From NCBI GenBank assembly GCA_016786595.1, contig JAEUWB010000047.1, forward strand, positions 1 to 39,101: 39,101 nt of DNA, written 5' to 3'. Below are positions 1-39,101 of this stretch, one piece after another; the first letter of the stretch is position 1, and each line of letters opens with the position of its first letter. The position numbers and the translations under genes were made by a program. The DNA comes from a bacterium (GTDB lineage: Bacteria; Bdellovibrionota_C; UBA2361; SZUA-149; JAEUWB01). The notes under the pieces were generated by a model that saw nothing but the letters and a program-made list of their open reading frames with translations, had not been told where the DNA came from and did no database searches.

Positions 1-214
1 CTCGTGACTTAAAGTATAATCGGGCCAGTAGAGTTAAGAGTGAAAACATTAAAATTAATCCGAGGAAAGAACCACCAAGAATTGAAGCGATTAAGTCGTT
101 CTGATTTTTTCCGAGGATAAAGTATGCAACTGAGCCAAAACAAAGAAAGATTACGCCTCGCCAGGTCAGAGGAAACAGATCTTTCATTTGGGAATAAAAA
201 CTGCGGTAAGTCAT
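1..214 (-). CDS. N-terminus of a membrane protein, cut by the window edge
   Basis: The frame is open from an ATG at 214-212 to the left edge (71 codons). A second in-frame ATG lies at 187-185. The upstream start has a weak GGTAACG-like ribosome site, so I prefer it. The protein begins with a short polar stretch and a basic LTWRG segment. Two hydrophobic segments follow (about residues 20-35 and 43-62), ending in LLARLYFKSR. A start of this kind, an LTxRG motif followed by two closely spaced helices, is seen in DUF58 proteins. That similarity is loose and the body of the gene lies outside the window. Function is therefore unassigned. Confidence 0.5.
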   Translation of the reverse strand, partial: MTYRSFYSQMKDLFPLTWRGVIFLCFGSVAYFILGKNQNDLIASILGGSFLGLILMFSLLTLLARLYFKSR

Positions 215-322
215 GAATCGTTACCCGTAACTATAGAAGAAAGATTTACACTTAGGAACAGTGCAACTCTCAGGGTAATTTTAAATTCAACTGTGGTAGG
301 GTGGCAGCCGTGCTTTAAGTTT

Positions 323-448
323 TTACCACCATTTAAAGCTACCAAGCATCAAGACCAGGCCGACGATACACCAAAGCGTCCACCAGAATTCAGTGGATTT
401 ATCAACTTTTACATGCCGGTGCGTTTCGTGGTGCTCTTCGTGTGTCAT
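323..448 (-). CDS. Possible 41-residue single-pass membrane protein
   Basis: An ATG-started frame of 42 codons including stop lies in what is otherwise a gene-free gap. The product has a charged, histidine-rich head (MTHEEHHETHRHVKVDK), then STEFWW, one hydrophobic helix (about residues 24-36), and ends FKWW. This amphipathic organisation is typical of small membrane proteins and unlikely in random sequence. It lies upstream of, and on the same strand as, the edge gene, with about 108 bp between them. No good ribosome site is visible, which keeps confidence modest. I do not recognise a family. Confidence 0.42.
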   Translation of the reverse strand: MTHEEHHETHRHVKVDKSTEFWWTLWCIVGLVLMLGSFKWW

Positions 449-595
449 TGCGTATACTTAGTTAAGAAGTACACAGATATCGACTGCTCAGGCGATTTTC
501 TTTAGTGATTAGAGGGGTAAATGTGTTAAGTTGCCGTGTAGAATGGTCGATAGCATCAAGACTTAAGTATTAATAAATAATTGATTTTTTCCTTT

Positions 596-1324
596 ATGGA
601 GCAACTCACTCCGCAATTTTCTGTAATTATTCCTGCAAGAAATGAAGAAGAGTTACTTAGCCGAGCGATTGAATCAATCCGCGCTGCGGCGAGCTATTCT
701 AATGCCACAGTTGAAATTATCGTCGTTTTAAATCGTTGCACTGACAGCACGGAGCAAGTTGCGCAGAGTCAAGGCGCTTTAATACTTGTGAACAATGAAA
801 AAAACCTCGCAATGATTCGAAACACTGGACTAAAAGCCGCCCGGGGCGAAATTCTCGTAACCATGGACGCCGACAGTCAAATGTCTAAAAACATGTTTTT
901 TGAAATTCACAGACGGCTTGCAACGGGTAAGTCTATTGGAGGTGGCGTGATGCTCTATCCCGAGCGTTACAGTTTGGGCATCATCGCTTCGATTTTATGT
1001 CTTGTGCCCTATTCACTCTGGCATGGGATTTCTGCGGGATTATTTTTTAGTTTACGGCGAGATTTTATAGCGATTGGCGGCTTTAATGAAACCTTACTTT
1101 GCGCAGAAGATGTGGACTTTGCTAAGCGGCTGAAGGCCTACGGAAAGACGCAAGACAAAAAATTTACAACAATTTTCAATGCTTGGATTGTGACCTCATG
1201 CCGGAAATTCGATAAATTTGGAGATTGGTATTTTGTTTCTCGTCCCTTGACGATGCTCAGGCTCCTCAAGGGCAAGGACCGGCGTTACGCTGACATGATT
1301 TGGTATGACTTTCCGAGAGAGTGA
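596..1324 (+). CDS. GT2-family glycosyltransferase
   Basis: 242 residues from the ATG at 596; an in-frame TTG at 581 is possible but less likely. The N-terminus FSVIIPARNEEELL (residues 8-21) is the classic GT-A nucleotide-binding start. VTMDADSQ (about 88-95) supplies the DxD-like metal-binding motif. GGFNET...CAEDVDFAKRL is the acceptor-side ED motif. A hydrophobic stretch around residues 125-150 suggests a membrane-associated loop rather than a C-terminal anchor. The enzyme should transfer a sugar from a nucleotide sugar; donor and acceptor cannot be read from the sequence. It stands alone, convergent with the Lrp-type regulator, and is followed by a long inverted repeat. Confidence 0.85.
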   Translation: MEQLTPQFSVIIPARNEEELLSRAIESIRAAASYSNATVEIIVVLNRCTDSTEQVAQSQGALILVNNEKNLAMIRNTGLKAARGEILVTMDADSQMSKNMFFEIHRRLATGKSIGGGVMLYPERYSLGIIASILCLVPYSLWHGISAGLFFSLRRDFIAIGGFNETLLCAEDVDFAKRLKAYGKTQDKKFTTIFNAWIVTSCRKFDKFGDWYFVSRPLTMLRLLKGKDRRYADMIWYDFPRE

Positions 1325-1369
1325 GTGGATGCACTATAGCTCAGATTATCTTGGAATAATGATTTTCCC

Positions 1370-1454
1370 AACTGCGGCTTGAACTTATACTTGTCCTTCT
1401 TCCGAGCTTAATTCCAATGTTGTTGCAGGGGAAGTATAAGTTCAAGCCTCAGTT
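1370..1454. terminator. Long inverted repeat between convergent genes
   Basis: Arms 1370-1392 and 1432-1454 are complementary over 23 positions with a single mismatch. The core GGCTTGAACTTATACTT is matched perfectly on the other side. The loop is about 39 nt. It sits between the ends of two convergent genes, so a bidirectional terminator is the simplest reading. There is no T-run, and the arms are unusually long, so it could instead be a small dispersed palindromic element. Confidence 0.55.
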
Positions 1455-1483
1455 AAAGAGCAGCGCGAACTGAAGCCTCAACT

Positions 1484-2458
1484 CTAGGGAAACAAATTAT
1501 ATTTATGTATTCTACTAATCAGTAGGGCATCATAATTATGAATTACATCAGCATAGTCGCTGGTAATTTCCATCATCACTTGTCGCATTTGTGAGACGCT
1601 CTCGACTTCAAGTTCAAGTTCGTAGTCCCATTCGCCAAAAGTCTTTACAATGAAAATCACATGCGGCTTGGTTTTACAGAGTGCCAATAGCTTTTGATGT
1701 TTCTCGGGGTTGCTGCGGTTTAGATAAAGAAATACTTTATAATGCAGGTGGCCGATTTGGGAGTGATGCAGTACTAAAGTGTAGCGCGTGATGACTTTCT
1801 TTTGCTCTAGTTTTTTCAATCTTAAGAGCACGGCGTCCGAAGAAATATCCAGCCCAGCTGCGAGATCAACTGCGGAAAGACGCGCATTCGTTGTTAATTT
1901 GCGAATAATCTGTTGATCGTTATGATCGACCTCGACCGGATCGGAGAAAACGGAATAGAATCCTGGTTTGAGGTCTTTGCGCTTGCGCCCAACTAGATAA
2001 TCTCGAGACAGATACTCGCCTGCAATATTAATGCAAAACACTCTGCGGCTGACATAACCGTGATAACCAAGCGTTAAATCCTCAACCAGCGAATTTAAGG
2101 TCAATAAGTCTTTTGTCCCAGAAACCTTTAAGGCAAAGCCGATGTCAAAATTGCCTTCAATTCTGACAACCCAGGCTACATCTGGATTTGTATTTAAATG
2201 ATCGATGATTTGCTCGATGTGCTGCTCGTTTACGCTGTGAAGTTTGAGAAAGATTTTATAGTACGCAAAGCCGAGCTTCGCAGAATCAACGACGGTGATT
2301 GTCGAGTGGATGACCTGTTCTTCAAATAGCCGCTGCACGCGATAACGCGCCGCCTCTTGGGAAATGCGGGCTTCATCGCCGAGCTTAGAAAAAGGTAAGC
2401 GGGCGTTACGGTCCAGGGCGTGTAAGAGCTGTAAATCAGTAGAGTCGATTTTCGCCAT
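1484..2458 (-). CDS. Two-module Lrp/AsnC-family transcriptional regulator
   Basis: 324 residues, about twice the length of a normal Lrp/AsnC protein. Residues 1-60 form an AsnC-type winged helix (DSTDLQLLHALDRNARLPFSKLG...), followed by a RAM-like ligand domain to about 140. A second winged helix begins near residue 178 (DHNDQQIIRKLTTNARLS) with a second RAM-like domain to the end. Such tandem proteins can present two DNA-binding and two effector folds from one chain. The ligand, probably an amino acid or other small metabolite, cannot be inferred. The start ATG at 2458-2456 follows an AGAGA-like site. The gene is divergent from the unknown gene at 2605, which is a natural candidate target. 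Confidence 0.8.
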   Translation of the reverse strand: MAKIDSTDLQLLHALDRNARLPFSKLGDEARISQEAARYRVQRLFEEQVIHSTITVVDSAKLGFAYYKIFLKLHSVNEQHIEQIIDHLNTNPDVAWVVRIEGNFDIGFALKVSGTKDLLTLNSLVEDLTLGYHGYVSRRVFCINIAGEYLSRDYLVGRKRKDLKPGFYSVFSDPVEVDHNDQQIIRKLTTNARLSAVDLAAGLDISSDAVLLRLKKLEQKKVITRYTLVLHHSQIGHLHYKVFLYLNRSNPEKHQKLLALCKTKPHVIFIVKTFGEWDYELELEVESVSQMRQVMMEITSDYADVIHNYDALLISRIHKYNLFP

Positions 2459-2604
2459 TTTTTCTCTATATCCCGATAATTTGATTATTTCAACTCGGGA
2501 AATGGTTTATTTTTGTATAATTTTTTTCTATATCCTAAATCTTCTTGTGTCAGGCAAGATTGCACTTTTTTGCCTCACTTTTTCATTTAGGCAGGGAGGA
2601 AACT
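2459..2604. promoter_or_regulatory. Divergent control region with repeated CTATATCC
   Basis: This AT-rich intergenic region separates the Lrp-type regulator from the gene at 2605. The octamer CTATATCC occurs twice in the same orientation (2466-2473 and 2528-2535), each preceded by a T-rich run. A TATAAT hexamer lies at 2516-2521, without a convincing -35. The spacing of the repeats, about six helical turns, would suit a multimeric Lrp-type protein; that is inference. GGGAGGA at 2594-2600 is the strong ribosome site for the plus-strand gene. Confidence 0.4.
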
Positions 2605-2934
2605 ATGGCTCAGGTATATTTTTTAGAAATTAATTATGTTCTTGAAAGTCGAGGACTTGAAGCCCCGTTTTTCGTTGGTCCTTATCGTTCAGAGCGTGAG
2701 GCGATTAGCAGGTCAAAAACTTTAAATATGCGCCCGCTATCAGTAAAACAGCTTGTAAACGTGAGGGAAATGAGTGCTGATGAAATCGACTCAGAGCGCG
2801 TGCTTGTGGCTGGAACACGTTGCTTTAACCGTGAACTTTTTCCAGCAATTAGTGAAAGTGGCGAAGTGGATAATGCTCAAAAAGAACACTATTTGCCCGC
2901 TGACTATTTTGAAAGCGGTGCGGAATTGGTCTAG
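2605..2934 (+). CDS. Small conserved-looking protein of unknown function
   Basis: 109 residues from the ATG at 2605, chosen because GGGAGGA lies at ideal distance. An in-frame ATG at 2545 has no such site. The product is soluble and acidic (MAQVYFLEINYVLESRGLE...). It contains FVGPYRSEREAISRSKTL, which resembles SPOR-like or small surface-fold proteins in tone only. There are no signal peptide, membrane segments or catalytic motifs. Its position opposite the double Lrp regulator suggests it may be that regulator's target. I do not recognise the family. Confidence 0.65.
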   Translation: MAQVYFLEINYVLESRGLEAPFFVGPYRSEREAISRSKTLNMRPLSVKQLVNVREMSADEIDSERVLVAGTRCFNRELFPAISESGEVDNAQKEHYLPADYFESGAELV

Positions 2935-3040
2935 GGAAGTTCTGATTAAACACAGCAAATACTTAGCGATTTGCTCTAAATTTCATCGATCGTAAGAGCA
3001 TTTTTGATTAATTCGCATAGAGCATGATAGTTTGTGCGCT

Positions 3041-4030
3041 ATGATACTTGCACCAACACATGCTTCAATCACAGCTGCCAAAGACTTATTAGCCGACGGG
3101 GAAGTTGTAGTTTTCCCTACAGAAACAGTTTATGGCCTTGGTGCCAATGCTTTACGAGAAAGTGCCGTTAGAAAGATTTATGCCTTAAAGGCACGCCCAG
3201 CGACAAATCCGGTCATCGTTCACGTAGCCGACATGCTCTCTTTGTTTGAACTCATCGCAAGTGGCGCGCGAAAAGAGCTTAGCCTACACTTATCTAAACT
3301 CGAGCAATTTTGGCCTGGCCCGTTAACTGTAGTTGTGCCTCGAGCTGAAACAGTTCCAGATATTGTCACTGCCGGAAAGCCTTCAGTAGGACTGCGCATC
3401 CCCAATCATCCAGTGGCATTGGAGCTTCTCAAGATGTGCAAATTTCCACTTGCTGCTCCTAGCGCAAATCGTTCGAACTACATTAGTCCGACTCAAGCTG
3501 AGCATGTGGAAAAGCAATTTAAGGATAAAAATTTACTAATTCTCGATGGCGGCACTTGTGAGGTTGGTGTTGAGTCGACAGTAATTTCTCTACTAACTCC
3601 AACTGCGCCTGAAATTTTACGCCCCGGTGGAATTAGCGCCGAGCAATTATCTGAAGCTTTAGGTGTTCAGGTCCCAGTTAAGCCCAATGCCGCGAAAAGT
3701 AATGCCGCCCAAGTTTCTCCTGGTTTGATGCCACTGCACTATGCACCAGGAACAAAAACCACTTTTTTGCGGGATATTGATGTTTCCACGCTCGGCGATA
3801 AGCGTGTTGGCCTCGTAGCTTTTAGCCGCCAGCGCGGCGCGCTTTATCCGCTCAATGAAGTTCGGGTTTTAAGTGCCACGGGAGATCTTAACGAAGTTGC
3901 GCACGGACTTTTTGCCGCCCTGTATGAGCTCGACCAGCTCGGATTGGATATGATTCTCGTTGATACCTGCGAAGAAAGAGGCCTAGGTATGGCGATTATG
4001 AATCGCTTGAAACGCGCCGTGACCGCCTAA
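3041..4030 (+). CDS. sua5: Threonylcarbamoyl-AMP synthase, Sua5 type
   Basis: 329 residues. The N-terminal YrdC domain (about 1-200) makes threonylcarbamoyl-AMP from threonine, bicarbonate and ATP, the first step of t6A37 tRNA modification. Visible landmarks are VVFPTETVYGLGANA, the KARP motif (residues 50-53), LRIPNHP, and SANRSNYISPT. The C-terminal part (about 205-329) is the extra Sua5 domain, so this is the long form rather than TsaC. The ATG at 3041 is used; no good ribosome site is visible, and an in-frame TTG lies 9 bp upstream. The last 329 bp are duplicated about 1 kb downstream. Confidence 0.92.
   Translation: MILAPTHASITAAKDLLADGEVVVFPTETVYGLGANALRESAVRKIYALKARPATNPVIVHVADMLSLFELIASGARKELSLHLSKLEQFWPGPLTVVVPRAETVPDIVTAGKPSVGLRIPNHPVALELLKMCKFPLAAPSANRSNYISPTQAEHVEKQFKDKNLLILDGGTCEVGVESTVISLLTPTAPEILRPGGISAEQLSEALGVQVPVKPNAAKSNAAQVSPGLMPLHYAPGTKTTFLRDIDVSTLGDKRVGLVAFSRQRGALYPLNEVRVLSATGDLNEVAHGLFAALYELDQLGLDMILVDTCEERGLGMAIMNRLKRAVTA
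3692..4020 (+). repeat. Parent copy of a 329-bp direct repeat (3' end of sua5)
   Basis: This segment, the coding 3' end of sua5, recurs at 4712-5040 with a constant offset of 1020 bp. I count 13 mismatches and no indels (about 96% identical). The last 107 bp or so are identical. Homology stops abruptly at both ends. Confidence 0.95.
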
Positions 4031-4135
4031 TTTCCGTAAGCAAGTCTTGTAATTTATCCTACAAGAATTACTTAGGCAGATACTTTCTAGGCTACAAATT
4101 TAAAGTTTTTTCCCCAAGGTTACGATATTTTATGC

Positions 4136-4654
4136 ATGTATTTAGCTCGTAAGCAATCTGGCTTTACCATCGTAGAATTGTTGATGTGCATTGTGTCAAT
4201 CGGTATACTTGCTGCCGTAGTTATCCCGCAAATGGAAGAATATCGACGTAAAGTTCGAGATGTTGTTGCACTGAGCGATCTCAGAAATTATATTATTGCT
4301 CAGGAATCATATTGGAGTGAACACCATAGATACGTAAGCTGCGAGAGATTGGCATGGTATTATGACGGCGAATATCAATATATGGACAACACGGGCTGGG
4401 GAACAAATTGTGAAGCTGTTTTGCCGGGATTTAAATATTCTGAAGGCGTAGCGGTTTACTCAGAAGGGATGGATTTTGACGGCACTTATATTGCAGCCCA
4501 GGCGTGCCACGCGCGCGGGACTAAGGACCAAGATAACTTTGCATCTGTAACGTTTTATATTTCTGGTGCTGATTACGTAGGCTGTCAGTCAAATACTATC
4601 TGTCGAGCTTGGCAGGATACCCATTCTTGCTGGGGGCCAGGACCTGAAGGCTAA
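4136..4654 (+). CDS. Type IV pilin-like / pseudopilin protein
   Basis: 172 residues. A short basic leader ends at G9, and the sequence then reads F10-T-I-V-E14-L-L followed by about 17 hydrophobic residues. This is the prepilin-peptidase signature: cleavage between G and F, N-methylated Phe, Glu at mature position 5. The globular part is rich in Tyr and Trp and has five cysteines that could form disulfides. It is exported to the inner membrane and assembled into a pilus or type II secretion pseudopilus. No assembly genes are nearby, so it is an orphan. It lies exactly between the two copies of the sua5 3' repeat, which suggests it arrived with, or was trapped by, that duplication. Confidence 0.85.
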   Translation: MYLARKQSGFTIVELLMCIVSIGILAAVVIPQMEEYRRKVRDVVALSDLRNYIIAQESYWSEHHRYVSCERLAWYYDGEYQYMDNTGWGTNCEAVLPGFKYSEGVAVYSEGMDFDGTYIAAQACHARGTKDQDNFASVTFYISGADYVGCQSNTICRAWQDTHSCWGPGPEG

Positions 4655-4711
4655 TCTCAAAGCAGATTAGTGCTAATATATCGATCATTCTTTTTCCAGG
4701 GAGTATGACGA

Positions 4712-5050
4712 GCGAAAAGTAGTGCTGCCCAAGTTTCTCCTGGTTTGATGCCACTGCACTATACACCAGGAACAAAAACCACTTTTTTGCGAGATATTGA
4801 TGTTTCCACGCTTGGCGACAAGCGTGTTGGCCTCGTAGCTTTTAGCCGTCAGCGCGGCGGGCTTTATCCGCTCAATGAAGTCCGGATTTTAAGTGCCACG
4901 GGAGATCTCAACGAAGTTACGCACGGACTTTTTGCTGCCCTGTATGAGCTCGACCAGCTCGGATTGGATATGATTCTCGTTGATACCTGCGAAGAAAGAG
5001 GCCTAGGTATGGCGATTATGAATCGCTTGAAACGCGCCGTTGCTCAATAA
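4712..5050 (+). pseudogene. Truncated duplicate of the sua5 3' end
   Basis: 4712-5040 is a 96% identical copy of sua5 positions 3692-4020. The frame stays open to a TAA at 5050 and encodes only the C-terminal Sua5 domain (about 100 residues), with four amino-acid changes in the conserved stretch. The catalytic YrdC domain is missing, so it cannot be a synthase. The final residues after the conserved KRAV differ from the parent. An internal ATG exists, but no ribosome site supports expression. It overlaps the 3' end of the opposite-strand GT87-like gene. Confidence 0.85.
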
Positions 5051-6109
5051 CGGCACAAGTAGCAACGCAGGAATGGCCGCATCGATCAATTGCGGTTCAA
5101 TGCTCCAGGCAATTCTTAAACAACTCAGCGTAAGCAGCAGCAGTAGCCAATACGATTTCTTTTCGCCGACGAAAATCGCATTGATCACGAGGAGGAATGG
5201 AAAAAATAAAATCACATAATCATACGTCCAGGCATAAGGTGAAATTAATAAGCCACTTACTAGACCAATTTGCAGCAGCCACTCAGCGCTAATCTTAGCT
5301 TTAGTATAGCGCCAATACTCAAAACTAATTAGTGCAAGTCCAGCAAGAAAAGAGACGCCACAGACTAGTTGCTTGGAGGTGCCAAAAATTGCGGCGCCAA
5401 TACTGACTAAAGTTGGAGTTTGCCAGTTGAGGCTTGAGCCTAAGTCGGCGCTTAGGAGCTGAGTGTAGATTGCTGAATTCCAGCCATAAGGAACTCCAAG
5501 CAAAAAGGCTGCCCCGAGTGTAAACCCAGAAAGCCAGTGAGCACGGCGAGACTTTAGCGCCAGAATTAATACCAGCGGCAGGAGGAGCATCGCCAAATTT
5601 GGCTTAACTACAAACAGCGCAAACGCAATTCCAGAGATCAATTGCTTGGCTTTGCTGCTTGATTCAAAGTAAAGAGCCCCAAGGCAAAACGCTAGAGACA
5701 ATACGCAGGCAAGTTGACCAAGTGCGAGACAATAAAAAGCGGGGAAAAAACAAAAGGCGCTCACGAGTATCTGATGCTCGGTCCAGCGGGTTTGAGTTCG
5801 CTTCAGTATTAAAAGCAGACTTAAGGTCAGTGCAGCGCTGGAAAGCAGTCCCCAAATGATTAGTGCGAGTTCTTGCGAAAGCGTTGCCAGGGGGACAAAA
5901 AGCGAAAACACAGTTGGCGGATAGAGAAAGTCGATTGGCTGATCAGTTGGCTTGGCTACGCATGACTGCGCCGTTGCCCTCACATATGGATTTTCCCCCT
6001 GAAGAAATTTTGTTGTGACACAATGCATGTAGCGAAAATCATTTTGCTCAGAGCCGAGAGCGATCAAGCTAAAACAAATGAAAATTGCGACAAAAACCTG
6101 CTTATTCAC
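5003..6109 (-). CDS. GT87/DUF2029-like polyprenol-phosphate mannosyltransferase
   Basis: About 368 residues with roughly nine hydrophobic helices. GENPYVRA, then FLYPPTVFSLFVPLA, and later FVVKPNLAMLLLPLVLIL are landmarks of the GT87 (DUF2029) family of membrane glycosyltransferases, which use lipid-linked sugars in the envelope. The GTG at 6109 overlaps the upstream stop by 8 bp; an in-frame TTG at 6124 is an alternative. It is the last gene of a three-gene operon. Its 3' end is odd: the final 12 codons and the stop (5003-5040) are the antisense strand of the duplicated sua5 fragment. The native C-terminus was therefore replaced at the duplication breakpoint. Few residues are likely lost, so the protein may still work. 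Confidence 0.72.
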   Translation of the reverse strand: MNKQVFVAIFICFSLIALGSEQNDFRYMHCVTTKFLQGENPYVRATAQSCVAKPTDQPIDFLYPPTVFSLFVPLATLSQELALIIWGLLSSAALTLSLLLILKRTQTRWTEHQILVSAFCFFPAFYCLALGQLACVLSLAFCLGALYFESSSKAKQLISGIAFALFVVKPNLAMLLLPLVLILALKSRRAHWLSGFTLGAAFLLGVPYGWNSAIYTQLLSADLGSSLNWQTPTLVSIGAAIFGTSKQLVCGVSFLAGLALISFEYWRYTKAKISAEWLLQIGLVSGLLISPYAWTYDYVILFFPFLLVINAIFVGEKKSYWLLLLLTLSCLRIAWSIEPQLIDAAIPALLLVPLLSNGAFQAIHNRHT

Positions 6110-6734
6110 TATCGATCGCTTCAATGATCCTTGCAGGTAAGAAATAAATTACCGGTATGAGAATATAAATTCCCAGTGAAATATAGACACTAAGCGGCGC
6201 TAAGAGCACTGCAGTTAGATATAAAACTGGCCCATAGAGGCTTTTACGATTTAATTTCCTAATGTATTTTTTCGATATTTTCTGATCATAAAGGTTTGCA
6301 TGGTCAGCATGAAAAGCCATCAGGTTAAACGCCACTGCTGCGCCAAGTACAATTAACCTGTAGAGCATGACTGTCACTGTTTCAAAGGGAAATTCCCCCA
6401 ATAGTGCAGTCGGGAAAGGAATTAAAGAAAGCCAAAAGAGCAGATGATTGTTGTGCCAGAGTAAGGCACGACTTGTTCGTGCCAAACTGTAAAAAAATGA
6501 ATGATGATTAACCCAAAAAATGGCTACGAGTAAGAAGCTCAATGCATAAGCGATAAATTTCGGAGAAATCGCCGTCAGTTCACTGAGGATTTGCCCCGAA
6601 GCCATGCCGGTTTTGATTGAGGTTGGAACTTTAATTTCAAAAACCATAATGGTCAGGATGATTGCAATCACGCCATCACTGAATGCTTCGATGCGCGAAG
6701 TGGATGGAATAAAGCTTTCCGGGTCTTTCTTCAT
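6102..6734 (-). CDS. TMEM175-family (DUF1211) potassium channel-like protein
   Basis: 210 residues with about six transmembrane segments. The N-terminal R-I-E-A-F-S-D-G motif (residues 14-21) followed by VIAIILTIMVFEIKVP is the hallmark of the bacterial TMEM175/DUF1211 family. In that family the FSD residues of helix 1 line the K+ pore. The NHHSFF motif after helix 3 also fits. Bacterial members are shorter than animal ones and work as tetramers. The ATG overlaps the upstream hydrolase stop as ATGA, so translation is probably coupled within the operon. Why it travels with a hydrolase and a mannosyltransferase is unclear. Confidence 0.82.
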   Translation of the reverse strand: MKKDPESFIPSTSRIEAFSDGVIAIILTIMVFEIKVPTSIKTGMASGQILSELTAISPKFIAYALSFLLVAIFWVNHHSFFYSLARTSRALLWHNNHLLFWLSLIPFPTALLGEFPFETVTVMLYRLIVLGAAVAFNLMAFHADHANLYDQKISKKYIRKLNRKSLYGPVLYLTAVLLAPLSVYISLGIYILIPVIYFLPARIIEAIDSE

Positions 6735-7822
6735 AAATGTAATACAAGTAAGTCAGCATTAAGTTGCGGGTCGGTGATTGGCGTCGGGTCTTGTTCGGCG
6801 CTTCTCGTTGGCCCGCTTTTCCAAAGATTACCACGTAAACGCACAACTAGCCCCTGCTTAATTTTTGAAGTTTTAATTCTTCCTGGGAGCGCGTACTTAT
6901 TAAAAGCTTGCCACTCGGTGATTGTTTTTACATCAGTTAAATTGCAGTCGGCAGGTGCCTCCCAACCACTGTACCCATTCCAGGGCTTGGCCAGGATCGA
7001 TTGGTCAAGTGTATATGTAGGCACAACAACATAATCAGCAGCTTTTTCCTCAAGCGCAGCATAAGCTTGCGGAAACCAAGCGTCGGCACAAATCAAAACT
7101 CCAACTTTGCCAACTGCTGTATCAAAGACTTGGTAGTTTGTAGTTTGATCTGCGGCCATGAATTCCAATTCACGTGCAATTGGAAAGTGCTTCTTAACAA
7201 TCTGCTCTTCAGGAGTGCCGTCTGGACGAAAAACTAGCGTTTGGTTGTAAAGCGGCCCAGGCTTTAGTCGCAACTTGCCATGCTGCATCTCGATCTCTGG
7301 GAGTGGAATTGAGCCAGCAACAATTGTCACTTGAAATTCCTTGGCGAGCGTGGAGAATATTTTTTCATAGGCTTCAAGCATTGCCGCAGCGCGCACTTGA
7401 AAGAGCGCCTCTGCGGCACTATCTTTCTTGTCACTCCAGGCAAGCTCCCAAAGGAATGGAATGATTCTACGACAAGCAACCTGTTGCATTGCTGCTGATT
7501 CAGTTACGGCCGTGAAAACACTTTCAGCTTGGTTAAGTGTTGCTAGATAAAGTCCGACATGCTCAGGGAAAACCACTATTGTTTGCCTTTGCAGAAAACC
7601 TTGAGATTTTGCAGTTCCAAGGATTGGTCTAATGCGCGAGAGAAAGTTTTCAACCGACTGAAAATCTCTTTTTTGGAAGTAAGCCTGGACTCCGAGAATC
7701 GACCCGCGGGAGCTAGCAACACCGATTTCGTGAATTTTTATCTTGTTATTTTCAGCGTGGGCACTTTGCAGGCATAAAATATAAATCAAAGTGACAGCTA
7801 TGCGCCTAGTGAGCAGTTTCAT
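6731..7822 (-). CDS. Exported carbon-nitrogen hydrolase (nitrilase superfamily)
   Basis: 363 residues. A signal peptide (MKLLTRRIAVTLIYILCLQ, cleavage near AHA-EN) points to the periplasm. The nitrilase triad is visible: Glu in VVFPEHVG (E87), Lys in IVKKHFP (K210 or K211) and Cys in GVLICADAWF (C245). Superfamily enzymes cleave or transfer amide or nitrile groups; the substrate is not predictable. Apart from the export signal it resembles no specific lipoprotein N-acyltransferase, since the multi-helix membrane domain of Lnt is absent. The ATG at 7822 is preferred over the in-frame TTG at 7831. It is the first gene of the operon and divergent from the Cys-rich gene 63 bp away, with a CTAGCA/TGCTAG inverted repeat in between. 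Confidence 0.8.
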   Translation of the reverse strand: MKLLTRRIAVTLIYILCLQSAHAENNKIKIHEIGVASSRGSILGVQAYFQKRDFQSVENFLSRIRPILGTAKSQGFLQRQTIVVFPEHVGLYLATLNQAESVFTAVTESAAMQQVACRRIIPFLWELAWSDKKDSAAEALFQVRAAAMLEAYEKIFSTLAKEFQVTIVAGSIPLPEIEMQHGKLRLKPGPLYNQTLVFRPDGTPEEQIVKKHFPIARELEFMAADQTTNYQVFDTAVGKVGVLICADAWFPQAYAALEEKAADYVVVPTYTLDQSILAKPWNGYSGWEAPADCNLTDVKTITEWQAFNKYALPGRIKTSKIKQGLVVRLRGNLWKSGPTRSAEQDPTPITDPQLNADLLVLHL

Positions 7823-7885
7823 CGTAAGCAAAATTCTAGCAAAAAACCTAAGACCTATGCTAGATCTGTTGCAAGGTAAGCCACT

Positions 7886-8209
7886 ATGAAAACACTACGA
7901 CTGACACTAATTTCCCTGATCTTACTAATCTCGGCGCAACTTTGCATTGCTGACCAGCAAATTCCAGTTGACTGTGGGGCGAAATACGAAACCGGAGATC
8001 AAGCCTGTAACGATGCTTATCAGGGCTGTTTAAATCGCGGCGGTTCAAGGGAGTGCTGCCAGACGATGGTGGAACTGTGTGACCGCTGCGTGAAGAGCAA
8101 ATGGTATGAGTGTCTGAAAACTGGCTTTTGGCCAGAACTCCCAGCATGCACAAGTGGGATGAGCTGTTGTCTTAAGCAGATTCAATGCACAGAAGGTGCT
8201 AAATATTAA
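7886..8209 (+). CDS. Small secreted protein with 12 cysteines
   Basis: 107 residues with a clear signal peptide (MKTLRLTLISLILLISAQL, cleavage near CIAD-QQ). The mature part of about 84 residues holds 12 cysteines, including two CC pairs (ECC, SCC). This is an even number compatible with six disulfides. There are no lipobox and no heme (CxxCH) or metallo-motif I can name. The ATG follows AAGGTAAG at workable spacing. Its end overlaps the next gene's GTG by 14 bp, suggesting coupling. The family is not recognised; a disulfide-rich envelope protein is the safest description. Confidence 0.7.
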   Translation: MKTLRLTLISLILLISAQLCIADQQIPVDCGAKYETGDQACNDAYQGCLNRGGSRECCQTMVELCDRCVKSKWYECLKTGFWPELPACTSGMSCCLKQIQCTEGAKY

Positions 8210-9779
8210 GTCTTCTGCATTATCACTAGTTCCCACTCTCGAATTACGTGATTTCATGGCGCGCTACTTAAAGCGCTTTGCAAAAGTGCCTGGGTGTCAC
8301 CGCGCTGCTGCATATCAAGCCGAGTTAACGGCAAGTTTAAGCCAGATCTGTGAGTTTTGTGGTGGGACTGTGCTTGAGGGAAAACCCGAAGAAGTCTGGG
8401 AGGTAATCCAACAACTTAAGGCACCCGATCTACAACCGGTGTTTATCGCTGAAAAAGTCGAAGCTAGGCATTTAGCCGACCCACTTAAGACATTCTCGGA
8501 GTTACGTAATCGAGGAGTTTTACGGTTTTTTCTTGAAGGCGAAATTATTAAAATTCCTGATACGCCAACTGAGCAAGTCAAACTGTTGGAGAGCTTGGAA
8601 GCCCGCAAAATTTCTAAAGGCCAGGCAGCCAAAGATCAGTCGGGGGATTTTTATTTAATTCTACAAACTCTTGTACTTGCCGAGACTTCAGCATCTGAAC
8701 TCAGGCAAATTGTTGTCGAGCAATCAACTGCAGCCGGTAACTGTGTATATTTGATTTATGACAAACAGTTCTTTCCCTGTGCGACTCAGAATTTTTGCGA
8801 GCAATGTGGAAAATTACAGAGTCAGGAGCTTGCTAAAAACATTAAGCAAGACACTCTAGCTGCGCTTGGTAGGCACAATCAGTTTGATTGGCGAAGCGCG
8901 CTAGAGCTAAGTGATGATGAATTACTCTTGAGCAGTCTTGAATATTTAGTTGAACTTGGGCTTTCGCAGCTTACAATCTCAACTACAGGGCTTGAAGCTT
9001 GTGTCTTTGTGGAGACTTTAGCTCGGGCTGAGATTTACTTAAAAGTGTTAGAAAAGCAGGGGAATCTACTCAGTCGAAGCCAGCTAGTTCACGCTTTGAA
9101 AGTCGCTCCAGTGGTTAAGCCGTTAGAATTCCTTGAAGCTAAAACAATCGCTGAATATCGAGCAATACTTGAGCAAGCTAAGGCGCTACCTGCTGGGCTG
9201 CTGATCGCTAATGGTTCACTCATTGGAGTGCAGACAGAGCTACTAGTTGAATATTTAGGTCTAAACGAAATGATTGCAGAAGTTTTTTTGCGACAGAAAA
9301 ATGCAAGACTTAGTAATCTTACACTCAAGGATTTCAAAATTAAAAAGCTTACTCCCCAGTCAAGTAGCGCAAACACTAGTGCAAGTTTGGCTGAAATCAC
9401 CGTGAAAAATTTGAGCTATTTGCAATTACTGCAAACGCCTATTGCTGAGTTGAAAAGTTTTTTTGATTCCTCTTCAGCCTTAGCCAATATTTATCAAGGC
9501 CTACTTAGTGCTGGAGTTGCAGAGGAAAAATTATGCACCGAGCTTAGCAAGTTAAAGTTTTCCGTACAAGACAAAATTAAAATTTTACGCGGAATAATTT
9601 TAGCCCAGAAAATTTTGACCCAGAAAAAAAATCTACGAATGAAAAACGAAAAAGTGCAGGTATTTTTTACAGATATTTTTTCGAAAAACTCTCTTTTTGA
9701 ATTTTTCGAAAAATCGAACACCGTTTTTAATGACCTAGTAGCGCTGAGCAACCGGGTTTGTCTGATACTACGTGACTGA
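8196..9779 (+). CDS. UvrA-like protein without recognisable ATPase motifs
   Basis: 527 residues from a GTG at 8196; an in-frame ATG at 8256 is an alternative. No Walker A, ABC signature or Walker B is present. Segments line up by eye, in the right order, with UvrA. Residues 81-121 match the UvrB-binding region ending in GYIRARIDGEV. Residues 151-212 match HTIEVVVDR...FACPICGYSMRELE, including C201/C204. Residues 248-262 (SLEYLVELGLSQLTI) match LKFLVNVGLNYLTL. Residues 356-384 match the EIRELFA...GRFSFN region, and 398-470 the EVLDM...FF...LQTLMDVGL...LSGGEAQR region. UvrA is about 940 residues, so this would be a shrunken derivative that has lost both ATPase cores. This is inference from memory of UvrA, so moderate confidence. 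Confidence 0.45.
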   Translation: MLNIKSSALSLVPTLELRDFMARYLKRFAKVPGCHRAAAYQAELTASLSQICEFCGGTVLEGKPEEVWEVIQQLKAPDLQPVFIAEKVEARHLADPLKTFSELRNRGVLRFFLEGEIIKIPDTPTEQVKLLESLEARKISKGQAAKDQSGDFYLILQTLVLAETSASELRQIVVEQSTAAGNCVYLIYDKQFFPCATQNFCEQCGKLQSQELAKNIKQDTLAALGRHNQFDWRSALELSDDELLLSSLEYLVELGLSQLTISTTGLEACVFVETLARAEIYLKVLEKQGNLLSRSQLVHALKVAPVVKPLEFLEAKTIAEYRAILEQAKALPAGLLIANGSLIGVQTELLVEYLGLNEMIAEVFLRQKNARLSNLTLKDFKIKKLTPQSSSANTSASLAEITVKNLSYLQLLQTPIAELKSFFDSSSALANIYQGLLSAGVAEEKLCTELSKLKFSVQDKIKILRGIILAQKILTQKKNLRMKNEKVQVFFTDIFSKNSLFEFFEKSNTVFNDLVALSNRVCLILRD

Positions 9780-10159
9780 AGTCGTAAAACTCAGCAATGT
9801 AGCTATAATTTAATGCGCATATAATATCTAATAAAATCAATTAGTTATCGCATTTATTTAATTTACTAAATTACTCAAAACTTGTTTGTAAGATTTTTTG
9901 TCTAAGCACTTGCAACTGCTTGCTCTTTAGGGCATGTTCCCCGTCCGCTTAGCGCCAAAAATGATTTGACGCTATGGCGCATTGGTCTTTGAAAAATTAG
10001 CTGGGGTAGAAGAAGGTAAGAGCATATTAAGCTTTTATTTGTGCGAGTCCTTTAAGAGTTTCTGAAAGTTGTTCGCAAGAATGCTTTCAACAAGAACGCT
10101 TGAGTAAAATTTGCAAGCAACACAGTTTAGCTACTGTGTATGCTAGCCAGTAGATCTCT
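9780..10159 (+). promoter_or_regulatory. rRNA operon leader with boxA, boxB and processing arm
   Basis: This gene-free stretch holds the rrn leader. TATAAT hexamers lie at 9804-9809 and 9820-9825, but no matched -35 is clear. TGCTCTTTA at 9921-9929 equals the core of the antitermination boxA. A second, looser boxA-like GGTCTTTGAAAA starts at 9984. A boxB-like hairpin is formed by GCGCCA (9952-9957) and TGGCGC (9975-9980). TCAACAAGAACGCT (10087-10100) pairs with 11733-11747 beyond 16S, with one bulge, giving the RNase III-type stem. Confidence 0.65.
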
Positions 10160-11675
<1,516 letters not shown>

Positions 11676-12095
11676 AAGGGAGCTTTCTTTCGGATCGCAC
11701 AACGTTCCTGAAAGACATGCTCACAGATTAGGAGCGTTCCTTGTTGATCTTTAGACGGATCGAGAAATTTTTATCGAATCGCACGTAATAAAAGCAAAAT
11801 TTCAGAGTGCCAAAAAATACTGAATTCAGTGTTTTAATCCTCTGATACTACTGGCAAATATACTTATCTTCTTCCCAGCTTATTTTTGAAAGACCTCGCT
11901 TGAGGCGGACATTAAATCGTTGCAAAACGATCTAATGTGGTTCTTTGACATTGTTATATGGGTAGACGAGCAACAACTGCGTAAGAGAGTTCAATTTTTG
12001 ATTCTCAACAAGCGACAAGTATAATTGTACCGCTGATTTTGTTAATTCAAAATCATGCGCGTTTCAATATTTACACATGACAAAGTTTTTTTTGT
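11676..12095 (+). other. 16S-23S spacer without tRNA genes
   Basis: About 420 bp. I see no tRNA-Ile or tRNA-Ala or other cloverleaf here. It contains the right arm of the 16S processing stem (11733-11747), a boxA-like GGTTCTTTGACATTG (starting at 11939), and two left arms of 23S processing stems. GGGTAGACGAGCAAC (11960-11974) pairs perfectly with 16864-16878. CATGACAAAG (12076-12085) pairs perfectly with 16821-16830. Confidence 0.7.
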
Positions 12096-12566
12096 GATTA
12101 AGTTACTAAGGGCGCACAGGGGATGCCTTGGCGTCTAGAGGCGATGAAGGACGTGGCAAAACTGCGATAAGCTTCGGGGAGCTGTTCAACAAGCATTGAT
12201 CCGAAGATTTCCGAATGGGGAAACCTGACTACCTAAGGTAGTCGCTCCGCAAGGAGAGCGAACTCAGGGAAGTGAAACATCTCAGTACCTGAAGGAAAAG
12301 AAATCAATAGAGATACCCGTAGTAGCGGTGAGCGAACCGGGTAGAGCCTAAACCATCGGAACTTCGGTTCTGATGGGGTTGTAGGGCGTGCAATAAAGCT
12401 GATCAAAGTCAATAATCGAAGAGCGTTGGAAAGCGCTGCCATAGAAGGTGATAGCCCTGTAGGTGAAATTGACAATGACGGTGAGTACGTACCTGAGTAC
12501 AGCGGGACACGTGGAACCCTGCTGGAATCTAGGAAGACCACTTTCTAAGGCTAAATACTACTAGAC

Positions 12567-12612
<46 letters not shown>

Positions 12613-13922
12613 GACGAGGGGAATGAAAAGATCCTGAAACTGTGTGTCTACAAGCAGTCGAAGCACTATGTTCGCAAGAACAGTGCGACGGCGTACCTTT
12701 TGCATCATGGGTCAGCGAGTTGCGCCTTTGTGGCAAGGTTAAGTCGATAAGACGGAGCCGAAGCGAAAGCGAGTCCTAACTGGGCGATTCAGTCACAAGG
12801 GGCAGACCCGAAGCCGAGTGATCTAACCATGGCCAGGATGAAGCTCGGGTAACACCGAGTGGAGGTCCGAACTGTAATACGTTGAAAAGTATTCGGATGA
12901 GCTGTGGTTTGGAGTGAAAGGCTAATCAAACTCGGAGATAGCTGGTTCTCTTCGAAATATATTGAGGTATAGCGTCGTGTATATTGAGCGGGGGTAGAGC
13001 ACTGAATGGACTAGGGGGCCTACCAGCCTACCAAACCCAAATAGCCTCCGAATACCGCTCAAGTAAAGCACGGCAGTCAGTTCGTGACTGATAAGGGCCA
13101 CGAGCGAGAGGGACAGACCCCAGACCGCCAGCTAAGGTCCCAAAATCAATGCTAAGTGGAAAACGATGTGAGACCGCTAAGACAGCCAGGAAGTTGGCTT
13201 AGAAGCAGCCACCTTTTTAAGAAAGCGTAATAGCTCACTGGTCGAGCGGGCTCGTGCGGAAAATTCAACGGGGCTAAAGCATTGTACCGAAGCTGCGGAT
13301 AGTAAGAATCCTACGGGATTTTTATTGTGGTAGAAGAGCGTTGTTAACAGGCTGAAGCATGATCGTAAGAACGTGTGGACAGTTAACAAGTGATAATGCT
13401 GACATGAGTAACGATAAACAAAGTGAAGAGCTTTGTCGCCGAAAACCCAAGGTTTCCTGAGCCAGGGTCATCCGCTCAGGGTTAGTCGGAGCCTAAGCTG
13501 AGGCCGAAAGGCGTAAGTGATGGTAAACAGGTTAATATTCCTGTCACCACAAGGCACATTGTGCGATGGAGAGACGGAGAAGGGTATGTCTACCGGGTAA
13601 TGGTTGTCCCGGAGAAAGTTCGTAGGCTGAAAGGATAGGTAAATCCGTTCTTTCTTAAGGCCGAGAAACGAGACCATCTGCGATCCGCAAGGGTCAAAGA
13701 GAAGTGACTGATCCCACGCTTCCTAGAAAATCTTCTAAGCCCGTGCTGCGTGTCCGTACCGGAAACCAACTCTGGTGGGTTAGTAGAGAATACTTAGGCG
13801 CTTGAGAGAACTCTGGTTAAGGAACTAGGCAAATTACTACCGTAACTTCGGGATAAGGTAGGCCTTCTATGGTGTAATACTTCGCGTATGAAGCTGCGGA
13901 AGGTTGCAGAGAGCAGGGGGTA

Positions 13923-13953
<31 letters not shown>

Positions 13954-14039
13954 AAACTCGTAAGAGGAGGTATAGGGTCTGACGCCTGCCCGGTGCCGGA
14001 AGGTTAAGGGGATTTGTCATCTCGTAAGAGAGAAGCTTT

Positions 14040-14074
<35 letters not shown>

Positions 14075-14818
14075 GAATCCGTTGTAGTTACGAAAATAAA
14101 TTTGGCTATATGCTGGAATATCCGATTGTATCCACAGATACTCGCACATATAATTTAGAAATAAATTAATGGGCAGTGACAACTCTAGTGGTGCGGACAA
14201 TCAGCAGGAAAGATTTAAGAAAATGAGTAAAACAGTTCCTCCAAATATTGGCTATTATTTAGCTGGTTTTGCTGATGGAGAGGGAAGCTTTAATGTTTCA
14301 TTCCGTCCGCGACCTGACTATATAATGCCATGGAAAGTTTCGTTATGTTTCAATATTTCTCAAAAAGATAAAGTAATACTGACGCTGTATAAAAAATATT
14401 TACAGTGTGGGACTTTACGAGGAAGAGCTGATGGAGTTTGGTATTTCGAAGTTAATAACTTTGAAGCGATTGTTTCAAATGTTATTCCTTTCTTCAAAAA
14501 ATATAAATTTCTATCGGCTAAGAAAAAACGAGACTTTCAAAAATTCATTCAGATTTCAGATTTAGTCAAAGAGCATGCTCATTTAACACGAGCTGGCATT
14601 GAAAAAATTCTGCAAATTCGAGCTGATATGAACGATGGTGGAAAAAGAAAGTACTCAGATGCTGAAATTATCAGCATTCTTAAAAATCCTCAGAGACTAC
14701 ATGCCAAACATTAGCTAAAATCTAATGATGATATAGTCCGAACTGCATAGCGATATGTAGAGCTTAGAAGAAATTCTAAGACGCTAAAAAGAAATTTTTA
14801 GTAGTAACATTTATAACG
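14075..14818 (+). mobile_element. Group I intron in 23S helix 69 (site about L1917)
   Basis: The 744-nt insert splits GTAACTAT/AACGGTCC. The 5' exon ends in U (14074) and the intron ends in G (14818), as group I splicing requires. A guide, GTAGTTACG (14084-14092), pairs over nine positions with exon CGTAACTAT (14066-14074), with a U-G wobble at the splice site. P7 is visible as CGGAC (14194-14198) with GTCCG (14736-14740), beside AATCAGCAGG and GATATAGTCC, the familiar core boxes. The P3-P4 region AAATTTGGCTATATGCTGG is shared with the second intron. The insertion site is the 1917 position used by some bacterial rRNA introns. It carries an endonuclease gene between the two P7 strands. Confidence 0.92.
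14223..14714 (+). CDS. LAGLIDADG homing endonuclease, single-motif type (intron 1)
   Basis: 163 residues from the ATG at 14223, preceded by AGGAAAGA. The frame is open further up to 14169, but that part would encode the intron's own P7 core, so I take the internal ATG. YYLAGFADGEGSF (residues 11-23) is the LAGLIDADG motif. Only one copy is seen, so by family rules the enzyme should act as a homodimer on a near-palindromic target, as I-CreI does. The motif's GEGSF form is typical of rRNA-intron endonucleases. The protein is Lys-rich and should cut intron-less 23S genes around TAACTATAACGGTCC. It lies wholly inside the intron. AT-rich codon use differs from the surrounding genes, fitting horizontal spread. 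Confidence 0.88.
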   Translation: MSKTVPPNIGYYLAGFADGEGSFNVSFRPRPDYIMPWKVSLCFNISQKDKVILTLYKKYLQCGTLRGRADGVWYFEVNNFEAIVSNVIPFFKKYKFLSAKKKRDFQKFIQISDLVKEHAHLTRAGIEKILQIRADMNDGGKRKYSDAEIISILKNPQRLHAKH

Positions 14819-14879
<61 letters not shown>

Positions 14880-15164
14880 CGACTTCCCCACTGTCTCAAC
14901 CAGAGACTCAGTGAAATTGAATTCGAAGTGAAGATGCTTCGTATCCGCGGAAAGACGGAAAGACCCTGTGCACCTTTACTACAACTTAGCGTTGAGCCTG
15001 GAGGCTGCATGTGTAGCATAGGTGGGAGACTTTGAAGTCGGAGCGCTAGCTCTGATGGAGTCATTAGTGAAATACCACCCTTGCATTCTCTAGATTCTAA
15101 CATTGGCGAGTGAATCCTCGCCGTGGACCACGCTTGGTGGGTAGTTTGACTGGGGCGGTCGCCT

Positions 15165-16162
15165 CGACCACAAGCCAGTATAAAAAGGAAATTTAGGGGC
15201 GCTTTAGTGGCAACACTAAAGGCAAATTTGGCTATATGCTGGAAAGTCCGTTCTCTCTAAATCTGTTTACTTTTTTCCGTTCGTAAATATTTAGAAGAGA
15301 TGTAGTATCCAACATTACACGCGCAACAAATTATTAGCGTGTGTGAAAATGTGTTTGGTGCGGGCAATCAGCAGGGAAGACCACTGAGATATACTCAATC
15401 TAGTGTATATTCTTATGTCCCCTCAACGACTAAACGCCGAACTTCCTCTAAAGGGAAGATGATATAGTCTGAACTTCCAGGCGACTGGAAGCCATAATAA
15501 TGGGGTCTTGCTAATATTTTATGCGATCGAAAAAGATCGAAGCACTTAAATTAAAGTTGAAATTGTCCGATCAGCAACGAGAAGTTCTGGTTGGATTACT
15601 ACTTGGTGATGCTTGCTTAGAGACTCAAAATGGGGGGAAAACTTACCGCCTAAAAATCGAGCAAAGTGAAAAGCACCAAGACTATCTTCAACACCTGTAT
15701 GATCTGTTTGCAGAGTGGGTCTTGACCCAACCTCGTAAACGACAAGTTCATTCTGGTGATTTTGTTTCTGTAAATCTAGCGTTTCAAACCGTAAGCCATA
15801 GCGCTTTTAGGTTTTATGCTCAAAATTTTTACGGTAATCAAAAAAAAACAGTACCAAAGTTAATTGGCCATTGGTTAACCCCAAAGGCGCTTGCTTATTG
15901 GTATATGGATGATGGTTCTATGAAATCAAAAGATTCAAAGGGAGTAATTTTCAACACACAAGGATTTACTAAGAATGAAGTCAATCTGCTTAGTAAGGTC
16001 CTCGGACATAAATACGGTTTAAGTGCAAAGTTAAGAAAGCAAAAGGATGGCCATCAGATTTACATTTCTGGATCTTCTTATGAAGACTTTATTCAGATTG
16101 TAAAGCCACATGTAATTCCTTCAATGCTTTATAAAATTCAAAAAGCAAGACAAACACAATTG
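15165..16162 (+). mobile_element. Group I intron after the 23S P-loop (site about L2262)
   Basis: The 998-nt insert splits GGTCGCCT/CCTAAAGAG. The 5' exon ends in U (15164) and the intron ends in G (16162). GGGCG at 15197-15201 can serve as guide for exon CGCCT with a terminal U-G pair. Core boxes AATCAGCAGG (near 15367) and GATATAGTCTGAAC (15461-15474) are present; P7 would be CGGGC/GTCTG with two wobbles. The P3-P4 stretch AAATTTGGCTATATGCTGG repeats intron 1. Its endonuclease gene lies after the second P7 strand, in the P9 region, unlike intron 1. Exact E. coli numbering is approximate. Confidence 0.9.
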
Positions 16163-16174
16163 CCTAAAGAGTAA
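15521..16174 (+). CDS. LAGLIDADG homing endonuclease, double-motif type (intron 2)
   Basis: 217 residues from the ATG at 15521. Two motifs are visible, LVGLLLGDACLE (residues 23-34) and ALAYWYMDDGSMK (123-135), placing it in the LAGLIDADG_2 group that works as a monomer. The family is thus different from the intron 1 enzyme, although the two ribozyme cores are related. The final intron codon TTG ends exactly on the terminal intron G. The last three sense codons and stop (CCT AAA GAG TAA, 16163-16174) are conserved 23S exon. The protein is therefore completed only from unspliced RNA. The target should be the intron-less junction near GGTCGCCTCCTAAAGAG. Confidence 0.9.
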   Translation: MRSKKIEALKLKLKLSDQQREVLVGLLLGDACLETQNGGKTYRLKIEQSEKHQDYLQHLYDLFAEWVLTQPRKRQVHSGDFVSVNLAFQTVSHSAFRFYAQNFYGNQKKTVPKLIGHWLTPKALAYWYMDDGSMKSKDSKGVIFNTQGFTKNEVNLLSKVLGHKYGLSAKLRKQKDGHQIYISGSSYEDFIQIVKPHVIPSMLYKIQKARQTQLPKE

Positions 16175-16327
16175 CGGAGGCGCGCAATGGTGGGCTCAGA
16201 CTGGTTGGAAATCAGTCGTACGAGTGTAAAGGCATAAGCCCGCTTAACTGTGAGAGAGACATTTCGAACAGGTACGAAAGTAGGCCTTAGTGATCCGGTG
16301 GTTCTTCGTGGAAGGGCCATCGCTCAT

Positions 16328-16430
<103 letters not shown>

Positions 16431-16434
16431 AAGT

Positions 16435-16471
<37 letters not shown>

Positions 16472-16801
16472 CACGCGAGCTGGGTTTAGAACGTCGTGAG
16501 ACAGTTCGGTCCCTATCTTCCGTGGACGCAGGAAAATTGAGAGGATTTGCTCTTAGTACGAGAGGACCGGAGCGAACATACCTCTAGTGGACCAGTTGTC
16601 CTGCCAAGGGCATAGCTGGGTAGCCAAGTATGGAAGGGATAACCGCTGAATGCATCTAAGCGGGAAGCCTACCTCAAGATTAGTTTTCCCACCCGCAAGG
16701 GCTAAAGGGACGTTGAAGACTACAACGTTGATAGGTTGGAGGTGGAAGTGCGGTAACGCATGTAGCTGACCAATACTAATGTTCCCGTGAGACTTAATCT
16801 T

Positions 16802-17062
16802 TTTTTCTTCTTTTTTAAATCTTTGTCATGCGCTGTTTGAGAATTAGAAATTTCTCTTACCATGTTGCTCGTCTACCCTTTTTTCTTTTTGATTTTCAAT
16901 AACATTCAATTAATTATCTAACACACTGCTTGGTCCTCAAGTCATTGCGAGCTTGCGATAGCAAGCGCGGCAATCTACTTGCATTTTGTGTCATTGCGAA
17001 CGAAGTGAAGCAATCTGTTAAGCAATATTTTGTTTTTTCTCATAAGCACTGAACAGCCTGCC
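16802..17062. other. 23S trailer: processing arms and T-runs, no 5S
   Basis: Right arms of two 23S processing stems lie at 16821-16830 and 16864-16878. The second is followed by TTTTTTCTTTTT, which may double as the transcription end. No 5S rRNA or tRNA follows the 23S gene. The rest holds two copies of a short dispersed-type repeat and AT-rich sequence. Confidence 0.7.
16941..17016. repeat. Two GTCATTGCGA...CAATCT elements in tandem
   Basis: The elements lie at 16941-16976 and 16990-17016. Each begins GTCATTGCGA and ends GCAATCT or GGCAATCT, so the ends ATTGC/GCAAT can pair. The first has an inner GCTTGC-GATA-GCAAGC hairpin. Short interspersed elements with these ends are common between genes in many bacteria and resemble REP-like sequences. 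Confidence 0.6.
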
Positions 17063-17692
17063 TTAAATCTTGCCCTCAAGCATAGACAACTGCCGATGAT
17101 GGAGTTTGGCGAATAAGAGTTGGGATATGATTGCCCCAACTAAACACAAAAACATATCCCATTGCGTGTCCCAGACATCGCCCTGAGTTCCTAGAAATGC
17201 AGTTGCTTGATCGTCGAACACCAAAGATACCCACCATTCAATCATTTCAAAAAAAGCACTGAAAGACAGGCACGCACAGGTTGTGCATAGAAACAGCCAG
17301 CCACCTGACTTTAAAGGCGATTTCCGAATAAAAATTTCTCGCGCCAAAATCGCAGGCACAAAGCCCTGCACAAAATGCCCCAGACGGTCATAGTGATTAC
17401 GTGAAAGTTCTAACAAATCCCTAACCCATAGACCGAGCGGTACTTTCTCGTATGTGTAATAACCCCCAAGAATTAAAACCAAAGCATGAAATGCTAGTAA
17501 ATAATAAAGCAGCCTAGTTAAAGGGAATGACCTTCGGGTTAAGTAAATTATTGGCAAACCTACAAAAACCCAGGACACCTCCAGTGCCCATGTAAAATGT
17601 TCTTCTGGATTAAGTCCAGACAAGACTAGTGCGAGTATCATCGTTGTAAACAACAGAGTTTGCTCTAAAGTCGGCTGTTTTAATTTGCCCAT
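17063..17692 (-). CDS. yjdF: YjdF/DUF2238-family inner-membrane protein
   Basis: 209 residues from the second of two adjacent ATGs. GAGGGA sits only about 2 nt from the first ATG but about 5 nt from the second, so the second is better placed. There are about six transmembrane helices. The family marks are clear: NHYDRLGHFVQGFVPAILAREI, FFEMIEWWVSL, and FLGTQGDVWDTQWDM. These conserved acidic, His and Trp residues line the predicted membrane core; the biochemical function of the family is unknown. It stands alone between the rRNA trailer and a divergent ABC operon. Confidence 0.88.
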   Translation of the reverse strand: MGKLKQPTLEQTLLFTTMILALVLSGLNPEEHFTWALEVSWVFVGLPIIYLTRRSFPLTRLLYYLLAFHALVLILGGYYTYEKVPLGLWVRDLLELSRNHYDRLGHFVQGFVPAILAREIFIRKSPLKSGGWLFLCTTCACLSFSAFFEMIEWWVSLVFDDQATAFLGTQGDVWDTQWDMFLCLVGAIISQLLFAKLHHRQLSMLEGKI

Positions 17693-17770
17693 CATATTCC
17701 CTCGATTTTATCGGTAAAATATTTGACTGTACGAATCAATCGCTCCCATGGTACTTAACCTTGGTATTCA

Positions 17771-19681
17771 ATGAAAGTGTTATTTCGACTTCTCGCGCTA
17801 ATTATTTTTTGTTGTAATCCTGCTTTTTGCTCAGCTGAAAGTCTTTCGCGTTGGCTTGCCCAAGCACCAAAAGAATGCACAGAAGAATATGACTTTGAGC
17901 TTGCGGATGGAACATTCCTTGCGCCAAATCCCAAAGAAAGAATTATTAATTCCCGTAATCTAAACTATCTAGGTGAAATTAAAGTTTCCCAAGCACTGTC
18001 AGCCCCTAAGTTAAAAATAATTTTTAATCGCATTGCAATTGATAACTATAACCATGCTTTATTGGACCTTAATTTGCTGAGTAGTGGTGCAACGTCAATC
18101 GATCAAGCGATTAAGTCTGTGCAGAATATTCAGGCTCAGGCCAATTTGGATTCTTCGGAACTTAAATATGTCTATGAGTATTCGAGTCAAATCGTCCCAG
18201 TTGTAATTCCAGAATATGGCTATCAATATTATCGCAGCTTAACCTTGAAACCAATTGTTGTGCGCGTCGAGGTGACAGAACATGACAAGCTGCGCTGCCG
18301 TAATATTTTGATTGCCGGCATCTTCGCCCCAAATCCAGACAACCAGGTAATTGCCCGCACCATTGGCATTTCAGAGAGTTCGGCACTTAAAGAGTATGCG
18401 GGTTTTGATCAGGATATAGTATTGACGAACTTACCTGCTGACGCACTCAGCTTGGCATCAACAACTGGAATAAGCCTTGATCAAGCTAAACCGCTTCCGA
18501 GTCAAGAATATCTAAGAAAATTGATGTTACAAGGCACTTGGATTTACGCGCCGCAAAATATTACTGACCAATTACAAACATCTCTCAACCCACTTCCAAT
18601 TGGTGGAGTTTTGTTTGCGGGATATCAAACTTTGCGCGTTCCTTCTGCTCAACTCTTTGGCAGGATTAGTTATAACCGCGTGATGCATCCACTCGCATTT
18701 CGTAATAGCAATTACTATTATGGTAACGACTTACAGCAAAGCCAAGAACTAAAAGACCGAGTTTGGAGCAATATTACCTACACTTATGTAGGGCTCGGTT
18801 TATATACACTATTATTCCTCATTGCTGGGCCAGTCCTTTTTTATGTTATGCCAGCTAAAAAACGATCGCTGCTTTGGTTGATCGTCCCACTAACTTGTCT
18901 AGTGTCAGCTTTGATCTTCTATTGTGCTGGCCAACAGATTCTGCCGAATAGCCCGATTCTACAGCTTGTCGAAACACGTGTCGGCTATGCTCCCTGGTCA
19001 GAATGGAACATTGGCGCTGAAATTTCAGTGCTAGCAACTCGAGATGAAACAATTGAGATTAACGCTCCTACTCAAATGACTATTATTGGACAGTCTAATA
19101 GCTATAACTCTAAACAGGGTGCTAAGCAGATTAACTGGTCTCGTAACGATCGCACTAGCCAGGGCAGAATTGAAATTGAAGGTAGCGGCTATCAGACAAA
19201 GTTCGATCTGCGTGGATTTAGCAACCAGATTAAGTTGCCGTTTACTATCGATCATCACAAGTTGTGTGCCAGTGAGCCTTTAGCCGATTTCTATGTGCTC
19301 GATCACAATCTGCGTTCACTCTCGCTGAACGCATCAATTGCCAAGAGCGAATGTGTTGAATTAAAACCAAGTAGTTTCAACAAACACCCACAGTTTTATA
19401 CAGTGCCAAATTCTGTTTACGAAAATGTTTATGGACACAGTCAAAATCAGTATTCGAATCTTAGTTCTGAGCAAAAAGAATACTACTCAGCGCTTTTGGA
19501 AAAAATTAGAGCCGAAGGAATTATCCCCAAGCATTATTTAGTAATGTTTACGTCACGAGGCGAAAATTCCCTGTCAGTCAAAATCCGCGATAGCAGTATC
19601 ACTAGCAAAATCCATTGGATCGTGGCAGTTCCCCAGGATCAATCGCTGATGACTGTTGGAGGTTTAGACCATGGCTCTTAA
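17771..19681 (+). CDS. Large exported protein with two central membrane helices
   Basis: 636 residues. A signal peptide covers residues 1-23 (CCNPAFCSAES). A long extracytoplasmic region follows, then two helices near residues 338-362 and 368-390 separated by MPAKKRS, and a second extracytoplasmic region to the end. That topology gives two outside domains tethered by a hairpin. The stop overlaps the ABC ATPase start by 11 bp, so it is the first gene of an ABC-2 type operon and is probably an accessory or substrate-binding subunit of that exporter. I recognise no domain, and no protease or carbohydrate motif is visible. Confidence 0.7.
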   Translation: MKVLFRLLALIIFCCNPAFCSAESLSRWLAQAPKECTEEYDFELADGTFLAPNPKERIINSRNLNYLGEIKVSQALSAPKLKIIFNRIAIDNYNHALLDLNLLSSGATSIDQAIKSVQNIQAQANLDSSELKYVYEYSSQIVPVVIPEYGYQYYRSLTLKPIVVRVEVTEHDKLRCRNILIAGIFAPNPDNQVIARTIGISESSALKEYAGFDQDIVLTNLPADALSLASTTGISLDQAKPLPSQEYLRKLMLQGTWIYAPQNITDQLQTSLNPLPIGGVLFAGYQTLRVPSAQLFGRISYNRVMHPLAFRNSNYYYGNDLQQSQELKDRVWSNITYTYVGLGLYTLLFLIAGPVLFYVMPAKKRSLLWLIVPLTCLVSALIFYCAGQQILPNSPILQLVETRVGYAPWSEWNIGAEISVLATRDETIEINAPTQMTIIGQSNSYNSKQGAKQINWSRNDRTSQGRIEIEGSGYQTKFDLRGFSNQIKLPFTIDHHKLCASEPLADFYVLDHNLRSLSLNASIAKSECVELKPSSFNKHPQFYTVPNSVYENVYGHSQNQYSNLSSEQKEYYSALLEKIRAEGIIPKHYLVMFTSRGENSLSVKIRDSSITSKIHWIVAVPQDQSLMTVGGLDHGS

Positions 19682-20603
19682 AGTTGAAGCCGTACATAAA
19701 ACCTATCCCAATGGAACAACTGCCCTAAATGGAATTAGCATGGCGTTTCCACCAGGGCGTGTTTTTGGTTTGATCGGACCCAACGGAGCTGGCAAATCAA
19801 CACTACTTAAGGTGATTTGTGGACTACTCAAAACCAATGCAGGTGTGATTACATTTGCAGGGAAGAATATTACCTCGGATGCACAGCGCGCTTCGCACTA
19901 TGTGCAACTCATGCCCGACCCGCTTGGAGTTTATACTGATATTTATGCGCGTGAGTATCTAGAGTTTTTTGCACGACTTTTTGGTTTGCGCGGGAAGGAA
20001 AGACAAGAAAAGCTCGATCAAGTGATTTCACTACTAGGGCTCTCGCCTTGGCTTGATATGGAAGTCGAGACATTATCTGCGGGATGGCAAAGACGGCTTG
20101 CGCTTGGTCGAGTGCTACTTTCTAACGCCTCAGTTTTACTTCTCGATGAGCCCGCTGCTGGACTTGATATTTCAGCGCGGCAAGAATTGTTAGCATTAGT
20201 GCGAAAACTTTCCTCAGCCGATCGCACGATTGTTGTCTCTTCGCATATCTTGTCCGAACTCGAAGAACTCGCTGATGACTTTGGGATTTTAGTTCAGGGA
20301 TCATGGAAGGAAGTCGCTCCAGGGAAAACTAGTTTTTCGCGTAACGAACTTGCCAGCCTCAAACATGGTGCCAGAGTAATTTTACGAGTTAAAAGTAGTG
20401 AGCTTGCAGAGAATTTATTGAAGTCAAAGAATATTGATTACGTGCTAGCGCCAGGAACGCAAGAAATGACTGTGGAAACTGCAAGTGCAGTGCTTGCCCA
20501 GCAGTTACTCGCGGAATGCACCGCAGCGGGAATAGAAGTTATCGAGTATCGACGTGAAACTGCCGACCTAGTTGACGTTGTGTCGGAGGTGCTAAAATCA
20601 TGA
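19671..20603 (+). CDS. ABC transporter ATP-binding protein
   Basis: 310 residues. Walker A is GPNGAGKST (residues 36-44), the Q-loop region is YVQLMPDPLG, the signature is LSAGW (135-139), Walker B is VLLLDEP (155-161), and the switch His is in SSH (H192). The signature departs from LSGGQ, as in many ABC-2 ATPases. The last 80 residues form the C-terminal extension typical of CcmA/NatA-like subunits. It powers the permease encoded next (ATGA overlap). The partner upstream overlaps too, so all three are probably translated together. Whether the substrate is a lipid, polymer or peptide is unknown. Confidence 0.93.
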   Translation: MALKVEAVHKTYPNGTTALNGISMAFPPGRVFGLIGPNGAGKSTLLKVICGLLKTNAGVITFAGKNITSDAQRASHYVQLMPDPLGVYTDIYAREYLEFFARLFGLRGKERQEKLDQVISLLGLSPWLDMEVETLSAGWQRRLALGRVLLSNASVLLLDEPAAGLDISARQELLALVRKLSSADRTIVVSSHILSELEELADDFGILVQGSWKEVAPGKTSFSRNELASLKHGARVILRVKSSELAENLLKSKNIDYVLAPGTQEMTVETASAVLAQQLLAECTAAGIEVIEYRRETADLVDVVSEVLKS

Positions 20604-21397
20604 ACCCTATTTTCTGGCTTGAACTTCGCACGCGCATTGCTGAAAAAAAGCTTTGGCTAATCGCACTATTATTTATTGTGATGATGTGGGTTGGGATTTT
20701 AATTCCCACGTCATTATTTGGAAACCGTAGCTATCAAGTCCCCGGGGAAACCGGATCGATTATGCAGGGCTTTATCCTGGTACTCCATGCTGGCTTAATG
20801 GCTTTACTGGGAGGAATTAGTGCGGCTTCACGTATTTCCCAAGAGCGCGAGCAGCGCACGATCGCACCACTGCTTAATTCACCAGTGTCACGCTTGAGTA
20901 TTATCTTTGGAAAGCTTTTTGGCTCGTGGATATTTTTAATTTGGATTTCTTGTCTGACATTACCTTTTTTGGCAGTCACTGCGCTTTGGGGCGGATTCTC
21001 CGCGGGGACGATGATTAAAATTTTTATTTCCAATACAGTCCTATCCTTACTGCTCTCTGCGATGGCTTTGGCTAGTTCTGCGCAAACTGGCAGGACTTTA
21101 ACTTCTTACCTTTTTCTAGGTTTAGTAGTTTTTGGCTGGTCTTGTATTTTGCCGCTTTTATACCTGACGCAGATTGCAGGTAATCGCACTAATAGTCTGG
21201 ACGAGTACGCCTTCCTTTTTCACAACCCGCTCTTCCCCATCATTTATCTGTTCTCTAAGAACGAGATGTCATGGATGCAAGAAGTGGGCGGCAAACTGCC
21301 GCTGGATCCGTTATTATACTGTTATTTGATTTGGTTTTTCATTGGTGGCTTGAGCATTTTGCTCGCACGCTTTGCAATTTCAAAGGAGAACGTATGA
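20600..21397 (+). CDS. ABC-2 type transporter permease
   Basis: 265 residues with six predicted helices. The N-terminal segment NPIFWLELRTRIAEKKLWLIALLFIVMM is typical of ABC-2/NatB-like permeases. A coupling stretch, ISQEREQRTIAPLLNSPVSRLSIIFGKL (about residues 78-105), contains the EREQRT...LLxSP motif that contacts the ATPase. The ATG overlaps the ATPase stop by 4 bp, and its own stop overlaps the amidotransferase start by 4 bp. It forms the membrane channel of an exporter together with its two upstream neighbours. Confidence 0.88.
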   Translation: MNPIFWLELRTRIAEKKLWLIALLFIVMMWVGILIPTSLFGNRSYQVPGETGSIMQGFILVLHAGLMALLGGISAASRISQEREQRTIAPLLNSPVSRLSIIFGKLFGSWIFLIWISCLTLPFLAVTALWGGFSAGTMIKIFISNTVLSLLLSAMALASSAQTGRTLTSYLFLGLVVFGWSCILPLLYLTQIAGNRTNSLDEYAFLFHNPLFPIIYLFSKNEMSWMQEVGGKLPLDPLLYCYLIWFFIGGLSILLARFAISKENV

Positions 21398-22167
21398 GGA
21401 TACACATAATACAGCACGTTGCATTTGAAGAGCCAGGTGAAATTTCTAATTGGATTAATCGTCGTGGACATGCGCTTACTTTAACGCGCGTTTTTCGTGA
21501 CGAAGAATTTCCCGAAATTGATAGCTTTGATTTATTAATTATTATGGGCGGGCCAATGAGTGTCAACGACCACGCGAGTTATCCTTGGATCGCCAACGAA
21601 AAGAAATTTATTTCTCAAGCACTTGCTGCCGGCAAATATCTTTTCGGAATTTGCTTAGGGGCGCAGTTCATTGCTAGCGCACTTGGAGCAAAGGTTTATC
21701 CCAATAAAATTGAGCAGCAAGTAGTCAAGGAAATCGGTTGGTTCCCAGTGAAGACCACTCCTGAAGCCCTTAGCTCTCAATTTTTTTGCACAATGCCGGG
21801 CGAGTTTTCGCCACTACATTGGCATGGTGAGACCTTCGATTTGCCCCAAGGAGCAATCCGACTGGCCAGCACTAGTGCCTGTGCTAATCAAGCTTTTGAA
21901 TATAATCATCAAGCTTTGGGAATTCAGTTTCATCTCGAGATGTCTCCAGAGATTGTGCGTGAAATGCTTGTTAACTGCGAAAATGATTTCGTTGGTGGGC
22001 GATATGAACAAAGTCCAACGCAAATTCTCGAAGCAAAAACAAATTATGCACTGACGCAGGAGTTGATTGAATCCGTGCTTGACCGCTTTGAAAATAAAAT
22101 TGACGGTAAGACTTCCAAGAATTTTTTTGTGACTTCTGGGGCGGCTGTGACTATGTTTTTGATGTGA
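21394..22167 (+). CDS. Class I glutamine amidotransferase-like protein
   Basis: 257 residues from the ATG at 21394, preceded by AAAGGAGAA and overlapping the permease stop as ATGA. The triad is visible: Cys87 in FGICLGAQ, and H180 with E182 in QFHLEMSPE. The oxyanion region is IIMGGPMSV. The architecture matches stand-alone GATase1 proteins (GuaA glutaminase-like), which release ammonia from glutamine or act on gamma-glutamyl compounds. No synthetase domain is fused and no partner is evident. Its tight coupling to an ABC exporter is unexplained. The last 15 residues look hydrophobic and unusual and end at a perfect hairpin. Confidence 0.85.
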   Translation: MRIHIIQHVAFEEPGEISNWINRRGHALTLTRVFRDEEFPEIDSFDLLIIMGGPMSVNDHASYPWIANEKKFISQALAAGKYLFGICLGAQFIASALGAKVYPNKIEQQVVKEIGWFPVKTTPEALSSQFFCTMPGEFSPLHWHGETFDLPQGAIRLASTSACANQAFEYNHQALGIQFHLEMSPEIVREMLVNCENDFVGGRYEQSPTQILEAKTNYALTQELIESVLDRFENKIDGKTSKNFFVTSGAAVTMFLM

Positions 22168-22200
22168 CAAAGGGAACTAACTTTTGTTAGTTCCCTTTGT
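22167..22200. terminator. Perfect 15-bp hairpin at the amidotransferase stop
   Basis: ACAAAGGGAACTAAC (22167-22181) pairs fully with GTTAGTTCCCTTTGT (22186-22200) across a TTTT loop. It begins on the last base of the stop codon and separates two convergent genes. There is no downstream T-run on the plus strand, so its efficiency as an intrinsic terminator is uncertain. Confidence 0.65.
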
Positions 22201-22257
22201 CATCCTGAGCAAAGCTTGTGCAAGCGATAGTGCACACAAGCTGCGTCGAAGGATCTC
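22199..22257. repeat. GTCATCCTGAGC...GAAGGATCTC dispersed-type element
   Basis: The element opens GTCATCCTGAGC and closes GTCGAAGGATCTC, the ends of a short repeat seen between genes of many bacteria. Inside, AGCTTGTG and CACAAGCT form an 8-bp stem. A related opening GTCATCTTGAGCG occurs at 37528. Confidence 0.55.
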
Positions 22258-23427
22258 TTAAGGAGTTATAATTTCACCCATCTCGATAACTTCAAAGTCA
22301 GAGCCATGGACATTACCAAGTGTATGTAGTTCATCATCACTCCAACGTGGGTCGGGCGCTCCCGAGACATACCAGTTTGAGCCGTTATCTGCGACAAACA
22401 TGCCATAACGTTTAAGTGCTCGAAGTATAACTTGAACTGAAGCTGGGTAAGAAGATTCGTCGAAAGAAGCTTTTAAGCGCACACGCATTCCCATTGGCGG
22501 AAGATTTGGATCGGTATTTGAACTTGCCCAATGTCGTGCTGGATGCACATAAGCTCTGCGACTGCGAGATACTGTAAATCTTAAGGCATGAGGAATTTCC
22601 CCGCGCTCAACTGCTTCTTCATATCTAACCAAGCCTGGAAAAATTGGAAGTCCTGCAGCATCAGCAGAAGTCCAACCAGCTGGACGAAGTGCATTTGATT
22701 TTAAATCAAAAATTGCACCGGAGCCTGCTTCCCAACGATTGTTATTAAAAAATACATGATAAAGTTCGTAGAGCACCCAATTATCTCGGTCAATCATCAG
22801 GACATGGCGATCTCCATTGCCATCAGGCCCACCTTCGATCGGGGGATTTAAAGGAATCGGATAGGGTCCAGCATCACTTTCATCTTCATATTCGAAAATT
22901 ACAGATGAGCGTGGTTGAGAAGAGGGAACTATCACATAAGGAATGCCGTTTGGCGCTCCATTCCATACTGTTCCAAAATCAGGATGAAGTCCCGTGTTTA
23001 GACCAATACTAGCGATTAAATTATTTGAATTAGAATCCACTGGTGAATTTGAAATATCTTGGTTCCAAGGATTACTCGCTGGAAAAACTAATTTACCATT
23101 AGTGCGAGCGTTTACTCCAAGCTCAGGGCCATTTGGGTCAGGAGGTGAAGGCGGTGCTGAGCCGGGGTTTGATTCCGAATCATCTTTCCTGCTTTTACAG
23201 CCAGGGTCAGCAGGGAAATCCTTATAGCCATCACGGTCATCATCTTTTTTATTATAGCAGCGCGGATAACGACAGATTTTTTTGTGTTTTATGCGTTTGC
23301 AGATTTTCTTAACTTTGATTTTTTTGGCTGTTAGCTCACGGGCGGTTTCAGCAAAAGCTCCCGGGCAATACGGAATAACAGCAAATACTAACAGAACACT
23401 AATTACTAACGGTAAGGCATGTCTCAT
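22258..23427 (-). CDS. Conserved secreted protein of unknown function
   Basis: 389 residues. A signal peptide (cleavage near AFA-ET) precedes a Lys/Cys-rich segment. DDDRDGYKDFPADPGC follows (about residues 62-77), a calcium-binding-like Asp repeat as in thrombospondin type 3 modules, and then a Pro-rich linker. The main domain (about 105-389) runs from FPASNPWNQDISNSPVDSNSNN through LHPDFG, YEDESDAGPYPIP, GDRHVLMIDRD, GWTSADAAGLPIFPGLVRYEE, HALRFTV, ARHWASS, PPMGMRVRLKA and YGMFVADNGSNWY to SGAPDPRW. These dense motifs look like a conserved secreted family I have seen annotated only as hypothetical. The many invariant-looking D, H and W residues would fit a glycan-binding or hydrolytic domain, but this is a guess. 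Confidence 0.75.
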   Translation of the reverse strand: MRHALPLVISVLLVFAVIPYCPGAFAETARELTAKKIKVKKICKRIKHKKICRYPRCYNKKDDDRDGYKDFPADPGCKSRKDDSESNPGSAPPSPPDPNGPELGVNARTNGKLVFPASNPWNQDISNSPVDSNSNNLIASIGLNTGLHPDFGTVWNGAPNGIPYVIVPSSQPRSSVIFEYEDESDAGPYPIPLNPPIEGGPDGNGDRHVLMIDRDNWVLYELYHVFFNNNRWEAGSGAIFDLKSNALRPAGWTSADAAGLPIFPGLVRYEEAVERGEIPHALRFTVSRSRRAYVHPARHWASSNTDPNLPPMGMRVRLKASFDESSYPASVQVILRALKRYGMFVADNGSNWYVSGAPDPRWSDDELHTLGNVHGSDFEVIEMGEIITP

Positions 23428-23525
23428 AGATTCTCGTACTACAAGTATCGACAGATCTCGTAGGAAACTGTTGGGTTTGGTGAAATACGCTGAGACTACG
23501 CTTAGTTAATTCTTAAGGCACAAGA

Positions 23526-23553
23526 TTGAGTTTTAAGTAAATTCTGATATAAT
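23526..23553 (+). promoter_or_regulatory. Sigma-70-like promoter upstream of the UPF0114 gene
   Basis: TTGAGT (23526-23531) is separated by 16 bp from a perfect TATAAT (23548-23553). It lies about 125 bp before the start codon at 23680, leaving a long 5' leader. Confidence 0.55.
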
Positions 23554-23679
23554 GCGCCTTCCGTTTAGGCCTTCAGCCTGCTCTTTCTCTTCGCTGTGTC
23601 GGGTAGAAATCTAAATAAATCTATATCTCTTGATGTCTGGCCTTCGGCTAACGCTTAAGGTTTTGACAAGAGGGCAATC

Positions 23680-24234
23680 ATGACTCGAGATAAACGCAAC
23701 TCAGCAAAACCCATCGAAAGACTGCTTTTTGGCAGTCGCTGGCTTTTGGCTCCGCTAAACTTAGCGGTAGCCTTCGGCCTACTACTTCTCGTCATTCGTT
23801 CTGGTCCACAAATCTGGAGCCTAACCATTGAAGCTGTCAGTCCTTCTAATGGTGAGAAGTTCATGAACGATCTACTGGCGCTTGCAGGTTCAGTGCTAAC
23901 AGCGGGCTTCCTCTATATCGTAATCATGAACTCGTGGGCGACCTATGTCTCCAGAGCAGACTTCACGGGCAATTCTGATGCTGCGCTATGGCGTAAAAGC
24001 ATGCCGGAAAGCGAACTTCGAGCTAAACAGTTCGGATCGCTAGCTTCGATTACAGCAGTTCGCTTACTCGATAGCACCAGCAAGTCTGCCAATGAAACCC
24101 ATATCTACCTGATGATCTTCGGGGCGTTCGTGCTGTCTGCACTTTGCTTTACTTGGATGCATCTTTCTCACACTGGACGCAAAGGTCATCATCAGGAAAA
24201 CGAAATATCCGAGGAAAAAGTGCAAGATAAGTGA
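23680..24234 (+). CDS. UPF0114 (YqhA-like) membrane protein
   Basis: 184 residues. The N-terminal IERLLFGSRWLLAPLNLAVAFGLLLLVI (residues 12-39) matches the family's ERxxxxSRWLLAP start. NDLLALAGSVLTAGFLYIVIMNSWATYVSR follows, then AKQFGSLASITAVRLLD, and a C-terminal helix (about 140-162). Three to four transmembrane segments are expected; the cytoplasmic tail is His- and Glu-rich. The role of the family is not established. The ATG at 23680 follows GAGGGCAATC. Confidence 0.85.
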   Translation: MTRDKRNSAKPIERLLFGSRWLLAPLNLAVAFGLLLLVIRSGPQIWSLTIEAVSPSNGEKFMNDLLALAGSVLTAGFLYIVIMNSWATYVSRADFTGNSDAALWRKSMPESELRAKQFGSLASITAVRLLDSTSKSANETHIYLMIFGAFVLSALCFTWMHLSHTGRKGHHQENEISEEKVQDK

Positions 24235-24322
24235 GTGAATCGAAGACAACGACTAAGTCTGGTTATTGCAAAAGCCCTAGCCAGACATCAAGACAGAATA
24301 GATTTGAACTTGTTTGAGAGAT

Positions 24323-24361
24323 CCGCCTACGCCCTTCGATGAACTCAGGGCTCCGGCGGAT
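24323..24361. repeat. CCCTTCGATGAACTCAGGGC hairpin element
   Basis: Outer arms CCGCC/GGCGG and inner arms GCCCT/AGGGC enclose TCGATGAACTC. The inner part is a variant of the widespread CCCTTCGACAAGCTCAGGG-type intergenic repeat. Confidence 0.5.
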
Positions 24362-24363
24362 TA

Positions 24364-24395
24364 TTTTTATTTTCCGCAGATGCGGAAAATAAAAA
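24364..24395. terminator. AT-flanked hairpin after the UPF0114 gene
   Basis: TTTTATTTTCCGCA-GA-TGCGGAAAATAAAA forms a 14 to 15-bp stem with a tiny loop. It ends where the duplicated 5S terminator begins, so the region is a likely transcription end for the plus strand. Confidence 0.5.
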
Positions 24396-24470
24396 ACCCC
24401 AAGTATCTTTTAGAGATACTTGGGGCACAAAAAAACTGGCAATGACCCTTTCCCATCATGTGATAGTATC
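24385..24470 (-). repeat. Duplicate of the 5S 3' end plus its terminator
   Basis: 86 bp here match 24644-24731 (88 bp) apart from a 2-bp deletion (GACCCTTT against GACCTACTTT). The copy contains the full 5S terminator hairpin and about the last 40 nt of 5S, then breaks off. It is a 5S remnant and not a functional rRNA. Confidence 0.9.
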
Positions 24471-24643
24471 TCAAAGTCCATTTAAATCTTTAATTTTGGT
24501 CAAATACTGCGTTGCGGAAGATTTCTGCGGTTGCGCACCTACAAACGTAGGCTTGCGCTCCTCGAAATTTCTGCGCCTTGTCTTTGCCTCAAAACTAAAG
24601 ATTTAATCTGGACTTTGTAGGTCGAATGGGAAAGTAGGTCCCA
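24471..24643. other. Imperfect palindrome between the two 5S-terminator copies
   Basis: AAAGTCCATTTAAATCTTTA near the left pairs almost fully with TAAAGATTTAATCTGGACTTT near the right. ATGGGAAAGTAGGTCC at the right end is a plus-strand 5S 3' piece, inverted relative to the remnant on the left. A smaller hairpin (CCTAC-AAAC-GTAGG, flanked by GCGC pairings) marks the centre. No coding frame is convincing. It reads as an insertion or fold-back rearrangement inside a duplicated 5S end. Confidence 0.6.
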
Positions 24644-24649
24644 GAAAAT

Positions 24650-24684
24650 AAAAAACCCCAAGTATCTTTTAGAGATACTTGGGG
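24650..24684 (-). terminator. Intrinsic terminator of the 5S gene
   Basis: On the minus strand, CCCCAAGTATCT pairs perfectly with AGATACTTGGGG over a short loop and is followed by a run of six T. It starts about 10 nt after the 5S end. Confidence 0.9.
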
Positions 24685-24693
24685 CACAAAAAA

Positions 24694-24804
24694 ACTGGCA
24701 ATGACCTACTTTCCCATCATGTGATAGTATCATCGGCGCTGAAGGTCTTAACTGCTGAGTTCGGAATGGGATCAGGTGTTTCCCCCTCGCTACTACCGCC
24801 AGAG
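24694..24804 (-). rRNA. rrf: 5S ribosomal RNA, stand-alone
   Basis: The minus strand reads CTCTGGCGGTAGTAGCGAGG..., then the loop-C landmark CCATTCCGAACTCAGCAGTTAA, then CAGCGCCGATGATACT, and ends GGTCATTGCCAG. Helix I forms from CTGGC (24802-24798) and GCCAG (24699-24695). Length of about 111 nt is normal. It lies about 8 kb from the 23S gene and on the opposite strand, with its own promoter and terminator. Ends are estimated. Confidence 0.95.
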
Positions 24805-24810
24805 GCATGT

Positions 24811-24839
24811 CTTATAGATAATTAATTATTTAAGATCAA
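24811..24839 (-). promoter_or_regulatory. Promoter of the stand-alone 5S gene
   Basis: On the minus strand TTGATC (24839-24834), a 17-bp spacer and TATAAG (24816-24811) form a good sigma-70-like promoter. The expected start, about 7 nt downstream, falls at the 5S 5' end, so little processing would be needed. Confidence 0.7.
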
Positions 24840-24846
24840 GAGAGAC

Positions 24847-24890
24847 TGCCGAAATTATTATAAATAGAAAATTCAGTAATAATTTCGGCA
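24847..24890 (-). terminator. Hairpin after the RRM protein gene
   Basis: TGCCGAAATTATTA (24847-24860) pairs perfectly with TAATAATTTCGGCA (24877-24890) around a 16-nt AT-rich loop. It lies between the RRM gene stop and the 5S promoter on the same strand. No clean T-run follows. Confidence 0.6.
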
Positions 24891-24908
24891 AGTTAAGAAG
24901 GGTAGGGA

Positions 24909-25289
24909 CTACCAGCGATCGCCCCCGCGGTCGTTACGGTCACGACGAGGCTTTCCGCCGCCGCCGCCAAAACCACCGCCGCCACCTGGACGACGATTTC
25001 CACCACCACCTGGACGACGATTTCCACCACCGCCACCACCGCCTTCTGTCTTAGGACGAGCTTCGTTTACAACGATTGTGCGGCCCTTAAGGTTTTGACC
25101 ATTAAGACCTTCAATCGCACGCTTTGCTTCTTCGTCTGAATCCATCTCAACAAAGCCGAAGCCTTTTGAGTGACCAGAGAATTTGTCCATAATAACATTT
25201 GCTGATTTTACTGATCCATAGGCCTCAAAAGCACCTTTAAGATCTTCAGCTGTTACTTCGTATGATAAACTACCAACGTATATATTCAC
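24909..25289 (-). CDS. Glycine-rich RRM RNA-binding protein
   Basis: 126 residues. One RRM domain covers about residues 1-78, with RNP2 IYVGSL (3-8) and RNP1 KGFGFVEM (42-49). The tail (about 82-126) is made of Gly runs broken by repeated NRRPGGGG and ends in an Arg/Asp-rich RDRNDRGGDRW. Bacterial proteins of this build are small, often abundant and often cold-induced RNA chaperones. The start is a GTG at 25289-25287 with AGAGGTAA upstream. It is transcribed alone and followed by a hairpin. The roughly 590-bp gap upstream leaves room for a regulated 5' leader. Confidence 0.92.
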   Translation of the reverse strand: MNIYVGSLSYEVTAEDLKGAFEAYGSVKSANVIMDKFSGHSKGFGFVEMDSDEEAKRAIEGLNGQNLKGRTIVVNEARPKTEGGGGGGGNRRPGGGGNRRPGGGGGFGGGGGKPRRDRNDRGGDRW

Positions 25290-25337
25290 TATTGTTACCT
25301 CTATTCATTATTAAAAATAATTGAAGTGTGCATGCGT

Positions 25338-25460
25338 ATGACAAATAACGAAGAAGCCAGGCAACGAGCCAAAACTTCTTACAAAATGAAATCCAATACC
25401 ATTAGCCCAGATGTCATCGCTCAAATTAACAAAGAACAGAGGTCAACGAACGGGAACTAG
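25338..25460 (+). CDS. Possible 40-residue protein
   Basis: ATG at 25338 and stop TAG at 25458-25460. The product is hydrophilic and highly charged (MTNNEEARQRAKTSYKMKSN...INKEQRSTNGN), with a composition like a real short protein. No ribosome site is visible before the ATG. It could equally be part of the opposite-strand leader of the RRM gene. Confidence 0.28.
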   Translation: MTNNEEARQRAKTSYKMKSNTISPDVIAQINKEQRSTNGN

Positions 25461-25666
25461 TATGCACTCCTGCAATTGCTGTGCAGTCTATCACAGCTAG
25501 CAAAGAAAAAGCAAATAATTTACGAATAAAAATCTAATCATTACAAATAGTTACAGATTTCTGCGCGAGCTTTTCAAGCTTTTCTGCGTGTTTATCAACA
25601 ATAATACAGACCTATCAACGCTTTTCAATCCGCGAAACCAAGGAAAATTCTGCCTCAAGGCCTTGC

Positions 25667-25686
25667 ATATTTATGCGCATAAATAT
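25667..25686. promoter_or_regulatory. Perfect 20-bp palindrome
   Basis: ATATTTATGCGCATAAATAT is self-complementary over all 20 positions. It looks like a dimer-binding operator, but neither neighbouring gene start is close, so the target is unknown. Confidence 0.4.
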
Positions 25687-25823
25687 AAAATTATGCATTG
25701 GCCACTGGCCAGTATTACTTGTTCTTTAAATTTTTTTATTTGGCAGAAATTTCCTGACTGTCTCAAATAGAAATTGATCTAGTTGAGTCAGCAGCAGTTT
25801 TTAGGTTTTAGTCGCAAACAAAC

Positions 25824-25865
25824 TTGCGCTTCTTATTTTTGCATCCGCTGAAAGAAGAAGCGCAA
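25824..25865 (+). promoter_or_regulatory. Leader hairpin abutting a ribosome site
   Basis: TTGCGCTTCTT (25824-25834) pairs perfectly with AAGAAGCGCAA (25855-25865). The ribosome site AGAGGG (25865-25870) follows immediately and the ATG is at 25881, so folding could influence translation of the next gene. Confidence 0.45.
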
Positions 25866-25880
25866 GAGGGCGCGAAAATT

Positions 25881-26381
25881 ATGGGAATATCGGTAACAGA
25901 AACAAAGGACGCTAATGGCACACCTACCATTAAGCTAAAAACATCACTCATTGACCCGCAAGTCCAGCATGCAAAATCAGAAATGACTCTTTTTGAACTT
26001 TTTGAAATCTTGCACAAGGAAATGCTTGACTTTAAGGAAAGAAGCAAGGGGAGTAATGGATGCTCTTCTAGAATTCCGATTCGCCTTGGTCTCTATGACA
26101 GCATGAGCGCCGCCTTCCCCGGTGCGCTCGAAAAACAGGGTAGGCGTTACCACCTCTGTCTAACATCTACTACGACAAGCCGTGGCGAAGTGTTTGGAGC
26201 ATTTGCAGCTCGAGGAAAAGTCGGACGCCAAGAGGTCAACAGTAGTGGTGACACGCTTTCGGTGGAATTTACAATCCACCCGAGAACAAAAGTCCCCATC
26301 CTTAAGGCGTGGTCTGTCGGTGGGATGGTCCAAACGCCATCAACCGAATTCAAACACTCTCATCCATATCGGGCGTACTGA
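25881..26381 (+). CDS. Hypothetical protein
   Basis: 166 residues from the ATG at 25881, placed 10 nt after AGAGGG; an in-frame TTG exists at 25824 inside the leader hairpin. The product is soluble, with no signal peptide or membrane segment. Features are MGISVTETKDANGTPTIKLKTSL, an amphipathic MTLFELFEILHKEMLDFKERSKG, then SSRIPIRLGLYDSMSAAFPGAL, and a C-terminal part with SVEFTIHPRTKVPILKAWSVGG. I do not recognise a family. It is monocistronic by layout: a hairpin lies just after its end, before the argG leader. Confidence 0.55.
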   Translation: MGISVTETKDANGTPTIKLKTSLIDPQVQHAKSEMTLFELFEILHKEMLDFKERSKGSNGCSSRIPIRLGLYDSMSAAFPGALEKQGRRYHLCLTSTTTSRGEVFGAFAARGKVGRQEVNSSGDTLSVEFTIHPRTKVPILKAWSVGGMVQTPSTEFKHSHPYRAY

Positions 26382-26395
26382 ACGTGGTTCAGCTG

Positions 26396-26499
26396 GTGCT
26401 TAGAATGTTCATCGTCTACTAAGCACTATGCTTGCTTTCTGTGCATCCAGAGCGCAGTTTTTGGTTTTCCTTGAAAAGGTTATAGCCACTGCTGCGCTC
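26396..26499 (+). promoter_or_regulatory. Two hairpins in front of argG
   Basis: GTGCTTAG (26396-26403) pairs with CTAAGCAC (26419-26426). GAGCGCAG (26450-26457) pairs with CTGCGCTC (26492-26499) across a loop that contains CCTT/AAGG. The first may end the upstream gene. The second lies about 50 bp before argG and may be part of its leader. No known riboswitch fold is recognised. Confidence 0.35.
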
Positions 26500-26515
26500 A
26501 ATATTTTTTACTTGA

Positions 26516-27880
<1,365 letters not shown>

Positions 27881-27990
27881 CTGATGAATAGTAACCGCTG
27901 AAGAGAGGATAAATCAGCCTCTATTGAGCTGAAATGATTGATCTTTTCCTGGACATTCTCGTCGGGTTCTAAGCCTCAAGCATTAATTGA

Positions 27991-28029
27991 TTTAGGCCGA
28001 TCTTCACTTGTATGCAAGATCGGCCTAAA
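27991..28029. promoter_or_regulatory. 14-bp stem with the kinase start codon in its loop
   Basis: TTTAGGCCGATCTT (27991-28004) pairs perfectly with AAGATCGGCCTAAA (28016-28029). The 11-nt loop contains the ATG of the kinase (28012-28014), and the right arm is its first codons. No ribosome site is visible upstream of the ATG. It lies after argG, so a terminator role is possible, but no T-run follows. Confidence 0.55.
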
Positions 28030-29250
28030 AAGTTTCTCCCCAACCAAGTGCTTTGTGAGCGCTTTCATATCGAGTCCTTTATCGGGGAAGGAGCTTCTGC
28101 AGCGGTTTATAAAGTCTGGGATGAAGTTAATCCAGAAAGAGCTTCAGCGCTAAAAATTTATCCAGCAACGATTGCCGCAGATAAAAAGGCGGCCCACCGG
28201 CTACATTGGGAAGTGCGCGGGGCAAATCGCATCCAACATCCAAACGTCGTGCGTTTCTATGAATTCGTCTCAAGTGACGAGTTGATTGCAATTTTGATGG
28301 AATACGTCAATGGGCAATCACTGCGATCTTACTTAAGAAAATCTCCTCAACTATCTTTCTCGCAAATTCACTATCTACTGGTTCAAATTGCAGCAGGTCT
28401 CGAAGCGATTCACTCAGCAGGATTAGTTCACCGTGATTTAAAGCCCGCCAATATTTTACTGAGTGAAAATCAAACTGTTAAATTGACAGATCTCGGCGTA
28501 GTGCTCGCGACAAAAAAAGATTCGCAAAAAAGAGATCTGGAGCACAAACTCTCAGGCACTGCTGAAGAAACAGCGCTCGATGAGCTCGTCGGTACGCCTT
28601 ATTATATGAGCCCTGAATACGTGCAACATGGCACCGTTGATAGTCGCAGCGACATATACGCTTTCGGGGTGATTGCCTATGAGTTGATTGCTGGAGTGCG
28701 GCCTTTTGAAGGTGTAGAAGTTGACGAAATCGTGCGCAGAAAAATTAAACAGGACGTGCAGCCGCTCAGTGAGCTCAAAGCAGAATGCCCAAAGGAATTG
28801 GCAAACTTGGTGATGCAGTGTCTAGAGCGCGACCCGAGCAAACGGCCACAGCTGACAAGTCAGGTGATTCACAAGTTACGCATTATTGCCGCCGAAAATA
28901 ATAAAATTAATCCAGAATATAAAATTTCTAAATCCCCAAGTCAGCGACCAACGAATTCAAGTAGTGAATCTTATATGTATTCTCTTGGTCTTGTCGGGGG
29001 AGTATTGCTACTAGTAATTATTGTCCTAGCTAGCTTATTACCAAGCTCAGAAAAAATTCGTTCTTTTTTCTTCAAGCCAGTCCCAGTTGAAAATGCTAGG
29101 CCAGTCGAAATTCTGATTCGACCTAAAGCAGATCTGCAAGAAGAGACTGTACTTAAGCCATATAAGTTTACTCGTGGAGGCTATGTTAAAGTTCCTGCAG
29201 AAGAAAATAAAGACGACAGCAGTCTAGCTCCTAAAGAGCGAGCGAATTAA
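28012..29250 (+). CDS. Membrane-anchored Ser/Thr protein kinase (Hanks type)
   Basis: 412 residues. The glycine-rich loop is IGEGASAAVY (about 24-33), the ATP lysine is K48 in ALKIY, the catalytic loop is HRDLKPANIL (140-149), the metal motif is DLG (160-162) instead of DFG, and the activation end is GTPYYMSPEY. The kinase fold ends near residue 292. A linker and one helix (about 323-344) follow, then about 68 extracytoplasmic residues with no PASTA or other sensor domain visible. It is a cytoplasmic kinase reporting from the envelope; targets are unknown. The start codon lies in the loop of a perfect hairpin. Its 3' end overlaps the decayed ATPase gene on the other strand by 27 bp. Confidence 0.92.
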   Translation: MQDRPKKFLPNQVLCERFHIESFIGEGASAAVYKVWDEVNPERASALKIYPATIAADKKAAHRLHWEVRGANRIQHPNVVRFYEFVSSDELIAILMEYVNGQSLRSYLRKSPQLSFSQIHYLLVQIAAGLEAIHSAGLVHRDLKPANILLSENQTVKLTDLGVVLATKKDSQKRDLEHKLSGTAEETALDELVGTPYYMSPEYVQHGTVDSRSDIYAFGVIAYELIAGVRPFEGVEVDEIVRRKIKQDVQPLSELKAECPKELANLVMQCLERDPSKRPQLTSQVIHKLRIIAAENNKINPEYKISKSPSQRPTNSSSESYMYSLGLVGGVLLLVIIVLASLLPSSEKIRSFFFKPVPVENARPVEILIRPKADLQEETVLKPYKFTRGGYVKVPAEENKDDSSLAPKERAN

Positions 29251-30087
29251 TATTGGCAGGCTGGTGAAATTAATTTCTAGACCATCGATTTCTTTTGTTA
29301 GCTGGCGCTCGACTTGCGGGCTCACCACCCAATTTGTCCCAGTTGGATATAGTTTGCGAAATGCTTTCATTGCTTTTGATGAAAAATGCTTAATCCCCCA
29401 TTTGCATTCAATAATGTCAGTGTTACTACGTGAGCTTTTAACTACAAAAGCAATTTCGTGGTCAGCCTTATCTTTCCAGTAAAATATCTTTGCTATCGAA
29501 AAGTTGGTTTTCAGTTCGTCCAAAACTAAATTCTTCCACAACAATCCACAGTCATCTAGTCGAAGTTCAGTCCAACCGCGCAAGTGGCAGATAAATCCTG
29601 TATCGGAACCATAGATCTGCGGTTGTTTGATAATTTCTTTTGCTCCGCCCTTGGAGTAGAGGTGTAAAACGTCAATCACATGGGTGATTTCTAGTGCTGA
29701 GAGATAATTCATGACTGCTGGGCGACTGAGGTTACTTTGTCCAGAAAGCTCGGTGATATCTAACTGTCCGCCACTTTTGCGTAGAACAATTTGTAGTAAT
29801 TATAGAAACTGCGAGCGTTTGCGAATTTGGAAGAGCTCTTGAATGTCTCGCGCGTAAAAAGACTCCAGCCATTCGCTGTAAAAACTGGGGTCAGGAACTT
29901 CTGACAGTAGAATTTGTGGAAGCCCTCCTTTAAGTAACCTAGCCTTTAAATCACTGATGCCAAATGAACTAAGCTCTGAGTAGAGCACAGGACGCAAATG
30001 CACAATCCGTTTTCTTCCAGTTAAACTATCGCTGAATTTACGCGTCACGTTCAGCGGCGTTCTTGGAATTAGAGTTAAAATATAGCG
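29224..30087 (-). pseudogene. Decayed AAA/DUF4143 ATPase gene
   Basis: The frame from 30087 to 29224 encodes the second half of the AAA_14/DUF4143 ATPase family: RYILT, FSDSLTGRKRIVHLRPVLYSELSSFG, LLKGGLPQILLSE, SFYARDIQELFQIRKRSQFL, then SGGQLDITELSGQSNLSRPAVMNYL, GSDTGFICHLRGWTELRLDDCGLLWKNLVLDEL. A TAA at 29802-29800 interrupts it in frame where the family has a Lys codon, so one base change explains it. The N-terminal half with Walker A and B is missing altogether; a stop lies just upstream at 30090. Family members are often found near toxin or restriction genes and vary between strains. This copy is dead. Confidence 0.82.
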
Positions 30088-30157
30088 TTAAAAATCAGTA
30101 AAAGTAGGGAATAAGCCTCGGGTTATATTAGTATCACATGGCTAGTCCTGTGAGTGC

Positions 30158-30186
30158 TTGACATGCCAAGTAAAAATGTGAGATAC
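30158..30186 (+). promoter_or_regulatory. Candidate promoter of the barrel-protein gene
   Basis: A perfect TTGACA (30158-30163) is followed after 17 bp by AGATAC, a weak -10. It lies about 45 bp upstream of the start codon at 30230. Confidence 0.4.
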
Positions 30187-30229
30187 GGTGCGCCATATTG
30201 GTATTTATTAATCACTAGAGGGAGAGTTT

Positions 30230-31045
30230 ATGACTAGAAAGTTAGTAGTGGCTTGGGCTTTTGCAGCTACATTTTTTACAAGTTTACTTATTCAAAATGC
30301 TACTGCTGATGAAAGGCGCTTCACGTATGTGTATGAGTCGTCAATCCTGCCAGTTGGCGTATGGGAGTTGGAGCAGTGGGTTACTAATCAAAATGGCAGA
30401 GAGCAAGGGGATTATTCGCGTTGGGACTTGCGCACTGAATTTGAATACGGCTTGACGGAACGATTACAAACAGCGCTCTATTTTAATTGGCAAAGTGTCC
30501 GCGCAGATGGAGTTCCAGGTGGTGAAAGTGATACAAAGTTCAAGGGAATATCATCTGAATGGGTTTATCAAATTACAAATCCAGAGTTAGATCCGCTTGG
30601 CTCAGCTTTGTACGCTGAAATCAGTACTGATGGCTTGGATTTTGAGTTAGAAGGGAAAATCTTACTCAGCAAAAAGATCGATGAAAATTTAGTCGCAGGC
30701 ATTAATGCTATTTATGAGGCAGAATGGGAACGTGAAGACAACACTACTGAAAAAGAGGCTAAATTAGAATTCACCGCAGGAGTTTCTTATAAATTAACTG
30801 CTGCTTGGGCCGTCGGCCTAGAGTCTCGTTATACATCTGCGTACCCTGACGGAGTTGATCTCTCGGGCCAAGAATATCAAGCTGTATCTGTAGGACCAAA
30901 CATTCACTATGGCACATCAAAATGGTGGGCTACTTTAACCGTTTTGCCACAGATCTGGGGTGATGGAGATGGCGCTGATGGTGGTCGTCAACTAGCTCAC
31001 GAAGAAGAACTCGAAGTACGTCTACTTTTTGGAGTCTTTATCTAG
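30230..31045 (+). CDS. Outer-membrane beta-barrel protein (DUF6662-like)
   Basis: 271 residues with a signal peptide (cleavage near ATA-DE). The mature start RRFTYVYESSILPVGVWELEQWVT is followed by alternating amphipathic strands (RWDLRTEFEYGLTERLQTALYFNW, EISTDGLDFELEGKILLSKKI, KLEFTAGVSYKLTAAWAVGLES). It ends in a strand finishing with hydrophobic residues (EVRLLFGVFI), as expected for a barrel. The wording matches proteins I know as DUF6662. Function is unknown; such barrels may be pores or sensors. A good ribosome site (AGAGGGAGAG) precedes the ATG. The gap to the next gene is 47 bp, so both may share a transcript. Confidence 0.75.
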   Translation: MTRKLVVAWAFAATFFTSLLIQNATADERRFTYVYESSILPVGVWELEQWVTNQNGREQGDYSRWDLRTEFEYGLTERLQTALYFNWQSVRADGVPGGESDTKFKGISSEWVYQITNPELDPLGSALYAEISTDGLDFELEGKILLSKKIDENLVAGINAIYEAEWEREDNTTEKEAKLEFTAGVSYKLTAAWAVGLESRYTSAYPDGVDLSGQEYQAVSVGPNIHYGTSKWWATLTVLPQIWGDGDGADGGRQLAHEEELEVRLLFGVFI

Positions 31046-31092
31046 CCCAGAATCCAGCAGTTATTTTTAGCAAGTTTATCGGAGAAACAATT

Positions 31093-32289
31093 GTGAATAC
31101 TAAGGCAATGAAGTCACAGGTTATTATTTGGGGTCTAATTATTACAAGTATTGGTTGCTCAGGGAGTGACCCGACAGAGTTTAAAAATACAAATGACCCG
31201 AATGGTTATTCAGTTAAAGTATTAACTGCTAATTCTGAAGACTATGAGCCTGAGTTTGTTGATTCAACCTTAGGTAACTCTTGGGGCATAGCAATACGCC
31301 CTGCCGGTTTTGGTGGTCACTTCTGGGTCACAAACGCAAACACCGGAATTTCCACTGAGTACGTTGGCGATGTGAGCGGGAAGCGATTATATCAAGATGA
31401 ACTTGCTACTGTAACTATACCGCCACCTCCAGGTTCGCCTGGAAGTGCGGTTGGGCAACCTACAGGAGTTGTGTTTAACCAATCACAAGAGTTTGTGATT
31501 ACGCAACAAACTCCGAGTGGTCCAATCAGCGGTCCAGCTAAGTTCATCTTTGCTACTAACGATGGAACCCTTGCCGCCTGGACCGAAAAGAAAAATTCTG
31601 ATGGTTCATTCAATCGCCCTGCTGATTCAATTCTTGCAGTAGATAATTCAGGTCGTGGTGATGACTACTTTGGTATAGCGATCACAAATAAATCTAGCGG
31701 TAATTTATTATACGTTGCTGATTTCGGTGCAGACTCAAAGATCAGAGTATTTAATTCCAATTTCCAAGAAGTTACCGACAGCTTCAAATTCGAAAATCCT
31801 TTCGAGAACCGCCTCTACGTGCCCTTCAACATTCAGGCGATTGGGTCAAGTCTTTTTATTGTTTATGCAAAATCTTCAGGTGAAGCAGGTGAAGAAACTC
31901 AGCGTGGAGGACTTGGCCGACTGGTGGAATATGACTTTAACGGTAATTTAAAGGCGATTTGGGATGACGGTGGACTGCTCAATGCACCGTGGGGTATAGC
32001 GTTGGCGCCGAGCACTGGATTTGGTAAATTCTCAGGACACTTGTTAATTACTAATTTTGGAGATGAAGCTTCAAGACTAGGAAGTATCGTGGCATTCAAT
32101 GTGGAAACAAAGCAAGCCGTCGATTACTTGAGAGATGGAGCAAGTAATCCAGTTTATGTGCCGGGGATATGGGGAATAATTTTTGGCAATGGAGCCAGTT
32201 TAGGGGAGGCAAATCATTTATACTTTGCAGCTGGTCCTAAAGGCGAAGAAGATGGGGTTTTTGGCAAAATCATTCCCCCTGCAACTTAA
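31093..32289 (+). CDS. TIGR03118-like secreted beta-propeller-type protein
   Basis: 398 residues from a GTG with CGGAGAAAC upstream. The signal IIWGLIITSIGC at about residues 11-22 ends in a cysteine that could be lipidated, although the lipobox is imperfect. The body has the family's repeated blades: LGNSWGIAIRP...FWVTNANTG, QPTGVVFNQS, FATNDGTLAAWTE, YFGIAITN...LLYVADFGADSKIRVFN, PFNIQAIGSSLFIVYAK, GGLGRLVEYDFNG, NAPWGIALAP...GHLLITNFGDE and PGIWGIIFGNG. This order is that of the TIGR03118 family, extracellular proteins of unknown role often linked to surface export. It overlaps the likely start of the next gene. Confidence 0.72.
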   Translation: MNTKAMKSQVIIWGLIITSIGCSGSDPTEFKNTNDPNGYSVKVLTANSEDYEPEFVDSTLGNSWGIAIRPAGFGGHFWVTNANTGISTEYVGDVSGKRLYQDELATVTIPPPPGSPGSAVGQPTGVVFNQSQEFVITQQTPSGPISGPAKFIFATNDGTLAAWTEKKNSDGSFNRPADSILAVDNSGRGDDYFGIAITNKSSGNLLYVADFGADSKIRVFNSNFQEVTDSFKFENPFENRLYVPFNIQAIGSSLFIVYAKSSGEAGEETQRGGLGRLVEYDFNGNLKAIWDDGGLLNAPWGIALAPSTGFGKFSGHLLITNFGDEASRLGSIVAFNVETKQAVDYLRDGASNPVYVPGIWGIIFGNGASLGEANHLYFAAGPKGEEDGVFGKIIPPAT

Positions 32290-32896
32290 GGGGCGTAGTA
32301 GATTTATTCGAAATTTAAATGCCTTTTCTGCTCATAAAATTTTTCCAAGGCTTGTTCTTAGATCACTCCTTCTGATTGTTATCTGCAAAACTTCTAGCGC
32401 TGAAGTTTATTTAACAAAAGATCAAGCCTTGGATCTTTTGTTCGGCCGTAACTGCACAGTCGAATATGATCCGAAATCAATTCCTGATGAGCTTAAGCGT
32501 CGACTAGAAGAATTAAATTTAAATGCCGAACATCTTCCGGATGATTTTGCAAATCAACCAGCGCATTTTTTTACCTGCACTAAGAACCAGCAAATTATTG
32601 GCGCTGCGCTAATCGATTCTGAAATTGGCAAGCATCTACCAATTACTTATATCGTCGGCTTTGATAAACATGGCACAGTGACAAAGGTTGAAATCATGGT
32701 TTTTCGTGAAGAAATCGGCAGTGAAGTATCCGCACGCGACTGGGAAGCGCAGTTTGAAGGCAAGGACAAGTATGCAGAGATTAAGCACCCTCAGACAATT
32801 CGTAATATCACTGGCGCAACATACTCTTCACGTGCAATTACAAAAGGTGTAAATCGTGCTAGGTTTTTGTGGCAACACTTTTATGGGCCAAAGTAA
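32252..32896 (+). CDS. Exported FMN-binding-domain protein (ApbE substrate)
   Basis: 214 residues if the ATG at 32252 is used; the upstream frame stays open, and this start leaves a long N-terminal region before the hydrophobic signal (LVLRSLLLIVICKTSSA, about 34-50). It overlaps the previous gene by 38 bp. The C-terminal half (about 105-200) is an FMN_bind domain as in NqrC/RnfG. ITGATYSS near residues 186-192 carries the [S/T]-G-A-T flavinylation motif, with T190 the expected acceptor. ApbE, two genes downstream, is the enzyme that attaches FMN there. The protein should be a periplasmic electron carrier working with the four-helix membrane protein encoded next. Confidence 0.82.
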   Translation: MGFLAKSFPLQLKGRSRFIRNLNAFSAHKIFPRLVLRSLLLIVICKTSSAEVYLTKDQALDLLFGRNCTVEYDPKSIPDELKRRLEELNLNAEHLPDDFANQPAHFFTCTKNQQIIGAALIDSEIGKHLPITYIVGFDKHGTVTKVEIMVFREEIGSEVSARDWEAQFEGKDKYAEIKHPQTIRNITGATYSSRAITKGVNRARFLWQHFYGPK

Positions 32897-32920
32897 TGCG
32901 TTAAGATCGTAAATTTAGTT

Positions 32921-33451
32921 ATGCAAACCGCTGCAATCCCAGGATATAGATTAGCTAAAGCAAAACAGAGCACCCGCATTCTGACTACATTAGGCCTACT
33001 CGCGCTCACTCTCGGTATTTTGAGCGCCTTGGCTCTGACACTAACTCGCACGGGTGTGATGCCGACTGACGTCGGAACGTACTATTTGGGGAAAAGTTAC
33101 CTGGAACCGAGCAACCAAGGCGGATTGGATTCAATGCTTGAAGCTGGCAGTAGGAAATCACTACAGCACTTAGCAGAAGTCACTCATTTGCATCTTGTCG
33201 GCGGATCGATCTTACTATTTATGTTATGCCACTTGCTATCGGTTTGCGATCTGTCTGAGCAAACTCGTATTTTTTGGTATGTCATTTCCTTTCTTAGTTA
33301 TCTGCTAACTTTCATTGCACCTTGGTTGATTGTCTATGCGTCGTCCAAATTTGCTTATTTGTTTGGACCTGCCGTATTGCTTTTTATTTTAAGTCTATTG
33401 GTATTAATTTATCTGCCACTTCGGGAAATGTGGGGTCGTGCTAAGTCGTAG
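32921..33451 (+). CDS. Four-helix membrane protein, probable redox partner
   Basis: 176 residues with helices near 20-41, 90-110, 117-140 and 145-168. The outside loop between helices 1 and 2 holds TDVGTYYLG and KSLQHLAEVTHLHL. Three histidines (HLAEVTHLH) sit just before helix 2 and another within it (LCHLLSV), arranged as possible heme or quinone-site ligands. No CxxCH or known cytochrome motif is present. Its position between an FMN-binding protein and ApbE, overlapping the latter by 14 bp, argues that it anchors or reduces the flavoprotein. The family is not named with confidence. Confidence 0.65.
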   Translation: MQTAAIPGYRLAKAKQSTRILTTLGLLALTLGILSALALTLTRTGVMPTDVGTYYLGKSYLEPSNQGGLDSMLEAGSRKSLQHLAEVTHLHLVGGSILLFMLCHLLSVCDLSEQTRIFWYVISFLSYLLTFIAPWLIVYASSKFAYLFGPAVLLFILSLLVLIYLPLREMWGRAKS

Positions 33452-34472
33452 AAATTTTATTCAACTAGCTGCCGCATGTGGACTAACTGCCACTCTTTTT
33501 CCGCGGCAACTTTTTGCATCTGAAATGATTTGGGTTGAACGCGCTCGGCCTTTGATGGGCACAATTGTTGCAGTTGCAATTAAAGTGCCCAGTGATTTTG
33601 ATGCGCAGAGCTTAATTAACCAGGCTTTCGATTATGCACAGTCGGCAATTAAATTGTTCTCTGATTGGGAGGTATCGAGTTTAGCCAATCAGCTACGAAC
33701 CGAGAAAGATCTACCAATTGGTAACGATCGAGGGCGATTTTTCCAAACACTTGTCGGGCAAGCACTTGCAGTCGGTAAACTCAGCCAGGGGTTTTATCAA
33801 CCGCTTAGTATCGAACTTACAGAGCTTTGGCGCCAGGCGCGTAACGATTCAAGTATTCCAACTAAGCTCGATCTGAAGTTTGCTTTAAAGGCGGTACAAG
33901 ATTCTAAAGTTCAGCTCAATCCGGGCAAGCTTGTGCTGCAAGGCTCCTCGGGGTTTGATTTTAACGGAATCGGTAAAGGCTTTGTTGCTGATTTGCTTGA
34001 AGAGTTTTTCCGATCACGTGGGATTAATACCGGAAGAATCGCTTGTAGCGGTGACCTGAAATGCTTTGGCACAGAAAACTTTTTAATTGAAATCGAAGAT
34101 CCACGCCCGCAACATTCAGCAAGTGAAATTCTTGGAAGTTTCCAAGTCAATCAGCCGATGGGGATTGCCACTTCGGGCGATTATCGGAATTGCTGGAAAG
34201 TAAACCAAAGATCATATCATCATTTGATTAATCCACTGACAGGTCTGCCTGGGCGTGAGTGCATGCAGGCAACGGTCTTACACCCCAGTGCGACGCTGGC
34301 CGATGCCTTATCAACTGCGGTATTTTTCATGAGTCCGAATGCTGGAGTGCGTTTGATTGAGTCAATTCCTCAGGCTGCTGCGGTGATTGTTGATCGCTCA
34401 CACAAGGTGCATGCCACTAAGGGCATATCTAAGTTAAACGGTACGAGACTGTTACACGGGAACTCGATTTGA
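33438..34472 (+). CDS. apbE: FAD:protein FMN transferase
   Basis: 344 residues from a GTG that overlaps the previous gene by 14 bp. SRRNFIQLAAACGL is a Tat-like signal with twin arginines. Family marks are ARPLMGTIVAVAI, FDFNGIGKGFVADLL (usually DLGGIAKGYAVD), SGDLKCFG, GIATSGDYRN, YHHLINPLTG and TLADALSTAVFFM, whose Asp helps bind Mg2+. It moves FMN from FAD to a Thr in [S/T]GAT motifs outside the cytoplasm, here most likely on the protein two genes upstream. The 3' end overlaps the tonB gene on the other strand by 44 bp. Confidence 0.93.
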   Translation: MLSRRNFIQLAAACGLTATLFPRQLFASEMIWVERARPLMGTIVAVAIKVPSDFDAQSLINQAFDYAQSAIKLFSDWEVSSLANQLRTEKDLPIGNDRGRFFQTLVGQALAVGKLSQGFYQPLSIELTELWRQARNDSSIPTKLDLKFALKAVQDSKVQLNPGKLVLQGSSGFDFNGIGKGFVADLLEEFFRSRGINTGRIACSGDLKCFGTENFLIEIEDPRPQHSASEILGSFQVNQPMGIATSGDYRNCWKVNQRSYHHLINPLTGLPGRECMQATVLHPSATLADALSTAVFFMSPNAGVRLIESIPQAAAVIVDRSHKVHATKGISKLNGTRLLHGNSI

Positions 34473-35157
34473 CTGTTTTAGCGCCTGCTCGAGCGGGGGC
34501 AAAGGCCCATTTTTCTTTGATTGTTTGTAGCGCTGCAGAGTCACAATCAATGCGTCCGGAAGATTTTACAAGGTTGGCTTCAAGGATCTCTCCACGTTCG
34601 CTGATTGTCACTTCAACGACAAGGCTGCCTTCAAACTTTGCAAGTCGCGCGCTGCGAGGATAGGCTGGCTTTGGTGCGTTGACTAAAACAGGTCCTAAGG
34701 AATTACCAGACGAACTTCCGCCGATTGAATCTCCGATTACACTACCTGAGTTGGCAGCTTGGGAAGTAAATTCATGAGTTTGCGAGAGGCTTGAAGGATT
34801 ATTCTGCGGGCTAGGAATTTTTTGATTTTGGGACTTCAATTTCGCATTTTGGGGAGTAACGCCTGGGGTTAGATTTAAACTCGCTCGAGCTTGAGTCTTT
34901 AAGGCAATTTCATCGGCAAATACTTTGGTGATTTCTGGAGTAGATTCAGCTTGAGGTAGGGAACTAATCGCTAATCGCGCAGGAGTTGAATTATTTTCTG
35001 CAGGACTAAGACTATTAATTAGGCTCACTACGATCATCTCGTTGCCGGGTGAAACGACAGAGACAACACCCTTACACCACATACAACCAGCAAGCGCGCC
35101 GAGATGTAGCAGCAACGAAACTAGAACAGAAAAACACAAGCTTGGTGAATTCATCAC
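34429..35157 (-). CDS. tonB: TonB energy-transducing protein
   Basis: 242 residues. A single N-terminal helix (about 8-25) anchors it in the inner membrane. The periplasmic linker is unusually rich in Ser, Asn and Gln rather than the Pro-Lys repeats of classic TonB. The C-terminal domain (about 160-242) is standard: KPAYPRSARLAKFEGSLVVEVTISERGEI...VKSSGRIDCDSAALQTIKEKWAFAPAR. It couples ExbBD-driven force to the outer-membrane receptor encoded divergently 164 bp away; exbB and exbD are not in the window. Two adjacent ATGs (35157, 35154) are possible starts. Confidence 0.88.
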   Translation of the reverse strand: MMNSPSLCFSVLVSLLLHLGALAGCMWCKGVVSVVSPGNEMIVVSLINSLSPAENNSTPARLAISSLPQAESTPEITKVFADEIALKTQARASLNLTPGVTPQNAKLKSQNQKIPSPQNNPSSLSQTHEFTSQAANSGSVIGDSIGGSSSGNSLGPVLVNAPKPAYPRSARLAKFEGSLVVEVTISERGEILEANLVKSSGRIDCDSAALQTIKEKWAFAPARAGAKTVKSSSRVTVSYRLT

Positions 35158-35255
35158 TAGGCTATCATCTTAAAATCGTATTTTCGAATCAAGATCTAAT
35201 GAAAAGTTTATTGTCATTGTTTTGTCACCAGGGCTGAAAAAAATACTTCTCAGTG

Positions 35256-35283
35256 TTGACCTGGCCGATTTTTTCCGTAAAAA
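35256..35283 (+). promoter_or_regulatory. Candidate promoter of the TonB-dependent receptor
   Basis: TTGACC (35256-35261), a 16-bp spacer and TAAAAA (35278-35283) lie about 40 bp before the receptor start. I see no clear Fur box in the tonB-receptor intergenic region. Confidence 0.4.
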
Positions 35284-35321
35284 AGTCTTCAGCATTTTCA
35301 CTTTAAAGGATCTCGAGCATA

Positions 35322-37496
35322 ATGAAAAAACTAATTCTCTCTGGACTAATAATTAGTATCACAAATCCCTCAGTCACTTTTGCCGATGAGCAAAAGCAAA
35401 ATGATCAAAATATTGAGATTGTCGTAACCGCAAGTCGTGGCGCTGAGGAGGATAAACTTAGCGTGCCTCAAACAATCGAATCAGTTTCGCGCGATAGCTT
35501 AGACATTAACGAATACTCTGACATAGATGACAGTGTGCGCAGGTTGCCGAACGTCGCGCTTGCACCAGCAGAAGGTAATCCTAATTTTTGGCAGGAAGGT
35601 TTCACCATCCGCGGTCTTGGCGCGCAGCGTGTCTTGACCCTCTCTGATGGAGTGCGTCAAGCTGGGCAAGGCATTGGCTACGGTGGAGGAAATCTAAGTC
35701 TCTACGATCCATTTCAAATTGAGCGTATTGAAGTTTTGCGTGGACCAAGTTCTGTGATGTATGGGACAGATGCTTTTGGTGGTGTCGTTAATATCATCAA
35801 CCGCAAACCAACTGAGCGGACGGATGCTGGGGCAAATGCTGCGGTGCGGTACACCTATGATGGATCATACAACCGCAATCGTGCCGGCGCATACCTTGAC
35901 TTTGGGAATGACAAAATCCAGACAATTCTTGGCGGAGGCTTTACTGATTCGGGAGAACCAAACCTTCCCGATGACGAAGATCCAAGAAGTGGCTCTTATG
36001 AAAGCACTAACTTCTGGGGCACAACGAATGTTAAACTCTCCGAGAAAGCAACTTTGAGTTTTACAGGCTCAGCCAATCTAAACGATGATATCTTGGTGCT
36101 TGATTCTGTAATCGTGCTCCCGATTGCGAAATTTGGCCCTCCAGGTTCAGCAGAAAATATTTTCTCTCCAATGTATTTTAATATTGAAGAGTACAATCGC
36201 ACTTTAGCTGGAGTGAAACTTTCGGTAGAAGACTTGACTGATACTCTAAAGACTTTTGAATCAGGCTTTCATTGGCAGGGCTTAACTCGTAAGTTCCACC
36301 GTGAAACAGCTTTTTATCCTAACTTTGGACCTGGGTTTTCTGGTCCTCCACTCTTTGTTGATCCAACTGCAACAGTTGCAACCTCAGTTGTTGATACGGA
36401 TGACGAAGCAAATACATACGAATGGCAAAATCAGGCTGAATTTGCATTGGGAAGCCATACCCTACGTGCTGGGCTAGACGTTGGTTTCGATACATCGGAA
36501 CTTCCTGAAACAGAGTCCCAGCAAGTTGTCGCTCGTGCTGGGATTGGGCACAGTCGAGAACATCTAACTACTACCGAGCGAGTTCGTGCTGATGCCGAAC
36601 AGGTTCGAATTGGCTTATTTGCCCAAGATACTTTTTCACTAGAAAATCTAGCCGCACTTCAGCTCCAGCCAGGAGTTCGTGTCGATAGCATTTCGGTTGA
36701 CGACACAATTTCTGACTATAGTGAAGATGAAATTGGTGTGAGTGGTTCACTTGGGGCCCTCTATAAATTAAATTCTGAGCATAGCTTGTATAGCACTTTA
36801 GCTACTGGTTACCGTGTGCCTGATCTTGGCGAGCGCTTCCAGGATGCGATTGTCAATTTAGGAGTTCCAACGCGAGTAATCGGCAAGGAAGATCTCGATC
36901 CAGAGCGTTCATACTCGTTAGAGCTTGGCGGTAAAGGACGTAGTGAAAACACCGAGTATGGAATTGCTGGCTTTTATAACTATGTTAACGACTTCATTGG
37001 TCGTAAGCCAATTGGTCTTGTGCAGGGATATGTCACCGAGCAATACGACAATGAAGGCCTTGTTCGACTATACGGAGTAGAAGGTTCTGTCGATCATAAA
37101 CTAAATGATTATTTCAAGTTCTATGCGGCGGCCGGACGCACTTGGACTTCTGAGGAAGAAATTGTGAATGTTCCTGATTGGACATTTAACTATGGGCCAG
37201 AAGTTAATTTGCCTGTGAATCGACTGGGACTAGAGGCAATGCGCGTAGCATTAAATCTTCGCACCGTGCTTGAATCCGAGGACAACATTCCAAATCCTGG
37301 CCGTGATAAATTCGACGCCGACGGATTTACTGTTGCAGATTTGATGTTTAATTTTGACTTAGCTGAAATGCATCAGGTCAAAGGTTCGATTCTAGCAGGG
37401 GTGAAGAATCTCTTTGATGAAACATATCAAGAGCCGTTTTTCCCACAGAATCAGCCAGGGCGGGCGTTTTACGTAGGAACGCAGTTTAACTTTTAG
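35322..37496 (+). CDS. TonB-dependent outer-membrane receptor
   Basis: 724 residues. A signal peptide ends near TFA-DE. The TonB box is in EIVVTASR (about residues 30-37). The plug domain shows IDDSVRRLPNV, FTIRGLGAQRVLTLSDGVRQ and IERIEVLRGPSSVMYGTDAFGGVVNIIN. The barrel follows, with GLFAQDTFSL, a YRVPDLGERF motif, LDPERSYSLELGGKG, and a C-terminal strand ending in F (GTQFNF). The YRVPDL...LDPERS pair corresponds to the FRAP/NPxL region of heme and colicin I-type receptors but is degenerate. Substrate (iron chelate, heme, cobalamin or other) is undetermined. The divergent tonB and the neighbouring flavin redox genes suggest reductive metal uptake. Confidence 0.92.
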   Translation: MKKLILSGLIISITNPSVTFADEQKQNDQNIEIVVTASRGAEEDKLSVPQTIESVSRDSLDINEYSDIDDSVRRLPNVALAPAEGNPNFWQEGFTIRGLGAQRVLTLSDGVRQAGQGIGYGGGNLSLYDPFQIERIEVLRGPSSVMYGTDAFGGVVNIINRKPTERTDAGANAAVRYTYDGSYNRNRAGAYLDFGNDKIQTILGGGFTDSGEPNLPDDEDPRSGSYESTNFWGTTNVKLSEKATLSFTGSANLNDDILVLDSVIVLPIAKFGPPGSAENIFSPMYFNIEEYNRTLAGVKLSVEDLTDTLKTFESGFHWQGLTRKFHRETAFYPNFGPGFSGPPLFVDPTATVATSVVDTDDEANTYEWQNQAEFALGSHTLRAGLDVGFDTSELPETESQQVVARAGIGHSREHLTTTERVRADAEQVRIGLFAQDTFSLENLAALQLQPGVRVDSISVDDTISDYSEDEIGVSGSLGALYKLNSEHSLYSTLATGYRVPDLGERFQDAIVNLGVPTRVIGKEDLDPERSYSLELGGKGRSENTEYGIAGFYNYVNDFIGRKPIGLVQGYVTEQYDNEGLVRLYGVEGSVDHKLNDYFKFYAAAGRTWTSEEEIVNVPDWTFNYGPEVNLPVNRLGLEAMRVALNLRTVLESEDNIPNPGRDKFDADGFTVADLMFNFDLAEMHQVKGSILAGVKNLFDETYQEPFFPQNQPGRAFYVGTQFNF

Positions 37497-37527
37497 AAAG
37501 AAGACGTAAGGGCACTTGTTATTGCTT

Positions 37528-37572
37528 GTCATCTTGAGCGAAATCATGAACGAATGTAAATGAGTTCATGAT
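37528..37572. repeat. GTCATCTTGAGCG element with a hairpin
   Basis: GTCATCTTGAGCG (37528-37540) echoes the element at 22199. It runs into ATCATGAAC (37543-37551), which pairs perfectly with GTTCATGAT (37564-37572). It may also close transcription of the receptor gene. Confidence 0.45.
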
Positions 37573-37593
37573 CAGTCATGAATGACATGACCT

Positions 37594-38856
37594 ATGGACG
37601 ACAAGGTGCAGTTACAACAAAGCAAATCAATCGCAATTATCGGGGGCGGGGCCGCGGGGTTTTTCGCGGCAATCACCGCGGCTGAGAGAAACCCTACCTG
37701 TAAAGTTACGATCTTTGAAGCCAGTAAAACCACTCTCGGTAAGGTGCGTATCTCCGGTGGCGGGCGTTGTAACGTCACGCATAGTTGTTTTGATCCAGGA
37801 AAATTAGTTGAGAATTATCCTCGCGGCAGTCGAGAACTCATCAGTGTGTTTAACCGCTTTCAGCCGCAGGATACCTGTCACTGGTTTGAAACACGGGGCG
37901 TGAAGCTTAAGACTGAAACCGATCGCAGAATTTTTCCTGTCAGTGACGATTCGCAAACAATAGTTGATTGTCTGGAAACGGCAGCGAGGCAGGCGGGTGT
38001 AAGGTTATTAACTGGAGTTAGAGTTGAAAGCCTCACGAAATCAGCTTCGCAATTTGAAATTCTCGATACTAAGAAGCAAGCATTCAATTTTGATGCGGTA
38101 GTGATTGCTACGGGTAGTGCAAATGCTGGATACGAATTTGCCAGGAAGTTTGGGCATACGATTATTAAGCCTGTGCCTTCGATTTTTACTTTTACGATTA
38201 ATGATCGGCTGATTGAGAATCTAGCTGGTATTTCTGTGCCTAAGGCCGAACTCGAATTAATAGTTGATAATCTTGACAAGCCAGCCAAGCCGCATCGATT
38301 TGCAGCAACTGGCCCGACCCTCATTACGCATTGGGGATTAAGTGGCCCTGCAGTCTTAAGGCTTTCAGCATGGGCGGCGCGGGAGCTTGCCGAGGCAAAT
38401 TACCAAGCGCGTTTGGGTATTAACTTCTTACCGAGTGAGAGTGTGGAGCAGGCCAAGGTTAAGTTGCAGCAACTACGCAAGACTAACCCGAAGTTACAGG
38501 TTTCGCATGTGCGGATTTTCCCGTTTCCAGCGCGCCTTTGGGAAAGCATGTTGCATGTAGCGCGGGTTGATTCTCGCACGGAGTGTTTTTCCTTATCGAA
38601 TACTGAGATCAATAATCTTGTGCAGGTGATTTTTGCTACCAATCTTTGCATTGGTGGTAAGGGGGTGTTTAAGGAGGAGTTTGTGACGGCGGGTGGGGTT
38701 AAGCTTAGTGAAGTTAAGATGCAGACGATGGAGAGTAAGATTTGTTCGGGCTTATATTTTGTAGGCGAGGTTTTGGACATTGATGGGATTACAGGGGGCT
38801 TTAATTTTCAGAACGCCTGGAGCACTGGTTATCTGGCGGGTATGGCGCTGGGCTGA
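37594..38856 (+). CDS. HI0933/BaiN-family NAD(P)/FAD-dependent oxidoreductase
   Basis: 420 residues. The FAD dinucleotide motif IIGGGAAGFFAA lies at 15-26. The family-specific GKVRISGGGRCNVTH follows (about 49-63). FDAVVIATGSANAGYEFARKFGHTI is the mid-domain, THWGLSGPAVLRLS marks the substrate domain, and EEFVTAGGVKLSEV...GLYFVGEVLDIDGITGGFNFQNAWSTGYLAG closes the Rossmann fold. It is a cytoplasmic flavoprotein of poorly defined role; some homologues reduce bile-acid intermediates. It follows the receptor by about 100 bp and may or may not belong to the redox cluster. Confidence 0.92.
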   Translation: MDDKVQLQQSKSIAIIGGGAAGFFAAITAAERNPTCKVTIFEASKTTLGKVRISGGGRCNVTHSCFDPGKLVENYPRGSRELISVFNRFQPQDTCHWFETRGVKLKTETDRRIFPVSDDSQTIVDCLETAARQAGVRLLTGVRVESLTKSASQFEILDTKKQAFNFDAVVIATGSANAGYEFARKFGHTIIKPVPSIFTFTINDRLIENLAGISVPKAELELIVDNLDKPAKPHRFAATGPTLITHWGLSGPAVLRLSAWAARELAEANYQARLGINFLPSESVEQAKVKLQQLRKTNPKLQVSHVRIFPFPARLWESMLHVARVDSRTECFSLSNTEINNLVQVIFATNLCIGGKGVFKEEFVTAGGVKLSEVKMQTMESKICSGLYFVGEVLDIDGITGGFNFQNAWSTGYLAGMALG

Positions 38857-38876
38857 TGGTAGTTTTGAATCTTTAA

Positions 38877-39101
38877 TATTTCACGTCTGATGTCGGGTCA
38901 CTGGTGTTCTGCCAAAAAGTAACCCCGTACCCACGGCCAAGGCATGTCGGGGCAGGGGCAAGTTACTGGTATCACTTTGGTCCTCAAGGTGAGACGCGGC
39001 ATTTAACGAATGTTGGTGGAAATGTGGTAGGTACGTATACTTATGACGCCTATGGGCGTTTAGTTGGTAGTACGGGAGGGATTAATAATAATTTCAGGTA
39101 T
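38877..39101 (+). CDS. RHS/YD-repeat protein fragment, cut by the window edge
   Basis: An open frame of 75 codons runs from after a TAA (38874-38876) to the right edge. It has no in-frame ATG; a GTG at 38904 is possible. The second half, SYWYHFGPQGETRHLTNVGG followed by NVVGTYTYDAYGRLVGSTGG, is an unmistakable YD-repeat plus RHS-core sequence. A complete RHS protein would have a long repeat region before this point, which is absent, so this is an orphan 3' cassette or a displaced C-terminal piece. RHS proteins deliver C-terminal toxins between cells; the toxin part would lie beyond the window. Confidence 0.7.

Follow-up and report, generated by a model that had tools for sequence, protein, structure and literature searches.

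A single-copy 5S rRNA gene detached from the 16S-23S rRNA genes, with an inversion as its proposed origin

The sole 5S rRNA gene detected in this genome lies 7.9 kb from the end of the 23S rRNA gene and on the opposite strand (Table 1). We judge it fairly probable that the 5S gene left the rrn operon by an inversion and is now a transcription unit of a single gene, equipped with a candidate promoter and a terminator. The stretch of DNA analyzed here (the window) is the whole of contig C47, with a length of 39,101 bases, and belongs to a draft genome of 2,575,016 bases in 60 contigs that is 96.8% complete. On the minus strand, a gene for an RRM protein, a 14-bp hairpin, TTGATC, 17 nt, TATAAG, the 5S gene, and a 13-pair terminator follow one another in this order.

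The 5S gene matched the entire Rfam model (RF00001; positions 1-120 of 120) at 83.7 bits, the gathering score being 38. Helix I is formed by eight canonical pairs in the minimum-energy fold, and the alignment to the family structure placed non-standard columns in no more than five pairs, the standard three-way architecture being retained. The stability of the minimum-energy fold was no greater than that of shuffled sequences (z of 0.09). The genome searches returned one match each for 5S, 16S, and 23S rRNA, and the latter two reside on the same unbroken contig as the 5S gene. As contigs tend to end at rrn operons that are present in several copies, this arrangement is consistent with single rRNA genes, and we rejected a second rrn operon within the limits of the draft. 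An earlier note on this DNA had described the 5S gene as unlinked from 16S-23S, about 8 kb away on the opposite strand, and the Rfam coordinates agree with that description. The 5S gene is not downstream of the 23S gene, and another rrn operon with a linked 5S gene, which the earlier note had named as the finding that would speak against its claim, was sought but not found in the 60 contigs of the 96.8% complete draft.

Table 1. Features of the window that bear on the 5S rRNA gene and the 16S-23S operon (positions in the window).
Feature	Position	Strand	Basis
16S rRNA gene, sole copy found	10160..11675	plus	Rfam
23S processing stem, 5' strand (GGGTAGACGAGCAACA)	11960..11975	plus	exact complement of 16863-16878
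23S rRNA gene with two intron insertions	12096..16801	plus	Rfam, genome search
23S processing stem, 3' strand	16863..16878	plus	read from sequence
Left repeat copy, 107 nt past the 23S end	16908..16920	plus	repeat search
Decayed second 5S (nucleotides 73-111, 2 bases missing), then a perfect terminator copy	24385..24470	minus	direct repeats
Palindromic (MITE-like) element between the inverted and direct 5S fragments	24472..24617		arms 24482-24498 / 24590-24606
Inverted copy of 5S nucleotides 87-101 (from the 3' part of 5S)	24626..24640	plus	15 nt exact; P 0.003
Intrinsic terminator of 5S, 13 pairs, then TTTTTTATTTT	24655..24685	minus	terminator scan, fold
5S rRNA gene, sole copy found in the genome	24693..24803	minus	Rfam, genome search, predicted fold
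Candidate promoter TTGATC - 17 nt - TATAAG	24811..24839	minus	read from sequence; 9/12 consensus matches
Right repeat copy AATTAATTATCTA, overlapping the spacer of the promoter and the beginning of its -10 box; proposed inversion breakpoint	24815..24827	minus	repeat search
14-bp hairpin in the gap from the RRM gene to 5S, no T run behind	24847..24890	minus	inverted repeat, folds
Glycine-rich RRM RNA-binding protein gene	24909..25289	minus	Pfam RRM_1, 1.2e-22

The 16S and 23S genes together span positions 10160-16801 of the plus strand, and the leader and trailer of the 23S gene can pair in a perfect stem of 16 bp. Neither an intrinsic terminator (terminator scan of 16700-17200) nor a 5S gene (permissive Rfam scan of 16650-17200) was found behind the 23S gene. 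We also rejected the possibility that a linked 5S, intact or as a remnant, is concealed at this place, as the alignment of the 5S sequence to 16802-17062 gave P values of 0.07 (direct) and 0.62 (inverted) and the permissive Rfam scan contained no 5S. Apart from the layout of the operon, the 23S gene carries two insertions (14080-16180), each with a LAGLIDADG protein detected by Pfam (14169-14714 and 15521-16174). Rfam recognized a group I intron in the second insertion only (15183-15491; 81 bits). The protein of the first insertion shares 70% identity with a protein in the 23S gene of another member of the class (G002), and group I introns are also present in the 23S loci of G002, G014, G020, G021, and G033.

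The candidate promoter of the 5S gene comprises TTGATC (24839-24834) and TATAAG (24816-24811) separated by a spacer of 17 nt. As the -10 box ends at 24811, transcription would be expected to start around 24804, approximately 1 nt before the predicted 5' end of mature 5S rRNA (24803). The earlier note had proposed exactly this pair of boxes, with the start placed at the mature end, together with a strong terminator, and the sequence agrees with both proposals: the boxes constitute a putative promoter with 9/12 consensus matches (P of 0.035), and a 13-pair hairpin followed by a T run lies at 24685-24655, so that the separate 5S gene has a predicted terminator of its own. A 9/12 box at the right offset arose in 3.5% of 3000 simulations of random sequence of the same composition, in which gap and spacer were free to vary; of 3026 actual intergenic positions on the contig, 2.3% reached this score as well. 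The same scoring was applied to 20 5S leaders of the class, of which that of the window was the highest (9/12), followed by those of G017 and G019 (8/12), the rest scoring 4-7. The 5S gene of G019 is linked to 23S, and thus a score of 8/12 does not prove that a 5S gene stands alone. A stricter scan, in which T was required at the end of the -10 box, omitted TTGATC/TATAAG and picked a second 9/12 box on the minus strand (24852-24825), which ends 14 nt further upstream. Altogether, we regard the box as suggestive of a promoter, that is, as fair but not strong evidence.

Transcription from its own promoter appears to be the likeliest mode of 5S expression, and the chief rival is read-through from the RRM gene, by which 5S rRNA would be cut by RNases out of the RRM transcript with no promoter of its own. 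The RRM gene lies upstream on the same strand with a gap of 105 nt, and the intervening hairpin, behind which no T run is present, may mark where the RRM transcript ends or could serve processing rather than termination. Promoter-like boxes are also present on the minus strand upstream of the RRM gene, the best being TTGAAA/TATTAT with 10/12 matches. We nevertheless regard read-through as unlikely, since a fitting box is placed exactly at the 5S start and, on general knowledge, a 5S gene tied to one mRNA would be a poor match to the output of 16S-23S.

We surveyed 45 genomes of the class, and 21 of them gave 22 5S matches including that of the window. The 5S gene was detected in seven of the 14 relatives belonging to the same order and was located directly behind the 23S gene in all seven. 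The other orders of the class contributed 14 matches, eight of which were linked (G016, G019, G020, G021-C1, G026, G032, G033, and G040). The 5S of G024 is probably linked as well, its 23S gene being largely inside a run of 2500 N; we rejected G024 as a second case of split 5S, as this run occupies the place where the 23S gene should continue. In four cases (G030, G031, G038, and G021-C224), the contig ends near the 5S gene and linkage is not readable. Outside the class, 12 outgroup genomes yielded seven 5S matches, all of which were linked. As the same-order relatives and outgroups with a detected 5S gene have it linked, we conclude that linkage is ancestral and that the split in the window is derived. 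The statement in the earlier note that split 5S genes are uncommon applies to this order, in which the 5S gene is linked in the seven other genomes with a detected one, but does not extend to bacteria in general, as split 5S genes have been published for other bacteria. No further member of the family or genus of the window was present among the class and outgroup genomes searched. A scan of genome contigs with the argininosuccinate synthase gave matches scattered over different phyla, and this gene therefore does not point to a lineage. When 33 of the 46 open reading frames listed for the window were compared, as proteins, with the rRNA loci of the 14 relatives, the matches comprised the two intron proteins and the RRM protein only, which leaves no synteny from which the former gene order could be read.

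The last 5S match of the class, that of G017 (L120 2910-3020), is preceded by 2909 nt in which a tRNA and an open reading frame but no 23S gene were found. A box, TTGCGT-17-TAGAAT, lies 6 nt before this 5S (8/12; P of 0.08), and the search for a 23S gene in the G017 assembly found none. G017 is possibly a second, independent case of split 5S in the class.

An exact inverted repeat of 13 nt, AATTAATTATCTA, is shared by the trailer of the 23S gene (16908-16920) and the leader of the 5S gene (24827-24815). It is the longest exact inverted match between 16802-17400 and 24000-25200, and the chance of such a repeat in the two intergenic regions was 0.001 (2000 simulations), a value to be read with the repeat being short, AT-rich, and spotted post hoc. 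If the flip of the 7.9-kb segment is undone, the 5S gene comes to lie on the plus strand 130 nt after the 23S gene, within the range of 114-222 nt observed in the seven same-order relatives. A short motif, GTCATTGCGA...GCAATCT, was noticed by eye to occur twice at 16950-17020, just to the right of the left proposed breakpoint.

In the course of events that we infer, the 5S gene would originally have been located directly behind the 23S gene, and the segment 16921-24814 would then have been inverted with both ends within the 13-nt repeat, taking the 5S gene out of the operon. The terminator would have departed together with the 5S gene, which fits the absence of a terminator behind the 23S gene. 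As the breakpoint falls inside the present promoter, the inversion would have assembled that promoter. The spacer that formerly separated 23S and 5S would have contributed most of the -10 box and its 3' flank, and the RRM side of the breakpoint the -35 box. RNA polymerase would now initiate 1 nt ahead of the 5' end of mature 5S rRNA, so that little 5' trimming would be needed, and stop at the 13-pair terminator.

The surroundings of the 5S gene contain further 5S-derived sequences. Two direct repeats (63 nt and 23 nt), both 100% identical, connect the decayed second 5S to the live gene and its terminator, and the score of the decayed copy, 34, was reached by none of 200 shuffles. The inverted 5S fragment and the palindromic element sit between the two copies of the terminator, and the element has diverged copies on C53 (79%) and C45 (77%) and partial copies on C33 and C49. 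Across 29 5S loci and four kinds of fragments, seven of 112 shuffle tests gave p <=0.01. Three of the 29 loci pass this threshold with an inverted fragment that derives from the 3' part of 5S and lies 53-87 nt downstream of the gene (G000, that is, the genome of the window, as well as G016 and G038), and larger numbers of shuffles gave P of 0.003, 0 of 4000, and 0.0005 for these fragments, respectively; that of G020 was not significant (P of 0.066). In G016 and G038, the inverted copies of the 5S 3' end lie shortly behind the terminator (L028 897-914, and downstream of 5S in L123/L027). Direct fragments occur downstream of 5S in G000 and upstream in G024, G033, and G038, and no 5S fragment was found in the seven outgroup loci. 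A mobile origin of the inverted fragments was rejected, as their 13-base pattern was found only in or beside 5S genes in seven genomes and is thus not dispersed there. We read the 5S fragments as debris of partial 5S duplications; for a function as an antisense or processing element, the evidence from three of 29 loci is thin. A natural antisense RNA to 5S rRNA has been reported from tobacco chloroplasts (PMC3017836).

The gene order around 5S bears on how the split arose. The nearest relative found for the RRM protein is that of G002 (65% identity; sister with a support of 0.90 among 30 sequences), and a search of viral contigs with the RRM protein gave no match. The G002 gene (L159 9789-10351) follows a linked 5S gene at a distance of approximately 100 nt, and the order is swapped in the window. 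A single inversion cannot turn the order 5S-RRM of G002 into RRM-5S, and either two inversions or a duplication is needed. In the former route, the RRM gene would have been inverted with its adjoining genes, and the 5S gene would then have been inverted with those genes. In the latter, a second 5S gene or a repeat of 5S-RRM would have arisen near the operon, the linked copy would have been deleted, and the survivor would later have been flipped or moved. Such a duplication accounts for the swapped order and agrees with the partial second 5S and terminator adjoining the live gene, as well as with the 5S fragments beside the 5S genes of G016, G024, G033, and G038, partial copies being common in the class. 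On the other hand, no 5S remnant was found behind the 23S gene, and duplication alone leaves the 13-nt inverted repeat unexplained. Thus, we consider duplication a possible but less likely origin. That the contig was wrongly joined in assembly or binning is very improbable. The draft is in 60 contigs and repeats adjoin the 5S gene, but a false inversion requires its two ends to share a long inverted repeat, and the longest exact one found between 16802-17400 and 24000-25200 has 13 nt. In addition, the sister relationship between the RRM of the window and the 5S-adjacent RRM of G002 implies that the neighborhood belongs to this lineage.

Inversion is the reading that we retain. A bolder version of it, which we put forward tentatively and hold to be doubtful, is that the birth of an independent 5S unit is preserved here: an inversion via the 13-nt repeat would have removed 5S and its terminator and, at the same time, built a promoter out of a -10 box from the old spacer and a -35 box from the sequence that flanks the RRM gene on its 3' side. 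In this version, the inverted 3'-end copies of 5S in G000, G016, and G038, which represent three families of the class, may be more than debris and act, for instance, in antisense or in processing.

Ribosomes need 5S and 23S rRNA in equal numbers, and a shared operon is thought to secure this equality. A genome with single-copy rrn genes and a detached 5S gene puts to a natural test the ability of separate promoters to provide 5S and 23S rRNA in equal amounts, and the locus may show how the detachment of 5S arose. The separate dosage control that the earlier note had described as a need of split 5S loci is conjectural for this genome. Neither a description of this locus nor one of a split 5S made by inversion was found in the open-licence literature. 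Brewer and colleagues reportedly described, in 2020, unlinked 16S and 23S-5S rRNA genes, and Mycoplasma suis is one such case. The present genome resembles those systems in that the standard rrn operon appears to be broken into separately transcribed pieces, but differs in that 5S is cut off from a joined 16S-23S here, whereas 16S is cut off from a joined 23S-5S there. In Francisella, too, a 5S sequence is reported to lie outside the operons (PMC3479022); in contrast to the sole 5S found here, it is extra to three complete operons. The closest layout is that of Mycoplasma flocculare and M. bovoculi, which are reported to have single copies of the rRNA genes, with 16S-23S together and 5S separate (PMC4357767 and PMC3931370), as in the present genome. 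The two mycoplasmas have small genomes and belong to an unrelated lineage, whereas the genome studied here is 2.6 Mb in size; its 5S gene lies 7.9 kb off on the other strand. The split layout of 5S is therefore already known in bacteria, and what the present locus adds is a plausible and testable record of its origin.
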